Source: Cucumibacter marinus DSM 18995 (lineage in GTDB: Bacteria; Pseudomonadota; Alphaproteobacteria; Rhizobiales; Devosiaceae). Taken from it: a DNA stretch of 64,000 nucleotides. The stretch is taken from positions 62,001 to 126,000 of the forward strand of contig NZ_AUCR01000011.1 of the NCBI RefSeq assembly GCF_000429865.1, read 5' to 3'. The notes under the pieces were generated by a model. It ran no database searches and was not told where the DNA came from. It worked only from the letters and a program-made list of their open reading frames with translations. This document shows, piece by piece, positions 1-64,000 of the stretch. Numbering within the stretch: the first letter of the stretch is position 1; each line of letters begins with the position of its first letter. A program made the translations under genes and the position numbers.

Positions 1-742
1 GGGTCGCGTCCGGAGCGACCGGCCGCCGCAAGGCGAGAGGCCACCAATCGGCGTTGTCGGCAAGGTCGAGGAAGGCGGCCAGCCGGGAAAAGTGGGAGTC
101 CCGGCGGGTTTTGCGCGAGGCCTTGAAATGCATCATCGTCATCAAGGGCAGATGCCGGCAGGCAGCGGGGGAATGCGCGCCAATGATCCGCTGCCACAAG
201 CGCCAATCGCCGGAGGCGCTGACATCTTCGGGCCAGGCGCCGCGCTGGGGCAAGGCGTCGGCGCGATACATGACAGTACCGGCAGCAAGGGTGTTCCCGG
301 CTTCGAGAAATACCGTCATTTCGGCAGGGATTTCGAGATTGGTGAGATCGGGAGCGGCAACGCTGTCCGCTGACACCCAGACCGCAAGGCTGTGCGCGAA
401 CACGACCTCCGGGTCGGTGAAGGTTGCCGCCAGCCGCTCGAGGTGATCGGGAAACATCAGATCGTCATCGGCGGCAAAAGCAATCAGGCGGCCCCGCGAT
501 TGCGCCAGGGCGACGTTGCGGTTGGCGTAACCGAAATGAGGTGCCTTGGGCAGATCGAACCAACGGATGCGCGGATCGGTATAGCGGGTGACCACCTCGC
601 GCGTTGCGTCGGCGACGCCGTCGCCCACCAGCAGCAATTCGAAATCGTCAAGGCTCTGGTCGAGCACCGAGTCGATCGCCAGACCCAGCACGTCGGGCCG
701 GGCATGGGTCGGCATCAACACTGAAACCTGGGGTGCGCTCAC
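1..742 (-). CDS. Glycosyltransferase family 2, 3' end cut by window start
   Basis: This GT-A fold glycosyltransferase would transfer a sugar from a nucleotide sugar to a surface polysaccharide or lipid acceptor. The GTG start overlaps the stop of the upstream cupin gene as GTGA, so the two are translationally coupled. The translation opens VSVLMPTHARPDVLGLAIDS, the usual nucleotide-binding start, followed by LLLVGDGVADAT and the metal-binding acidic motif FAADDDLMFPDHLERL near residue 90. The frame stays open for 247 codons to the window edge, so the C-terminus is missing. The acceptor and sugar cannot be told. Confidence 0.85.
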   Translation of the reverse strand, partial: MSAPQVSVLMPTHARPDVLGLAIDSVLDQSLDDFELLLVGDGVADATREVVTRYTDPRIRWFDLPKAPHFGYANRNVALAQSRGRLIAFAADDDLMFPDHLERLAATFTDPEVVFAHSLAVWVSADSVAAPDLTNLEIPAEMTVFLEAGNTLAAGTVMYRADALPQRGAWPEDVSASGDWRLWQRIIGAHSPAACRHLPLMTMMHFKASRKTRRDSHFSRLAAFLDLADNADWWPLALRRPVAPDAT

Positions 743-1314
743 CAGCCCGTCGCGGCGCCGAAGTCGAAGGGGATGAGGTCCGTATCGAGCGGCAGGCGGT
801 ATTTGTCGGGGTTCTCGTGATTGTACTGAATGGTGGGGAAGTTGACGACGCGGCATGTGCCTTCGCCGATATTGTGGTCCGCATGCCAGACGAATTTGGG
901 CACGTTCATCAGCCGGGGGGTCGCTGCCGACAGGACGACCCGGCAGATGTGACCGCAGGTGGAGGATTCGGGCCGGGGGTCAAACATGACCACTTCCATT
1001 TCCCCGTCGATGACCAGATAGCGGTCCTCATGCAGCTTGTGCAGCCCCCAGCCCTTCACCAAGCCGGGCCTGATGCTGAAATGGTAGCAGAAGACCAGCG
1101 GATCGGGATGCCAGTCCCAGCGCGGATCGAAAAATTCCGTGACACTGCCCCGGTCATCACGATGGGTGACCAGATCGCGGAAAACCAGCCCGTCAATCAT
1201 CGGGGCAATCGGGGCGCCGTCCTTTACGGTTTCGACATCCTGCTTGGCTGCCTGAAGGGTCCGTTCGAGAATATTCTCGCCGGGACCGACGTTCGAAACC
1301 TTGCTTCTGTGCAT
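739..1314 (-). CDS. RmlC-like cupin / dTDP-sugar epimerase-like protein
   Basis: A 191-residue cupin resembling dTDP-4-dehydrorhamnose 3,5-epimerase. The segment GWGLHKLHEDRYLVIDGEME sits where RmlC carries its GLH catalytic histidine and first cupin strand, and PDKYRLPLDTDLIPFDF matches the RmlC C-terminus (NPDxYRLP...IPYDF). A strong ribosome site (GGGAGG) precedes the ATG. It is coupled to the downstream glycosyltransferase, so a role in nucleotide-sugar or polysaccharide synthesis is likely. The precise sugar substrate is unknown, and a non-epimerase sugar-binding cupin is possible. Confidence 0.75.
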   Translation of the reverse strand: MHRSKVSNVGPGENILERTLQAAKQDVETVKDGAPIAPMIDGLVFRDLVTHRDDRGSVTEFFDPRWDWHPDPLVFCYHFSIRPGLVKGWGLHKLHEDRYLVIDGEMEVVMFDPRPESSTCGHICRVVLSAATPRLMNVPKFVWHADHNIGEGTCRVVNFPTIQYNHENPDKYRLPLDTDLIPFDFGAATGW

Positions 1315-1421
1315 GGGGAGCCTCCAACCCGGCCATACCCGGCAGCGCCACCGTTTGTGTTCCGGCGGGCGGCGGCTATTTGCGGGAAACTGGCGCCTCT
1401 TCAGTCACGTTCTGCCCGGAC

Positions 1422-1901
1422 TTACGGGGCATGGTCAAGCGAAGCCGCGTCGAAGACCGGGGCGACGTCGAGGTCGGCAGCGCCGAGCATATCCGAGATG
1501 CGTTCGAGGGAAGCGATCAGCATGGCCTGTTCCCAGTCCTCGAGCTCGGCGAAGCGCTGCTGGAACTTGTCATGCACCGCATCGGGCGCGCGGGCGAGGA
1601 TCTGCTGACCGGCATCGGACAGGGACAGCCAGACCTGGCGGCGGTCGGTCTCGCCCTTGCGCCGGGTGATAAGCCCCCGATTCTCCAGTTTCTGGATCAG
1701 GGCGGTGGTGGTGGCCTGGGTGATGCCCATTCGGGTCGCCAGCTCGCCGGCGGTCAATTCGCCGCCGTCATCGAGAATCTGCAACAGGACGAGTTGCGAA
1801 GCACTCAGCCCGGTCTCGCGCAGCAAGGCCTTGGAGTTCGATTCGGTCACACGAAGGATGCGGCGCATGGCGCGCAACACCGCCCTGGTTCTGTTGTCCA
1901 C
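1422..1901 (-). CDS. ectR: EctR, MarR-family repressor of the ectoine operon
   Basis: A 159-residue MarR-family winged-helix regulator starting at GTG behind an AAGGGCGAG ribosome site. The DNA-binding part runs through TAGELATRMGITQATTTALI (recognition helix) and the wing KGETDRRQVWLSLSDAG, where DRR is the MarR signature. It is divergent from ectA across a 299-bp AT-rich gap, the arrangement of EctR in halotolerant proteobacteria, where it represses ectABC. Candidate operators lie in that gap. The assignment rests on family and position; binding is not shown by sequence alone. Confidence 0.88.
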   Translation of the reverse strand: MDNRTRAVLRAMRRILRVTESNSKALLRETGLSASQLVLLQILDDGGELTAGELATRMGITQATTTALIQKLENRGLITRRKGETDRRQVWLSLSDAGQQILARAPDAVHDKFQQRFAELEDWEQAMLIASLERISDMLGAADLDVAPVFDAASLDHAP

Positions 1902-1977
1902 TGTCTCGCCCTTCTATCGAGGTGTTGATGTCAGCTTATCGCCCGGATGGCGGGACCGGAAGTCCCTGTGGCGCGGA

Positions 1978-2160
1978 AATTTAGTTCGTTAAACCAAATG
2001 CTCTGCCGCATTTTTGGCCCAATCACTGATTTACGTCTAATTAGTTAATTCGAGATGCCAAAATAAAAATATTGAGAAATATCAGATTTTTAGCGGAACC
2101 AGGCTCGGAGTCGTGCGTTCATGCTGTTGACATATCTTTCGTATGTACTAACTAAACGAC
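1978..2160. promoter_or_regulatory. ectR/ectA divergent regulatory region with repeated TTTAGTT boxes
   Basis: This AT-rich gap stands out from the GC-rich genes around it. A -35-like TTGACA lies at 2127-2132, with AT-rich sequence 16-18 bp downstream that could be the -10. Three related boxes are present: TTTAGTTCGT at 1980-1989, ATTAGTTAAT at 2040-2049 and, inverted, TTTAGTTAGT on the minus strand at 2156-2147, overlapping the presumed -10. The middle one lies in a perfect 5+2+5 inverted repeat (AATTA-GT-TAATT, 2039-2050), the geometry of MarR-family sites. They are candidate EctR operators. Confidence 0.55.
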
Positions 2161-2200
2161 CGACGCCAATCAGATGTATCCCATGAGAGGGCAAAGTTCG

Positions 2201-2773
2201 ATGACATCTCCTGCTACCGTTTCCGATCTCACTTCAGCCGGCCAGCCGGCGAAGGCTGAAGCGGAGCTCAAGATTCGCGTTCCCGAGGATCAGGATGGCA
2301 CGGCCATCTGGGATTTGATCCAGCGGTCGGGCACGCTCGATGAGAATTCGATCTACTGTAATCTGCTGCAGTGCACGCATTTTGCCGAGACCTGCGCGGT
2401 CGCCGAACTCGATGGCGAGACCGTGGGCTGGGTGTCGGGCTATATCCCGCCCAGCGAGCCGGATGTGCTTTTCATCTGGCAGGTCTGTGTCGACGAAAAG
2501 GCGCGCGGGCGCGGGTTGGCGAAGAAGCTCATCCACTCTGTGCTGCGCCGCAAGGCCTGCCAGAAGGTGAAGCGCCTGCATTCGACCATCACAGAGGACA
2601 ATGAGGCCTCCTGGGCCCTGTTCTCCTCGATTGCCGACGGGCTCGACACCGAGCTGTCGCGGACTCCGCATTTCGAGGACGAGGATCATTTCGATGGCCG
2701 CAAGCCGACCGAGTTCCTCGCGGATATCGGACCGTTCGAACGGCACGTGATTTCCATCCGGTCCGCCGCCTGA
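2201..2773 (+). CDS. ectA: EctA, L-2,4-diaminobutyrate N-gamma-acetyltransferase
   Basis: EctA transfers acetyl from acetyl-CoA to the gamma-amino group of L-2,4-diaminobutyrate, the second ectoine step. The GNAT core is visible: the pyrophosphate-binding loop is VDEKARGRGLAKKLIHSVLR, preceded by the strand DVLFIWQVCV, with ITEDNEASWALFSSIA after it. I chose the ATG at 2201 because GAGAGG lies 10 nt upstream; in-frame ATGs at 2174 and 2183 lack a ribosome site. It is first in ectABCD-ask and 63 bp upstream of ectB. Confidence 0.95.
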   Translation: MTSPATVSDLTSAGQPAKAEAELKIRVPEDQDGTAIWDLIQRSGTLDENSIYCNLLQCTHFAETCAVAELDGETVGWVSGYIPPSEPDVLFIWQVCVDEKARGRGLAKKLIHSVLRRKACQKVKRLHSTITEDNEASWALFSSIADGLDTELSRTPHFEDEDHFDGRKPTEFLADIGPFERHVISIRSAA

Positions 2774-2836
2774 GCGGACGACCGGATTCGCCCGCCCGGG
2801 GGTATCCGGGCATTCCAACAACCGAAATGGTGACCC

Positions 2837-4138
2837 ATGTCTACGGACACAACCGCTGTGACAGCGGACAAACAGGTATTCGAACGCGTCGAGAGCCAGG
2901 TGCGCAGCTATTGCCGCGCCTTTCCCGTCGTGTTCACGGCTGCGCGCGGCGCAACGTTGAGCGGCGCCGACGGACACAGCTACACGGATTTTCTGGCCGG
3001 GTGTTCCTCGCTCAATTACGGGCATAACGATCCGGACATGAAGGCGGCGCTTGTCGATTACATCACCGCCGACGGGATCACCCATGGCCTCGACATGTTT
3101 ACCGACGCCAAGGCGCAGTTCCTTGCCGCTTTCGAAAAGCTGATCCTTCAGCCGCGCGGTCTCGATTATCGCCTGCAGTTTACCGGCCCGACCGGCGCCA
3201 ATGCCGTGGAAGCCGCGATCAAGCTGGCGCGCAAGGTGACCGGTCGGCACAAGATCGTCGCCTTCACCAACGGGTTCCACGGTGTGACCATGGGCGCGCT
3301 CGCCGCGACCGGTAACCAGGGCCATCGCAATGGTGCCTCGGCGCCGCTCAACGGCGTCGATCGGGCGGCCTATGACGGCTATTTCGGCGACGGCGTCGAT
3401 ACCGCCGACCAGCTCGATACGCTGTTGAGCGACGGCTCCTCGGGTTATGACGCCCCGGCCGCGTTCATCGTCGAGCCGGTACAAGGCGAAGGCGGGCTCA
3501 ATGCGGCCAGTGCCGAATGGATGCGCAAGATCGAGAAGATCGCGCGCAAGCATGGCGCCCTGCTGATCGTTGACGACATCCAGGCCGGCTGCGGGCGCAC
3601 GGGCACGTTCTTCTCCTGGGAAGAGTTCGGCATCTCGCCGGATATCGTGACCATGGCCAAATCGCTGTCGGGCATGGGGCTGCCTTTTGCCATGACGCTT
3701 TTGAAGCCGGAACACGACATCTGGGGCCCGGCGGAACATAACGGCACGTTCCGCGGCAACAACCATGCCTTCGTGACCGCCCGCGTGGCGCTCGAGAAGT
3801 TCTGGGCCGACAAGGCGTTCGAGACCGAGGTCAAGCGCAAGGGTGAACACCTCAAATCGCGCCTTGAAGCGATTGCTGAACGGCACGGGCTGACCCTGAG
3901 AGGCCGTGGCATGATGCGCGGCATCAACACGGGGAACGGCGAAACCGCCTCGGCGATCTGCAAGCGCTGCTTTGACGATGGCCTGATCATCGAGACCTCG
4001 GGTGCCGATGATGAAATCGTCAAGGTGCTGGCGCCGCTGACCATCGATCTGGATCAGTTCAACGCCGGACTCGACATCATGGAAGACGCGTTCGAAGCGG
4101 TGCTCGGCCAGGAGCGCCCGCGCAACGCGGCTGAATAA
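2837..4138 (+). CDS. ectB: EctB, diaminobutyrate-2-oxoglutarate transaminase
   Basis: EctB is a class III PLP aminotransferase that converts L-aspartate semialdehyde plus glutamate to 2,4-diaminobutyrate, the first ectoine step. The cofactor motifs are in place: TGPTGANAVEAAIKLAR for phosphate binding, FIVEPVQGEGG, IVDDIQAGCGRTG with the pyridine-contacting Asp, and the Schiff-base lysine K275 in VTMAKSLSGMGLP. At 433 residues it has full family length. It lies between ectA and ectC in the operon. Confidence 0.97.
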   Translation: MSTDTTAVTADKQVFERVESQVRSYCRAFPVVFTAARGATLSGADGHSYTDFLAGCSSLNYGHNDPDMKAALVDYITADGITHGLDMFTDAKAQFLAAFEKLILQPRGLDYRLQFTGPTGANAVEAAIKLARKVTGRHKIVAFTNGFHGVTMGALAATGNQGHRNGASAPLNGVDRAAYDGYFGDGVDTADQLDTLLSDGSSGYDAPAAFIVEPVQGEGGLNAASAEWMRKIEKIARKHGALLIVDDIQAGCGRTGTFFSWEEFGISPDIVTMAKSLSGMGLPFAMTLLKPEHDIWGPAEHNGTFRGNNHAFVTARVALEKFWADKAFETEVKRKGEHLKSRLEAIAERHGLTLRGRGMMRGINTGNGETASAICKRCFDDGLIIETSGADDEIVKVLAPLTIDLDQFNAGLDIMEDAFEAVLGQERPRNAAE

Positions 4139-4156
4139 GATAACAGGATCAACAAG

Positions 4157-4558
4157 ATGATTGTACGCGACCTCAATCTGCTGCGGCAGACGGACAAGCT
4201 GGTTTCGACGAAAGGCTGGGATTCGACCCGGATGCTGCTGGCGGGCGACGAGATGGGTTTCTCGTTCCACATCACGCGCATCTTCGCGGGTACCGAGCAC
4301 CAGTTCCATTACAAGCACCATCTTGAATCGGTCTATTGCGTCGATGGCACCGGCGAGATCGAGGACCTGGCGACCGGCGAGGTCCATCCGATCAGGCCCG
4401 GCGTCATGTATGCGCTCGACAAGCACGACAAGCATCGGCTCAAGGCCGACACGGAACTGGTGATGGCGTGCTGCTTCAATCCGCCCGTGACCGGGCAGGA
4501 AGTGCACCGGGAAGACGGTTCCTATGCACCGGCGCCGGAGAAAACGGCAGCCGAGTAG
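4157..4558 (+). CDS. ectC: EctC, ectoine synthase
   Basis: EctC is a small metal-dependent cupin (133 residues) that cyclises N-gamma-acetyl-diaminobutyrate to ectoine by water elimination. The start [17 protein letters not shown], the [20 protein letters not shown] strand and the [10 protein letters not shown] segment match the family closely, including the Tyr/His/Glu set that binds the metal. It follows ectB by 18 bp. Two strong hairpins separate it from ectD. Confidence 0.97.
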
Positions 4559-4567
4559 CAACGGTTC

Positions 4568-4660
4568 GGGCAAAGGGACGTTGACCGTGTCGGGTGGCCC
4601 CGAATGGTCGGGGTCCCTTTGCCCATTCATCCTGGAGCCCGGCGCCTTCAAAAGGCGCCG
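4568..4660 (+). other. Tandem hairpins between ectC and ectD
   Basis: Two stable stem-loops follow ectC. The first has perfect 12-bp arms (GGGCAAAGGGAC at 4568-4579 with its complement at 4613-4624) and an inner hairpin CCCCGA-ATGG-TCGGGG. The second is a 9-bp stem with a 3-nt loop, CGGCGCCTT-CAA-AAGGCGCCG, at 4640-4660. Neither is followed by a T-run, so they look more like RNA-processing, mRNA-stability or partial-attenuation elements than full terminators. Confidence 0.75.
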
Positions 4661-4709
4661 CACCGGGCCCAGACAATGGGCGGATCTTCAACGCTAAGGA
4701 GGCGAACAA

Positions 4710-5657
4710 ATGGCGGACCAAGCCAACCGATCGCACGCAGTCGATGCGTATCCCACCAGAATGCCGGCCATGGAACACTGGCTCGAGCGCAAGGACCCTG
4801 TCGTTTGGGCCCATGAGGAACCGAAAGCGCCTTTGACCGAGGAAATGGTTGCGGATTTCGACCGTGACGGCTTTCTGATTCTCAGGGACCTGTTTTCCGA
4901 GGACGAGGTCAATGCGCTGCAGGAAGAGTCCCGGGCCCTGCGTGCAGGCGAGAGGGCACTCGATCCCGAAAGCCTGATCACCGAGCCCGAAAGCGAGGCC
5001 GTACGCACGGTCTTCCAGCTCGAGTTGCAGAGCCCGGTCTTTGCCCGGCTGGCCGCCGATAAGCGCATTGCCGGCGCGATCTCGCACCTGCTCGACGATC
5101 AGGTCTACGTCCATCAGTCGCGGCTCAACTACAAGCCGGGCTTCACCGGCAAGGAATTCTACTGGCATTCGGATTTCGAGACCTGGCACGCCGAAGACGG
5201 TATGCCGCGGATGCGCGCGATCTCGGCCTCGGTGCTGCTGACCGACAATGATGCGCTCAACGGGCCGCTGATGCTTATTCCCGGTTCGCACAAGACTTTC
5301 GTGGCCTGTGCCGGGGAGACGCCGGATCAGAACTACAAATCCTCGCTGAAAAAGCAGGAGATCGGCGTGCCGAGCCACGACACGCTGGCGGACATGGCCG
5401 ATCAGCACGGCATTGAATATGCCTCGGGCAAGGCCGGGACGGTGATCCTGTTCGATTGCAACACGCTGCATGGCTCGAACGGGAACATCACCCCGTTCCC
5501 GCGTTCGAATGCCTTTTTTGTTTACAACGCCTGGGCCAACCGGCCGAAGGCGCCTTTCGCGGCGGCGCATTACCGCCCCGAATTTCTCGGGGTGCGCGAA
5601 CCGCACGAACCCCTTTCGATTGTCTCCGGGCCGATCCGCTCGGGACAGAATCAGTAG
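4710..5657 (+). CDS. ectD: EctD, ectoine 5-hydroxylase
   Basis: EctD is a non-heme Fe(II)/2-oxoglutarate dioxygenase that makes 5-hydroxyectoine. The iron-binding facial triad is visible: H153 and D155 in FYWHSDFETWH, and H254 in TLHGSNGNITP. The surrounding FETWHAEDGMPRMRA is the EctD signature. At 315 residues it has normal length. A near-perfect ribosome site (AAGGAGG) lies 7 nt before the ATG, so translation may be strong even if two upstream hairpins limit transcription. It is followed 38 bp later by the pathway aspartokinase. Confidence 0.97.
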   Translation: MADQANRSHAVDAYPTRMPAMEHWLERKDPVVWAHEEPKAPLTEEMVADFDRDGFLILRDLFSEDEVNALQEESRALRAGERALDPESLITEPESEAVRTVFQLELQSPVFARLAADKRIAGAISHLLDDQVYVHQSRLNYKPGFTGKEFYWHSDFETWHAEDGMPRMRAISASVLLTDNDALNGPLMLIPGSHKTFVACAGETPDQNYKSSLKKQEIGVPSHDTLADMADQHGIEYASGKAGTVILFDCNTLHGSNGNITPFPRSNAFFVYNAWANRPKAPFAAAHYRPEFLGVREPHEPLSIVSGPIRSGQNQ

Positions 5658-5695
5658 AGTGAAGGTGCAGCGAAAAGCTGTGCCCTGGAGGCAAA

Positions 5696-7144
5696 ATGAC
5701 CTCGCATAGCGTCGAAAAGATCGGCGGAACGTCCATGTCCCGGACCCAGGAATTGCTGGATACGGTTCTTCTGGGCAACAGGACAAAAGACGAGATCTAC
5801 AACCGCATCTTTGTCGTTTCCGCCTATGGCGGCATGACGGACGCGCTTCTCGAGCACAAGAAGTCGGGCGAAGCAGGGGTTTATGCCCTGTTCGCCTCGG
5901 CCCATTCGGACTGGGCCTGGGGCGATGCGCTGACCGGCGTGCTTGCCAGGATGCAGGAAAAGAACGCCGAGATCTTTTCCGATGCGGCAACGCTGGCCGA
6001 TGCCAACGCCTTCATCAAGGAGCGGGTCGAGGGCGTGCGCAGCTGCCTCATCGATCTGAACCGGCTGTGCTCCTACGGGCATTTCAAGCTCGAGCATCAC
6101 CTTTTGACCGTCAGGGAAATGCTGGCGGCGATCGGTGAAGCGCACTCGGCACATAACACGGCGCTGCTTCTGCGCCAGCATGGCGTCAATGCACGGTTCG
6201 TCGATCTGTCGGGTTGGCGCGAAGACGATCAGCACGGGCTCGATGAGCATATCCGGCATGCCTTTGCCGATATCGATCTGAGCAACGAACTGCCGATCGT
6301 GACCGGCTATGCCCAGTGCCGCGAGGCCCTGATGCAGACCTATGACCGCGGCTATACGGAAGTGACGCTGTCGCGGCTCGCGGTTGTCACCGGCGCCGGC
6401 GAAGCGGTCATTCACAAGGAGTTCCATCTGTCCTCCGCCGATCCGCGGATCGTGGGCGAAGACAAGGTGCAGGTGATCGGCGAGACCAATTACAATGTCG
6501 CCGACCAGCTCTCGAATATGGGTATGGAAGCCATTCACCCGCGCGCGGCCAAGGGGCTGCGCCAGGCCGGCATTCCGCTGCGCGTCAAGAATGCGTTCGA
6601 GCCGGATCACGCCGGGACGCTGATCAAGGGCGAACTGGAAGCCGGCGAGCCGGGGGTCGAAATGGTGACCGGCCTCAAGGGTGTCTATGCGTTCTCCGTG
6701 TTCGAGCAGGACATGGTCGGGGTCAAAGGTTATGACGCGGCGATCCTCGATGTGCTCAAGCGGCACAAGGCGCGGATCGTCACCAAGACCTCGAACGCGA
6801 ACACGATCACCCACTTCCTCGATGGCACGCCCAAGGCGGTCAAGCGCTGCGAGGCGGATCTTGCCGGGCTTTACCCGCAGGCCGAGATCACCTCGCGCAA
6901 GGTGGCGATCGTCTCGGCGATCGGGCGCGACCTCAACTCGCCCTCGATCCTGACCTCGGCGATTGCGGCGCTGGCGGAAGCGGGCATTACCCCGCTCGGC
7001 CTGCATGACCTGATGGGCAAGGTCGATCTGCAGATCGTGATCGATGAAGCGGATTTCGAGACCGCCATTGCTGCACTGCACAAGGCGCTTGTCGAAGACG
7101 AGTGCCGGAGCGCCGAAAAGATCGAGAAGCTGCGCGCTGCCTGA
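5696..7144 (+). CDS. ask: Ask_Ect, aspartate kinase dedicated to ectoine synthesis
   Basis: This kinase makes beta-aspartyl phosphate, feeding aspartate semialdehyde to EctB. The N-terminal lysine-binding motif VEKIGGTSMSR and RIFVVSAYGGMTDALLEHKK mark the Ask_Ect subgroup rather than the housekeeping LysC type. The catalytic domain fills about residues 1-300 and tandem ACT domains the C-terminus (VAIVSAIGRDLNSPSILTSA). At 482 residues it is full length. GGAGG precedes the ATG. A strong terminator lies 77 bp after the stop, ending the operon. Confidence 0.94.
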   Translation: MTSHSVEKIGGTSMSRTQELLDTVLLGNRTKDEIYNRIFVVSAYGGMTDALLEHKKSGEAGVYALFASAHSDWAWGDALTGVLARMQEKNAEIFSDAATLADANAFIKERVEGVRSCLIDLNRLCSYGHFKLEHHLLTVREMLAAIGEAHSAHNTALLLRQHGVNARFVDLSGWREDDQHGLDEHIRHAFADIDLSNELPIVTGYAQCREALMQTYDRGYTEVTLSRLAVVTGAGEAVIHKEFHLSSADPRIVGEDKVQVIGETNYNVADQLSNMGMEAIHPRAAKGLRQAGIPLRVKNAFEPDHAGTLIKGELEAGEPGVEMVTGLKGVYAFSVFEQDMVGVKGYDAAILDVLKRHKARIVTKTSNANTITHFLDGTPKAVKRCEADLAGLYPQAEITSRKVAIVSAIGRDLNSPSILTSAIAALAEAGITPLGLHDLMGKVDLQIVIDEADFETAIAALHKALVEDECRSAEKIEKLRAA

Positions 7145-7169
7145 TCGGGCGGTGCCGGCCCATCCGTCG

Positions 7170-7189
7170 TCCTTCGACGAGCTCAGGAT
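7170..7189. repeat. REP-like palindromic sequence
   Basis: TCCTTCGACGAGCTCAGGAT resembles the short TTCGAC-rich palindrome scattered in intergenic DNA of many alphaproteobacteria. Only one copy of this exact type is seen in the window. It lies between ask and its terminator. Confidence 0.45.
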
Positions 7190-7220
7190 GAGGATGGTTG
7201 AAGTCACATACGGACGTGAA

Positions 7221-7249
7221 AAAGCCGGGCAATGCGCCCGGCTTTTTTT
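7221..7249 (+). terminator. Rho-independent terminator of ectABCD-ask
   Basis: A 10-bp perfect stem (AAAGCCGGGC with GCCCGGCTTT) encloses a 5-nt loop and ends in a 7-T run. An A-run on the other side would let it also serve the converging chemotaxis gene. Confidence 0.9.
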
Positions 7250-7277
7250 GTTCTGGTTCCGATGATGTTCGGCCGGG

Positions 7278-8822
7278 TTAGACTTTAAACCCGATGCGGA
7301 AGCCGCCCCAATGCCGGCCGCGCACATAGATCGGGGCCGAGCAGTCCTTCATCAGGACGAAATTCCCGCCGCCCATATCGCGCCGATAGGTCTGGAGCAG
7401 GAAGGGCTTTTCGCTCTTGCCCGCCGAAAGGCCGGTACGATCGTCGAAGATGCGGCGATTGCGGCAATTGGCGGCGTTCCAGACCGGGTCGTTGGTCTGG
7501 GCTTTCGAATAGACGAGATTGTGGGTCGGCAGGTAGCCGTTGATGTCGACCGCCGCGCAAAAGGTGATGCGCGGGTCCATATCGACAACCGGTTCCTGGA
7601 TTGCGGGCAGGGTCTTGTCGGTGAAGCCCAGGAAACGGGTGGTCACCTGTTGGGGGTTGGTGCCCGGGATGGGCCGGTAATTCTGGTCGAACAGGGCATC
7701 CATGGTCAGTTCGCCGCGTTCGAGGGCAGCCTCGAACAATCCGGCGATCTCGGCGGCCTTGTCCTGGGCGATCTTGATGATCGGGGTGTCGGCGGTCTCG
7801 ATGCCCGACTGGGCGATGAAGAGCATGAAATCCTCGGAAATGCCGAGGATCGAATTGGCGCGCTGTTCGGCTGTGCCGAGCCTTTCGCGGGACTGCTTGA
7901 CGGTGGAGACCAGTTCGCCAAGCCCTTCGCGCACGGCCTCGAAGCCATCGATATTCTGCTGTACCGGCTGGGACATGGCACCGATATCGGAGACCAGCTC
8001 GTCGACCGAACCGACAAGATCCTTCAGCTTGTCGGACACTTCGGCGGCAGCGGCGGAATCATTGGCGGCGTCTTCGGCGGTCTGGGCATTGTCGACCGCG
8101 GTCTGCTGCAGTTCGGTCAGCACCGTGCCAAGGGTCTCGAGGTGCTCGCGGGTCTGGCCGGAAAAATCCTCGATCTGGTCGGCCAGGGATTTGACCGCAT
8201 TGGCAATGATGGCGAAGCCACGCCCGGCATCGCCTGCACGGGCAGCCTCGACGCTGGCATTGAGGGCCAGAAGCTTGGTTTCGCGGGCGATCTGGGCGAT
8301 GGCCGACGATGCGGTCTGCACATCGCGCAAGGTGCCATCGACGCTTTCGAGCGTGGTGCGCATCGACACTGCGCCCTTTGACAGGGTGTGCATGGTCGTG
8401 GTGGCACGGGCGACCACGGTTTCGACGGTCGTGGCGCTTTCGGTCAAGACGGATCGGGTGGCGCTGGCCGCCTCGCGGGTCGATTCCATCGAGCGCGACA
8501 GGCTCGCCGTTGTCTCGTTCATGTCGCGGGCAGCGGCCATGACCTGGCGGGCGCTGTCGGCCTGCTTGATGCCGATGGCGGACAGATCGGTGATGATGCC
8601 AACGACATCGGCGATCTCGACGCCTAGGCGCCCGGCGCGTTCCCCGATATCGCCGAGTTGGGCCGCCTTGCGTCCATGGGCCGGGCTGTCTGTGCCGGCC
8701 TGAGGCGGTTTTGCGCTTGAGGACGCAGCGGCATGAGCATTGGGATCGATAGCATTGGGATCGATCCCACTCTCCTCGGCTTCAGCGTCCTCGATGATGT
8801 GTGCAAGATTACTAGCTGACAT
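7278..8822 (-). CDS. Soluble methyl-accepting chemotaxis protein with C-terminal sensor-like domain
   Basis: A 514-residue receptor with no membrane segment. An acidic low-complexity N-terminus (about 1-60) precedes a coiled-coil signalling domain whose hairpin tip, [20 protein letters not shown], is the CheA/CheW-contacting core. After about residue 340 the coil gives way to a globular domain of roughly 150 residues containing [27 protein letters not shown] and [20 protein letters not shown], with three cysteines. That domain probably senses a cytoplasmic cue; its ligand is unknown. The gene stands alone, with no other che genes nearby. Confidence 0.88.
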
Positions 8823-9012
8823 GGTCTCCCTCCGCGCAGCAGACCCAATCTATTTGCAAATGGAAAACCAATCATTAACTACGCTGGCGGCCAGACCGGT
8901 TTTTCGTGCAATCCTGCCCCGCGCGCGCCGGTCTTTATGTTCAGGGCATTTTGCGCCATAAGGAGCGGGTTTGCGGGCGTCTCCAACTGTGCCCGCGCCA
9001 GGAATTCACGTC

Positions 9013-9879
9013 ATGAGCGCCAGCGTCGCCTATAAAAAGATGAACGGACTTGGGAATGATTTTGTCGTGTTCGATGCGCGGCAGAAGCCGGTCAAGCTGA
9101 GCGCCGACCAGATTCGCCGTGTGGCCGACCGTGAAAAGGGAATCGGCTGCGACCAGGTGATCGTGATCTCTCCGCCGCGTTCGGACGGGGTCGATGCGAT
9201 GATGCTGATCTATAATGCGGAAGGTGGCGAGGTCGATGCCTGTGGCAATGCCACGCGCTGCATCGCCGCGCAGCTGAGCGACGAAACCGGCCGTGCCGAT
9301 ACGGTCATCGAGACCAATGCCGGGGTCTTGCGCGCGCATCGCGACGGTGATCTCGTCAGCGTCGATATGGGCACGCCCAAGCTCGACTGGGAACAGATCC
9401 CCCTGGCCGAAGAGTTCCGCGACACCCGCGGGATCGAATTGCAGATCGGGCCGATCGATGCGCCGGTGCTGCATACGCCTTCGGTGGTCAATGTCGGCAA
9501 TCCGCATGCGATCTTCTGGGTCAAGGACCTCGATGCCTATGATCTGGGGCGGTTGGGGCCGCTGCTCGAAAACCACCCGATCTTTCCCGAGCGGGCCAAT
9601 ATTTCGCTGGCGCGGATCGACAGCCCGACCGAAATCACCATCCGGGTCTGGGAACGCGGGGCGGGGCTGACCCGGGCCTGCGGTACCGCTGCCTGTGCGG
9701 TGGGGGTTGCGGCGGTGCGCAAGCAGTTCACCGAGCGCAAGGTGACCGTCAACCTGCCCGGCGGTCCGCTGGTCATCGAATGGCGGGACGAGGACGGTCA
9801 CGTGATCATGTCCGGCCCGTTCTCGTTTGACGGCGAGGGTGAACTGGCGCCCGATTTCTTTGCGGAGAGCGCGGCATGA
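9013..9879 (+). CDS. dapF: DapF, diaminopimelate epimerase
   Basis: DapF interconverts LL- and meso-diaminopimelate for lysine and peptidoglycan synthesis by a two-cysteine mechanism. Both catalytic cysteines are present: C77 in EVDACGNATRC and C223 in TRACGTAACAVG. The N-terminus KMNGLGNDFVVFD is diagnostic. I chose the ATG at 9013, with CAGGAA just upstream, over an in-frame codon 14 residues earlier. The stop overlaps mtaB as ATGA. The dapF-mtaB-ftsY order is common in Hyphomicrobiales. Confidence 0.97.
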   Translation: MSASVAYKKMNGLGNDFVVFDARQKPVKLSADQIRRVADREKGIGCDQVIVISPPRSDGVDAMMLIYNAEGGEVDACGNATRCIAAQLSDETGRADTVIETNAGVLRAHRDGDLVSVDMGTPKLDWEQIPLAEEFRDTRGIELQIGPIDAPVLHTPSVVNVGNPHAIFWVKDLDAYDLGRLGPLLENHPIFPERANISLARIDSPTEITIRVWERGAGLTRACGTAACAVGVAAVRKQFTERKVTVNLPGGPLVIEWRDEDGHVIMSGPFSFDGEGELAPDFFAESAA

Positions 9880-11144
9880 GTGTGCGCACGCTCACCTTTG
9901 GCTGCCGGCTCAACTTCTTTGAGTCAGAGGTTATCAAGGACCAGGCGGAAAAGGCCGGGCTGGACGATGTAATCGTGGTCAATTCCTGTGCCGTGACCGC
10001 AGAAGCGGTGCGTCAGACCCGCCAGGCGATCCGCAAGGCGCGGCGCGACAATCCGGAAACCCGGATCGTCGTCACCGGCTGTGCGGCGCAGACCGAGGCT
10101 GCGACCTTCGCCGAAATGGCCGAGGTCGATGCGGTGATCGGCAATGCCGAGAAGATGACCGAGACCGCCTATAAGGGCCTCGACTTCTCGCTCGAGGGCG
10201 AAGCCAAGATCCTCGTCAATGACATCATGGCTGTGCGCGAGACTGCCGAACACATGATTGACGGGTTCGACGGGCGGGCCCGGGCGTTTGTTCAGGTGCA
10301 GAACGGGTGCGATCATCGCTGCACCTTCTGCATTATCCCTTATGGGCGCGGGCCATCGCGGTCGGTGCCGATGGGGGCGGTGGTCGACCAGATCAAGCGG
10401 CTTGTCGCCAATGGCATCGGCGAGGTGGTGCTGACCGGGGTCGACATCACCTCTTATGGCGGCGATCTTCCGGGCACGCCAAGCCTTGGCAAATTGACCC
10501 AGTCCATCCTCAGGCATGTGCCGGATCTTCAGCGGCTGCGCATCTCCTCGATCGATTCCATCGAGGCGGACGAGGCCCTGTTCGAGGTGATCTCCGGGGA
10601 GCGACGGCTGATGCCGCATCTGCATCTCTCGCTGCAGTCGGGCGACGACATGATCCTCAAGCGCATGAAGCGCCGGCATCTGCGCGGGGATACGCTCGAC
10701 TTTGTGCACAAGGCGCGCGAATTGCGGCCCGACATGGTGTTCGGTGCCGATATCATTGCCGGTTTCCCGACCGAAACCGAGGAGATGTTCGAAAACTCGA
10801 TGAAGATCGTCTCGGAGGCCGGGCTCACCTATCTGCATGTCTTTCCCTATTCGAAGCGCCAGGGGACGCCGGCCGCGCGTATTCCGAACCAGGTTTCCAA
10901 GGCCGTTGCCAAGCAACGCGCGGCGCGATTGCGTGCGCTCGGCGAACAGCAGTTCGAGGCGCTTTGCATGAGCCGAATCGGACAGAGCGAAAATGTTCTC
11001 ATCGAGCGCGAAGGGCTGGGGCGCACCGAGCAGTTCGTGCCGGTGAAGCTTTCGGCCGGGCAGCCGGGCGATATCGTCGCGGTCGATATCGTGGGCACCG
11101 AGGCCGGCGGCCTGATCGGCGAAATCCGGAAAAAGGCGGCCTGA
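9876..11144 (+). CDS. mtaB: MtaB, tRNA t6A37 methylthiotransferase
   Basis: A radical-SAM methylthiotransferase that converts t6A37 to ms2t6A37 in tRNAs reading ANN codons. The N-terminal MTTase domain holds three cluster cysteines ([32 protein letters not shown]). The radical-SAM cluster motif is C145-x3-C149-x2-C152 in [21 protein letters not shown]-terminal TRAM domain ends the 422 residues. GCRLN separates MtaB from MiaB and RimO. It is coupled to dapF by a 4-nt overlap. Confidence 0.94.
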
Positions 11145-11172
11145 CGGCCCGATCCATCCGCTACGGGGTAGT

Positions 11173-12545
<1,373 letters not shown>

Positions 12546-12549
<4 letters not shown>

Positions 12550-13646
12550 TCGACAGAAATCTGATGAATGACTGCCAGCACTTTTTGAGCGGGCATGGCG
12601 TTCAATCGATGAAAGACCGCCTGACGGCGCTGGCCAACAGCCCGCACGCCGAAGGCGGCGAGGATTTCTACGGGGAAAGCGCGGCGGTGAAAGCCTTGAC
12701 CGACCGGGTCACGGGACTGACAGGCCAGCAAAAAACGATCTTTGTGCCCAAAGGCATGATCGCCCAGATGGCTGCGCTTCGGGTGCACACCGCGCGGACC
12801 GGGCGGCCAAGCGTCGCGATCCACCGGCTCAGCCATTTCGATTTCGACGAGATGGGGGCGCTCGAGCGATTGCACGGGCTCACCATCCTGCGCACCGGCT
12901 CGCCGCAGAACCCGTTCACCGTCGCCGATCTCGACGCGCTGGGGGAAAAGCCGGGTGTCGTCTCGGTCGAACTGCCCTTGCGGCGCGCCGGCTACCGGCT
13001 GACCCCGCTCGATGATCTGCGCGCGATTGCGGCCTGGTGCCGGGCCTGGGATGTGCCGCTGCATATCGATGGCGCGCGCGGCTGGGGCGCCGCGGTTGCC
13101 TATGATCTCGAACTCAGCGAAATCGCAGGGCTCGCGGATTCCCTTTATCTGAGCTTTTACAAGGAACTCGGCGGGATGGGCGGGTGCACGCTTGGGGGTG
13201 AGCGCGCCTTTATCGAAGAGGCCAGGCCCTGGATCGAACGCCATGGCGGGCTGATTTTCCGCGCCTTTCCCTATGCCATTGCGGCACAGGAGGGAATGGA
13301 CGCGCATCTGGGCCGGCTGGGTGAGTACCAGGCGATGGCGCGCAAGATCGCCCAGTCGATCAATGTGACCGAAGACATGCATACCGAGCCGATGGTGCCG
13401 CATACTGGCGGATTCCAGATCGTTCTCGATGTGCCGCCGGCCGCCGCCGAAGCAGCTCTCGAAGAATTGACGCGTGAAAGCGGGGTCTGGCTGACCGCCG
13501 GTTTCTATGAGCGCCGTAACGAGAATGAATGCGCCTTCGACGTTGAAATCGGTGCCGCCGCGGCCGCGATGACCCATGGGCAATGGGTAGCCCATCTGGC
13601 GACGCTGGTGGCCAAGGCCAAGGAAAAGGCCGCCTCTACCGCATAG
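12546..13646 (+). CDS. Threonine-aldolase-like PLP enzyme (beta-eliminating lyase family)
   Basis: A 366-residue fold-type I PLP enzyme. [14 protein letters not shown] holds the cofactor-pairing aspartate and [17 protein letters not shown] the presumed Schiff-base lysine K206. The family includes low-specificity L-threonine aldolases that release glycine and acetaldehyde, but the region before the lysine (SFYKELGG) differs from the classical SxSKGLGAP, so the substrate may differ. It overlaps ftsY by 4 nt although no functional link is known. Confidence 0.75.
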
Positions 13647-13723
13647 GCTGCGCTCTTGACCCGACCACTTGACCCGGCTCTGGGGGGCGTCCATATCGGG
13701 GGCAACCGCCGAAGGGACCGTTC

Positions 13724-14401
13724 ATGAGCGACACCGAGACCAAGAGCAAAGCCGATGAAGAGGTCAACTGGGAGACCCTCAAGCCCCAATTGACCAAGCT
13801 GGCGCTCGAACTTGGGCCGCTCATCCTGTTCTTTCTCGCCAATGCGCGCGGTGAGAGCCTGATCGATGCCTTCCCCTCGCTCAAGAGCGTGTTCCCCGAG
13901 CCGATCTTTCTTGCCACCGGCGTATTCATGGTGGCCATGGTCGTCTCGCTGGTCCTGTCGAAGCTTTTGCTCAAGCGCATCGCGGTGATGCCGCTCGTGA
14001 CAGGTGTCGTTGTGCTGGTGTTTGGCGGGCTGACGCTGTGGCTGCAGGACGACACCTTCATCAAGATGAAGCCGACCATCGTCAACATCCTGTTCGGCGG
14101 CACATTGCTGGCCGGCCTGCCCTTCGGGCTGGTGCTGCTGCGCTATGTGTTCGGGGACGTCTACAAGCTCACCGAACAGGGCTGGCTGATCCTGACCTGG
14201 CGCTGGGGCGTGTTCTTCCTGGTGCTGGCGGTGCTCAACGAAATCGTGTGGCGCAATTTCTCGACCGATTTCTGGGTCGCCTTCAAGGTTTGGGGGATCG
14301 CCCCGATCACGCTTGTTTTCTCGCTGGCCCAACTCGGCGTCTTGAGCCGGCACGCGGTTGAAAGCGACAAACCCGAGGCGCAGACCGACTCGTCGGTCTG
14401 A
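13724..14401 (+). CDS. yciB: YciB / inner-membrane septation protein A
   Basis: A 225-residue polytopic membrane protein with about five hydrophobic segments. [46 protein letters not shown] and [21 protein letters not shown] are the conserved YciB landmarks. The family affects septation and envelope integrity in enterics and intracellular spread in Shigella (IspZ); its biochemical activity is unknown. A charged cytoplasmic N-terminus precedes the first helix. It is last in the dapF-ftsY group and converges on ccmG across 34 bp. Confidence 0.93.
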
Positions 14402-14435
14402 GCGCCAATCCCGCCCTCACCAAGTGATTGATCGT

Positions 14436-14993
14436 CTAGCTGCCGGCTGATGCCGATGCCGTTTTCGCGTCTTCAATCGCGGGGATGAGGCTGTTGGCAT
14501 AACTTTCTTCAGATATCGGGCCGGTGTGCTTATAGGTGATGACCCCTTCGTTATTGACGACGAAGGTCTCCGGCACGCCATAGACCCCCCAGTCGATCGA
14601 GGCGCGGCGGTCCCGGTCAGAACCCACGGCATCAAAAGGATTGCCGAGTTCGTCGAGAAAGCGTTTGGCGTTTTCCGGCGGGTCGTTCTGGTTGATGCCG
14701 TAAAGGGTGATGTCATCGCGGGTAGCGAGACGCATCAGCATCGGGTGCTCGATTCGGCAGGGACCACACCATGATCCCCAGACATTGACGACAGAGACGC
14801 CATTGCCCCTGAGATCGGCGGTTGCAAAGCCGGGCTGCGGCAGGGTTTCGACCCTGGCGAGGTCGAATTCGGGCACCGGCTTGTTGATCAGCGCCGAGGG
14901 CACGAAATTCGGATCGCGGCCGATCTGACTGGCGAATACGGCAAACAGGGCGGCGACAACCACCAGCGGAATCAGAACGAGGACGTAGCGCAT
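14436..14993 (-). CDS. ccmG: CcmG/DsbE, thiol:disulfide oxidoreductase for cytochrome c maturation
   Basis: A membrane-anchored periplasmic thioredoxin-like protein that keeps the CXXCH cysteines of apocytochrome c reduced. One N-terminal anchor (about residues 3-22) is followed by the active site WCGPC with C76 and C79, and the cis-proline region YGVPETFVVN. The true start is the ATG reading MRYVLVLIPLVVV, which overlaps the ccmD stop; an upstream extension of that frame lies in other genes. It is last in ccmABCDG. Confidence 0.95.
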   Translation of the reverse strand: MRYVLVLIPLVVVAALFAVFASQIGRDPNFVPSALINKPVPEFDLARVETLPQPGFATADLRGNGVSVVNVWGSWCGPCRIEHPMLMRLATRDDITLYGINQNDPPENAKRFLDELGNPFDAVGSDRDRRASIDWGVYGVPETFVVNNEGVITYKHTGPISEESYANSLIPAIEDAKTASASAGS

Positions 14994-15193
14994 CAGGGGG
15001 TTCCGGTCTCCGGTCCGGCCTGCGTTTCGGCACGGGCCGAGCGGCGGCGGATACCGCGGGCCTCGAGGGCCGCAAGCTTGAGGCGCTGACGCCGGGCGTC
15101 GAACGCGACCCAGACGATCACCGCCAGGATAAGACCCAGGCTCATGGCATAGGCGGTGGCCACGTAGTCCCAATGCATGCCGGCTTCGATCAT
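14993..15193 (-). CDS. ccmD: CcmD, small heme exporter subunit
   Basis: A 66-residue single-span membrane protein, MIEAGMHWDYVATAYAMSLG, with a helix rich in Ala, Leu, Ile and Val followed by the basic tail FDARRQRLKLAALEARG. CcmD helps release holo-CcmE from CcmABC in the heme-handling complex. Its ATG overlaps the ccmC stop by 4 nt and its stop overlaps the ccmG start. Confidence 0.92.
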   Translation of the reverse strand: MIEAGMHWDYVATAYAMSLGLILAVIVWVAFDARRQRLKLAALEARGIRRRSARAETQAGPETGTP

Positions 15194-15972
15194 CGGGCGG
15201 GCTCCGGGCTGGGGGCAGCGCCCCGGTTCATCGCCGCCTGGCGCTGCATGGCGGCGACGCGCCGGCGCATGATCTCGGTGCGCATGGACACGACCTGAAG
15301 CGTCGCGAACAGGAAGGAAAAGGCGAACAGGTTGACGAAAAGCGGGGTCAGCAATTCGAGCGGCATTTTCGGCCCTTCGGCAGTGAAGACGCTGGCCGGC
15401 TGATGCAGGGTCGACCACCATTCGACCGAATAATGGATCACCACCAGATTGACGACACCGATGAGGGTGAAGACCGCAATGATACGGCCGGCGCGATGCT
15501 GATCCTCAAAGGTGAACCACATGGCGATAATGCCGAGATAGATGAGGAAATGCAGCAGCATGGAGGTCAGCCGCCCGTCCCAGACCCAGCCCGTGCCCCA
15601 GGTGGGAATGCCCCAGACGATGCCGGTCAAAAGCGCAATTGCGGTGAAGATGGCGCCGAGCGGGGCGGCGGATTTGGCTGCGACATCGGCGAGCGGATGG
15701 CGCCAGACAAGCGTTCCGAAAGCAGCGACAGCCATGACTCCGTAGCACATCATCGACAGCCAGGCGTTGGGCACATGCATATACATGATGCGAACGGTCT
15801 CACCCATCTGGTAGTCGGCGGGCGAGGCGACGAGCGCGAGGTAAAGCCCGATGGCGAACAGGATCACGGTCAGTCCCGCCAGCGGCCAGACCAGATAGCG
15901 CGACCAGACGAGAAACTGGCCGGGATGGGCCAGTCTCGAAAAGAAGCCGGGGCTTTTCGTCTCACTCGTCAT
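15190..15972 (-). CDS. ccmC: CcmC, heme-presenting membrane protein
   Basis: CcmC presents heme to the chaperone CcmE on the periplasmic side. The tryptophan-rich signature WGIPTWGTGWVWDGRLTS (WWD domain) is intact, and the flanking heme-ligand histidines appear in YMHVPNAWLSM and FLIYLGII/QHRAGRI-type contexts. About six membrane helices fill 260 residues. It sits between ccmB and ccmD. Confidence 0.95.
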   Translation of the reverse strand: MTSETKSPGFFSRLAHPGQFLVWSRYLVWPLAGLTVILFAIGLYLALVASPADYQMGETVRIMYMHVPNAWLSMMCYGVMAVAAFGTLVWRHPLADVAAKSAAPLGAIFTAIALLTGIVWGIPTWGTGWVWDGRLTSMLLHFLIYLGIIAMWFTFEDQHRAGRIIAVFTLIGVVNLVVIHYSVEWWSTLHQPASVFTAEGPKMPLELLTPLFVNLFAFSFLFATLQVVSMRTEIMRRRVAAMQRQAAMNRGAAPSPEPAR

Positions 15973-15989
15973 GATGGGCCCAAATTCTC

Positions 15990-16652
15990 CTATTCGCTCC
16001 CGAGCCGCAATGTATAGGCGGCGATAAAGGGCGTGAAGGCGGTTGCCAGAAGCGCAATGCCGGCCAGGAACCAGAAGGCAGCATCCGCCGAACCCGGCGC
16101 GGTATCGTCAAGCGCGCCGACAGCGAAAATAAGGGTGGGCAGGCAAAGCGGCAAGACAAGGATGGGGGCCAGCAGCCCGCCGCGTCGTAACGTCACCGTG
16201 ACCGCCGCGCCGATGGCGCCGAACGAGATGAGTGCCGGCGTGCCGAGCAAAAGGACGATCAGGGTGCGCCCCAGAAGCGCCGGCGGCAGGTTGAGCATGA
16301 AGCCCATCAGCGGGGTTGCCAGCAAAAGCGGCAGGGCGGTGGTCAGCCATTGGGCGATCATCTTGGCAAACACAACGGCCTCGAGCGGCAGATGGCCGAA
16401 GCGCATGGCCGCCAGCGTGCCGTCTTCATGGTCGGCCCGGAACAGCCGGTCGATGGCCAGGAGCAGCGCCAGCAGGATTGCGGTCATGATGATGGCCGGG
16501 GCGAGCCGGGTCAGAAGCGGGCGGTCCGGGCCGATGGCGAAAGGCAGGACAATGCCGATCAGGGCAAAGAACAGGACGACGGTGAGCACATCCCCGCCGA
16601 CCCGGGCGGCGAGAGTCAGATCGCGGCGGATAAGGGCGACAAAACCGCTCAC
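15990..16652 (-). CDS. ccmB: CcmB, heme exporter membrane subunit
   Basis: The membrane subunit of the CcmAB ATPase, with about six helices and the conserved RRDLTLAAR start and FREDHEDGTL-like segment (RADHEDGTLAAMRFGHLPLE). The GTG start overlaps the ccmA stop as GTGA, which fixes the start and leaves 220 residues, the usual length. Upstream in-frame sequence belongs to ccmA in another frame. Confidence 0.93.
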   Translation of the reverse strand: MSGFVALIRRDLTLAARVGGDVLTVVLFFALIGIVLPFAIGPDRPLLTRLAPAIIMTAILLALLLAIDRLFRADHEDGTLAAMRFGHLPLEAVVFAKMIAQWLTTALPLLLATPLMGFMLNLPPALLGRTLIVLLLGTPALISFGAIGAAVTVTLRRGGLLAPILVLPLCLPTLIFAVGALDDTAPGSADAAFWFLAGIALLATAFTPFIAAYTLRLGSE

Positions 16653-17362
16653 TGGAGTTGCCTCCCGGCGAGGGTCAGCGTGGTGACCGTCGTCGTCTCG
16701 GGCAGAGCGATGGGCAGATGAGTGGCGGCGATGACCAGCCCGCCCATCTCGATCTGGCGGGCGATCAGCCCTGCGACCCATGCTTCGCCGGCGGCATCGA
16801 GCCCGGCGGTCGGCTCGTCGAGCAGCCAGACGGGGCGGGCAGCGACCAAAAGCCGCGCCAGGCCGAGGCGTCGTGTTTGACCCTGGGAGAGGACGCCTGC
16901 CTCGATATCCTCGAGGCCGTCGAGTCCGGCGGCGAAGGCGGCTTCATCGGGATCGCCTGTGCCGCCATAGAGCGTTCTCCAGAAACCGAGATTTTCGCTG
17001 ACCGTCAGGCTGGGCTTCACCGCGGAAAGGTGCCCGAGCATGTGCAGGTAATGGGTGAGGGGGATTTCGGGATCGCAATCGAGCCATTCGATCTGCCCGG
17101 AAAACGGGCGGAAAAGCCCGGCCAGGGCCCCCAGAAGCGTCGACTTACCGGCGCCGTTCGGACCGCGCAGCAGGATCGCCTCGCCGGGGCCGGCGTTCAG
17201 ATCGAGGCCGGTGAAAACCGCGAAATCACCGCGATGGCATTCGAGGCTGCGCACCGCCAGCCGCGGACAGCCGAGCGCGAAAGCGGGCGGAAACGCGCTC
17301 GAACCGGGGGCCATTTCGGGCTGATCCGGGCCGTTTGCGCCCGGAATGGCGGTCTTTGTCAT
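16649..17362 (-). CDS. ccmA: CcmA, ATP-binding subunit of the heme exporter
   Basis: An ABC ATPase of 237 residues with Walker [12 protein letters not shown], signature [15 protein letters not shown] and Walker [14 protein letters not shown]. With CcmB it drives release of holo-CcmE during cytochrome c maturation. The first roughly 35 residues are proline- and alanine-rich and not typical, so the ATG 16 codons downstream (MAPGSSAF) may be the real start. It is the first gene of ccmABCDG and divergent from acnA. Confidence 0.93.
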
Positions 17363-17523
17363 GGCGCCGAGTGTTACGGGACAACGTTAAGCACTGGCAA
17401 GCGCATTCTAATTTCACTATAAGGCGCCCAAGTTGGCTGCCGCCCGGGCGGGGCAGGTCAGTTGTGGGCCCAGATCCGCTCGCGCCATGCCTCTCGGTCC
17501 ACGCTAACCGGATAGGCCACACC

Positions 17524-20268
<2,745 letters not shown>

Positions 20269-20293
20269 CCTGGACCCGATTTGCGGGGATGAA

Positions 20294-20324
20294 AGGGCGC
20301 GTTCCTATGGGACGTGCCCTTTTT
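20294..20324 (+). terminator. Terminator of acnA
   Basis: A 12-bp stem with two G-T pairs (AGGGCGCGTTCC with GGGACGTGCCCT) and a 3-nt loop is followed by five T, 26 bp after the acnA stop. Confidence 0.88.
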
Positions 20325-20446
20325 GTGTTCGGATGCCAGTCGGCACGGCGGAGATTTCACTGTTAAGCAACGGGCTTAACCCTCAACCCGATTTTTCACC
20401 CTAAAGTGACTGGCAGGTGAAGCGTGATGCCCCTAAATCAAAGCCC

Positions 20447-21208
20447 ATGACACGATCCACAAGCCCAGTTGCCGTCCTCGCCGCCGCCATGCTTGCGGGG
20501 CTCGTGACGGCATTTTCGGCCCTGCCTGTGCAGGCAGAGGCCATCAAGGCGCAGCCGCGTGCGGTGGCGGAACTGTTCACCTCCCAGGGGTGCTCCTCCT
20601 GTCCGCCGGCGGATGCGGTTCTGAAGACCATTGGCGGGCGCGAGGACGTGTTGGCGCTCGCCTATCACGTCGATTACTGGGACTATATCGGCTGGGCCGA
20701 TACGTTCGGGTCCGAACGCTATTCCGACCTGCAGCGCGGCTATGCCCGCAGCTTCGAAGAACACCGGATTTACACCCCGCAGCTGGTGGTGAACGGCCAG
20801 GACCATGTTATCGGGTCGCGCGGCGCGGAAGTGAATGCCCAGATCCGGGGCGCTTCGCTCGACGTGCCGGTGGGGCTGAGCGTTCATGAGGGCATCCTCG
20901 ATATTTCCGTGCCCGGAGATGCGGGGCATGCGGATGAGCGCGAAGTGATGGTCTGGCTCATTCCCTACCGGCAGCAGGCGGAGGTGGCGGTGGAGCGCGG
21001 TGAAAACCGCGGCAAGACCCTGACCTATACCCATATCGTGACCGGGCGGACCCCGCTCGGCATGTGGGATGCGGACAAGGGTGCGACCATGCGCCTTCCG
21101 CTCGCCGATATCCTGATGGATGAGGCTGACGGGGTCGCGGTACTGGTGCAGTGCGAAAAGGGCGGATTGCCCGGTGAAGTGATCGGCGCGGCAGCGATCG
21201 AATTCTGA
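20447..21208 (+). CDS. DUF1223 secreted thioredoxin-like protein
   Basis: A 253-residue protein starting MTRSTSPVAVLAAAMLAGLV, a clear signal peptide ending near ALPVQAEA. The mature part opens with the DUF1223 landmark AELFTSQGCSSCPPADAVL, a CSSC redox-like pair in a thioredoxin-like fold, then YHVDYWDYIGWADTFG and QLVVNGQDHVIGS. The family is common in alphaproteobacteria and its function is unknown; an envelope redox role is inference. A GTG start 10 codons upstream would put charged residues before the signal. Confidence 0.85.
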   Translation: MTRSTSPVAVLAAAMLAGLVTAFSALPVQAEAIKAQPRAVAELFTSQGCSSCPPADAVLKTIGGREDVLALAYHVDYWDYIGWADTFGSERYSDLQRGYARSFEEHRIYTPQLVVNGQDHVIGSRGAEVNAQIRGASLDVPVGLSVHEGILDISVPGDAGHADEREVMVWLIPYRQQAEVAVERGENRGKTLTYTHIVTGRTPLGMWDADKGATMRLPLADILMDEADGVAVLVQCEKGGLPGEVIGAAAIEF

Positions 21209-21234
21209 ACTCGCCGCATCGCTGAATGATCTGC

Positions 21235-21259
21235 GCCGCTCCTTTGGGGCGGCGTTTTC
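21235..21259 (+). terminator. Terminator of the DUF1223 gene
   Basis: A 9-bp stem (CGCCGCTCC with GGGGCGGCG, one G-T pair) and a 3-nt loop is followed by TTTT, 26 bp after the stop codon. Confidence 0.8.
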
Positions 21260-21322
21260 ATGTTTGCCGGCGCTCGGATTCGTTCAACATCAGACGCAAT
21301 CGCCAAGCGGACCCACCTTGTT

Positions 21323-21392
21323 GTTTTGTCGCGTTTCCGAACGGTGAACCGGTATCCATCCCGGTTCGAGCCGGGTGACATGCTTCACCTTG
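21323..21392 (+). repeat. Dispersed intergenic palindrome, copy 1 (degenerate 3' end)
   Basis: This element begins TTGTCGCGTTTCCGAACGGT and continues through GAACCGGTATCCATCCC and TGACATGCTTCACCT. It matches the copy at 24411-24487 (inverted) and the shorter copy at 29190-29248. The last part, GATACGCGC instead of GGAAACGCTC, is diverged. It resembles the rhizobial intergenic mosaic/REP class. Confidence 0.8.
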
Positions 21393-21402
21393 ATACGCGC
21401 AC

Positions 21403-21530
21403 AAAAAAAGCGCTCCCGAGAGACCCGGGAGCGCTTGAAATCGACGTGAAGGGTGCCGACCCGCCGGACGCATTCAAGTTGGGGGCTCATATCGTCCGGG
21501 GGCCGGCCACTGGAGGCAGACTATTGGATA
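21403..21530 (-). ncRNA. Candidate structured small RNA with terminator
   Basis: No plausible minus-strand gene ends here, yet a strong minus-strand terminator does: an 11-bp perfect stem (21408-21418 with 21426-21436) followed by seven T. Upstream lies a second hairpin, 15 bp with one bulged base, made by 21493-21507 and 21455-21470 around a 22-nt loop. This is the layout of a free-standing small RNA of about 120-130 nt. The 5' end is a guess. I cannot assign a family from memory. Confidence 0.6.
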
Positions 21531-21717
21531 GCCGGGATTTCAGGCGCCCGAAGGGTCTATTTGTGGCGACAAAGGGGCAATTTCGCGGCGCGTTTAAACG
21601 CGCTGTCGGGGCTCTCTCACGGCCTGTGTGACGGGCTCGTGACACCGGTCTTGCATGCGCGCCGATTTGCTCCCATCATAATCTCGGATTCGATCTTTCC
21701 GAAGGGGTTTCAGCGCA

Positions 21718-22110
21718 TTGGCCGATTCGCGTTCGCCCGGTTCAATCACACCGCTTCACGAGGCCCGTTCCGGACCGTCCAGCAAGGCCAAGTCCAGACA
21801 CTCGCCCACACCCCTGCCGGTTACCTTTGACCGCAGGGAACTTTCGCTGATCCTCACCCTTTATGGCCGAAAGGTCGCGCAAGGCGAGTGGCGTGATTAC
21901 GCCATGGATTTCCTCAAGGACAAGGCGCTGTTTTCGATTCACAAGCGGACCAGCGAGATGCCGCTCTATGTGATCGAAAAGAACCCTGCGCTGCAGCGCA
22001 AGCAGGGTCAGTATCTCATTACCAATATGACCGGGCGGGTGCTCAAGCGCGGGCATGATCTCGCCCAGGTGCTCAAGGTGCTCGACCATGACCTCGTCGT
22101 GGTGAAATAG
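21718..22110 (+). CDS. DUF2794 family protein
   Basis: A small cytoplasmic protein of 130 residues whose core PVTFDRRELSLILTLYGRKV, WRDYAMDFLKDKALFSI and KRTSEMPLYVIEKNP is the alphaproteobacterial DUF2794 family. The function is unknown. The frame opens at TTG behind AAGGGG; the first 35 residues are low-complexity linker, and no in-frame ATG precedes the conserved core, so a non-ATG start is required. It stands alone, next to the small RNA candidate on the opposite strand. Confidence 0.8.
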   Translation: MADSRSPGSITPLHEARSGPSSKAKSRHSPTPLPVTFDRRELSLILTLYGRKVAQGEWRDYAMDFLKDKALFSIHKRTSEMPLYVIEKNPALQRKQGQYLITNMTGRVLKRGHDLAQVLKVLDHDLVVVK

Positions 22111-22134
22111 GCAAGGCTGCTGTCTGGGCGGGCT

Positions 22135-22635
22135 CTAGAGCCCTCGCTGCATATGCACAATGCCGAGCCAGCGCTCAAACTTGAAGCCGAGCTCGGGAAA
22201 GGTCCCAAGGGTCTCGAATCCGAATTTCTCATGCAGGCGAATCGAGGCCGTCGTGCCCTCGGTGATGATGCCGATCATCTGATGGAATCCGGCCTTGCGG
22301 CTGCGCTCGATCAGTTCTGCAAGCATGGCGGTGCCGGCGCCTCTGCCGGTTTCCTCAGGGTCGAGATAGATCGAATCCTCGCAGGCAAAGCGATAGGCCG
22401 GGCGCGGCCGGTAGGTCGAGGCATAGGCATAGCCGATAATGCGGCCGTCACGCTCGCCAACGAAATAGGGGTGACCCTTTTCGCGCATGGCGTCGATCCG
22501 CGCGGCCATCTCGGCCTCGTCAGGGGGTTCCAGCTCGAAGGTGATGACGGTGTGCTCGACATAGTGCCGGTAGATCGCGGTGATGGCAGGCACGTCGTGA
22601 GGGGTGGGGTCGCGCAGGATGAGGTCGCCGGACAA
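22135..22635 (-). CDS. GNAT acetyltransferase, phosphinothricin/methionine-sulfoximine type
   Basis: A 166-residue GNAT of the PAT/MddA type, which N-acetylates phosphinothricin-like or methionine-derivative amino acids. Landmarks are YRHYVEHTVITFELEPP, YAYASTYRPRPAYRFACEDS, the acetyl-CoA loop DPEETGRGAGTAMLAELIE and HEKFGFETLGTFPELGFKF. I place the start at TTG with GGAG 6 nt upstream, because a rho-independent terminator of the preceding unit lies in any longer frame. The natural substrate is unknown. Confidence 0.82.
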   Translation of the reverse strand: MSGDLILRDPTPHDVPAITAIYRHYVEHTVITFELEPPDEAEMAARIDAMREKGHPYFVGERDGRIIGYAYASTYRPRPAYRFACEDSIYLDPEETGRGAGTAMLAELIERSRKAGFHQMIGIITEGTTASIRLHEKFGFETLGTFPELGFKFERWLGIVHMQRGL

Positions 22636-22650
22636 GGCATGCTCCGAATG

Positions 22651-22678
22651 AAAAGGCCGCGGAGAAGATCCGCGGCCT
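22651..22678 (-). terminator. Terminator upstream of the GNAT gene (minus strand)
   Basis: A 10-bp perfect stem (AGGCCGCGGA with TCCGCGGCCT, loop of 5) is followed on the minus strand by TTTT. It ends transcripts coming from the ybhL-family gene and argues against a longer GNAT reading frame. Confidence 0.75.
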
Positions 22679-22734
22679 GATCTTTGATGATTTCGCAGGA
22701 ACAGCGCAAGCGGTGGTTCCGCTTCGACCCTTGG

Positions 22735-22875
22735 AGCCACCCTTCGAGCGCAGCTCTCAGGGTGTTCGCGCCTAGAAAGGCTCCACTGGAGCCTTTCTGC
22801 CTATCGGGCCGACCTTTCGAGCATAGCTCTCAAGGTGTTCGTCACTCGATTTGATCCACCGGACCAAATCGTGCA
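22735..22875. repeat. Two REP-plus-hairpin modules in tandem
   Basis: A 28-bp unit (CCTTCGAGCGCAGCTCTCAG plus GGTGTTCG) at 22741-22768 recurs as CTTTCGAGCATAGCTCTCAA plus GGTGTTCG around 22815-22842. Each copy is followed by its own unrelated hairpin: AGAAAGGCTCC-ACT-GGAGCCTTTCT (22774-22798, perfect 11-bp arms) and GATTTGATCC-ACC-GGACCAAATC (about 22849-22871, 9 of 10 paired). So a conserved head is joined to a variable stem-loop twice. Confidence 0.8.
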
Positions 22876-22901
22876 GGCCTTGTGGCCGGCACCGTTCCTC
22901 A

Positions 22902-23627
22902 CTACTCGCGATTGCCGAACAGGCGCAGCAGCATCAGGAACAGGTTGATGAAGTCGAGGTAAAGCGCCAGCGCGCCCATGATCGCCTTCTTGCCTGCAGT
23001 CTCGGCGCCGTCGCCTTCGAAATACATTTCCTTGATCTTCTGGGTGTCATAGGCGGTGAGACCGGTGAAGATCAGCACGCCGAGCACCGAGATCGCGAAT
23101 TCGAGCATGCTCGATCCGAGGAATATATTGACGATCGACGCCACGATCAGCCCGATCAGGCCCATGAACAGGAACGAGCCCATGGCCGTGAGGTCGCGTT
23201 TGGTGGTGTAGCCCCAAAGGCTCATCGCGCCGAACATGGCGGCGGTGATGAAGAACACCTTGGCGATCGAGGCGTCCGTGTACACGAGGAAGATCGAGGA
23301 CAGGGACAGGCCCATCACGGCGGCAAAGCCCCAGAAAACCATCTGGGCAGTGGCCGCGCTCATGCGGTTGATGCCGAAGCTCAGTGCGAACACGAAGGCC
23401 AGCGGCGACAGCATGATCACGAAGGCCAGCGGCGATCCGTAGATCGTCTGGGCAAAGGCGGGGCTGGTTTCAGCGAAACGGGCGACAAAAAAGGCAATAA
23501 CGCCGGTGATGCCGAGACCCAGGCCCATATAGTTGTAGACGCGCAGCATGTGGTTGCGCAGGCCCTCGTCAATGGCGGCCGTTGTGCCTACCCGCGAGGA
23601 CACGGTTTGACGCTCATATTGTGCCAT
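22902..23627 (-). CDS. Bax inhibitor-1 / YbhL family membrane protein
   Basis: A 241-residue protein with seven predicted membrane helices and the family start LRNHMLRVYNYMGLGLGITG. Near the C-terminus ILIFTGLTAYDTQKIKEMY carries the Asp of the proposed di-aspartyl calcium/pH sensor of TMBIM proteins. In bacteria the family is thought to form calcium-leak channels; the role here is not known. GGGAAGCC precedes the ATG. Its 5' region looks like the known ybhL leader RNA. Confidence 0.92.
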   Translation of the reverse strand: MAQYERQTVSSRVGTTAAIDEGLRNHMLRVYNYMGLGLGITGVIAFFVARFAETSPAFAQTIYGSPLAFVIMLSPLAFVFALSFGINRMSAATAQMVFWGFAAVMGLSLSSIFLVYTDASIAKVFFITAAMFGAMSLWGYTTKRDLTAMGSFLFMGLIGLIVASIVNIFLGSSMLEFAISVLGVLIFTGLTAYDTQKIKEMYFEGDGAETAGKKAIMGALALYLDFINLFLMLLRLFGNRE

Positions 23628-23682
23628 CGAGGCTTCCCTTCTATTGGCGATAACTGGTTCGACCCGTCACAAGGGCCGATTG
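23628..23682 (-). promoter_or_regulatory. Candidate ybhL-type leader RNA
   Basis: The 55 nt before the start codon contain GGCCCTTGTGACGGGTCG and, next to the ribosome site, AGAAGGGAAG. The CCCTT and AAGGG can pair (23671-23675 with 23636-23640), which would cover or free the ribosome site. A conserved leader called the ybhL motif is known for alphaproteobacterial genes of this family; I judge the match from context and local structure only. Confidence 0.4.
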
Positions 23683-23870
23683 ATGGGCAATATGGAGATG
23701 GAACAGGGAAAAAACAAGGCATGGCGGGCGCTAAGCCCGTTCGACGGGGGCTTGCGGCGATCACATTCGCGACAGGGCGATGTTAGTTTTCTGTCACTCG
23801 AATCGTGCTAGGCTCACTTTGTTGGGTCCCGTGGGTGACCAACCGCCTCAAGCGAATAGAGGAGGATGTC

Positions 23871-24410
23871 ATGCCCCGTCTGTTCACCGGCCTCGAAATT
23901 CCGGCCGATGCGGGCTTTGCCCTTTCGCTCAAACGGGGTGGCATTTCCGGCGCCCGTTGGATCGATCCCGAAAACTACCACATCACGCTGCGCTATATCG
24001 GCGATGTCGACCATATCGTCGCCGACGAGATTTCGGTCGCCCTCAACCGGTATGTCGACGGCCAGTCGTTTTCGCTGACGGTCTCGCATCTGGGTGTTTT
24101 CGGGGGCGCCAAGCCGCGCACGCTCTATGCCGGGCTCGAACCCTGCGAGTCGCTCAACCGGCTCCATGCGTCGCAGGACCGGCTGCTGCAAAGGCTGGGG
24201 CTGCGACCGGATCCGCGCAAGTTCACCCCGCACATTACCCTGGCGCGGCTGCGCAACACCTCGGTCGAGGATCTGGCGCGCTATCTCGATCAGGCCGGCC
24301 CCTTCTTCCCCTTGCGGTTTGAGGTCGGGCGGTTCGTCTTGTTTTCCTCGCGCGATTCGGTGGGGGGCGGGCCTTATTTGATCGAACAGGCCTATCCGCT
24401 GGCTGCCTAG
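23871..24410 (+). CDS. thpR: ThpR, RNA 2',3'-cyclic phosphodiesterase (2H family)
   Basis: A 179-residue 2H phosphoesterase. Both catalytic HxT motifs are present: HITLRYIGDV near residue 40 and HITLARLRN near 125. The start MPRLFTGLEIPADAG is preceded by AGAGGAGG five nt before the ATG, which rules out a longer frame upstream. The enzyme opens 2',3'-cyclic phosphates on RNA ends in vitro and was once named 2'-5' RNA ligase; its physiological substrate is uncertain. Confidence 0.92.
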   Translation: MPRLFTGLEIPADAGFALSLKRGGISGARWIDPENYHITLRYIGDVDHIVADEISVALNRYVDGQSFSLTVSHLGVFGGAKPRTLYAGLEPCESLNRLHASQDRLLQRLGLRPDPRKFTPHITLARLRNTSVEDLARYLDQAGPFFPLRFEVGRFVLFSSRDSVGGGPYLIEQAYPLAA

Positions 24411-24487
24411 AGCGTTTCCAGGTGAAGCATGTCCCCGGCCTGAAAGGGGATGGATACCGGTTCACCGTCGGGAAACGCGACAATGCA
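24411..24487 (-). repeat. Dispersed intergenic palindrome, copy 2 (complete, inverted)
   Basis: Read on the minus strand it runs TTGTCGCGTTTCCCGACGGT, GAACCGGTATCCATCCCC, a GGCCGGGGACATG middle, and TTCACCTGGAAACGCTCT. The ends GTCGCGTTTCC and GGAAACGCTCT form an imperfect inverted repeat. It begins directly at the thpR stop codon. Confidence 0.85.
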
Positions 24488-24496
24488 CAACCCGGC

Positions 24497-24985
24497 TTAA
24501 ACCCCTCTGATCTCTGCGATCAGACCGTCGGCTGCGGCCTCGATCAGATCGAACATGTGAGCGAAGCCGTCCTTGCCGCCGACGCGGTCACCGAAATAGG
24601 GGTCGGGCACCTCCAGACCTTCATGCCCCCGGGCAAAATCGAGGAACAGGCGCGGCGCCGGCAGGGGCTCTCCGCCCGCTGCGCCATGCAGGGCGGTGAG
24701 GTTGCGGTGATTGCTGCGATCCATGGCGAGCACAAGGTCGAAGCGTTCGAAATCGGCGGCGACGGCCTGCCGTGCCCGCAGGCTTGTGAGGTCGTAACCG
24801 CGCCTCCTGCCCTCGGCGATAGCGCGCGGATCGGGCGGGTTTCCGACATGCCAGTCGCCGGTGCCGGCGCTGTCGAGGCGGACATGTTTGAGCCCTGCGG
24901 CATCGAACCGCGCCCGGCAGACCGCTTCGGCGCTGGGGGAACGGCAGATATTGCCAAGACAGACGAACAGGATGGAAGAGGCCAT
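24497..24985 (-). CDS. Low-molecular-weight protein tyrosine phosphatase
   Basis: A 162-residue LMW-PTP. The phosphate loop CLGNICRSPSAEA gives the nucleophile C9 and R15, and the general-acid aspartate is in VPDPYFGDR near the C-terminus. The family dephosphorylates tyrosine kinases or other proteins, often in polysaccharide export, but arsenate-reductase-like members also exist. No kinase gene is beside it, so the partner is unknown. Confidence 0.93.
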   Translation of the reverse strand: MASSILFVCLGNICRSPSAEAVCRARFDAAGLKHVRLDSAGTGDWHVGNPPDPRAIAEGRRRGYDLTSLRARQAVAADFERFDLVLAMDRSNHRNLTALHGAAGGEPLPAPRLFLDFARGHEGLEVPDPYFGDRVGGKDGFAHMFDLIEAAADGLIAEIRGV

Positions 24986-25260
24986 GATCCCTCGAATTTC
25001 CCGGGGGGACGGGGCTTTGCCGGCCCGGTGCGAAGGGGTCCGGTGTTAACGCTTCATTCACCGCGATCGCGCATTGACGCGGGCAACGGCACGATGGCGC
25101 CCAATTGAAGCCAAATTCGGCGCGCATTTGACGGCGGGCGGGGCCGGATTTGAATCAAATGCTTCCCGATCTTTGCGGCTTGGTAACCATATCGGGCCAC
25201 AATGGGCGCAGCGAGCGGGTAGCGGAGTTTGAAACAGGTAAAATGAGGAATGGCAAGCGG
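24986..25260. other. Divergent intergenic region
   Basis: About 275 bp separate the phosphatase gene from the first ialB-like gene. It is GC-rich with no recognisable repeat or terminator, and should hold promoters for both directions. I see no convincing -35/-10 pair. Confidence 0.5.
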
Positions 25261-25770
25261 ATGACCAAGCAGCTTTCCATTGCAATTCTCGCCGGCGCGC
25301 TTTCGATCGGCGTCTTTGCCCCGGCGATGGCAGCCGAGAATCTCGGCAAATTCAGTCAGTGGGTGGCCTGGAAGGATCAGGATTCGACCGGCAAGATCTG
25401 CTATATTTCGAGCCAGCCGCAATCGACCCAGCCGACGGATGTGATCCGGAGCGCGATCCATTTTATCGTCACCCATCGCATGGGGACGGGCAAGCGCAAC
25501 GAGGTCGCAACCAATATCGGCTATCCCTTTGACACCTCGAAGACCGCGACCGCGTCGATTGACGGGCGCGAGTATGCGATGGTGACTGCCGATGAAAGCG
25601 CATGGCTGGCGGCAACCGCCGACGAGCCGGGCTTTGTGGCCGCGATGAAGGCGGGATCGACCATGGTGGTCAAGGGCACCTCGACGCGCGGCACCAACAC
25701 CACCGACACCTATTCATTGTCGGGTGTGACCGCGGCGATGGGCGTGATCGACAAGGAATGCGCGCAATAG
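25261..25770 (+). CDS. IalB-like secreted protein, copy 1
   Basis: A 169-residue secreted protein resembling the invasion-associated locus B family. MTKQLSIAILAGALSIGVFA ending at AMAAEN is a signal peptide. The mature domain has the family pattern FSQWVAWKDQD...KICYISSQP, VTHRMGTGKRNEV and a closing DKEC, with two cysteines likely to pair. GAGGAA lies 10 nt before the ATG; another ATG six codons upstream also fits. The function is unknown outside Bartonella and Brucella. A paralogue follows 282 bp downstream. Confidence 0.82.
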   Translation: MTKQLSIAILAGALSIGVFAPAMAAENLGKFSQWVAWKDQDSTGKICYISSQPQSTQPTDVIRSAIHFIVTHRMGTGKRNEVATNIGYPFDTSKTATASIDGREYAMVTADESAWLAATADEPGFVAAMKAGSTMVVKGTSTRGTNTTDTYSLSGVTAAMGVIDKECAQ

Positions 25771-25805
25771 CGTGATGACTTGCGTCTTTGCGAGCCAAGA
25801 ATCGG

Positions 25806-25832
25806 GGGCGTTCCATTTGGGGCGCCCTTTTT
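25806..25832 (+). terminator. Terminator of the first ialB-like gene
   Basis: A 9-bp stem with two G-T pairs (GGGCGTTCC with GGGGCGCCC, loop ATTT) is followed by five T, 35 bp after the stop. Confidence 0.82.
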
Positions 25833-26052
25833 CGCTCTGGGTTCCGGTTTCGCTCTGGGGTCTGGCCATGCCGGCGTGCTAAGTGCATCTCATCAGGGCA
25901 GGCCACTCGCCGGCCCCGGAAGATGAACGCAGTGCCCGGTTTGACCTTCGCCATCTCAGCGGCGTATTTGTTTGCGAGCCCTGCATCGCGCCCGGCGGGT
26001 GATGAACCCTTCGCGGCCTGACCCGTTTGTGTGAGACAACCCAGCGCCCTTC

Positions 26053-26613
26053 ATGACCGTCACGATCCTGTCCCGCTTGCCCCGCCTTTCCGTTCTTCCG
26101 AAAACCGTTCGCATCGCCCTTGCCGGGTTTGCGGCGCTGATCGCCGTTGCCGCGTTCCAGGCGCCGGCCCAGGCCCAATCGGTGCGGCTGATCGGGGATT
26201 TCCGCGATTGGTCGGCCTATACCACGGCGAACAGCGCCGACCGGCTGTGTTTCGTCAACTCCCAGCCGGTGGCGGTCGAGCCGCAGCTCGAAGGGCTTTC
26301 CCAGGCCTATGTCTATGTCACGCACCGGCCGTCGGAAGGGATACGCTACGAGATCAACCTGGTGGCAGGCTATGAATTCGCGCCCGATACCCTCGCTGAG
26401 GCGCAGATCGGGGGACAGCGGTTCTCGATGTTCACCGAAGGGGATGCGGCATGGCTCGAGGATGCGAGCCAGAGCGCCAATATGGCTGCGGCCATGCGCG
26501 CCGGGTCCTCGCTGGTGATCGAAGGCACCTCGGTGCGCGGGGTCAAGGTACGCGAGACCTTCTCGCTGTCGGGGGCCACGGCGTCGATGCGCGCCATTGA
26601 CGGCGAGTGCTAG
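26053..26613 (+). CDS. IalB-like secreted protein, copy 2
   Basis: A 186-residue paralogue of the preceding gene. The signal peptide includes IALAGFAALIAVAAF and ends near APAQAQ. The core repeats the pattern: FRDWSAYTTANSADRLCFVN, VYVTHRPSEGIRYEIN, SLVIEGTSVRG and a final DGEC, again with two cysteines. The two copies are diverged, so the duplication is old. The copies are separated by a terminator and are probably transcribed independently. The role is unknown. Confidence 0.82.
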   Translation: MTVTILSRLPRLSVLPKTVRIALAGFAALIAVAAFQAPAQAQSVRLIGDFRDWSAYTTANSADRLCFVNSQPVAVEPQLEGLSQAYVYVTHRPSEGIRYEINLVAGYEFAPDTLAEAQIGGQRFSMFTEGDAAWLEDASQSANMAAAMRAGSSLVIEGTSVRGVKVRETFSLSGATASMRAIDGEC

Positions 26614-26715
26614 GCGTCCGGAACGCCGGGCGTTCGCCGCGCTAGGCGAATTTGCGGTTTTGTGTTAGAGCGGCGCCCGCACGCTCCATTGCATTGTTGA
26701 AAGACGGTTTGAGCC

Positions 26716-27912
26716 ATGTCCGTTGCGCTCGACATCTCCCATGATCGGCATCCCGCGCCGGCGCCCAAGCGCCAGGCGCTATTGGGGCTGGATCGCGCGG
26801 AAATCGGATCGGCGCTGACCGAGATCGGTCTGCCCGAAAAACAGATCCGCATGCGCACCGCGCAGATCTGGAACTGGCTTTATGTGAATGGCGTCAGCGA
26901 TTTTGAGGCGATGACCAATATCGCCAAGGATGTGCGGGCCAGGTTGGCCGAGCGCTTCGTCATCCAGCGCCCGGAGATCGTGACCGAGCAGGTCTCGACC
27001 GATGGCACCCGCAAATGGCTGTTCCGCTTCACCGATCCGGAAAATCCCAACCAGCCGCCGGTCGATGTCGAGACCGTCTATATCCCCGAATCCGACCGCG
27101 GCACGCTGTGTGTCTCGTCCCAGGTCGGGTGCACGCTGACCTGCACCTTCTGCCATACGGGTACACAGAAACTGGTGCGCAATCTCACCGCCGGCGAGAT
27201 CGTCGGGCAGGTGTTGATGGCGCGCGAGCGGCTGGGCGATTTCCCGGGTGGCGAACGTCCCAAGGACGGGATCACGCCCAAGGGTGGCACCCGCGCGGTC
27301 ACCAATGTCGTCATGATGGGCATGGGCGAACCGCTCTACAATTACGAGAACGTCAAGCGCGCCCTGCTGCTGATGGCAGATGGGGAAGGCATTTCCCTGT
27401 CGCGCCGCCGGATCACGCTGTCAACTTCCGGCGTGGTGCCGTTCATCGACAAGATCGGGGAAGAAACCGGGGTCATGCTGGCGATCTCGCTGCATGCGGT
27501 GCGCGACGAATTGCGCAACGAGCTGGTGCCGATCAACAAGAAATGGCCGATCGCCGAGCTGCTTGAGGCGTGCCGGAACTATCCGGGCCTGTCGAACGCC
27601 AAGCGCATCACCTTCGAATATGTGATGCTCAAGGGCGTCAATGATTCAGTCGCGGACGCCCGCGAACTGGTGCGGATGCTTGATGGGATTCCGGCCAAGA
27701 TCAATCTCATCCCGTTCAACCCCTGGCCGGGGTCAGAGCATGAATGCTCGGACTGGGAACAGATCGAAAAGTTCGCCGATGTGGTCAACCTGGCCGGCTA
27801 TGCCTCGCCGGTCCGGACCCCGCGCGGGCGCGATATCTTTGCCGCCTGCGGCCAGCTCAAATCCGAGAGCGAGCGGCTGAGCAAGAAAGAGCGCGACGCG
27901 CTGGCGGGCTAG
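26716..27912 (+). CDS. rlmN: RlmN, dual-specificity rRNA/tRNA A2-methyltransferase
   Basis: A radical-SAM enzyme that methylates C2 of A2503 in 23S rRNA and A37 in some tRNAs. The cluster motif is C139-x3-C143-x2-C146 in [12 protein letters not shown], and the C-terminal [18 protein letters not shown] holds the second mechanistic cysteine. [11 protein letters not shown] and [12 protein letters not shown] are RlmN landmarks. At 398 residues it is normal length. Confidence 0.96.
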
Positions 27913-27936
27913 GGTCTGGACTCTGGAGCGCTTTTC

Positions 27937-29091
27937 TCAGCACTCCATCACCACTTCATCGAGCCCCAGCCATTCGGCGAGATCGGCGAGTTCGGCGTCG
28001 AGCTCTTCTACCGTCTCCGCCGGGGCCTTCGGCTCGAAGTGCCGGGACCGGACAAGAAGCCGGGACCCGGCTCGGTCGGCCTTGACGTCGACCCTTGCCA
28101 CCAGGTGCCCGTTCAACAGGAAGGGCAGGACATAATAGCCATATTGGCGCTTGTCCTCGGGCACATAGATCTCGATGCGATAGCGGAAGCCGAAGATGCG
28201 TTCGGCGCGATCACGCTCCCAGACCAGCGGATCGAAGGGTGCCAGAAGCGCCCGTGTGCGCGGCCGGGCCGGGCAGGTGGCGTCGCGATGCAAATAGGCC
28301 TCGGGCCAATTCTTCACTGAACCCGGGATCAGCGTGCCGGCTTCAACCAGCTCCGCGATTGCTGCTTTCGATTCGGCGGGGCCGAGGCGGAAATAATCGC
28401 GCAATTCGCCTGGCGTGGCGATGCCCAATGCCCGGGCCGAGATCTCGATCAAGGCCCGGTGGGCTTCAGCCTCGCTGGGGACCGGGGCGTCGTAATACTC
28501 GGCGGGAATAACGCGTTCAGTCAGGTCATAGACCCGCTCGAAATTTTCGAGCCTTGTCGCGGTGGTGACGTGACCGGCATAGAAGAGCCATTCGAGATAG
28601 TGCTTTGATTGGCTCCATTCCCACCAGCCGGTATTGCCGCTTTCAAAGGCAGAGGCGGGCAGGGGACCTTCGTTTCGGATGCGCTCGAGAATAGCCATCG
28701 CCTCGTGGCGCTCTTCAGTGGCGATGCGGCGCAGGGCCCTGTAGCCCTCTTCGCCCCGGTCGGCGCGGGCCATGCGCCAGCGCATCAGCGGGAAATATTC
28801 AAGCGGGATCAGGGACGCGGCATGGCCCCAATATTCGAACAGGCGGCGGCGCGAATTGCGCGCCCAGGCCATCTGGTCGAGCATTGACCGGTCATAGGCG
28901 CCGAGCCGTGAGAAGGCGGGCAGATAGTGGGCGCGGGAGACCACATTGACGCTGTCGATCTGGTAGACGCCGAGCCGGCCGGTGTTCTTTGTCAGGTGAT
29001 GCCGGCGCACCGTTTCGGGTCGTTTCCGGCCAAACCCCTGTGCCCCCAGTGCGATGCGGCGGGCTTCGCCCGGCGTGATGCGTTCAGTCAT
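27937..29091 (-). CDS. YcaQ/AlkX-like DNA glycosylase (HTH_42 winged-helix family)
   Basis: A 384-residue member of the winged-helix family that includes E. coli YcaQ (AlkX), which unhooks interstrand crosslinks and excises N7-alkylated guanines. The catalytic QxD motif is present as Q44-I-D46 in GVYQIDSVNVVSRAHYLP. YWGHAASLIP and LLAPFDPLVWERDRAERIFG are family landmarks. I use the ATG giving MTERITPGEARR, since 13 extra upstream residues have no similarity. It converges on rlmN. Confidence 0.85.
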   Translation of the reverse strand: MTERITPGEARRIALGAQGFGRKRPETVRRHHLTKNTGRLGVYQIDSVNVVSRAHYLPAFSRLGAYDRSMLDQMAWARNSRRRLFEYWGHAASLIPLEYFPLMRWRMARADRGEEGYRALRRIATEERHEAMAILERIRNEGPLPASAFESGNTGWWEWSQSKHYLEWLFYAGHVTTATRLENFERVYDLTERVIPAEYYDAPVPSEAEAHRALIEISARALGIATPGELRDYFRLGPAESKAAIAELVEAGTLIPGSVKNWPEAYLHRDATCPARPRTRALLAPFDPLVWERDRAERIFGFRYRIEIYVPEDKRQYGYYVLPFLLNGHLVARVDVKADRAGSRLLVRSRHFEPKAPAETVEELDAELADLAEWLGLDEVVMEC

Positions 29092-29187
29092 ATGCCCGGC
29101 CTCTGCGTCGCTGGAACAAGACGGGAACACTGACAGATTCGGTATAGAGCGCCAAGCAATGAGGTTGGACCGGCTTGGCGCTCTCGT

Positions 29188-29250
29188 CCTTGTTTTGTCG
29201 CGTTTCCGAACGGTGAACCGGCGTCCACTTCACCTGGAAACGCTCTAGAA
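29188..29250 (+). repeat. Dispersed intergenic palindrome, copy 3 (short form)
   Basis: TTGTTTTGTCGCGTTTCCGA begins this copy, then ACGGTGAACCGGCGTCCACT and TCACCTGGAAACGCTCTAG. It lacks the TCCC...GACATG middle of copies 1 and 2, so the element has a short and a long form. Its last bases reach the stop codon of the siderophore ATPase gene. Confidence 0.85.
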
Positions 29251-30000
29251 ATACACCCCGATCCGCCGCCCTTCGATGTCGTGGACCGCGACGTCGACCT
29301 CATAAATGTCCTTGAGGGTCTCGGGCCGGATGATGGCGCGGGGGCTGCCCTGATGCAGCACGGCGCCATCGCGCATGGCCACGATATTGTCGGCGTAGCA
29401 GGAGGCGAAGTTGATATCGTGCAGCACCAGGACGATGGTCTTGCCCCACTCGTCGGCCGTGCGGCGCAGCAGCTTCATCATGCCGACCGAATGCTTCATG
29501 TCGAGATTGTTGAGCGGCTCGTCGAGCAGCACATAATCGGTGTCCTGGCACAGCACCATGGCGACGAAGGCGCGCTGTCGCTGACCGCCGGAGAGCTCGT
29601 CGAGGAAGCGCGCCGCGAAAGGCTCGAGTTCGAGAAAAGCCAGCGCCCGCTCGATATGGTCGTTGTCTTTTGTGGTGAGGCGGCCCTTTGAATAGGGATA
29701 GCGACCGAATGAGACGAGGTCCCTGACCGTCAGCCGGGCGGTGACGTGATTGTCCTGCCTCAGGATCGACAGGCGCCGCGCGAGGCGGTCGGATGCAGTT
29801 TCTACGACATCCATCCCATCGACTGTGATCTGGCCGTGATCCATGGGCAAGAGCCTGGCGATCATCGACAGGAGTGTCGATTTGCCGGCGCCATTGGGGC
29901 CGATCAGCGCGGTCACCCCGCGTGGCGGCAGGGCAAGAGAGACATTGTCGACGACCGGGGTGTCGCCATAGCGCTTGGTGACATTGTTGATGACGATCAT
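29245..30000 (-). CDS. Ferric-siderophore ABC transporter, ATP-binding protein
   Basis: A 251-residue ABC ATPase of the FepC/YclP/CeuD type: Walker [14 protein letters not shown], signature LSGGQRQRAFVAM, Walker B DYVLLDEPLNNLD, switch His in VLVLHDINFASCY. It energises uptake of ferric siderophore through the two permeases encoded upstream. It is last in the operon, overlapping the preceding permease gene by 4 nt. Confidence 0.92.
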   Translation of the reverse strand: MIVINNVTKRYGDTPVVDNVSLALPPRGVTALIGPNGAGKSTLLSMIARLLPMDHGQITVDGMDVVETASDRLARRLSILRQDNHVTARLTVRDLVSFGRYPYSKGRLTTKDNDHIERALAFLELEPFAARFLDELSGGQRQRAFVAMVLCQDTDYVLLDEPLNNLDMKHSVGMMKLLRRTADEWGKTIVLVLHDINFASCYADNIVAMRDGAVLHQGSPRAIIRPETLKDIYEVDVAVHDIEGRRIGVYF

Positions 30001-31016
30001 CGGGCCGCTCCGCGAACCAGCATGAGAATGAAAACGATGCCGCCGATGAACTCGATGATGACGGCGAGGTTGGCCCCGAAATCGAGCCCGATCATGAGGC
30101 TCATGACGTGGTCGAGCAGGAGCTGCCCGCCAACAAGACAGATCATGGCGAGGAGCGCTGCGACCGGCAGGATGACGGCGTGGCGGTAGGTCGGGGCGAT
30201 GAGATAGGCCATGTTGGCAACCAGCAGGCCAAAGAAGGTCACCGGTCCGACAAGCGCGGTCGAGACCGAGACGAGGAGCGTGACCAGCGCCAGTACGAGG
30301 GTCACCGCCCGTTTGTGGTCGAGACCGAGATTGAGCGCGGCTTCACGCCCGAGGCTCAACACATCGAAGACGTGCAGGAAGCGCCAGGCAATGGCGGATA
30401 CCGCGATCAGAATAAGAGCGGTGATCGCCAGCAGATCGGTTTCGACCGTGTTGAAGCTGGCGAAATAGCGGTCCTGAAGAAAGGCGAATTCATTGGGGTC
30501 GATCATGCGCTGCATCAGATTGGTCAGCGATTGGAAAAAGACCCCGAGGACAATGCCGATCAGCACGACGAGATGCAGCGAACGGACCGCGCCGGTGAAG
30601 ATGAAGCGGAACAGCAGGCCGCCAAACAGCATCATCACGGCCGTTTCGAACAGGAACATCACCTGTGGGCTTTGCGCGGCGAGCCCGGTCGAGCCGATGA
30701 AGAAGACCATCAGGGTCTGGATCAGCATATAGAGCCGGTCAAAGCCCATAATGGCCGGGGTGAGGATGCGGTTGCCGGTGACGGTCTGGAACAGGACCGT
30801 CGAAATGGCGATGGCAAAGCCGATGAGGATGAGGGCGGCAAGCTTTTTGCCGCGATAGGCGAGGACAAAGCTCCAGTCGCCTTTTGCGCCCACGGTCATG
30901 AACAGGACCGACAGGATGATGACGGCGAGCGTGAGCCCGGCGAGCAACCTCCAGTGCCGGGCGATGGCGCCGATGCGGGGCGTGGCAATGGTCGGTTGGG
31001 CGTCGGTCTCAGCCAT
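29997..31016 (-). CDS. Ferric-siderophore ABC transporter, permease 2
   Basis: A 339-residue FecCD-family permease with about nine membrane helices, closest in layout to YclO/CeuC. Landmarks are AISTVLFQTVTGNRILTPAI, GREAALNLGLDHKRAVTL (ATPase-coupling region) and VGPVTFFGLLVANMAYLI. The ATG overlaps the end of the first permease gene by 8 nt; a longer frame upstream lies inside that gene. Confidence 0.92.
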   Translation of the reverse strand: MAETDAQPTIATPRIGAIARHWRLLAGLTLAVIILSVLFMTVGAKGDWSFVLAYRGKKLAALILIGFAIAISTVLFQTVTGNRILTPAIMGFDRLYMLIQTLMVFFIGSTGLAAQSPQVMFLFETAVMMLFGGLLFRFIFTGAVRSLHLVVLIGIVLGVFFQSLTNLMQRMIDPNEFAFLQDRYFASFNTVETDLLAITALILIAVSAIAWRFLHVFDVLSLGREAALNLGLDHKRAVTLVLALVTLLVSVSTALVGPVTFFGLLVANMAYLIAPTYRHAVILPVAALLAMICLVGGQLLLDHVMSLMIGLDFGANLAVIIEFIGGIVFILMLVRGAAR

Positions 31017-31968
31017 GGGCCCGCCCCCGGTTGATGAGAAGCACGAGGAACAAGGCGCTGCCGACGACCCCGACAACGGTGCCGATGGGGATCTCATAAG
31101 GGTAACGGATCAAGCGCCCGGCAATGTCGCAGGCCAGCACAAAGCCCGAGCCGGTCAGTGCGATCCAAGGCAGGGCGCGGCGCATATTATCCCCGATGAA
31201 GAGCGAGACGACATTGGGCACGATCAGCCCGAGGAACGGGATCATGCCCACGGTGACGACCACCGTGGCGGTGACGAGCGAGACGATCACGAGCCCAAGC
31301 GCCATCACGCGGCGATAGGCAAGGCCGAGATTGGTGGTCAGTGCTTCCCCGAGCCCGGCAACCGTGAACCGGTCGGCGGCCAGATAGGCGAGCGCGGTCA
31401 GTCCCGCGGAAATCCAGAGGAGCTCATACCGCCCCTGCAGGACACCGGAGAAATCGCCGGTGGTCCAGGCGGAGAGCGATTGAAGCAGTTCGAATCGCAA
31501 AGCGAAGAAAGTGGTGATGGCGTAGAAAACGCCGCCGAGCATGAGCCCGACCAGCGGCACAATCAGCACAGATCGATACTGGATGCGATTGAGGATGGTG
31601 ATGAACAGGGTAGTGCCGGCGAGCGCGAAAAGGGCGGCGGAGAGCATTTTGACAAAGACCGGGGCGCCAGGTGCAACGATGGTGACGAGCAGGAGCCCGA
31701 GCGAGGCGGATTCGAAGGTGCCGGCGGTCGAGGGTTCGACGAATTTGTTGCGCGCCAGCATCTGCATGATGGTGCCGGCCACCGCCAGCGCGGCACCGGC
31801 AAGGATCAGGGCCAGGGTGCGCGGGATGCGCGAGATCAGGAGAATCTGGGTCGCGCGTCCGCCTGGATCGCCAGCCAGTAGCTTGGCGATCGAGACATCT
31901 GAAATGCCCACGAACAGGCTGGTGATCGCGAGCAGGACGACAGCGATGGGGGCGAGGGCGCGGATCAT
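31009..31968 (-). CDS. Ferric-siderophore ABC transporter, permease 1
   Basis: A 319-residue FecCD-family permease of the YclN/CeuB type. RIPRTLALILAGAALAVAGT and MQMLARNKFVEPSTAGTFE are the classic FecCD opening, and VGMIPFLGLIVPNVVSLFIG the closing motif. It forms the heteromeric channel with the second permease. The start is the ATG giving MIRALAPIAVVLLAI. A strong hairpin separates it from the binding-protein gene. Confidence 0.92.
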   Translation of the reverse strand: MIRALAPIAVVLLAITSLFVGISDVSIAKLLAGDPGGRATQILLISRIPRTLALILAGAALAVAGTIMQMLARNKFVEPSTAGTFESASLGLLLVTIVAPGAPVFVKMLSAALFALAGTTLFITILNRIQYRSVLIVPLVGLMLGGVFYAITTFFALRFELLQSLSAWTTGDFSGVLQGRYELLWISAGLTALAYLAADRFTVAGLGEALTTNLGLAYRRVMALGLVIVSLVTATVVVTVGMIPFLGLIVPNVVSLFIGDNMRRALPWIALTGSGFVLACDIAGRLIRYPYEIPIGTVVGVVGSALFLVLLINRGRAHG

Positions 31969-31989
31969 GGTGATGGGCCAGCACAAAGC

Positions 31990-32023
31990 GGAGCGCGCCG
32001 GACGGGCAGGTCCGGCACGCTCC
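31990..32023 (-). other. Hairpin between binding-protein and permease genes
   Basis: GGAGCG-c-GCCGGAC pairs with GTCCGGC-a-CGCTCC around a 6-nt loop, 13 pairs with a single mismatch and no T-run. It lies in the 74-bp gap after the binding-protein gene, where such stems commonly protect upstream mRNA so that the binding protein is made in excess over the membrane parts. Confidence 0.75.
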
Positions 32024-32042
32024 GAGGCGGGATAGCCGCCGA

Positions 32043-32984
32043 TTATTCGGCGGTCAGGGCCGCATCGAGATTGCCGGCGATGGCGTTGAGGTTGGCGAGG
32101 CCGCCATTGACGATGTACCAGCGGACCGGGTCGATATAGACGATCCGGTCGTTCTTCCAGGCGTTGGTTTCGTGCACCAGCGCATTGTCGAGGGTCTGCC
32201 TTGCCGACGCGCCATCGGTGGAACCCACGCCGGCGTCACGGTCGATGGCGATGATCCAGTCCGGACTGGTCTCAAGAATGAACTCGAAGGAGATCGCTTC
32301 GCCATGGGTGGCGGCGTCGACGTCCTCGATGGCCGGGGTCAGGCCAAGCGTGTCGTGCACGAAGCCGAAGCGCGAGCCGGGGCCATAGGCCGTCACCTTG
32401 CCGCCCGAGGTCAGGACGATGAAGACGGAGCCGAGATCGGCGGCCTTGGCCTGAACCGAGGCGATCTTTGCATCGAGTTCGGCTTCAAGGGCCGCGACTT
32501 CGTCCTGCTTAGAGAAGATCTCGCCAATGATCTCGCTATTCGCCTTGATGGAGGGAACGAAATTGTCCCACGCGTTCGACAGATCGATGGTCGGGGCGAT
32601 TTTCGAGAGCTCTTCATAGGCCGTGGAGGAGCGCGCCGCGACGATGATCAGGTCGGGCTGGGCGGCGTTGACGGCTTCATAATCAGGCTCGAACAGCGAC
32701 CCGATTTTCTCGTAGTCGTCGCCGGCATATTTGCTCAGATGCTCGGGATAGACCGCGGCAGGCACGCCATCGACTTCGATGCCGAGCGCATCGAGGGTAT
32801 CGAGCGCGGCGAGGTCATAGGTGAACACCTTTTGCGGGTTCACCGGCACTTCGGTCGTGCCCTGGGCATGGGTGATGGTAATGGTCGATTTGCTGGCGTC
32901 GCTCTGAGCGTATGCCGGCAGGGTGACGAGGGCGCCGGCAATAAGGGTGGCGGCAAGCGTCAGGCCGAAGGGCTTGAAAGTCAT
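32043..32984 (-). CDS. Ferric-siderophore periplasmic binding protein (CeuE/YclQ type)
   Basis: A 313-residue solute-binding protein with a signal peptide (LAATLIAGALVTLPAYA). VFTYDLAALDTLDALG, GSLFEPDYEAVNAAQPDLII and YEELSKIAPTIDLS match the CeuE/YclQ group, which binds tetradentate catecholates such as petrobactin or bis-DHB fragments. The iron-contacting His and Tyr of that group appear conserved, in RFGFVHDTLGL and VRWYIVNGGL. It is first in its operon, with AAGGAG before the ATG. The actual siderophore is not known. Confidence 0.9.
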   Translation of the reverse strand: MTFKPFGLTLAATLIAGALVTLPAYAQSDASKSTITITHAQGTTEVPVNPQKVFTYDLAALDTLDALGIEVDGVPAAVYPEHLSKYAGDDYEKIGSLFEPDYEAVNAAQPDLIIVAARSSTAYEELSKIAPTIDLSNAWDNFVPSIKANSEIIGEIFSKQDEVAALEAELDAKIASVQAKAADLGSVFIVLTSGGKVTAYGPGSRFGFVHDTLGLTPAIEDVDAATHGEAISFEFILETSPDWIIAIDRDAGVGSTDGASARQTLDNALVHETNAWKNDRIVYIDPVRWYIVNGGLANLNAIAGNLDAALTAE

Positions 32985-33293
32985 TGGTCTCTCCTTCCGG
33001 GGTCAAGGTCCGGTGGTTAGCGAACCCCGTCGAGCATGGAGAAACGAAGGCCGATCTGCCCCTGTGGCACAGAATGACGGGCCTGCTGCCCGGCAAGCGC
33101 CGGGTGGCGAAAACGCTCTCCGATCAACGGGATTCAAGGTCCCGCCATCGCGATGGCACGCCAGTCCTAGCCGGGCTCAAAATCAATTTCAACTTATTTT
33201 TCAATAACTTAGAAGCATTCCAAACTGGAAATGGAAAACCAAGTGAAATCAGTTTGTTAACGGATGAAGTGAATTGGCGCTGCCCTGCGGCCT
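32985..33293. other. Promoter region of the siderophore importer
   Basis: This 309-bp gap holds no gene. The half nearest 33180-33260 is AT-rich and contains the Irr-like box; the rest would be a long untranslated leader of about 200 nt on the minus strand. I see no clear -35/-10 pair or further repeat. Confidence 0.5.
33208..33224. promoter_or_regulatory. Irr-type iron control element (ICE) candidate
   Basis: CTTAGAA-GCA-TTCCAAA matches the rhizobial Irr box TTTAGAA-N3-TTCTAAA (recalled from the literature) at 12 of 14 fixed positions. An overlapping 5+3+5 inverted repeat, TTCCA-AAC-TGGAA, covers 33218-33230. It lies in the AT-rich gap about 225 bp upstream of the siderophore binding-protein gene, so Irr control of the importer is likely. 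Confidence 0.55.
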
Positions 33294-34340
33294 TCAGGAG
33301 GCACTGGTTTGATGCCGGTATCGGCTCGGCGCGGCGCCGTAGCGGTTCTGCCAATGCCGGCGCATCTGCCGGGTCGAGCCGAAGCCCGACCGCCTTGCGA
33401 TCTCCTCCATATCGAGCCGCGACCCGGTGACCAGCTCATGGGCGCGCGCAAGCCGGATCGCGGCGACGTAGTCGGAGACCGAGAGACCGGTTTCGGCGTT
33501 GAACAGGCGGGAGAGGTGGCGCGGGCTGGCATGGACCAGCCTTGCGATCGAGGTGACCGACCAGGGGTGGGCCGGATCGGCGGTGATCGCATCCTGGGCC
33601 TTGTGAATGGCGGGATGGATGTGATTGCGGCCGACGAGGAACGGAGAGAGCTGCGGGTCGCCGCCCGAGCGTCTGAGATAGACAACCAGATCGCGGGCGA
33701 TGGACGCGGCAATCGCCGGGCCGCAATCCTTCTCAGCCAGATGCAGGGCAAGGTCGATCCCCGCGGTAATGCCGGCACTGGTGAGAATCTGGCCGTCCTC
33801 GACAAACAACCGGTCGTCATGCACCCGCGCGTTCGGCGCGGCCTCGCGCAGCGCGTCGAGGGCATCGAAATGCGTGGTGCAGTCGCGCCCGTCCAGCAGC
33901 CCTGCTTCGGCGGCAAACAGTGCGCCGGTACAGATCGAGACGATCCGGTGACCGGGCCGGTGCACCTGGCGCAACCAGGCGGAGATTTCCCGCCGGGCTT
34001 TGAGCGTCTCGGTGGCGTCATGCGTTGCAATGGCCGGTCTGGCCGCCATCGGCACCCGAGCCGTGCCCGACAGGATGATGGTAACGCGCTCGGGCAGGGT
34101 TTCCGGCAAGGGCAGGAGCGGGCCGAGCGCCAGCCCGGCCGAACTCCCGATCGTCTCCCGCGGCCCGAGAAATGTGACCTCATAAACGGTCCGGCCCGCC
34201 TCGGTATTGGCGACGCGAAACACTTCGAGCGGCCCGGCAATATCGAGCAGCAGGGTTTGCGGCGGCAGCACGAAAAAGACCGGCCAGGGTGCCTCGGATG
34301 TGGGATGGTCGATCCTCATTTCGGGCTTCGCTGGCCTCAT
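33294..34340 (-). CDS. GlxA-family transcriptional regulator (DJ-1/PfpI plus AraC)
   Basis: A 348-residue regulator. The N-terminal DJ-1/PfpI-like domain (about 15-200) includes PPQTLLLDIAGPLEVFRVAN and VSICTGALFAAEAGLLDGR, where the cysteine sits at the DJ-1 elbow. The C-terminal AraC domain (about 245-340) has two HTHs, SVTSIARLVHASPRHLSRLF and MEEIARRSGFGSTRQMRRHW. Its ATG lies one base after the stop of the cysteine hydrolase gene, so the two form an operon. The effector is unknown. Confidence 0.9.
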   Translation of the reverse strand: MRPAKPEMRIDHPTSEAPWPVFFVLPPQTLLLDIAGPLEVFRVANTEAGRTVYEVTFLGPRETIGSSAGLALGPLLPLPETLPERVTIILSGTARVPMAARPAIATHDATETLKARREISAWLRQVHRPGHRIVSICTGALFAAEAGLLDGRDCTTHFDALDALREAAPNARVHDDRLFVEDGQILTSAGITAGIDLALHLAEKDCGPAIAASIARDLVVYLRRSGGDPQLSPFLVGRNHIHPAIHKAQDAITADPAHPWSVTSIARLVHASPRHLSRLFNAETGLSVSDYVAAIRLARAHELVTGSRLDMEEIARRSGFGSTRQMRRHWQNRYGAAPSRYRHQTSAS

Positions 34341-34341
34341 C

Positions 34342-34902
34342 TCAGGCGGCGCTGGCCTCGGCCAGTCCCAGGGCTTGCTCGACCGTTGCGATACGGGCGA
34401 AGCGGCCCTTCAAGACCATCTCGGTGTGCGCCTTGATGGTTTCGGGCGACGCTGTCTCGCCATTGGGCAAGGTCATGGGGAAGGTCAGGGTTGCCTCGGT
34501 CACATAGTCGACCGCATAGCCGAGATCGGAGCCGTTGCGGGCGGTGGTCTCGCAGCATTGCTCGGTGCGGATGCCGCAGATGATGAGCTTTGTGATACCG
34601 CGCTGGCGCAATTCCAGTTCCAGCGGCGTGCCGACAAAGGCGCTGTGGCGGGTCTTGTTGATCAGCGCGTCCGGGGTGATGTCGATGCCGTCAAGCGTCG
34701 CCACCAGCCCGCTTGCGGGATCGAACGGGCCGCCATCGACCTGATTGTGAAAGATCTGGATGACCGGCATTCCACCGGCGCAGGCGCCGGCAATCAGGGC
34801 GTTCACGCGCTCGGCAAAACCGGGCAGGTCGTCGTCACGCCAATAGGGAGCCTTGAGAAAAGATTTCTGCACATCGATGACGAGAAGGGCGGTATCGGAC
34901 AT
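34342..34902 (-). CDS. Cysteine hydrolase, isochorismatase-like family
   Basis: A 186-residue hydrolase with the Asp-Lys-Cys triad of nicotinamidase/isochorismatase enzymes: D10 in ALLVIDVQKSF, K83 in LINKTRHSAF and C116 in GIRTEQCCETTARNG. The reaction would be hydrolysis of an amide or ether-type small substrate, but it cannot be named from sequence. Cotranscription with a DJ-1/AraC regulator suggests that the regulator senses the substrate. A perfect 21-bp palindrome sits directly upstream. Confidence 0.88.
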   Translation of the reverse strand: MSDTALLVIDVQKSFLKAPYWRDDDLPGFAERVNALIAGACAGGMPVIQIFHNQVDGGPFDPASGLVATLDGIDITPDALINKTRHSAFVGTPLELELRQRGITKLIICGIRTEQCCETTARNGSDLGYAVDYVTEATLTFPMTLPNGETASPETIKAHTEMVLKGRFARIATVEQALGLAEASAA

Positions 34903-34921
34903 TTTCGGTCTCCGGTTTGAA

Positions 34922-34942
34922 GTCTATGCTGTGAGCATAGAC
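34922..34942. promoter_or_regulatory. Perfect 8+5+8 palindrome, candidate operator
   Basis: GTCTATGC-TGTGA-GCATAGAC lies 20 bp before the cysteine hydrolase start codon. Perfect 8-bp arms with a 5-bp spacer fit a dimeric regulator. The candidate binder is the GlxA-type regulator encoded in the same operon, though AraC-family proteins usually prefer direct repeats. Confidence 0.65.
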
Positions 34943-35014
34943 CCCGCAACCGGGGAGAAAATCACCGAAGTGGCCCAATCTCGGACATTTCGCGCCAAAG
35001 CCAGGGGCGAGGTG

Positions 35015-35674
35015 TCAGGTGGCCGCGCGGCTGTGCGTGGTCAGGATCAGCGCCGCAAAGGCCGCAAAGACCCCGGCAAAGCTCCAATTGACGATGCGGC
35101 GGGTCCAGACCGAACGGGCGAACAGGTTGGCTACAGCGCCTGCGGCCAGAACGATGGCAAAGGCGGGGGGCAGCGAAACGATGATGAACTCGGCGCCCAG
35201 AAACAGCAGCTTGCCGGTTGCGGCCGGGTCGTCGCGTGAAACGAACTGGGGCAGGAAGGTCACGAAGAACAGAACGATCTTGGGATTGAGAAGGTTGATC
35301 CCGACGCCGGTCCAGAAGCTGGCCCACAGGCTCGGCGCCGGGGCGGAACCGCGGGCCGTATCGAGCGACAGCCCGCCTTTCGAGCGGATTGCCTGAAAAG
35401 CGAGCCAGAGCAGATAGACCGCGCCGGCGGTTTTGAGCACCAGAAAGGCAGTGGGCGCGGTGGCGATGAGGATCGAGATACCGAAGGCAACCAGCGCCGT
35501 GTGCACCATCACCCCGCTCAGCGCGCCGCTCATCGAGGCGAGGCCATGGGCGCGCCCGTGCTGAATGGCCTTGGAGAGCGACAGCGCCATATCCGGCCCC
35601 GGCGTGATGCACAGCACGAAGGAGGCCACGGCGAAGGACAGGATGATCGGCAGGTCGGGCACGAAATCGGGCAT
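35015..35674 (-). CDS. LysE/RhtB family amino acid exporter
   Basis: A 219-residue membrane protein with six helices. The N-terminal FVLCITPGPDMALSLSKAIQ and later GINLLNPKIVLFFVTFLPQFV are the LysE/RhtB signatures. The family exports amino acids such as homoserine, threonine or lysine; the substrate here is unknown. It is divergent from argG across 158 bp. Confidence 0.9.
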   Translation of the reverse strand: MPDFVPDLPIILSFAVASFVLCITPGPDMALSLSKAIQHGRAHGLASMSGALSGVMVHTALVAFGISILIATAPTAFLVLKTAGAVYLLWLAFQAIRSKGGLSLDTARGSAPAPSLWASFWTGVGINLLNPKIVLFFVTFLPQFVSRDDPAATGKLLFLGAEFIIVSLPPAFAIVLAAGAVANLFARSVWTRRIVNWSFAGVFAAFAALILTTHSRAAT

Positions 35675-35832
35675 GGATTGAGCCTTGGGAATGGCGATAT
35701 CGGATCGGGTGGCAGCATTGATGGTTCGGCCCGGTTTGTCGAGACCGGAACGGATTTGCCTTATCCGTTGCGGTTTGACGGGGGTTTGACTAGGTTGCGC
35801 GCCAAAATCGCCCCAAATCCGCGGAAGTATCC

Positions 35833-37047
35833 ATGTCCAAAGACGTCAACAAGGTCGTGCTTGCCTATTCGGGCGGGCTCGACACCTCGATTATCCTCAA
35901 ATGGCTGCAGGCCGAATATCAGTGCGAGGTGGTGACTTTCACCGCCGATCTCGGCCAGGGCGAGGAACTCGAGCCGGCCCGCAAGAAGGCCGAGATAATG
36001 GGCATCAAGGAGATCTATATCGAGGATCTGCGCGAAGAATTCGTGCGCGACTTCGTGTTTCCGATGTTCCGGGCCAATGCGCTTTATGAAGGGGTCTATC
36101 TGCTCGGGACCTCGATCGCCCGGCCGCTGATTTCCAAGCGGCTGGTTGAGATCGCCCATGAGACAGGCGCCGACGCCATCTCGCATGGGGCGACCGGCAA
36201 GGGGAACGACCAGGTGCGGTTCGAACTCTCCGCCGCTGCCCTTGATCCCGGCATCCGCGTCATCGCGCCGTGGCGCGAATGGGATCTGCAAAGCCGGACC
36301 CGGCTGATCGAATATGCCGAACAGCACCAGATCCCGGTGCCCAAGGACAAGCGCGGCGAAGCCCCGTTCTCGGTCGATGCCAATCTGTTGCACACCTCGT
36401 CCGAGGGCAAGGTGCTGGAAGATCCGGCGGAGGCGGCGCCGGATTATGTCTATCAGCGCACTGTCGATCCCGAGGCGGCGCCCGACGCGCCAGAGTTCGT
36501 CACCATCGGCTTCGAGAAGGGCGACGCGGTCTCGATTAATGGCGAAACGCTATCGCCAGCCATGGTGCTGACCAGGCTCAACGAACTCGGCGGCAAGCAT
36601 GGTGTGGGGCGGCTCGACCTGGTTGAGAACAGGTTTGTCGGCATGAAATCGCGCGGGGTCTATGAGACGCCGGGCGGGACCGTGTTGCTGACCGCCCATC
36701 GCGGCATCGAATCGCTCACGCTCGACCGCGGGGCAGCGCATCTCAAGGACGAGATCATGCCGCGCTATGCCGAGCTGATCTATAACGGTTTCTGGTTCTC
36801 GCCCGAACGCGAAATGCTGCAGGCGCTGATCGATACCAGCCAGGAGCTGGTGGCCGGCGAAGTGGTGGTCAAGCTTTACAAGGGGTCAGTGTCGCTGGTC
36901 TCGCGGACGTCACCGAATTCGCTTTATTCGGAAGATCTGGTGACCTTCGAGGAAGGCGGCACCTATGATCATCACGATGCCGAAGGCTTCATCCGGCTCA
37001 ATGCGCTTCGGTTGCGCACCTATGCGGCGCGGCGCCAGAAGGGCTGA
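35833..37047 (+). CDS. argG: ArgG, argininosuccinate synthase
   Basis: ArgG joins citrulline and aspartate with ATP in arginine synthesis. The ATP-pyrophosphatase P-loop [17 protein letters not shown] opens the protein, and [19 protein letters not shown] binds citrulline and aspartate. [13 protein letters not shown] is a C-terminal landmark. At 404 residues it is full length. A strong terminator follows 24 bp after the stop. Confidence 0.97.
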
Positions 37048-37071
37048 TCGTTTTTCGATATCCGACACGAC

Positions 37072-37101
37072 AAGGGGAGCGCCTGGCGCTCCCCTTTTTT
37101 T
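37072..37101 (+). terminator. Terminator of argG
   Basis: A 10-bp perfect stem (AGGGGAGCGC with GCGCTCCCCT) and 3-nt loop is followed by seven T. It also lies just beyond the end of the converging DUF2218 gene. Confidence 0.92.
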
Positions 37102-37122
37102 ATGGTCCGTGTCGGCGACCGG

Positions 37123-37416
37123 TCAGGCCGCGGCAGCCTCGGTCCAGGAAATCTCGATCTCTTCGCGGAACGCGAAATTGGGCAGGTGGCGGTCGATCAC
37201 GTCGCGACCGCGCGCCAGGCCTTCCTCATCCTCGGCGGTCACATTGATCGTGAGGGTCTTGCCCTCAGCCGCCATGGTGCAGGGACCGGCAGGGAAATGC
37301 ACGGTGCCGGTCTCGGTATCCCATTCGGCCTCGACCTTATGCTGGAAGTGCTTGCACATCTGCTGGAGGTATTTGGAGGCGTGGTCGGTGGTGATGGTGG
37401 CAGTGCTCTTGAGCAT
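37123..37416 (-). CDS. DUF2218 family protein
   Basis: A 97-residue cytoplasmic protein, MLKSTATITTDHASKYLQQM, then HKVEAEWDTETGTVHFPAG and an acidic C-terminus. It matches DUF2218, small proteins often found near iron or siderophore functions, of unknown role. GGAG precedes the ATG. The long upstream frame extension is non-coding in character and is left out. It stands alone between argG and an AT-rich gap. Confidence 0.85.
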   Translation of the reverse strand: MLKSTATITTDHASKYLQQMCKHFQHKVEAEWDTETGTVHFPAGPCTMAAEGKTLTINVTAEDEEGLARGRDVIDRHLPNFAFREEIEISWTEAAAA

Positions 37417-37955
37417 TGAAGTCTCCAATCCGCGGGGGTCAAAATCCCCGTAATCGTTATTAGCGGTGCAAGGGCTAGACTGCGCCGATTGAAAAATCAA
37501 CCAGATCGCGGGTGGGGTTACTTCGCTTGAGCATTTGGTCTTGCCCTGGTGGCTGATTGACCTGCAGACCTGCGGCGCGGTTCCGCATTTTTGGTGTGGG
37601 ACTGCAAGTCCTCTGCCGGATGGGCCGTGCGGTCGGACAAATTGCCGACAGTCGTTGGTAAGCAAAATGTCCCGAATTCGGACAGGATCGCGAATCGCGT
37701 TCTTGCCTGCGGAGAATACGGATATCCAACGCATTACCAATTGCGCGTATTGGTTGCTTGGTGGTTGCCGTATTTCTACTTAATTTACAGAAGACCTAAT
37801 TAAATAAGCAGTGAATACTTCATAAGTTAAAGATCGTAGGGTTATGTAACTAAACAAAAATCTACCGCTTAATGGCCTGTTAACCATGGAAGAACAGGCT
37901 ATTCGAGGAAGAGCGGAAAACGTCCTGCTCTCTCACTCACCAGCGGAGATTTAAG
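37417..37955. other. 539-bp non-coding gap, AT-rich toward the secreted-protein operon
   Basis: No credible gene is visible. The right half (about 37735-37880) is markedly AT-rich for this genome and includes ACTTAATTTACAGAAG and AATTAAATAAGC, fitting a regulated promoter region for the three secreted-protein genes. The left half holds the minus-strand leader of the DUF2218 gene. A 10-bp palindrome CCGAATTCGG lies at about 37672-37681. Confidence 0.6.
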
Positions 37956-38441
37956 ATGCGTAACACCCTGTTTGGCGCAGGGGGCCTCATGGCTATTGCC
38001 TCGATTTGCGGCCTAGCACCCGCCCACGCCGAAGATGTGATCTTTTCCGCCAACCTGACGGGAAGCTGCACCCTGGCTCTGACAACGCCGGGTGTGTTGA
38101 CCCTGTCGGGAGATGGGCAGACCCTTGGCAGTGAGGAAACGCTTGGTGTCCCCGCCACGCTGACCATCTTGTCCATAGGCAGCAATACCGTGACAGTCGG
38201 CGCGCCGTCTCGGACAAGCGCGCCGCCGGCGGGGTATTCGAGCGGAACCGAAACGGTCGAGGTGACCTATCAGGGGACCGGGCTGCTGTCATCGGTCTCC
38301 CAGGGTTACACGGAGAGCGAGACCAACTTTGGCGTCGGCACTATTGCCTTGACCGCGGTGACCTTCAACAGCCGCATCCTCAACAGCAGCGGGTTCGCCG
38401 CGGGCTCCTACACCGTGGAATCGGTCGTGACATGCAGCTAG
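37956..38441 (+). CDS. Secreted fimbrial-subunit-like protein (DUF4402/SCPU-like)
   Basis: A 161-residue secreted protein. MRNTLFGAGGLMAIASICGL ending at APAHAED is a signal peptide. The mature part is small-residue rich and beta-like, with one cysteine in LTGSCTLAL and one at the extreme C-terminus (VESVVTCS), the disulfide pattern of spore-coat-U/DUF4402 fimbrial-like subunits. SGFAAGSYTVES matches the closing strand of that group. It overlaps the next gene by 10 nt. Assignment is by pattern only. Confidence 0.6.
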   Translation: MRNTLFGAGGLMAIASICGLAPAHAEDVIFSANLTGSCTLALTTPGVLTLSGDGQTLGSEETLGVPATLTILSIGSNTVTVGAPSRTSAPPAGYSSGTETVEVTYQGTGLLSSVSQGYTESETNFGVGTIALTAVTFNSRILNSSGFAAGSYTVESVVTCS

Positions 38442-38854
38442 CCCGATATCTTGCCCCGCTGGGCCTGGTGGCGCTGACGGCCTTCGGCTCGATCTCCGCC
38501 GCACACGGGCAATCGCTTTCACCCATGCGCAAAGACGGCCTGACCTTGTCCGACATGAAGGGTTTCAGGGTCGCGGTTTCCAATCCCTATCAAAAGCGGA
38601 TGGCCTTTGTGCTCGAGGTGATGGATCCCGAGTTCGAAACCCCGGTCGGCGATGCGGTGGTGCAGCCTGCCCGTCTTGTGCTGGCGCCCGGATACGGGCG
38701 TCACGTCATCCTCGCGTTCAAAATCCCGCCTAACCAGAAGGAGCGGACCATTGGCCTTTGCGTTCGACCTGAAGAAATCTCTGGCTCGATCCTGCCTCGC
38801 GTGTGCGGCACTTTTGTCGGCCGCCGCGCCCATGCCGCCAGCGCTGGCGGCTGA
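38432..38854 (+). CDS. Secreted one-domain pilus-chaperone-like protein
   Basis: A 140-residue protein with a signal peptide (YLAPLGLVALTAFGSISAAHG). The body FRVAVSNPYQKRMAFVLEVM, PARLVLAPGYGRHVILAF and [20 protein letters not shown] looks like the N-terminal immunoglobulin domain of PapD-type chaperones, with strand-rich N-P and P-x-R-L-x-L-x-P-G features, but the second domain is absent. Two cysteines may pair. It overlaps the subunit-like gene upstream and a third gene downstream, so the three are translated together. A chaperone role is inference. Confidence 0.55.
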   Translation: MQLARYLAPLGLVALTAFGSISAAHGQSLSPMRKDGLTLSDMKGFRVAVSNPYQKRMAFVLEVMDPEFETPVGDAVVQPARLVLAPGYGRHVILAFKIPPNQKERTIGLCVRPEEISGSILPRVCGTFVGRRAHAASAGG

Positions 38855-39161
38855 CGGGCTGTTTCTTCCGGCGGCACCGACCGGGCCGGGAGGCGAGGAT
38901 TCGATCACGACCTCGACCGGCATTCGCTGTTCGCAGTCGATCAACTCGAACGGTGCCTATCTCGACATGGGCGTGGTGGGCGGCGGGCTCAACGCCTATC
39001 TGGGCGAAGGTTCGGGCATCGAGAGTTCGGCCATCGGTTATGCGCGGGTGGTGGTGCCGCTCGGGCGGCGGCCTGAGCGGCTCGACTGCAACGAAATCTA
39101 CGCCCTCGAAGTGCAGCGGCTGAAAGAAGAAATCAGGCTTTTGAAGATCGGACTCGAGTAG
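38751..39161 (+). CDS. Secreted protein with C-terminal coiled coil, unknown function
   Basis: A 136-residue protein starting at TTG, preceded by an excellent ribosome site (GAAGGAG, 7 nt spacing) inside the upstream gene, which it overlaps by 104 nt in another frame. [19 protein letters not shown] is a signal peptide. The mature part has [20 protein letters not shown] and a glycine-rich stretch, a second cysteine in [13 protein letters not shown], and a charged helix ending [13 protein letters not shown] recognise no family. It is the third gene of the secreted operon. Confidence 0.65.
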
Positions 39162-39181
39162 CGGCGGACCGGTCTGCCTGC

Positions 39182-39219
39182 GCCCCGGGGTCGTTTTGTC
39201 CGACCGGCCCCGGGGCATT
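39182..39219 (+). terminator. Likely terminator of the secreted-protein operon
   Basis: GCCCCGGGG pairs with CCCCGGGGC around a 17-nt loop that can itself add three pairs (TCG/CGA). Only ATTT follows, so termination may be weak. It is 21 bp past the third gene. Confidence 0.5.
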
Positions 39220-39311
39220 TGGGGTTGAAGGTGTCACAAAGGCACTGTAAGGCCTTGCGCGCCGGGCCGATTGCGGTCTGAAGCGCCGATCCCAAAAGCT
39301 CCGAGACCTCC

Positions 39312-41129
39312 ATGCCCTTGCGCAATATCGCGATCATCGCCCATGTCGACCATGGCAAGACCAGCCTTATCGACGTGCTTCTCCGCCAGTCAGGCACTTT
39401 CCGTGACAATCAGAAAGTGGCCGAGCGGGCCATGGACTCGAATGATCTGGAGCGCGAGCGCGGGATCACGATCCTGGCCAAGGTGACAGCGCTCGACTGG
39501 AAAGGCACCCGGATCAATATCGTCGATACGCCGGGCCACGCCGACTTTGGCGGCGAGGTCGAGCGCATCCTGAATATGGTCGATGGTGCCATCATCCTGG
39601 TCGATGCCGCCGAAGGCCCTATGCCGCAGACCAAGTTCGTGCTCTCGAAAGCCCTGCGCATGGGGCTCCGGCCGATCGTCGCGATCAACAAGATCGACAA
39701 GCCCGACGAACGCCATTCCGAGGTGCTCGACGAGATCTTCGATCTGTTCGTGGCGCTCGAGGCTGATGAAAACCAACTCGACTTTCCGGTGCTTTACGGT
39801 TCGGCCAAGCAGGGCTGGATGGCGATGTCGCCCGAAGGCCCCAAAGAAGATTCCGGGCCGCTGCTCGATCTGGTGCTCGAACATTTCTCCGAGCCGACTG
39901 TTGTCGACGGGCCGTTCCGGATGCTGGCGACAACCGTCGACCGCGATCCGTTCCTCGGGCGCGTGCTGACCGGCCGGGTCTATTCGGGTACCGCACTGGC
40001 CGGCGCGCCGATCCATGCGATCAGCCGCGACGGCAAGATTATCGAAAAGGGCCGGATCTCGAAGGTTCTGGGTTTCCGTGGGCTGGCGCGCGAGCCGGTG
40101 GAAAGCGGGGAGGCCGGCGACATCGTCGTGATTTCAGGGCTCGAGACCGCGACCGTCGCGGATACGCTGGCGGCCCCCGAGGTCACCGAACCGCTCGACG
40201 CGCAACCGATCGATCCCCCGACCCTGTCGATGACGTTCCGCATCAATGACGGCCCGCTGGCCGGTCGCGAAGGCGACAAGGTGCAATCCCGAGTTATCCG
40301 CGACCGGTTGATGCGCGAGGCGGAAGGCAATGTGGCGCTCAAGGTCACCGATGGCGATGACCGCGACAGTTTCGAGGTTGCCGGCCGTGGCGAATTGCAG
40401 CTTTCAGTGCTGATCGAAACCATGCGGCGCGAAGGGTTCGAGCTCAATGTCGGCCGTCCCAAGGTGCTGATGCAAGAACAGGACGGGGTGACCGTCGAGC
40501 CGATCGAGGAAGTCACGATCGACGTCGACGATGAGTTCACCGGCCCGATCGTGCAAAAGCTTTCCGAGCGGCGCGGCGAATTGACGGACATGCGGCCTTC
40601 GGGCACCGGGCGCACCCGGCTCAAGCTCAATGTCCCGACACGCGGGCTGATCGGCTATCAGCCGGAACTGCTTTCGGATACCCGCGGCACCGCGGTCTTC
40701 AACCGGGTGTTTTCCGCTTATGAGCCGCATAAGGGCGCGCTGCCGGGCCGGCGCACCGGGGTCCTGATCTCCAACGCCCAGGGCGATGCTGTTGCCTATG
40801 CCTTGTTCAATCTCGAGGATCGCGGCGCGATCATGATCGAACCGGGCGAAGCGGTTTATGAAGGCATGATCGTGGGCGAGCACAGCCGCGAAAACGATCT
40901 CGAGGTCAATGTTCTCAAAGGCAAGCAGCTCACCAATGTGCGTGCTGCGGGCAAGGACGATGCGGTCAAGCTGACCACACCGAAAAAACTCAGCCTCGAA
41001 CAGGCGCTGAGCTATATCGCGGAAGACGAATATGTCGAGGTGACGCCGAAATCGATCCGGCTGCGCAAGATCCATCTCGATCCGCATGACCGCAAGCGGG
41101 CCATGCGCGCCGCCGCCAAGGCGAGCTAG
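39312..41129 (+). CDS. typA: TypA/BipA, ribosome-associated GTPase
   Basis: A translational GTPase of 605 residues that helps 50S assembly and stress growth. G1 [16 protein letters not shown]2/switch [11 protein letters not shown]3 [15 protein letters not shown] and G4 NKIDKPD are intact, followed by EF-G-like domains and the BipA-specific C-terminal domain ([18 protein letters not shown]). Its stop codon shares the tetranucleotide CTAG with the converging hydrolase gene. Confidence 0.96.
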
Positions 41130-42052
41130 CCGGCGGTCCTGCGGTCCAGCCAGTCGGCAACGATGGCGATCACCTCGGGATCGATGGGTTCCTCGATGAG
41201 CCCGGGATAGGAAAAGAAGGTGTGCTCGCCCGGATCGCTGCGCAAAATATGCGTGAGGTCGGGCAGCACATGGCTGGTCGCAGCCTCGCCAAGAATATTC
41301 TTAAGTACGGGAATATCGGCAGGATCGCATTGCAGGTCCTTGGCCCCGGCCAGCAAAAGGACCGGGACCGAGACCTTCTCATAGACCCCGGTGACCGAAA
41401 CGCTCATCATTTCGCGTAGCGCCTTGGCGGGAATGCGGTTGCGTCCCTTTCCGACAGTGTCGGTGGTGCCGGCCTTCAGCGTGGCGATGATCTTGTCCTG
41501 GGCCTTTTCCGGCCCGCCGGTGAAGAAGGTGATGATCCGATAGGTCCAGCCGCGCGGGCCCTTGAGGGCGCGCATGTTCTCGGCGCCCTTGCGGGCCTGT
41601 TCGCGCAGGATCGGTTCGAGGTCCTGGGCAAAAGGCGCGAGCAACAGCAGTCCGCTGACCTCACGCTCAAGGCTGGCTTCGGCGCCGATCAGCGTGCCTT
41701 CTGAATGTCCCAGCAGATAGATCTCGGTGAAGCCTTCGACGTTCCGGGCATAGTCGATCAGCGCGATGACGTCATTGACCAGATCGAAATGGCCGGCGCT
41801 GACGTAATCGCCGGTCGATTGTCCGCAACCGCGTTTGTCAAAACGCAGTCCGGCGATGCCATGTTGGGCCAGCGCCTTCGAAATGGTGTTGAACACATTG
41901 AGCGCCATGCCGGGCATGTTTTCGTCGCGGTCGAGCGGTCCCGTGCCGTGGATATAGATCACCAGCGGACAGGGGCCGTCCGTCTCCGGGCGGGTCAGGC
42001 TGGCAGCCAGATCGGCACCGTCGGCTTTGATGGTAATTTCGGTTTCGATCAT
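41126..42052 (-). CDS. Alpha/beta hydrolase
   Basis: A 308-residue alpha/beta hydrolase. The oxyanion-hole region is YIHGTGPLDRDENM, the nucleophile elbow YLLGHSEGTLIGAEA, the acid is probably in LLLAGAKDLQCDPADI and the histidine in LPDLTHILRSDPGEH. It most resembles the YqkD/serine aminopeptidase-like S33 group; the substrate is unknown. It ends tail-to-tail with typA. There is no signal peptide. Confidence 0.88.
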   Translation of the reverse strand: MIETEITIKADGADLAASLTRPETDGPCPLVIYIHGTGPLDRDENMPGMALNVFNTISKALAQHGIAGLRFDKRGCGQSTGDYVSAGHFDLVNDVIALIDYARNVEGFTEIYLLGHSEGTLIGAEASLEREVSGLLLLAPFAQDLEPILREQARKGAENMRALKGPRGWTYRIITFFTGGPEKAQDKIIATLKAGTTDTVGKGRNRIPAKALREMMSVSVTGVYEKVSVPVLLLAGAKDLQCDPADIPVLKNILGEAATSHVLPDLTHILRSDPGEHTFFSYPGLIEEPIDPEVIAIVADWLDRRTAG

Positions 42053-42078
42053 GGCTGCGGCTCCTTTTGGGGTCGCGG

Positions 42079-42711
42079 CTAGATGTTGGCGTCGCCCAGC
42101 GATGCTTCAAGCGTGTCGACCGCGCCGGCGAGCTTTTCATCGATCACGTGGAGATATTGGGTCCAATCGTCGATGTGATGCAGGTCGCCGGCCCCATCTG
42201 AAATCCCGCGCAGGGCGATGAGCGGGACCTGGTAACGCTGGCAGGCGCGCAGGATGGCAAAGGTTTCCATGTCCACCATGTCGGCCTCGATGGCGTCATA
42301 AGCCTTGCCCGAGACGATATTGGCGCCGGTCGACAGGCTCGCCTGGTCAAGGCCCCTAATGGCGTGGCCGAGATCGATGGTGACCGGCAGTCCGGCAAAG
42401 GGCGTTTCCCCTTTTTCAAAACCCAGCGGGCTGGCATCCATGTCGCGATAGGCGACGCTTGAGGCCTGATAGACGGCAGTCTGTTCGAGCCGTGCGGAGC
42501 CGGCGGAACCGAGCGAGATCACGAGGTCCGGCAAGGCATTTTCGGCCTCGAGCGTACACAGCGCAGCTGTGATCGCGACCGCCGCCTCGACCGGGCCGAC
42601 CCCGGTCATCAGCGGGGTGAAACGGGATTTGAGGTGCGGGCCGTATTCGTGATCGAGCGCCATCACGTATAGCAGGCGCTTGCCGTCGACAGTCTTTGTG
42701 GAAATCGTCAT
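42079..42711 (-). CDS. mtnN: MtnN, methylthioadenosine/S-adenosylhomocysteine nucleosidase
   Basis: A 210-residue phosphorylase-superfamily nucleosidase that splits methylthioadenosine and S-adenosylhomocysteine to adenine and thioribose derivatives. TGVGPVEAAVAIT, ISLGSAGSARLEQ, EADMVDMETFAIL and LRGISDGAGD are the substrate-site landmarks. AGGGAGG precedes the ATG. Its first codons are duplicated 125 bp upstream as a truncated copy separated by a repeat element. Confidence 0.9.
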   Translation of the reverse strand: MTISTKTVDGKRLLYVMALDHEYGPHLKSRFTPLMTGVGPVEAAVAITAALCTLEAENALPDLVISLGSAGSARLEQTAVYQASSVAYRDMDASPLGFEKGETPFAGLPVTIDLGHAIRGLDQASLSTGANIVSGKAYDAIEADMVDMETFAILRACQRYQVPLIALRGISDGAGDLHHIDDWTQYLHVIDEKLAGAVDTLEASLGDANI

Positions 42712-42839
42712 CCTCCCTGTTTCCTTTTTGCTGCGCGCGCGGACGGAAAACCGGCGTCCACTTTTCCTGCGCGCGCAGTATCAAGCGCCATCACGTATAG
42801 CAGGCGTTTGTTGCCGACAGTCTTGATGAAATCCTGCAT
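42708..42839 (-). pseudogene. Truncated duplicate of the mtnN 5' end
   Basis: The first 60 nt (42780-42839) read MQDFIKTVGNKRLLYVMALD, closely matching MTISTKTVDGKRLLYVMALD at the start of mtnN. The copy then runs straight into a repeat element and its frame ends after 43 codons at a TGA overlapping the real mtnN ATG. Its own ATG lies just after the stop of the upstream secreted-protein gene. It is a relic of a tandem duplication or a recombined older start, and could still be translated as a short leader. Confidence 0.75.
42727..42783. repeat. Variant intergenic palindrome inside the duplicated mtnN start
   Basis: TGCTGCGCGCGCGGACGGAA begins the element, then AACCGGCGTCCACTTTTCCT and GCGCGCGCAG. 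The outer arms (CTGCGCGCGC and GCGCGCGCAG) are inverted repeats, and the core GAAAACCGGCGTCCACTTTT parallels GTGAACCGGCGTCCACTTCA of the copy near 29.2 kb. It belongs to the same broad class with different flanks. Confidence 0.75.
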
Positions 42840-42842
42840 CGC

Positions 42843-43397
42843 CTAGTAGCCGGACCACTCACCGAGCGTTTCGGGCCCGTCCTCGCAATCGAAGTCGGGG
42901 GCTCTGTCGGCCGCATCGCGCGCCATCTGATTGGCGTCGACATTGGCCAGCGCGTCGATATAGGCGGTGTGGCACACTTCCTCTTCGCCGAGCTTGGTCA
43001 CCACCAGGATCTCGCCTTCGGTGTAATTGCCTTCGCCATCGGTCTTTTCGGTGATGAAGCGCAGAATGGTGGCGAAAGGCAGCCAGTCGCCGCTCGCATT
43101 GGTCACCCGCCACTCGATTTTCTGGCCCATGCGGTTGAAGGGGGGCAGGGTCTGGCGGGCGGCTTTCTTGTCGGGGGCGTAAAACCCATAGGAGACAAAG
43201 AAGCGCAGATCGCCCTCGGCGACATAGACCGGCATGCCGCGATAGCCCGGGCAGGCCCAGGAGGCGCCGAAATCGTCAGCCTGAAGGATGGTGCAGTCGG
43301 CCAGATCGACATCGGTATAGGTGCTGTCGACATCGGTGGCGAGGGCGGGGAGTGTCAGGCCGGCGGAGACGGCGAGGGCGATGACTAGAGTGCGCAA
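42843..43397 (-). CDS. Secreted protein of unknown function
   Basis: A 184-residue protein with a signal peptide ([19 protein letters not shown]) starting at TTG, with GAGGT 9 nt upstream. The mature part contains four cysteines ([33 protein letters not shown]) that could form two disulfides, and the segment [17 protein letters not shown]. Similar small proteins occur in Hyphomicrobiales, but I can name no function. It is divergent from ppa. Confidence 0.75.
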
Positions 43398-43514
43398 GGG
43401 GAAAATACCTCGTCGAATGGGCGGTTTCGGGCCGGATTATGGCTTGCAATCCTGGCGATGCCTAGGCCATTAACGGGCACGATTTCCAGCACGCGCTTCA
43501 AGGAGCATCCCGGC

Positions 43515-44045
43515 ATGAATATCGATGCAATCCCGGTCGGCAAGAATCCGCCTGACGATATCAATGTGATCATCGAGGTGCCGATCGGCGGCGAGCCGAT
43601 CAAATACGAGATGGACAAGGATTCCGGGGCGCTGTTCGTCGACCGCTTCCTTTATACGCCGATGCGTTATCCGGGGAATTACGGGTTCGTACCGCATACG
43701 CTTTGCGGCGACGGCGACCCGCTCGATGTTGTCGTGATGAATTCGCGTCCGGTGGTGCCGGGCGGGGTCATCCGCTGCCGCCCGATCGGGGTGTTGATGA
43801 TGGAAGACGATGGCGGCAAGGACGAGAAGCTGATTGCCCTGCCGGTGCAAAAGCTCACCCGCGCCTATGATGGCATCAAGGATATTACCGATATGCCGGA
43901 GATCGAGGTCGAGAAGGTCAAGCACTTCTTCACCCACTACAAGGATCTCGAGCCGGGTAAATGGGCCAAGATCGAAGGCATTGAAGGCATCGAGAAGGCC
44001 CGCCAGGTGGTGCTCGATTCGATCGAGATGGCCAACAAGGGCTGA
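43515..44045 (+). CDS. ppa: Ppa, inorganic pyrophosphatase
   Basis: A family I soluble pyrophosphatase of 176 residues that hydrolyses pyrophosphate and drives biosynthesis. The metal-binding signature [10 protein letters not shown] is present, with [13 protein letters not shown] before it and the late [10 protein letters not shown] segment. AGGAG lies 9 nt before the ATG; a longer frame upstream has no similarity. Its terminator lies inside the end of the converging yggU. Confidence 0.96.
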
Positions 44046-44054
44046 GGCGTTTCC

Positions 44055-44390
44055 TCAATCCGAAGTGTTTTGAAAGGCGCTGGCGAGGAGACTTGCCAGC
44101 GCTTTTTTGTCGCCCGCAATCGCGATGGATTTCTGCCGAGCGGTTTCGCCGGCGACAATCGAGAAATCGGATTTGCGCAGGCCCAGAGACTTGGCCAATA
44201 GCGCAATCACGGCCTTGTTGGCGCGGCCCTTGTCGGGCGGTGCGGTGACGCTGACGCGCAGCACCGCCTCGCCATTGTCGCGCGCTTCAATCCCTGCCAC
44301 GTGGTTGCGGGCTGCCCCCGGCGCCACGCGCACCGTCAGGACGAGACCGGTGCCGGTCTCGCGCCAGGGCAGGGGATGGCCGGTGGCCAT
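44055..44390 (-). CDS. YggU / DUF167 family protein
   Basis: A 111-residue protein of the DUF167 (YggU) family. LVLTVRVAPGAARNHVAGIE and VSVTAPPDKGRANKAVIALL are the diagnostic motifs. The biochemical function is unknown. It follows yggT by 3 bp, the conserved yggT-yggU pair. Its last codons also encode a terminator for ppa on the other strand. Confidence 0.9.
   Translation of the reverse strand: MATGHPLPWRETGTGLVLTVRVAPGAARNHVAGIEARDNGEAVLRVSVTAPPDKGRANKAVIALLAKSLGLRKSDFSIVAGETARQKSIAIAGDKKALASLLASAFQNTSD
44073..44108 (+). terminator. Terminator of ppa, inside the 3' end of yggU
   Basis: An 8-bp GC core (GCGCTGGC with GCCAGCGC) extended by four A-T/G-T pairs has a 10-nt loop and six T. It is 28 bp after the ppa stop and lies within the yggU coding region on the opposite strand. 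Confidence 0.85.
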
Positions 44391-44393
44391 GCC

Positions 44394-44684
44394 CTAGAAG
44401 GTGTAGGGATAGATATAGTCGGTGATGATCCGCTGGACGACATAGATGCCGATGAACAGCACGAGCGGGGAAATATCGATCCCCGACAGGTTCGGCATGA
44501 TGCGCCGAATGGGCCGCAGGACCGGTTCGGTCAGCCCGTTGACGATGCGCCAGATGGTGGCAACGAACTGGTTGGCGCCATTGATCACGTTGAAGGCAAA
44601 CAGCCAGCTCATGATGATCATGATGATCACGACCCACCAATAGAGGTTGAGCAGCATCAGGATGACATCAAGCAAAATCCGCAT
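44394..44684 (-). CDS. YggT family membrane protein
   Basis: A 96-residue inner-membrane protein with two hydrophobic segments (VILMLLNLYWWVVIIMIIMS and PLVLFIGIYVVQRIITDYI) joined by the signature LTEPVLRPIRRIMPNLSGID. The family affects ion homeostasis or membrane-protein insertion in different organisms; the mechanism is unclear. It is followed directly by yggU. Confidence 0.92.
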   Translation of the reverse strand: MRILLDVILMLLNLYWWVVIIMIIMSWLFAFNVINGANQFVATIWRIVNGLTEPVLRPIRRIMPNLSGIDISPLVLFIGIYVVQRIITDYIYPYTF

Positions 44685-45021
44685 TGCGGGCCTCCGAAAG
44701 GGAATATGTCGGGATATGTAGCGGTTAGACCCGTGGCCGACAAGAGCGGCAGGCTGCCGCGTGGTCCCCGCCGGTCACCCGCGATGACAAAGGCCCGTCT
44801 CCGATACGCGGAGAACGGGCCTTTTTGAAGGTCGGTTCCGGGTACGCAATACATTTTCCCGGTCGCTGAACTCTTTGCATGCGCCGTGCCAGTTTTGAGA
44901 AAGGGTAGCGAAGCCCGGAAACCGGGCCGGGCGGGAGCCGGGGCGCGGGACTGTTGGGAGTCGGCGTTGCAAAATGCAATTGCATGGCGCAATCGCGCTT
45001 GCATTCTGCAAGCGTGGTGCG
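44685..45021. other. 337-bp gap between yggT and the TerB-like gene
   Basis: Apart from the terminator hairpin at 44789-44826, no gene or repeat is evident. The remainder should include the yggT promoter on the minus strand. Confidence 0.55.
44789..44826. terminator. Bidirectional hairpin after the TerB-like gene
   Basis: AAAGGCCCGT pairs with ACGGGCCTTT, and CTCC with GGAG inside it. On the plus strand five T follow; on the minus strand, after the TerB-like gene, only TTTG. It probably ends the minus-strand unit and blocks read-through in the other direction. Confidence 0.75.
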
Positions 45022-45504
45022 TCAGCCGGCGCTGCTGTCATCATCCTCGTCGCTCATTTCCGCCTCGGTCTCGCGGCGGATCTGGTTGCGTAAAATGGTG
45101 CGTTCGCGCGCCGAGATGCCGATCAGCTCGGCGACGCGCCAGACCATATTGTCTTCAAGCTCGTGATTTTCGGCATCGACATAGACCAGGCGCCACATCA
45201 TGCGGATGATGTCGATCTTCTCTTCCGGTGTCAGCCGGGCGATCTCGGCGGTGAAGCGGTAATAGTCGACCGCGTCATGGTCCTTCTTGATCGCGAGACG
45301 GATCAGCGCGCGCACATCGCTTTCCGAGAGCTCGTAATGCTCCATCATCAGCTGGCGCAGGGTCTGCTTCTCGTCCTCGGTGACCACGCCGTCGACGGCT
45401 GTGAGGTGCACGAGGAGGGCCGCCACCGACAGCTTCGGGTCGGCCACTTCGACCTCGGGGGTCTCGCGGGAAAACAGTCGGGACAGGGCGTCGAACATCG
45501 GCAT
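45022..45504 (-). CDS. TerB-like domain protein
   Basis: A 160-residue all-helical protein of the TerB/DjlA-N type. LSVAALLVHLTAVDGVVTED contains the family AxxDGxxxxxE acidic pattern, repeated near VYVDAENHELEDNMV. These acidic residues bind metal in known TerB proteins. The role is general stress or membrane-linked and not defined here. The chosen ATG gives MPMFDALSRLFS; a longer frame has no family similarity. It lies 101 bp after the pterin dehydratase gene. Confidence 0.85.
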   Translation of the reverse strand: MPMFDALSRLFSRETPEVEVADPKLSVAALLVHLTAVDGVVTEDEKQTLRQLMMEHYELSESDVRALIRLAIKKDHDAVDYYRFTAEIARLTPEEKIDIIRMMWRLVYVDAENHELEDNMVWRVAELIGISARERTILRNQIRRETEAEMSDEDDDSSAG

Positions 45505-45605
45505 TTTCCAGCTCCAGCGTCCGGAGGGTCCGGCCGCGTCATGTGAGCTTTCTAGAGGTAAAGCGGGTGCCGGGGGTGCGCAAGCGTTGCGCCCCGGCTT
45601 TGTCA

Positions 45606-45890
45606 TCACAAGGCGTCGATCTTGTGCGCGAGGTCGAAATCGCGCTGGCTCAATCCGCCGGCGTCATGGGTGGTGAGCCGGATGTCGACCGTGTTGTAGA
45701 CATTGCTCCATTCGGGATGGTGATTGGCCTTTTCGGCCAGGATCGCGACCTTTGTCATGAAGCCGAAGGCGGAGACGAAATTGTCAAAGCGAAATGAACG
45801 GGTGATGGCGCCGCCACCTTCGGCGAGGGCCCAGTCGGGGCAATCCTTGAGTGCGGTGTGCACTGCGCCTTCGTCCAGTTTATCGACCAT
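45606..45890 (-). CDS. 4a-hydroxytetrahydrobiopterin dehydratase (PCD/DCoH)
   Basis: A 94-residue pterin-4a-carbinolamine dehydratase, which recycles the oxidised pterin of aromatic amino acid hydroxylases. The signature [20 protein letters not shown] contains the catalytic histidines. AAAGGAGG lies before the ATG ([14 protein letters not shown]). No phenylalanine hydroxylase is in the window. A molybdopterin-related role has also been proposed for bacterial members. Confidence 0.93.
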
Positions 45891-46259
45891 TGCATCCTCC
45901 TTTGCCGGTTCGACGTTCTCTCTAACAGAATGAAACGGAGGGCGCATTGTTCCTGCGGCGGGCGGATATGGGCGTTTCAACGTCCATCCGGTTAACCGGG
46001 GTAATCTGATTGGCCGCGCTGACACGGTTGTATTGCACAATTTCAGCGCGAACTTGTTTCATGGTTAAGTAATAGTAGCGCGATTTCGCCTCAAGGGTCA
46101 GCGGATTGCGGGGTATCGCGGGCGCAGCGCGCGGGTGCGGTTTACGTTTGATTAAGCCTAGCCCCAAACTCGCATAACCCAATTGGGCCGGAATGTGTCT
46201 GCGAAACCCTGCCTTAACCCCGCTCCGTGCAAGAATGACCGGGCAATACGGGATAGGCG
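45891..46259. other. 369-bp divergent promoter region with palindrome
   Basis: The gap lies between the pterin dehydratase gene and the GGDEF-EAL gene. It holds a perfect 12-bp palindrome CCGGTTAACCGG at 45988-45999 and a CtrA-like site TTTA-N7-TTAA at 46141-46155, 105 bp before the GGDEF-EAL start. The part around 46040-46080 is AT-rich. Confidence 0.55.
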
Positions 46260-48572
46260 ATGTTTCAATCTGCACGCAAAGCGCTTCCGCCCCTGGATTA
46301 TGTGTCGATCGTCCGGTCGCTTTATGACGATAAGCGGACCATGGCGATGGGCACACTCGTGTCCGTGGTGGGATCGCTCTCATCGGCATACAAGACCGGC
46401 TCGATCGCCCTTCTGGCGGTCGCGGTCACCTTTGTGCTGATCGGGATCGGGCGCTGGATCGACATGACCGATTTCGAGCGCCATTACCTGGCCCCGGACG
46501 ATGTCGACACGGCCGCGCATTGGGAGCTGCGCTCGACCATCGGTGCGTGCTTCATCGCCGCGCTCTACGGCATCTGGTGTTTCATCGCGATCGCCATTCT
46601 CGATGACAGCTATTCCGAACTGGTGGCTCTCTCGGTGACCATGGCCTCGATGGTGGGCGTTGCCGCCCGCAATTTCGGGGTCGACCGGCTGGTGACCCTG
46701 CAATCGGCCCTGACGGGGTTCCCCTTGACCTTCTCGCTGTTTCTGGTCGGCGACATCTATCACAGCGTGCTGGCCCTGCTGTTCGGGCCGTTCTTCCTGT
46801 CGCTGCGCAAGATCGCGGCGACCGTGCGCTCCATCCTGTTGACGGCGCTGCACCGACGGATCGAGGCAACCCGGCTGGCCCAGGAGCTCGATACGGCGCT
46901 CGATACCATGCAGCACGGGCTTTGCATGCTCGACGAGAACGGGCTGGTGGCCGTGGTCAATGACCGCGCCAAGCAGATCTTCGCCCATTTCGCCCCGGGC
47001 AGCTGGACCGGGATGAGCTTCGCCCAGCTCGTCAATGATGCAGCCAACCGCACCAATGCGATGCTGCCGCGCCATGCCGCGCGCTCGCTTGTGGAAGCGA
47101 TCGAGAAGGGCGGCACCCGCAAGCTCTTGCTGCACATCTCCGACAGCTATCAGTGCGAAGTGACGATTTCATCGCGTCACGGCCGCACCGTGCTGCTGTT
47201 CGAAGACATCACCGAACGGGTGAAGGCGCAGGAGCGGATCAATTACATGGCCCGGTTCGACGCGCTGACCGGCCTGCCCAACCGCACCTTCTTCAAGGAA
47301 CAGGTCGAGGCCGATCTGGCCAACCCGTTCTATGCAGAGGACCCCGGGGTTTCCGCGCTGTTGATGGTCATCGACCTCGACGACTTCAAGCACGTCAATG
47401 ATTCCTTGGGCCATGTGGCCGGCGATGCGCTGTTGTCGGGCACCTCGGACCGGCTGCGCAAGGTCATCGATGCCGACTGCGTGCTGTCGCGTTTCGGGGG
47501 TGACGAGTTTGCCCTGTTCGCGATCGGCGAGTTCACCGAGGCCCGGGCCCGGGAACTGGCCGACAAGGTGCTGGCCGTGTTCGCCGAGCCGTTCACCCAT
47601 GACCGCCAGACCATCGCCGGCGGGGCGTGCCTTGGCTATGTGCTGTCCGTGGCCCAGGACGAAGATTTTGATGGTCTTCTCACCAAGGCCGATCTGGCGC
47701 TTTACCAGGCCAAGGCCGAAGGCCGCGGCGCGGTGCAGGCCTTCGTCGAGGAGATGGATACCGAGTACCGCTATCGTCAGCGGCTCAAGGCCGATCTGCG
47801 CGCTGCGGTGGATGCCCATGACCTGACGCTTGTCTATCAGCCGATCGTCGATCATCGCACCCAGAAAGTCGCCGGCTGCGAAGCGCTGGCGCGCTGGACC
47901 CATCCCGAGCTCGGCTCGATCTCGCCAATGATCTTCATCCCGCTCGCCGAAGAGATGGGTCTGATCTCGCGCATCACGCAATGGGTCCTTGAGGCCGCCA
48001 CGCGCGATTGCCTCGACTGGCCGGATCACATCTATGTCTCGGTGAATATCTCGACCAATGACTTCCGCCATGGCGACGTGCCGCGCATGGTGCAGAACGC
48101 GCTCGACCGGTCGGGTCTCAGCCCGGAACGGCTCGAGATCGAGATTACGGAGAACGTGTTCCTCGAGGAAAAGGGCACTGCGCTCAACGTGCTCAACGAG
48201 CTGACCGCCAAGGGTATCGGTATCGCGCTTGACGATTTCGGGACCGGCTATTCCTCGCTCAGCTATCTGCACGACCTGCCCTTCACCAAGCTGAAGATCG
48301 ACCGCGCCTTTGTTGTCGATGTCGCCAGTTCGGACCGCTCGCTGAAGCTGTTGTCGAACATTGCGCGGCTCAGCAAGGATCTCGAAATGACGGTGACGGT
48401 CGAAGGGGTGGAGACCGAAGAACAGCTCGCCCTGATCGCCAGCCATGCCGAGATCGACCATATCCAGGGCTTCCTGTTCGGCATGCCGCTGCCGCGTGCG
48501 GAGATCGGCGCGCTGATCGACCGGCTGGCCCGGCGCTCGCGCAAGATGCCGGCGGTCCGCAGAACCGCCTGA
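46260..48572 (+). CDS. Membrane-bound GGDEF-EAL c-di-GMP protein with PAS
   Basis: A 770-residue c-di-GMP enzyme. About five hydrophobic helices (residues 35-185) form the sensor, then a PAS-like region (210-320). The cyclase site GGDEF is intact at 413-417 (SRFGGDEFALF). The phosphodiesterase EAL is at 541-543 (GCEALARW), with catalytic residues in EITENVF, DDFGTGYSSLSYL and VEGVET. Both active sites look complete, so the protein could make and degrade c-di-GMP. A CtrA-like site lies upstream and a terminator downstream. Confidence 0.94.
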   Translation: MFQSARKALPPLDYVSIVRSLYDDKRTMAMGTLVSVVGSLSSAYKTGSIALLAVAVTFVLIGIGRWIDMTDFERHYLAPDDVDTAAHWELRSTIGACFIAALYGIWCFIAIAILDDSYSELVALSVTMASMVGVAARNFGVDRLVTLQSALTGFPLTFSLFLVGDIYHSVLALLFGPFFLSLRKIAATVRSILLTALHRRIEATRLAQELDTALDTMQHGLCMLDENGLVAVVNDRAKQIFAHFAPGSWTGMSFAQLVNDAANRTNAMLPRHAARSLVEAIEKGGTRKLLLHISDSYQCEVTISSRHGRTVLLFEDITERVKAQERINYMARFDALTGLPNRTFFKEQVEADLANPFYAEDPGVSALLMVIDLDDFKHVNDSLGHVAGDALLSGTSDRLRKVIDADCVLSRFGGDEFALFAIGEFTEARARELADKVLAVFAEPFTHDRQTIAGGACLGYVLSVAQDEDFDGLLTKADLALYQAKAEGRGAVQAFVEEMDTEYRYRQRLKADLRAAVDAHDLTLVYQPIVDHRTQKVAGCEALARWTHPELGSISPMIFIPLAEEMGLISRITQWVLEAATRDCLDWPDHIYVSVNISTNDFRHGDVPRMVQNALDRSGLSPERLEIEITENVFLEEKGTALNVLNELTAKGIGIALDDFGTGYSSLSYLHDLPFTKLKIDRAFVVDVASSDRSLKLLSNIARLSKDLEMTVTVEGVETEEQLALIASHAEIDHIQGFLFGMPLPRAEIGALIDRLARRSRKMPAVRRTA

Positions 48573-48619
48573 CCGCACGCCTGTTCGGCATTACCACCGA
48601 AAATCAGATTGTTAGCTGA

Positions 48620-48648
48620 CCCGCCTCCCGGAAACGGGGGCGGGTTTT
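48620..48648 (+). terminator. Terminator of the GGDEF-EAL gene
   Basis: CCCGCCTCCCG pairs with CGGGGGCGGG around GAAA (one bulge, one G-T pair) and is followed by TTTT, 47 bp past the stop. Confidence 0.8.
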
Positions 48649-48768
48649 GCGTTTATTTGCCGCGCCTCGGATAAATGCGGACGCGCGTCACACAGGCTTC
48701 ATGTAATAATGGATTAACCATAAGCAGAAGTAGTGAGCCAGATAGGACATTTGCCGGTTCTGTTTTGG

Positions 48769-48783
48769 TTAATAGTTGATTAC
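48769..48783. promoter_or_regulatory. CtrA-like site before the FeeM-like gene
   Basis: TTAA-TAGTTGA-TTAC differs in one base from the CtrA consensus TTAA-N7-TTAA. It is 31 bp before the start codon, a position where CtrA commonly overlaps the promoter. The surrounding 100 bp is AT-rich. Confidence 0.4.
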
Positions 48784-48814
48784 CATAGTATGTAGAGTTG
48801 CGGAGTAGCGGCGA

Positions 48815-49582
48815 ATGGTAACAGGTATGGCCGGTGGGCCCCAGGCAGCAACATCTCGATTTGCCCGCGGGCTGATGGATCTTCTGGACAGGGTTGAGTA
48901 TCGCCCCGCCCGTTTCACAGAGGACTTCGAAGCGGTCTATCGGCTTCGTTATCACGCGTATCGGCGCGAAGGTTTCATTCCCGAAAACGCGGAGCGGATC
49001 TGCAAGGACGATCTCGACGATCAGCCCAATTGCCGGATCGTGGGGGTCTATCTCGACGGCCAGCTGGTCTCGTCCCTGCGCGTTCATCACGTGACGACCG
49101 AGCACCGGCAATCGGCGAGCATGACGGTCTATTCGGATCTGCTCGATCCGATGGTCGACCGGGGTGTCGAATTCGTCGATCCGAGCCGGTTCACCGCGGA
49201 CTACGACGCTTCGCTTGAATATCCGGCGCTGCCATTTCTGACGCTGCGCATCGCGGCCATGGCCTCGGTCTATTACGATGCCGATTACTGCCTCGCGATT
49301 GTGCGGCCCGAACACGCGGCCTTTTACAAGCGGGTTTTCCTGTCCCAGGAATGGGCCGAACAGCGCAGCTATGACGGGCTGGCCTTTCCGGTCTGTCTTT
49401 ATGCTGCCGAGGTGCCGGTCATTCGTGACCAGGTCTATTCGCGGTTCCCCTTCTTCATGTCGACCCAGACCGAACAACGCATGATGTTCGGCCTCGGCGA
49501 TCGGCACGAGGCGGCGATGACTGTCAGGCCGACGGCCCGTTTCGCCTATGCCGAAGGGGTCCGGCGGGCCGCAATCGCCTGA
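48815..49582 (+). CDS. FeeM-like N-acyl amino acid synthase / GNAT-fold acyltransferase
   Basis: A 255-residue protein of the GNAT-like group that includes N-acyl amino acid synthase FeeM and is related to acyl-homoserine-lactone synthases. The region from FTEDFEAVYRLRYHAYRREG to NCRIVGVYLDGQLVSSLRVH has the synthase pattern with a conserved Arg-Tyr pair, and EFVDPSRFTADY follows. Members use acyl-ACP donors to make N-acyl products that can be signals. The product is unknown. It stands alone between signalling genes. Confidence 0.7.
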   Translation: MVTGMAGGPQAATSRFARGLMDLLDRVEYRPARFTEDFEAVYRLRYHAYRREGFIPENAERICKDDLDDQPNCRIVGVYLDGQLVSSLRVHHVTTEHRQSASMTVYSDLLDPMVDRGVEFVDPSRFTADYDASLEYPALPFLTLRIAAMASVYYDADYCLAIVRPEHAAFYKRVFLSQEWAEQRSYDGLAFPVCLYAAEVPVIRDQVYSRFPFFMSTQTEQRMMFGLGDRHEAAMTVRPTARFAYAEGVRRAAIA

Positions 49583-49727
49583 TCCAACCGCACTACAGCC
49601 ATAGGTAGAACTACGGATGCCGGGAACCGGGTGACTATTCGTCACCGCGATTCTACTTTCCGTTTGCCACAAAAGACCGGCTTTCCAACCGAAAATCTGG
49701 CAATTCAAGCTCCAATATTTGACTTGC

Positions 49728-49755
49728 TTGGCAGCAGAGCCAGCTTTGTTACACT
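49728..49755 (+). promoter_or_regulatory. Sigma70-type promoter for the kinase operon
   Basis: TTGGCA, a 16-bp spacer and TACACT resemble a housekeeping promoter, about 75 bp before the kinase start codon. The assignment is by eye only. Confidence 0.4.
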
Positions 49756-49830
49756 TCGTGCCGATTCGCTCTGAGGTTGATCGCCGGCATCGGGCCGGCC
49801 CATCGGGCGCCATCGGTTGGGTGAGGGCGC

Positions 49831-52383
49831 ATGACATTCGCTGCGCGGGTAATGCTGGCGATGATCGCCGTGGCCATGGCCACCAGTGTGCTGCTCGAGC
49901 TGGTCGTGCTGCGCGGGCTTGAGGACGTGATGCTCGCCCAGGAAAGCGAACGCCTGACCCTCGATCTCAGGCAGCGCGGCGAGATCTTCATTGACGATGT
50001 CGAGATGCTGAGTGAGCAGGTCCAGGGCCTTGCCACCCTGCCGCTCGCGCGCCGTGCGGTGAGTGAGCCGGGGGTGCGCGATGATCTGGCCGAGCGGTTC
50101 GTTGCCGATGCGGCCAGCAATCGCTCCATCCTGCAGGTCCGGCTGATCGGCAACCGCGAAGGCGGGCCGGAGCTGGTCCGGGTCAACGGATTGCCCCTGG
50201 GCGAGATCGAAGTGGTGCCGGCCCGGGCTCTGCAGGACAAGGGCGACCGCTATTATTTCGGGCCGGCAATGTCTGTGCCGCAGGGCGAGGTCTATATCTC
50301 GGCGCTCGATCTCAACCGGGAGCAGGGCCAGATCGAAAGCCCTGTCCGGCCCGTGCTCAGGCTGGCGGCGAGTGTTTATGGGGTCACCGGCCGGTCCGTC
50401 ATCGGTGCGGTGATCATCAATCTCGATATGGCGCAGATCTTCACGCGCATGACCGCAGGGCTCGAGCCTGACGACCGCTTCTATCTCGCCAATGCGGACG
50501 GAGAAGTGTTGCTGGCGCCTGGCGGGGTCACGACATTTGCGTTTGAAGAGGGCGGCTCCAACCGGCTGACGGATCTGTGGCCTCAGCTCGACGCCGAAAA
50601 CGATGCCCCCGCTTCCCGGCAGATGCCGGACGCTGGGGGGGAGGCCTTTGTCACCGCCGCGGTGCCCCTGGCTTTGCCGGGCGGGCCGTCCTTCACCATG
50701 CTGATGGCGCGCGAGCGCGGTGCGGTTCTTGAACCGGTGAACCCGGTCCGGCTGACCATGGGGCTGGCCACGGTGGGGGCGTTGGCGCTGGCGATCGGGC
50801 TCGGCTATTATTTCGCCCATTCCATGTCCAACCGGGTACGGCAACTGACCGGGGCGATCCGCCGGATCGATGAAGGCGACCGGGAAGTCGATATCCCGCG
50901 CATGAACGATGAAATGGGACCGCTGGGTGAGGTGCTGTCGCGATTCGTCCGGCGCGAAACGCTGCAGCGGGCGCTGATCGAGAACGCCTCGGATGCGATC
51001 ATCACCGAAGATACCAAGGGACGGATCACCGAGTGGAATGCCGCGGCAACCGCGCTGTTCGGCTATGACCGCGAGGAGGCAATCGGGCAATCCGGTGACA
51101 TGCTCGTGCCCGAAGGGCAGCACGAAGAAAGACGCGGCCTGATCGCCAAGGCGCTGGCCGGGGGGCGGCCAGGCGTTGTCGAAACCGAAAGGCTGACGCG
51201 GGACGGGCGCGTGCTCACGGTTTCGCTCAGCATCTCACCGCTGATCGATCCGGCGGGGCAGGTGTTCGGCGTTGCCTCGCTCAAGCGCGATATCACCGAG
51301 ACCAAACAGGCAGAAGAACGGTTCCGCAAGGTGTTCGATGCCTGCCCGACCGGGCTGATCATTGTGGGGGAAGATGGCCGGGTCATTCTGGCCAATGACG
51401 AGGCGACGCGCCAGTTCGGCATGACTGCGGAGGCCTTCAAGACAAGGACGGTGGACACGCTATTGCCCCACAACATCGCCGAGCGCCATGCGGATCTGCG
51501 GGCCCAGTATATGGCCGATCCCAGCCAACGCATGATGGGGATCGGGCGCGATTTGCAGGCCCGGCGCGAAGACGGTTCGCTGTTTCCGGTGGAAGTGGGG
51601 CTGACCCCGATGCGGCTGGCGGGTGAACCGGCAGTACTGGCGGCAGTGGTCGACATCACCCAGCGCCGCGAGGCGGAGAACGAGATTACCCAATACACTA
51701 GGGAGCTCGAGCGCTCGAATGCGGACCTTGAACAATTCGCCTATGTCGCATCGCACGATCTGCAGGAGCCATTGCGCATGGTGTCGAGTTTTTGCGCGCT
51801 GCTGGATGAACGCTATGCGGACAAGCTCGACGATGACGGGCGCGAATTCATCGGCTTCGCTGTCGATGGGGCACGGCGGATGCAGGGGCTGATCGGGGAT
51901 CTGCTGACCTATTCACGGATTTCGGGCGCTGCGGCGAAGCACGAAATCGTCGACATGAATGTTGTGGCCCATCGCGCCCTCGATGCGCTGGGGAGCGCGG
52001 TGGCGGAATCCGGCGCCAAAGTGCAGATCGGCGAGTTGCCGGCCGCCCGGGGTGAATCCTCGCAGCTGACCCAGGTTTTCCAGAACCTTTTGAGCAATGC
52101 GATCAAGTTCCGGGGCGAGGAAACCCCGGCGGTTTCGATCGAGGGCCGGCGGGTCGGCGGCATGGTGCGGTACACCGTTTCCGACAATGGCATCGGCATC
52201 GAACCGCACCATCACAAGCGGGTTTTCGGCATTTTCCAGCGGCTGCATCCGGCCCATGCCTATGAGGGCACGGGCATCGGGCTCGCCCTGTGCCAGAAGA
52301 TCGTGCAAAGGCTCGGGGGGGAAATCGGAATCGAATCCGAAACTGGTCAAGGCACGACGGTTTGGTTTACGCTCCGGACTTGA
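49831..52383 (+). CDS. Sensor histidine kinase with Cache-like, HAMP and two PAS domains
   Basis: An 850-residue membrane kinase. A first helix (about 5-25) and a second (about 310-330) bracket a large periplasmic domain with dCACHE features (DRYYFGPAMSVPQGEVYIS). HAMP follows, then two PAS domains (QRALIENASDAIITEDTKG and FRKVFDACPTGLIIVGEDG). The phosphoacceptor is H642 in ASHDLQEPLRM, the phytochrome-type HisKA form, and the ATPase has NLLSNAIKF and DNGIGIEPHHHKRVFGIFQR. Its probable partner is the Rcp1-like receiver 11 bp downstream. Confidence 0.93.
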   Translation: MTFAARVMLAMIAVAMATSVLLELVVLRGLEDVMLAQESERLTLDLRQRGEIFIDDVEMLSEQVQGLATLPLARRAVSEPGVRDDLAERFVADAASNRSILQVRLIGNREGGPELVRVNGLPLGEIEVVPARALQDKGDRYYFGPAMSVPQGEVYISALDLNREQGQIESPVRPVLRLAASVYGVTGRSVIGAVIINLDMAQIFTRMTAGLEPDDRFYLANADGEVLLAPGGVTTFAFEEGGSNRLTDLWPQLDAENDAPASRQMPDAGGEAFVTAAVPLALPGGPSFTMLMARERGAVLEPVNPVRLTMGLATVGALALAIGLGYYFAHSMSNRVRQLTGAIRRIDEGDREVDIPRMNDEMGPLGEVLSRFVRRETLQRALIENASDAIITEDTKGRITEWNAAATALFGYDREEAIGQSGDMLVPEGQHEERRGLIAKALAGGRPGVVETERLTRDGRVLTVSLSISPLIDPAGQVFGVASLKRDITETKQAEERFRKVFDACPTGLIIVGEDGRVILANDEATRQFGMTAEAFKTRTVDTLLPHNIAERHADLRAQYMADPSQRMMGIGRDLQARREDGSLFPVEVGLTPMRLAGEPAVLAAVVDITQRREAENEITQYTRELERSNADLEQFAYVASHDLQEPLRMVSSFCALLDERYADKLDDDGREFIGFAVDGARRMQGLIGDLLTYSRISGAAAKHEIVDMNVVAHRALDALGSAVAESGAKVQIGELPAARGESSQLTQVFQNLLSNAIKFRGEETPAVSIEGRRVGGMVRYTVSDNGIGIEPHHHKRVFGIFQRLHPAHAYEGTGIGLALCQKIVQRLGGEIGIESETGQGTTVWFTLRT

Positions 52384-52394
52384 AGGAAGGTGAT

Positions 52395-52853
52395 ATGATT
52401 CCCCGCTCATCGAACCGTTCCCTCGACATTTTGCTGGTGGAAGACAGTCCGGGTGATGTGCGTCTGACGCGCGAAGCCCTGTCCTCGACCCGCGTCGAGA
52501 ATACGTTGCATGCCGTTGGCGACGGCGAGGCCGCCATTGCGTTTTTGCGCCAGGAGGCCGGCTATGGCGAGGCGCCGCGACCCGATCTCATCCTGCTCGA
52601 TCTCAACCTGCCACGCAAAAGCGGGCACGAGGTGCTCTCCGAGATCAAGGCCGAGGACGCTCTCAAATCGATACCGGTCATCATCCTGACGACGTCGGAC
52701 CAGCAGGGCGATATCGACAAGTCCTATGCCAATCACGCCAATTCCTACATCACCAAGCCCATGGATATGGGCTCGTTCCGCGAAGTGGTGTCCCGAATCG
52801 ACGAGTTCTGGTTCGAGACCGGACGCCTGCCGACCAAAAGGACGGATTCCTGA
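52395..52853 (+). CDS. Rcp1-like single-domain response regulator
   Basis: A 152-residue receiver with no output domain. DILLVEDSPGDVRLTREAL, phosphoacceptor D69 in LILLDLNLPRKSG, and the SYITKPMDM lysine are present. The VEDSPGDVRL form is typical of Rcp1-type receivers that pair with HDLQEPL kinases. The ATG lies just past the kinase stop, behind GAAGGTGAT. It is followed after 3 bp by a second receiver gene. Confidence 0.93.
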   Translation: MIPRSSNRSLDILLVEDSPGDVRLTREALSSTRVENTLHAVGDGEAAIAFLRQEAGYGEAPRPDLILLDLNLPRKSGHEVLSEIKAEDALKSIPVIILTTSDQQGDIDKSYANHANSYITKPMDMGSFREVVSRIDEFWFETGRLPTKRTDS

Positions 52854-52856
52854 ACG

Positions 52857-53303
52857 ATGGCGGTGAATGTCCTGCTGATCGAGGACAATCCGGGCGATGT
52901 GCGCCTGCTCGAGGCCATGCTCGAATCCCGGCCCGGGGGCTATGTGCTGACCAGCGTGCCGCGCATGCAGGACGCCTCCGAGATGATCGAGAAGATCCAG
53001 TTCGATGTGGTCCTGCTCGATCTCGGTCTGCCCGATTCCTACGGCGTCGAGACAGTCGATACCGCACGGCAGAAACTGGTGGGCTCGAATGTGCCGATCA
53101 TCGTCATCACCGGCGCAATGGATGAGCGGCGCGGGCTCGAGGTGCTGCGGCACGGGGCCCAGGACTTTCTGATCAAGAACGATCTCAAGCCTGAACCGCT
53201 GATCCGCGCGATCGACCTGGTGGTCCGGAGGCGCGAGGAGACCGATGCCGATCCGGCGAACCGGATCCGCATGCCGCATCGCGGCTCGAGTGGTCAGGAC
53301 TGA
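52857..53303 (+). CDS. Single-domain response regulator
   Basis: A second stand-alone receiver, 148 residues. LLIEDNPGDVRLLEAMLESR gives the acidic pocket, and the phosphoacceptor is D55 in VVLLDLGLPDSYG. The switch region VIVITGAMDERRGLEVLRHG and DFLIKNDL complete the domain, with a 20-residue tail and no DNA-binding part. It may pass phosphoryl groups between the kinases on either side. Confidence 0.92.
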   Translation: MAVNVLLIEDNPGDVRLLEAMLESRPGGYVLTSVPRMQDASEMIEKIQFDVVLLDLGLPDSYGVETVDTARQKLVGSNVPIIVITGAMDERRGLEVLRHGAQDFLIKNDLKPEPLIRAIDLVVRRREETDADPANRIRMPHRGSSGQD

Positions 53304-53441
53304 GCCCCCGGGGAGCCCGGATTTCCGGTTTTTATCCGGATTCAACTCAGGCGAGCGCTTTGCTAAGCTCTGATTCGCGCTGCGACTTGCATGCTGCAGA
53401 CGTCGGAGCCGCGCCGGTTCGATTGCCGGGCGAGGCAGCCA

Positions 53442-54995
53442 ATGACGGTAAAACAGGGCCAGACGACCGGATTGCCGGAGGGTAACGCGCCGCAAAACGC
53501 GATGCGCGTTACAGTTGCGTTTGTCGGGGCCGACCGGCGGATGACGGCCGCGCGACCCTATCTCGATATGCTTGATCGGTCGCCCCGGATCGAACGCACC
53601 GGCGCTGTCAGCCGGCATGCGGAGGCCTCGGTTGTTGTCGTTTGGCTGCGGGCCGGACAGAGCATCGAGCAGGCCCGGACGCTTGCGAACGAACGTGTAT
53701 CGCCTGAACGCTATTTCATCGCCCTGGCCGAAGGGCCGATCAGCGCGCAGGCCGGGGATGCGCTGCGCGAGGCCGGCTTTGCGAGCGTGGTCGCGGCTGA
53801 TGAGCTTTCACCCGTCGCGCTGCGTGAAGTGGTGCTGGCGCGGGCCGACATGCTGGTCCGTACCGGGGCGCTCGAGACCGAGATGGCCGGCCTTCGCGCG
53901 GCGCATAGCCGGCTCGAACGGCTGATTTCAGATACAGCCGATGCCATTGTCGTCATCGACGATGAAGCGCGGATCCGCTTCGTCAATCCGGCGGCGGAAA
54001 CACTGCTGGGCGAAGATCTGGTGGTGCTGGCCGGCCAGCAATTCTCCCTGCCGGCGGGTGATGGCGGCCTGCTGGAAATGGAAATCGGGTCCGGCGACGC
54101 CTCGGGCAAGCGCACCATCGAGTGCCGGGTTTGCGAAACCCGCTGGGAGGGCGAGCCGGGACGGGTGATCACCCTGCGCGATGTCACGCGGCGCAAGCGC
54201 CAGGAACGCGAATTGCTGATCGCCAAGCAGACAGCGGAACAATCCAACGCGCTCAAGACCCAGTTTCTGGCCAATATGAGCCATGAGTTGCGGACGCCGC
54301 TCAATTCTATCATCGGGTTTTCGGACCTGATGCTGGCCGAGGCTTTCGGCCCCATCCGCCCGGCGCGCTATCATACCTATCTCTCCGACATCCAGAGCGG
54401 CGGCAAACGATTGTTGTCGCTGATCAATGACCTGCTCGACCTCTCCAAGGCGGAAAGCGGGGTGCTGGATGTGCGCGAGGACCGGTTCGATCTCGGCGAG
54501 ACCGCGCAGCGGGCGGTGTCGCTGATGACGCCTGAAGCGGTGGCGCACGAAGTGCAGCTGGTAGCGGTGATCGAAGGCGAGGCGCCCCAGATTCGGGCCG
54601 ACCGGGGCAAGATCGAACAGATCATGCTCAATCTGATTTCCAACGCGATAAAGTTCACCAATCCGCATGGCGAGGTGATCGTCAAGGTGGATTGCCGGCG
54701 GGACGGCGCGCCGCGTTTCGCGGTGATCGATACCGGCATCGGCATGCAGCCGCATGAGATCCCGCGGGCCTTCGCCGCTTTCGTGCAGGTCGAGAATGCG
54801 ATGACCCGCGAGACGGCAGTGGGCTCCGGGCTCGGGCTGGCGCTATGCAAGCGGTTCGCCGAGTTGCATGAGGGCATGATCAAGCTGTCGAGCCAACCGG
54901 GAGAAGGGACAAGAGCCGTCGTCACATTGCCCGTCAGCCGGCGGATCGAGAGCGGTGAGACCCGGTCCCGGCGCAGCGCATCCGGAGGCGGCTGA
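53442..54995 (+). CDS. PleC/DivJ-type soluble histidine kinase with PAS
   Basis: A 517-residue kinase without a membrane segment. An N-terminal receiver-like pseudo-domain (about 20-130) is followed by PAS (about 160-260), HisKA with H281 in ANMSHELRTPLNSIIGFSDL, and an ATPase domain (NLISNAIKFTN, DTGIGMQPHEIPRAF, GSGLGLALCKRF). The FGPIRPARYHTYLSDIQSGG segment after HisKA is the alphaproteobacterial PleC/DivJ style. I use the ATG at MTVKQGQTT, behind GAGG, since 17 extra residues upstream lack similarity. Confidence 0.9.
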   Translation: MTVKQGQTTGLPEGNAPQNAMRVTVAFVGADRRMTAARPYLDMLDRSPRIERTGAVSRHAEASVVVVWLRAGQSIEQARTLANERVSPERYFIALAEGPISAQAGDALREAGFASVVAADELSPVALREVVLARADMLVRTGALETEMAGLRAAHSRLERLISDTADAIVVIDDEARIRFVNPAAETLLGEDLVVLAGQQFSLPAGDGGLLEMEIGSGDASGKRTIECRVCETRWEGEPGRVITLRDVTRRKRQERELLIAKQTAEQSNALKTQFLANMSHELRTPLNSIIGFSDLMLAEAFGPIRPARYHTYLSDIQSGGKRLLSLINDLLDLSKAESGVLDVREDRFDLGETAQRAVSLMTPEAVAHEVQLVAVIEGEAPQIRADRGKIEQIMLNLISNAIKFTNPHGEVIVKVDCRRDGAPRFAVIDTGIGMQPHEIPRAFAAFVQVENAMTRETAVGSGLGLALCKRFAELHEGMIKLSSQPGEGTRAVVTLPVSRRIESGETRSRRSASGGG

Positions 54996-55072
54996 CAGGC
55001 CAAATCGGATTTCCGCCCGGCACGGCGAGTGCTATAGGGTGCCCACCGCTTGGTTTTGGGGGCAGGGACATC

Positions 55073-55612
55073 ATGACAAAGGGACGCTGGGGCTTTCTGG
55101 TCCTTTTCGCGGTGGCGATGGGGGTCTATGCGACCATGCTGATCTGGTCGCTGCCACATCTCACCGCGCTTGCCGGCGGGCTGACGCCTTTCGATCTCCG
55201 GCTTGGCGGCTATGACGCCGAAACCGCCCGCGCCCTGTTGGCCGGGTTGGGTGAAGAGGGCCGGGATTTCTATCTCAATGTCCAGCACCGGCTCGATTTC
55301 GCTTATCCGCCGCTCATCGCAGCGGTGCTCTATTTCGCCATAGCGGCATTGCTGCCCCGCCGCTGGGGATTCTGGCGCTATATCGTGGCGTTGGTCGCGG
55401 TGCCCGTTTTTGCCTTCGACGCGCTCGAAAATGCCGCCGTCGCCGACATGCTGGCCGCTGGCCCGGACGGGGTGTCCGACGCCATGATCGCAAGCGCCAG
55501 CGGCTGGACCTTCGCCAAGGCGTCCTGGTCGAGTGCGGTGATGACGCTCGTGCTGATCCTTCTGGTCTGGCGCGGCATTGCCTGGTTCATGGGCCGTCGC
55601 CGCGCCGCCTGA
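55073..55612 (+). CDS. Integral membrane protein, unknown function
   Basis: A 179-residue protein with four hydrophobic segments: WGFLVLFAVAMGVYATMLIW, PPLIAAVLYFAIAALL, RYIVALVAVPVFAFDALEN and VMTLVLILLVWRGIAWFMG. The loop FDLRLGGYDAETARALLAGL between helices 1 and 2 recurs in uncharacterised membrane proteins. Function cannot be inferred. It lies between the kinase gene and the converging fhs. Confidence 0.75.
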   Translation: MTKGRWGFLVLFAVAMGVYATMLIWSLPHLTALAGGLTPFDLRLGGYDAETARALLAGLGEEGRDFYLNVQHRLDFAYPPLIAAVLYFAIAALLPRRWGFWRYIVALVAVPVFAFDALENAAVADMLAAGPDGVSDAMIASASGWTFAKASWSSAVMTLVLILLVWRGIAWFMGRRRAA

Positions 55613-55626
55613 TCGATCGCCCGGTC

Positions 55627-57297
<1,671 letters not shown>

Positions 57298-57463
57298 TTC
57301 ATTCTCCCTGTTGGAGGGGAGTGAAACGATTTTTTGTCGATCTGTAAAGATCAGGAAGCGATTTGCGCGAAATGCGTATCGTTTCCCCCTCAGGCGGAAA
57401 TGCCTCTCATCGGGTAGAATGATATTGCGCGGGTTGTGCGGGGCAGGGGGCAGGGCAGGACGC

Positions 57464-58270
57464 TCAGGCGCCGATCTCGATATGGATGTGATCGTCGTGC
57501 CGGGCGGCGCGGCAACCCTGAAAGCGGATGAGGGGTGAGCTGACCTCAAGCCGACGCGCGAGGTGGGGCTCGATAAACAGCTTCTTCAAGCCATAGGCGG
57601 GGCCTTCTGCCACCAGCCACTCAATTGCAGCGCGGTTGCGGCCCAGCTCAAGCGACAGGCCACGGGTCTGAATCGGCCATTCCCATTGTGGGGGCAGTCT
57701 CATACCTGGCCAGGGAGCGCTCCCGCCACAAGCATCCTGTTCGCTACCGCGTGGCGCCGCATAGGCGCCATAGCCGAGAGATGAACGCGTCCGGCCCGGT
57801 TGATAGGCGCCACTTCCGTTCTCGTAGAAAAGGGCAAGATCGAGCTTGTGTCCGTCTTTGTGGGAAAGATGCGGGAACATGGGAAAGCCGTCGAGAAAGG
57901 GGAATCCCGCATCCAGGGTCATGGTTTGAGTGCCGGGAAACCGATTGTCGAGATGCCGGGAAAGACCGGTGGCAAGGCGGCTGAGTTCCGGATGCACATA
58001 GTGCCGGTTGAGGATGCAATAGATCGGTGACTGGCTTACAAGGGGTGATTCGGGTTGAACCATGCAGGGCAGCGGTACACGCCCGGTCAGAGGCGCCAAT
58101 TGCGCTGCACCGAACCAGAGTGCCGAATAGCAAACGAGAAATACGGCGATGCCGAGCGTTGCGCGGTACCAAGCTGATTGCGCTTTGCGGCCCGCCCACA
58201 AGGCGGGCAAGAGCGCCAGCCCACCGATCTGGGTGGCGATGGTCAAAAGGCCGAACAGCAGGAGAAACAG
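57464..58270 (-). CDS. Membrane-anchored LAS-type zinc metallopeptidase-like protein
   Basis: Two hydrophobic helices ([18 protein letters not shown] and [20 protein letters not shown]) anchor a periplasmic domain. Its metal-ligand pattern, H-x6-D in [14 protein letters not shown] and a C-terminal HxH in [10 protein letters not shown], is that of LAS-family peptidoglycan peptidases (MepA/VanX/lysostaphin type). The start is unresolved: the frame runs unbroken into the adjacent tRNA gene and has no ATG or GTG before the first helix. I use a CTG as placeholder. A peptidoglycan role is inferred. Confidence 0.6.
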
Positions 58271-58320
58271 GATGCGGGAGAGGATCGGGCGTCTCCCATG
58301 CTGAGCTTTGACGGGAAATC

Positions 58321-58396
58321 TGGTGCCGCATGCCGGACTCGAACCAGCGACCCCCTCATTACGAATGAGATGCTCTACCAACTGAGCTAATGCGGC
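58321..58396 (-). tRNA. tRNA-Thr (anticodon CGT)
   Basis: A complete cloverleaf: acceptor GCCGCAT/ATGCGGC, D arm GCTC-AGTTGGTA-GAGC, anticodon loop TTCGTAA giving CGT (reads ACG), T arm with GGTTCGAGTCC, and an encoded CCA end. It is a single tRNA, directly followed by the LAS-type peptidase frame. Confidence 0.96.
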
Positions 58397-58452
58397 ACTC
58401 TAGGGCCGGGCGGTGTGCCGCCCGGTGCGTCGGTATCGATCTACGCGAGCTT

Positions 58453-59916
58453 TCAGCCGCGATCAACCGCTTTTGCGTCCTTGCCGGTTTGCGCAGCCGC
58501 GTCCACCGGCTTGTCTGTGCCCTCGACCGTCGTTGCAGGGGCGGCCCCGTCGGCTGTGTTGGCGGGCGGCAGCGACGGGGTGGCCGCCGGGTGCGGTGCC
58601 GCGCCGGGGGTGCCGTTGTGGTTGCGTCCGGCAAGGGCGGCGACCGGCACTTTCCAGGCGAAGGCGTCGAGCCTGCCGGTGATCGGGGAGGTCGGCTCCC
58701 ACTCGTCCGAGGTGATGCCGTCGGCGGTCCAGACCGGATCGCGCGGGGCCTTCACCGCGCGGCTCAGCCAGGCGCGGGCCTTGCCCTGATCGCCGGTTTC
58801 CCCTTCCTCGATCTCGGCCATCAGCAGACATAGCCGCTGGGTGGGTTCGGTCTCGATGAAGCCGGTCAGCGCCTTGCGGGCCTCGGCCCATTCATGAGCG
58901 TCGATGGCGCCGCGGGCATAGGCTGCAGCGGCCTCGGGCCCGGCAGCGGGATCCTCGATCAGCGAGCGGGTGCGCTTGAAACGTTCAACCGCGGAGGCGC
59001 CGGGCTGGGCGTGGGCGAAAAGCTCGGCGATTTGCGGGTGGGCGGTATCGCGCCAGACCCGGCGGAGAAGGCCGGCGGCCTTCCGGGTCTCACCCTGGTT
59101 GACATAAAGCCGGGCCGCGATCAGCGCGGCGGGCACAAAGTCGGGCTCGAGCTTGAGCGCGGCGCGGGCGTTTTCCATGGCCGAGGCAGTGTCGGTGTCT
59201 TCCGCATCGCGGGCGATGGCTGTCATCAAGACGGCCTGCCGGCGGCGGGATGCGCTGCGTTCCTCGCGATTGGGGGTGGGGCGGCCACGCTCCATTTCAA
59301 GCGCCTCGCTCCAGTTCCCGGCCTTGGTGAGTTGCGCAAATACCGCGTCCGAGGCCCAGCCGAGGCCGGGATCGATGGCGACGGCTTTTTTGGCGAAGAC
59401 CAGGGCTGCCTTTTCCCGCCCCTGCAGCCGGGCCTGTTCGTGAAGCCCGGACAGAGCTGCAACGGCGGTGGCGGGATTGTCGATCAGGTCGCGATAGCGC
59501 TCGCGGGCTTCGGAGAGCGCGCCCATCTCGACCAGCGCCCGCGCCTCGAGCAATTCGGCGCCGGGCACGTCGTCGAGCCTTGAGCGGGCATCGCGGGCCA
59601 GCGCCCGGGCGCGGGCCGGATCGCCGGCATGAAAGGCGATGATGGCGTCGGAGAGCGCCTCGAGCCCCTTGCGGTTGCGCTGGCGCTGGGCCGCGCGCGA
59701 GAACAACGCCGGAATGCCGAATATGCGGCGGATCACGGCCCAGATCAGGATCGAGGCGATGATCGTCAGCGCCAGCAGGAACAGCACAAGCCCGAGCCCC
59801 GGCCGCATGCGATAGCCGAAGGCGGAGATGTCCACCGTGCCGGGCAGGGTGATGAGCCAGGTCGCGGCCAGCGCGACCACAAGCGAGATGACAATGGCCC
59901 AAAGAAGGCGAATCAC
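58453..59916 (-). CDS. hemY: HemY-like TPR membrane protein of the heme operon
   Basis: A 487-residue protein with two N-terminal helices (LLWAIVISLVVALAATWLIT and LVLFLLALTIIASILIWAVI) and a long TPR-like helical region (about 100-400), the proteobacterial HemY type (HemY N-terminal domain), not the Gram-positive protoporphyrinogen oxidase of the same name. Its function in heme synthesis is unclear. The tail after 440 is a low-complexity Ala/Pro-rich stretch. The GTG start lies 102 bp after mic60, completing hemC-hemD-mic60-hemY. Confidence 0.88.
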   Translation of the reverse strand: MIRLLWAIVISLVVALAATWLITLPGTVDISAFGYRMRPGLGLVLFLLALTIIASILIWAVIRRIFGIPALFSRAAQRQRNRKGLEALSDAIIAFHAGDPARARALARDARSRLDDVPGAELLEARALVEMGALSEARERYRDLIDNPATAVAALSGLHEQARLQGREKAALVFAKKAVAIDPGLGWASDAVFAQLTKAGNWSEALEMERGRPTPNREERSASRRRQAVLMTAIARDAEDTDTASAMENARAALKLEPDFVPAALIAARLYVNQGETRKAAGLLRRVWRDTAHPQIAELFAHAQPGASAVERFKRTRSLIEDPAAGPEAAAAYARGAIDAHEWAEARKALTGFIETEPTQRLCLLMAEIEEGETGDQGKARAWLSRAVKAPRDPVWTADGITSDEWEPTSPITGRLDAFAWKVPVAALAGRNHNGTPGAAPHPAATPSLPPANTADGAAPATTVEGTDKPVDAAAQTGKDAKAVDRG

Positions 59917-60018
59917 GTGGTCTGATCCTTTGCGTCTGGCGTCATGATGCTCATGGCGCTCCTTGTGCTCTTGCTGTGTTCTTCACCGGCTTCCGGGCCA
60001 GTGGCTGCGCGGGCCGGC

Positions 60019-62352
60019 TCAGCGGCCCTGGCTGTCCGATGTCGCGCGGTTGATGCGGTTGAGATAGCTCGACAGCGCCACATGCTGGTCGATACCGATG
60101 CCGATCTCGATGGCCTCGGCCTGCATGGGGGCGGGGAGGGCCTGGAACTCCTCCTGCGCGCGGAAAATGCTCCCGTCGCGAAGCGCGGATTCGAGCCGCG
60201 CCATCACCGAGAGCGGATCATCGCCTTCGGGCTCGCCTTCCGGCCGCAGGGCAATCGAGGCTGCAAGCTGGTCGGTCAGCCGCGTCATCAGGTCGGGATC
60301 GTCACGCGAAGTCGCCAGTGCCTGCAGCATGGCCGGTGCGGCATCGGCCAGCCTCGCGCTCAGCGTCGGCAGCGGGGTCAGGCCGGTCTCGGCAATGGCG
60401 GTCACGGTTTCAGGCAGTTCGACCGCGGGCACAGCATCGGCGACGATGGTGAGCTCGGGCGCGAAGGATGACCCGGATTTGACGCGGGTGTCGAGCTCGC
60501 CAAGCGCCGCGGCCAATGCCGCCTTTTGTTCGGCCTCGACTTCCAGGGCACGGGCCGCTTCGCGCGCTTGACTGGCGTTTTGCTGAATGGTGTCGAGATC
60601 CGTGCGCAGGCTGGCGATATCCTGTTCGGCGGCGGCGATGCGTTCCGCCTGGGCGGTCAGCTCGAAGCGCATGGTTTCCGCCTCGGCAAGGCCACGCGAC
60701 AGGGTGGTCAATTTCGCATCGAGCGTGTCGATGCGCCCCGCCTCGGCAGAGAGCGAGCCTGAATTGGCGGCGACATCGGCGGTCAGCGTTTCGCGCAAGC
60801 CGGCGATTTCGCTGTCGAGCCCGGTGAGGCGCGTCTCGAGCGCCGTCATGCCTTCACCCAGCGATGCCGTCATCTGGCCGAGCTGATCGAGGCTCGTGCC
60901 CATGGCTTCAACATCCGCGCTTGAAGCGGCGGGTGTCTCCAGCGCCCGGGCGCTCTGGGTTTTGAGGCCATTGCGTAGCTCCTCGATCTCGCCATCAAGG
61001 GCCGAGAGCCGGGTATCGAGCGCGGTCATGCCTTCGCCAAGCGAGGCAGTGACCTGACCGAGTTGGTCAAGGCTGGTGCCGATCGCCGCGACTTCGGCAT
61101 TCGAGGCTGCAGGCGCTGTTTCAAGGTCGCGTGCGCCTTCCGCCTCGCGCGCGGCTTCGAGGGCATCGATCCGGGTATTCAGCGCCCCGAGCTGATCGTT
61201 GAGGGCGGTCAGATCGCGGCTGCCGCCGGTGTCAGCAGTGTCCGTATCCTCGGTGCCGGCTGGCGCGCTTTCAGCGGGCAGGGCCAGGGCGGCAAGGCCT
61301 TCGCCCAGTGCGCCGGTGGTTTCATTGAGGCGGGTGACATCGCCTTGGAGGGTGTCGAGCCGGGCCTGCAGCTCGGCAAGGTCTTCGCTGTTTGTGCCGG
61401 TTCCCTCCGCCGGGGCGGGCGTTTCGGCGCGCGCCTCGAGCGCCTCAATGCGGGCTTCAAGATCGCTGTCGAGGGCGCGCGCGCCGTCATCTGCGGTGTC
61501 GTTGCTGGCGGGCTGCGGAACGGGCGCGGCTTCGAGGGCGGCGATCCGCTGTTCAAGGGTATCAAAGCCCGATTGCAGTTCGGCGAGGCCGGATTCGAGA
61601 TTGGCGCCGGGGCGCGGGGCGTTGGCCATGGCTTCAACCGCAGCACCGATGGTGGCGAGATCGGCTTCGGTCACGAGCGCCGCATCGCCGTCGGGCAGGC
61701 GCGCGGAAAGGGCATCGAGCTGGTCGCCAAGCGCTGTCAATTCGGCCCGGCTGGCCGCGTTGGCCTGAGCTTCCGCCATGGTGGCGAGGGATGTGCGCAG
61801 AGTGTCGAGATCGGCCTGTTTCACATAGGCGGAGAGATTGGGGCCGGCGGGGGCCGGGGCGTTTTCAAGCGCGTTGACCCGCCGGATCAGATTGCCAAGG
61901 TCGGGGTTGGGCGCAACCTCGTCCTGCGGCCAGAAGCCAAGCGTCGCTGCGCCATAGGCAAGGCCAAGGCCCAGAATGCCGCCCAGCACCGTGCCGGTCA
62001 CGGCACCGCCCATACCGCCGCCACTGCCGCCGCCACTGCCGCCGCTATTGCCGCCGCCACTGGCACCGGTGTTGCTGCGGCCAGCGCCGCCGCCATTGTT
62101 GCCGCCGCCAATCCGCGTCGAGGCTGTGCTGCCGGTCGAGCTGGATGTGGCCGGGCTCTGGCGCTCAGCGGCCTTGCGCTTGGCGCCGGCCATGGTGTTG
62201 GAGCGGCCCGGCTCCCCGGTCTTGGGGGCGTCGGCGGGCTTGTCGCTCGATTTGGCGGTCATATCCAGGGTCGGCGGTTTGACGGCACCGGATTTGCCCG
62301 CTTGTTGAGCTTTGCCGGTCTGCTTGTCGTCAGGCTGCTTGTTGTCGGCCAT
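60019..62352 (-). CDS. mic60: Alphaproteobacterial Mic60 (mitofilin) homologue
   Basis: A 777-residue inner-membrane protein. A charged, Ser/Gly-rich cytoplasmic N-terminus (1-130) precedes one helix (GAVTGTVLGGILGLGLAYGA), a long coiled coil (about 165-610) and the mitofilin signature (PEGDDPLSVMARLESALRDG and ALSSYLNRINRAT). Mitochondrial Mic60 shapes crista junctions, and alphaproteobacterial versions bend membranes. The coiled coil contains near-duplicate blocks (AxGTSLDQLG then ASLGEGMTALxTRL, twice). Position between hemD and hemY is the classic context. Confidence 0.92.
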   Translation of the reverse strand: MADNKQPDDKQTGKAQQAGKSGAVKPPTLDMTAKSSDKPADAPKTGEPGRSNTMAGAKRKAAERQSPATSSSTGSTASTRIGGGNNGGGAGRSNTGASGGGNSGGSGGGSGGGMGGAVTGTVLGGILGLGLAYGAATLGFWPQDEVAPNPDLGNLIRRVNALENAPAPAGPNLSAYVKQADLDTLRTSLATMAEAQANAASRAELTALGDQLDALSARLPDGDAALVTEADLATIGAAVEAMANAPRPGANLESGLAELQSGFDTLEQRIAALEAAPVPQPASNDTADDGARALDSDLEARIEALEARAETPAPAEGTGTNSEDLAELQARLDTLQGDVTRLNETTGALGEGLAALALPAESAPAGTEDTDTADTGGSRDLTALNDQLGALNTRIDALEAAREAEGARDLETAPAASNAEVAAIGTSLDQLGQVTASLGEGMTALDTRLSALDGEIEELRNGLKTQSARALETPAASSADVEAMGTSLDQLGQMTASLGEGMTALETRLTGLDSEIAGLRETLTADVAANSGSLSAEAGRIDTLDAKLTTLSRGLAEAETMRFELTAQAERIAAAEQDIASLRTDLDTIQQNASQAREAARALEVEAEQKAALAAALGELDTRVKSGSSFAPELTIVADAVPAVELPETVTAIAETGLTPLPTLSARLADAAPAMLQALATSRDDPDLMTRLTDQLAASIALRPEGEPEGDDPLSVMARLESALRDGSIFRAQEEFQALPAPMQAEAIEIGIGIDQHVALSSYLNRINRATSDSQGR

Positions 62353-62445
62353 GCTGATGTCCTCTTTCTGCCGCCGCCCGCAAAGCGTGTGTCCACCGCC
62401 AGACCCGGAAGCGTGATCAGGCAGGGCGCATCACCCTGACCGCCA

Positions 62446-63168
62446 TCATGACCCGATTTGCTGGTTTTCCAAAGCGTTGACGAGGGCCAGCATGCCGGTT
62501 TCGTTCGGGGCCGTGCTGGCATAACACCGTTTTTGCCCGCGTGCCGTCAATGCCTCGGCGGTCACGGCGGAGATACACAGGCAGGTGAGGTCCCGTACCC
62601 GCAGATCGGCCAGCGCGTCGCCCAGCGCCTCTGCCGTGCGACGAGAATAAACCAGCGCGGCATCGATCGAGCCGGCCCCGAGCGCGATTTCGGCATTGGG
62701 GGTGAGCCGGTTCATCCGGCGCATTTCGTAGACCGGCAGAGCGGTGACCTTGTGCCCGGCGGGTGCCAGCAGCCCGGCAATGTCGGCGGCCGGTTCGGCG
62801 GCGCAGGGGTAAAACAGGCGCCGGCCCGGCGTCTTGCGCAACATGGCGGCGAGCGCATCGGCATCGCCGCCGGCACTGTCGACACGGGTGGCGCCGAGGG
62901 CAATGGCCGTGTCGGCGGTGGCGTCCCCCACCGCATGCAGGGGCAGGTTGCGCCATTCCTCCCAGACCGGATCAAGGGCGAAAGCGCGCAGCGCGTTGGC
63001 ACTTGTCACCACCAGGCCGTCAAAGCTCTCGGGGGCAGGCAGTACGGGCTCCAGCGGCACATAGCGCAGCATGGGCGAGACGATCGCCTTGTGGCCCATG
63101 GCCTCAAGCCGGGCGGCGGTCTTCTCGGCGCCGGGGCTTGGCCGTGTGATCAGAAGCCTCAGCTTCAT
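62446..63168 (-). CDS. hemD: HemD, uroporphyrinogen-III synthase
   Basis: HemD closes hydroxymethylbilane with inversion of ring D. The 240-residue protein shows the weakly conserved HemD pattern: LITRPSPGAEKTAARLEAMG, DGLVVTSANALRAFA, LHAVGDATADTAIALGA, and LVYSRRTAEALGDALADL. It lies 3 bp after hemC, so both steps of uroporphyrinogen formation are coupled. Confidence 0.93.
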   Translation of the reverse strand: MKLRLLITRPSPGAEKTAARLEAMGHKAIVSPMLRYVPLEPVLPAPESFDGLVVTSANALRAFALDPVWEEWRNLPLHAVGDATADTAIALGATRVDSAGGDADALAAMLRKTPGRRLFYPCAAEPAADIAGLLAPAGHKVTALPVYEMRRMNRLTPNAEIALGAGSIDAALVYSRRTAEALGDALADLRVRDLTCLCISAVTAEALTARGQKRCYASTAPNETGMLALVNALENQQIGS

Positions 63169-63171
63169 GGT

Positions 63172-64000
63172 TCATCCCCGCAGATCGAGGGCGTCGAAAA
63201 AGGCCTGGCCCGCCAGTTTGCGCAATTGCCGGGCGACGTCGGCGCCGATCCCGGCAGCATCTTCGGCGGGGCCGCTTGTCAGCGCACGGAACCGCTCGGC
63301 CCCGTCAAGGCTCAGGATCTCGCCGATTAGGGTCAGTTCGCCCCCCTCACGCTTGGTCAGCGCGCCGATCGGGGTCCGGCAGGAGCCGTCGAGCCCGGCG
63401 AGAAACGCGCGTTCGGCGGTCACTGCCTGATGCGTCTGGTGATCGTTGAGCGGGCCGATCAGATCGGCAAGCCGGGTGTCACCTTCGCGGATTTCTAGGC
63501 CGATGGCGCCTTGGGCCGGAGCCGGCAGAAAGCGTTCGGGATCAAGGATCTCGGTGGCGCTGCGCTCCATGCCCAAGCGCTTGAGTCCGGCCAGCGCCAA
63601 CAGGGTCGCATCGGCGACCCCGTCATCGAGCTTTTTCATGCGGGTGGCGACATTGCCGCGAAATTCGATGCGATTGAGGTCGGGCCGTTCGCGCAGCAAT
63701 TGTGCGGCGCGGCGGATCGAGGAGGTGCCGAGCACCGCGCCCTCGCGCAAATCGTCGAAACGGATACCGCCCCGGCTCATCAACGCATCGCGGATGTCCT
63801 CGCGCGGCAAAAAAACATCCATCTTGAGCCCTTGAGGCAGGGATGTGGCCATGTCCTTTGTCGAATGCACACCGAGATCGATCTCGCCGGAAATCAGCCG
63901 ATCCTCGATTTCCTTGGAAAACTGGCCTTTGCCGCCAATCTCGGAGAGCGGGGCGTTGCTCGATTGGGAGCGGTCGCCACCGGTCGAGATCACCTTGATG
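63172..64000 (-). CDS. hemC: HemC, hydroxymethylbilane synthase, 5' end cut by window end
   Basis: HemC polymerises four porphobilinogens. The dipyrromethane-cofactor cysteine is in FLAGLDGSCRTPIGAL, and LGVHSTKDMATSLPQGL, with the catalytic Asp region, is intact. RGNVATRMKKLDDGVADATL binds the pyrrole chain. The frame continues through the last base of the window, so about 40 N-terminal residues are missing. It heads hemC-hemD-mic60-hemY. Confidence 0.96.
   Translation of the reverse strand, partial: IKVISTGGDRSQSSNAPLSEIGGKGQFSKEIEDRLISGEIDLGVHSTKDMATSLPQGLKMDVFLPREDIRDALMSRGGIRFDDLREGAVLGTSSIRRAAQLLRERPDLNRIEFRGNVATRMKKLDDGVADATLLALAGLKRLGMERSATEILDPERFLPAPAQGAIGLEIREGDTRLADLIGPLNDHQTHQAVTAERAFLAGLDGSCRTPIGALTKREGGELTLIGEILSLDGAERFRALTSGPAEDAAGIGADVARQLRKLAGQAFFDALDLRG

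Follow-up and report, generated by a model that had tools for sequence, protein, structure and literature searches.

Three small genes, here called A, C and D, lie close together on the forward strand of the window (the whole stretch of 64,000 nt from Cucumibacter marinus that was analysed). They are flanked by genes which we take, by eye, to encode an argininosuccinate-synthase-like protein (35833-37047) and a TypA/BipA-like GTPase (39312-41129). The source genome, of 3.7 Mb, is 99.3% complete, and its closest relatives group with Devosia. Reading frames, overlaps and the change of frame for D (Table 1) have exactly the coordinates given in the first-pass annotation. That annotation also placed signal peptides on all three proteins, and these can be seen by eye (...AHA/ED in A, ...AHG/QS in C and ...ALA/AD in D).

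Table 1. Features of the A-C-D locus (positions in the window) and of its phage and viral counterparts (positions in the named locus)
Feature	Position	Strand	Description
Gene A	37956..38441	+	Exported pilin-like subunit, 161 aa, two invariant cysteines; phrog_25895
Gene C	38432..38854	+	Predicted PapD/Caf1M-like chaperone consisting of domain 1 alone; 140 aa including signal peptide
Gene D	38751..39161	+	TTG start; exported, 136 aa; conserved pair of cysteines, two long beta strands by prediction, coiled coil at the C-terminus; phrog_37374
A/C overlap, 10 nt, ATGCAGCTAG	38432..38441	+	Seen again at corresponding junctions in relatives
C/D overlap, 104 nt, +1 frame	38751..38854	+	Codes both for the last residues of C and for D's signal peptide
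Shine-Dalgarno sequence of D, AAGGAG	38738..38743	+	Within the coding sequence of C (KERTIG codons), 7 nt before the TTG
AT-rich stretch, candidate promoter region	37751..37900	.	65% AT; no sigma-70 consensus found
Donor-strand extension predicted at the N-terminus of mature A, EDVIFSANLTGS	38031..38066	+	Ahead of Cys38; putative FimA-like VxFxGxV...C pattern
Cys110 to Cys125 of C	38759..38806	+	Conserved pair that aligns with model strands F1 and G1, where FGL chaperones have their disulfide; loop short, as in FGS chaperones
Coiled coil ending D	39093..39158	+	Heptad positions Y-V-L-I-L-L, read by eye
Three Vibrio phage trios, C-D-A	L139 3609-4845 (MG592456.1); L142 2046-3397 (MG592671.1); L143 2079-3256 (OZ195776.1)		Annotated as hypothetical or coil-containing
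Extended marine viral cassette V-U-A-C-D-T	among L145-L224 (IMG/VR), e.g. L157 649-3863		U and V are undescribed secreted proteins

Gene layout and overlaps

The overlaps are not chance, since both recur in relatives. An ATGCAG junction is repeated at subunit/subunit and subunit/C junctions in three relatives, with overlaps of 10 nt (13 nt at one). The internal TTG of D and its ribosome-binding site, which the first-pass annotation had judged a good one, are kept in all nine Devosia-type loci, where D overlaps C by 89-104 nt; in Mesorhizobium, D starts at an ATG and the overlap is 34 nt. In a comparison aimed at dual-frame selection, fourfold-site divergence is 0.43 inside the C/D overlap and 0.49 outside, so that synonymous variation is not clearly lower there. 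The stretch upstream of A is AT-rich, as had been noted, against about 40% AT in its surroundings, but its description as a regulated-looking promoter gained nothing from a scan upstream of A, which found no sigma-70-like promoter.

The three proteins

NCBIfam and Pfam scans of A, C and D gave nothing significant. For D this agrees with the first-pass annotation, which knew of no family for a protein ending in a coiled coil. For A the same annotation proposed a fimbrial-type subunit of the DUF4402 or spore-coat-U kind. The family assignment is not supported by Pfam profiles: A matches neither PF14352 nor PF05229 at E up to 5, nor do A and 15 relatives at E up to 0.5 (a genome search with PF05229 was set aside, its control having been silent).

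The fimbrial character of A fares better. In nearly every locus the first subunit carries (N/D)VxFxGT(I/V)...C at its N-terminus, with 10-12 residues ahead of the first cysteine, whereas second subunits (A2 or A') have almost no residues ahead of that cysteine. Patterns of the type VxFxGxV...C are known from FimA-type donor strands. The presence of an extension on A1 and its near absence on A2 and A' is as expected if some subunits donate a strand and a tip or cap only accepts one; A1 may thus both donate and accept a strand, and A2 may only accept one. The source lineage has A1 only, against two subunits in its nearest relatives, and a search of the source genome for a second A copy elsewhere found none; a single subunit is the rule in several lineages, that of the source among them. 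By eye, the signal peptide of A is of the AxA type, without a lipobox.

Structure was predicted with AlphaFold2 for an A-linker-C chain from a Mesorhizobium locus (L072), read through one stop onto one chain, with an alignment of 34 rows. Both domains have pLDDT mostly >90. A is modelled with high confidence as a beta-sandwich, its first 14 residues lying outside the sheets; it could not be matched alone to a known pilin fold because the C half of the model fills the hit list of the fold search. C is predicted to have the fold of domain 1 of a pilus chaperone. Among solved structures it matches Caf1M (Z 12.8, 105 aligned residues), DraB (12.5), FimC (12.2), PapD (about 11-12) and CsuC (11.3), and over its full length it matches chaperone domain 1 only (model residues 162-270 to FimC/PapD 1-119). 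Its end coincides with the end of that domain (PapD residue 119), just past strand G1, and aligned relatives end alike. The predicted fold supports the earlier suggestion of a chaperone cut to one immunoglobulin domain.

To which class of chaperone would C belong? The two invariant cysteines lie on strands F1 (237-247) and G1 (259-268) of the model, joined by a loop of 11 residues. The F1-G1 loop averages 13 residues in FGS and 24 in FGL chaperones, and the disulfide is a mark of the FGL class (PMC4133393). C has the cysteines of an FGL chaperone but a short loop, and its mature chain begins at A1, whereas FGL chaperones have an N-terminal extension ahead of that strand; it has the loop of an FGS chaperone but also the conserved cysteine pair, and FGS chaperones have no F1-G1 disulfide. 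In the model, C is a mix of FGS and FGL marks. Read by eye, Lys112 has no clear equivalent in C, and an equivalent of Arg8 is approximate only.

PapD-like folds also occur in MSP domains (Z 10.6) and in a WxL-interacting protein (9i1y, Z 10.6), so the fold alone is no proof of chaperone activity. A sequence search of the PDB with the profiles gave chance-level matches only, C weakly touching MSP domains (E 0.69). The fused A-C model has no confident interface (pTM 0.51), and docking is neither proved nor refuted by it. Of the structural check proposed in the first-pass annotation, the Ig-like chaperone fold of C is supported by the prediction; the docking of the A-C pair is not confident.

In D, two conserved cysteines bracket a pair of predicted long strands and a loop that varies in length, and a heptad coiled coil (Y-V/I-L-I/L-L-L) follows, its heptads perfect in D of the source. 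The model of D is weak (pLDDT 66), and a fold search with it gave no match.

Distribution in bacteria

A first search of the family found orthologous clusters in three other genomes, in the order A1-A2-C-D. A search for related loci with C alone found none; the D alignment worked, and with it a scan of GTDB genomes yielded 73 loci, in Devosia, many Mesorhizobium, Aureimonas, a Phyllobacteriaceae MAG, Hellea and others. Weak D-like matches in three further genomes (G013, G023 and G450) were treated as chance. By profiles for the three proteins, A, C and D stand in that order in 71 of the 73 loci, 70 of them complete; the 71 include one with A and C in pieces (L082), and the two exceptions are a contig that ends before A (L098) and a locus with no C and a broken D (L110). 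The arrangement is A1-A2-C-D in Devosia, A1-C-D-A' in Mesorhizobium and A-C-D elsewhere. D profiles reach beyond the Alphaproteobacteria, and C and A adjoin D in a gammaproteobacterial locus (L134), a Vibrio-like one (L135) and L136; the Vibrio-type C is homologous by profile comparison (E 8.3e-10). The trio is a conserved unit. Co-occurrence of the homologues, on which the first-pass annotation had staked its reading, is strict in bacterial and viral loci.

Several Mesorhizobium copies (L066, L082, L107, L109 and L110) appear to be disrupted by frameshifts, which suggests that some strains can do without the cassette. The Phyllobacteriaceae MAG SP17 has a tandem duplicate, A-C-D-A-C-D-A-A (L103 4996-9260). 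Genes that we take to be of c-di-GMP type (EAL from product names, GGDEF and HD-GYP motifs by eye) adjoin or overlap the trio on a Mesorhizobium plasmid (L126 1-1305), on a V. nigripulchritudo plasmid (L140 4380-5102) and in the gammaproteobacterial genome (L134 2703-4370 and from 8276). On the V. nigripulchritudo plasmid a 262-aa secreted protein occupies the place of C (L140 2811-3599), perhaps a different or larger chaperone.

Searches for an usher

The first-pass annotation pointed out that no usher gene is adjacent, which understates the case: no match to PF00577 was found in the whole of the source genome or in three relatives, the E. coli control being positive. PF00577 is likewise missing in 14 of 15 further carriers and overall in 17 of 18 other carrier assemblies (L038, probably the same as G001, having been removed; with L040, probably the same as G019, removed as well, 16 of 16-17 lack it, apart from one exception). 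In this one, M. ciceri WSM1271 (L111, G380:C2), the usher (E 1.8e-35) is unrelated and sits on a different replicon from the trio. An usher match occurs in 11 of 150 genomes of the order at large; absence is thus common there, and the weight lies on the carriers doing without an usher. The joint loss of chaperone domain 2 and usher would make sense if domain 2 serves the usher.

Phage and viral copies

The trio is also carried by phages, which the first-pass annotation missed. Vibrio phages 1.081.O, 2.275.O and D479 have C-D-A as three adjacent genes, in D479 close downstream of rIIA/rIIB. In IMG/VR, 86 viral contigs hold relatives of D. A-C-D is present in 76 of the 81 viral loci examined, mostly of marine phages, a proportion that does not count independent events as some of the contigs are duplicates; 64 of the 76 lie within a larger array, U-A-C-D-T, in which U encodes a secreted protein of some 290 residues and T what seems to be a membrane or coiled-coil protein. 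In all six loci read, another gene, V, stands ahead of U. Just upstream of the extended cassette in L157 is what we take, by eye, to be a GH19-endolysin-like protein. U has no Pfam match and no match among named phages; V has no Pfam match, and its relatives are found in ten records of the phage collection, including Pelagibacter and Roseobacter phages. In the stretches read of the Pelagibacter phages Mosig (L225 6717-10213) and HTVC023P (L226 5824-8403), V and T-like genes are present but A-C-D is not, as though the trio had been inserted into a larger module for the phage envelope.

Viral and bacterial A and C are homologous by profile comparison (E 4.8e-16 for A, 9.4e-8 for C). Matches to phrog_25895 (A), phrog_25455 (C) and phrog_37374 (D) were obtained with A and D of the source and with viral A, C and D. 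These PHROG families are annotated as 'unknown function' only, and the library entries do not link the three. Surface-fibre systems borne by phages have a published precedent in the curli secretion genes of pelagiphages (PMC7029224, PMC9599517).

Interpretation and alternatives

What might the three proteins do together? We lean, if only slightly, towards a minimal chaperone/subunit system in the cell envelope that works without an usher and forms a donor-strand fibre or coat. A would be exported as an incomplete beta-sandwich, with its N-terminal strand passing to the following subunit; C, via its F1-G1 edge, would hold A in the periplasm until hand-over. D, with a disulfide to hold it and a coiled coil through which it would multimerise, may anchor the polymer of A, or nucleate it, at the outer membrane or wall. 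What results would be a short donor-strand fibre or coat that alters the cell surface, and phages may carry the trio to change the surface of the infected cell. Phage carriage, together with the putative c-di-GMP neighbours in three places, favours a surface role; for phages, the obvious candidates are exclusion of superinfection and aggregation of host cells, which have been proposed for pelagiphage curli genes (PMC7029224, PMC9599517). For the export route, a bolder proposal, which we consider unlikely, is that D oligomerises into an outer-membrane assembly or exit platform replacing the usher; bacteria and phages would then share a third way of making donor-strand surface fibres independently of an usher.

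Could the trio instead be a shield against superinfection and phage adsorption, a cap or coat on the envelope, rather than an adhesive fibre, by which phage receptors or the entry of DNA would be blocked, so that phages exclude others and bacteria are protected? Its presence in three Vibrio phages and many large marine viral contigs fits such a use, as do the rIIA/rIIB genes nearby in D479 and the presumed endolysin upstream in one viral contig. Surface change against superinfection has been proposed for other pelagiphage genes (PMC7029224, PMC9599517). However, the bacterial copies sit among ordinary chromosomal genes, and c-di-GMP-type genes beside three trios suit adhesion at least equally. 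We regard shielding as a doubtful explanation, and one that is compatible with the favoured fibre or coat, as its end use.

It is quite improbable, in our estimate, that no polymer is made at all, A being a self-complemented or periplasmic monomer and C a PapD-fold binding partner rather than a donor-strand chaperone. The other roles of PapD-like folds, the failure of A and C to dock in the fused model and the occurrence of one subunit only in several lineages speak for such an arrangement; but first subunits have a donor-strand-type extension that second subunits have lost, pilus chaperones are the best matches of C, and its cysteine pair is placed as in FGL chaperones. An ordinary chaperone-usher pilus with the usher encoded elsewhere in the genome is very improbable: the fold of C and the motif of A do resemble chaperone-usher parts, but this candidate was rejected on the absence of PF00577 from the source genome and nearly all other carriers, and in addition C has no domain 2 and no usher is seen near the phage trios. 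The probability that the reading frames are chance or misread, D especially as it starts at a TTG inside C, is negligible and is refuted by the conservation of D, whose homologues occur in the 73 bacterial loci and >80 viral contigs, some of them with a start of their own and a frame that does not overlap.

Comparison with known systems

The known PapD-type chaperones have two domains and act together with an usher. A widespread system with domain 1 only and no usher would separate the part of the chaperone for subunit folding from the part for the usher. How, then, does the product cross the outer membrane or become anchored to it? Carriage by marine phages points to an envelope-remodelling function worth carrying for phages, and the trio gives meaning to the three PHROG families. 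The cassette is compact, at about 1.2 kb, and fits one plasmid for testing. Searches of the open-access literature on usher-independent or single-domain pilus chaperones found no description of the trio system.

With classical and archaic chaperone-usher pili (FimA/FimC/FimD, Caf1/Caf1M/Caf1A, CsuA/B-CsuC-CsuD) the trio shares an exported subunit with a FimA-like donor-strand motif and a chaperone with a predicted PapD domain-1 fold, in one operon. It differs in having no usher, no chaperone domain 2 and no Pfam relation, in the combination of a short F1-G1 loop with FGL-like cysteines in C, and in the constant presence of D. Type V pili of Bacteroidia and archaeal threads are usher-less donor-strand polymers, as is proposed for the trio, but they use lipoprotein processing or an unknown route and have no PapD-like chaperone gene assigned (PMC9715654), whereas the trio encodes a chaperone-like protein. 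The subunits of Type V pili are lipoprotein precursors cleaved by a protease; A, with no lipobox by eye, would fall outside that class.

We know of no donor-strand motif in the WxL/WxLIP clusters. In these Gram-positive clusters a small surface protein is paired with a partner of PapD domain-1-like fold, again without an usher, but the system is wall-bound and has no D (PMC10599100). The curli or type VIII genes of pelagiphages are alike in being a bacterial surface-fibre cassette that is also found in marine phages (PMC7029224, PMC9599517); unlike the trio, they encode unrelated proteins (CsgA/B, F, G) that form an amyloid and use a dedicated CsgG pore.
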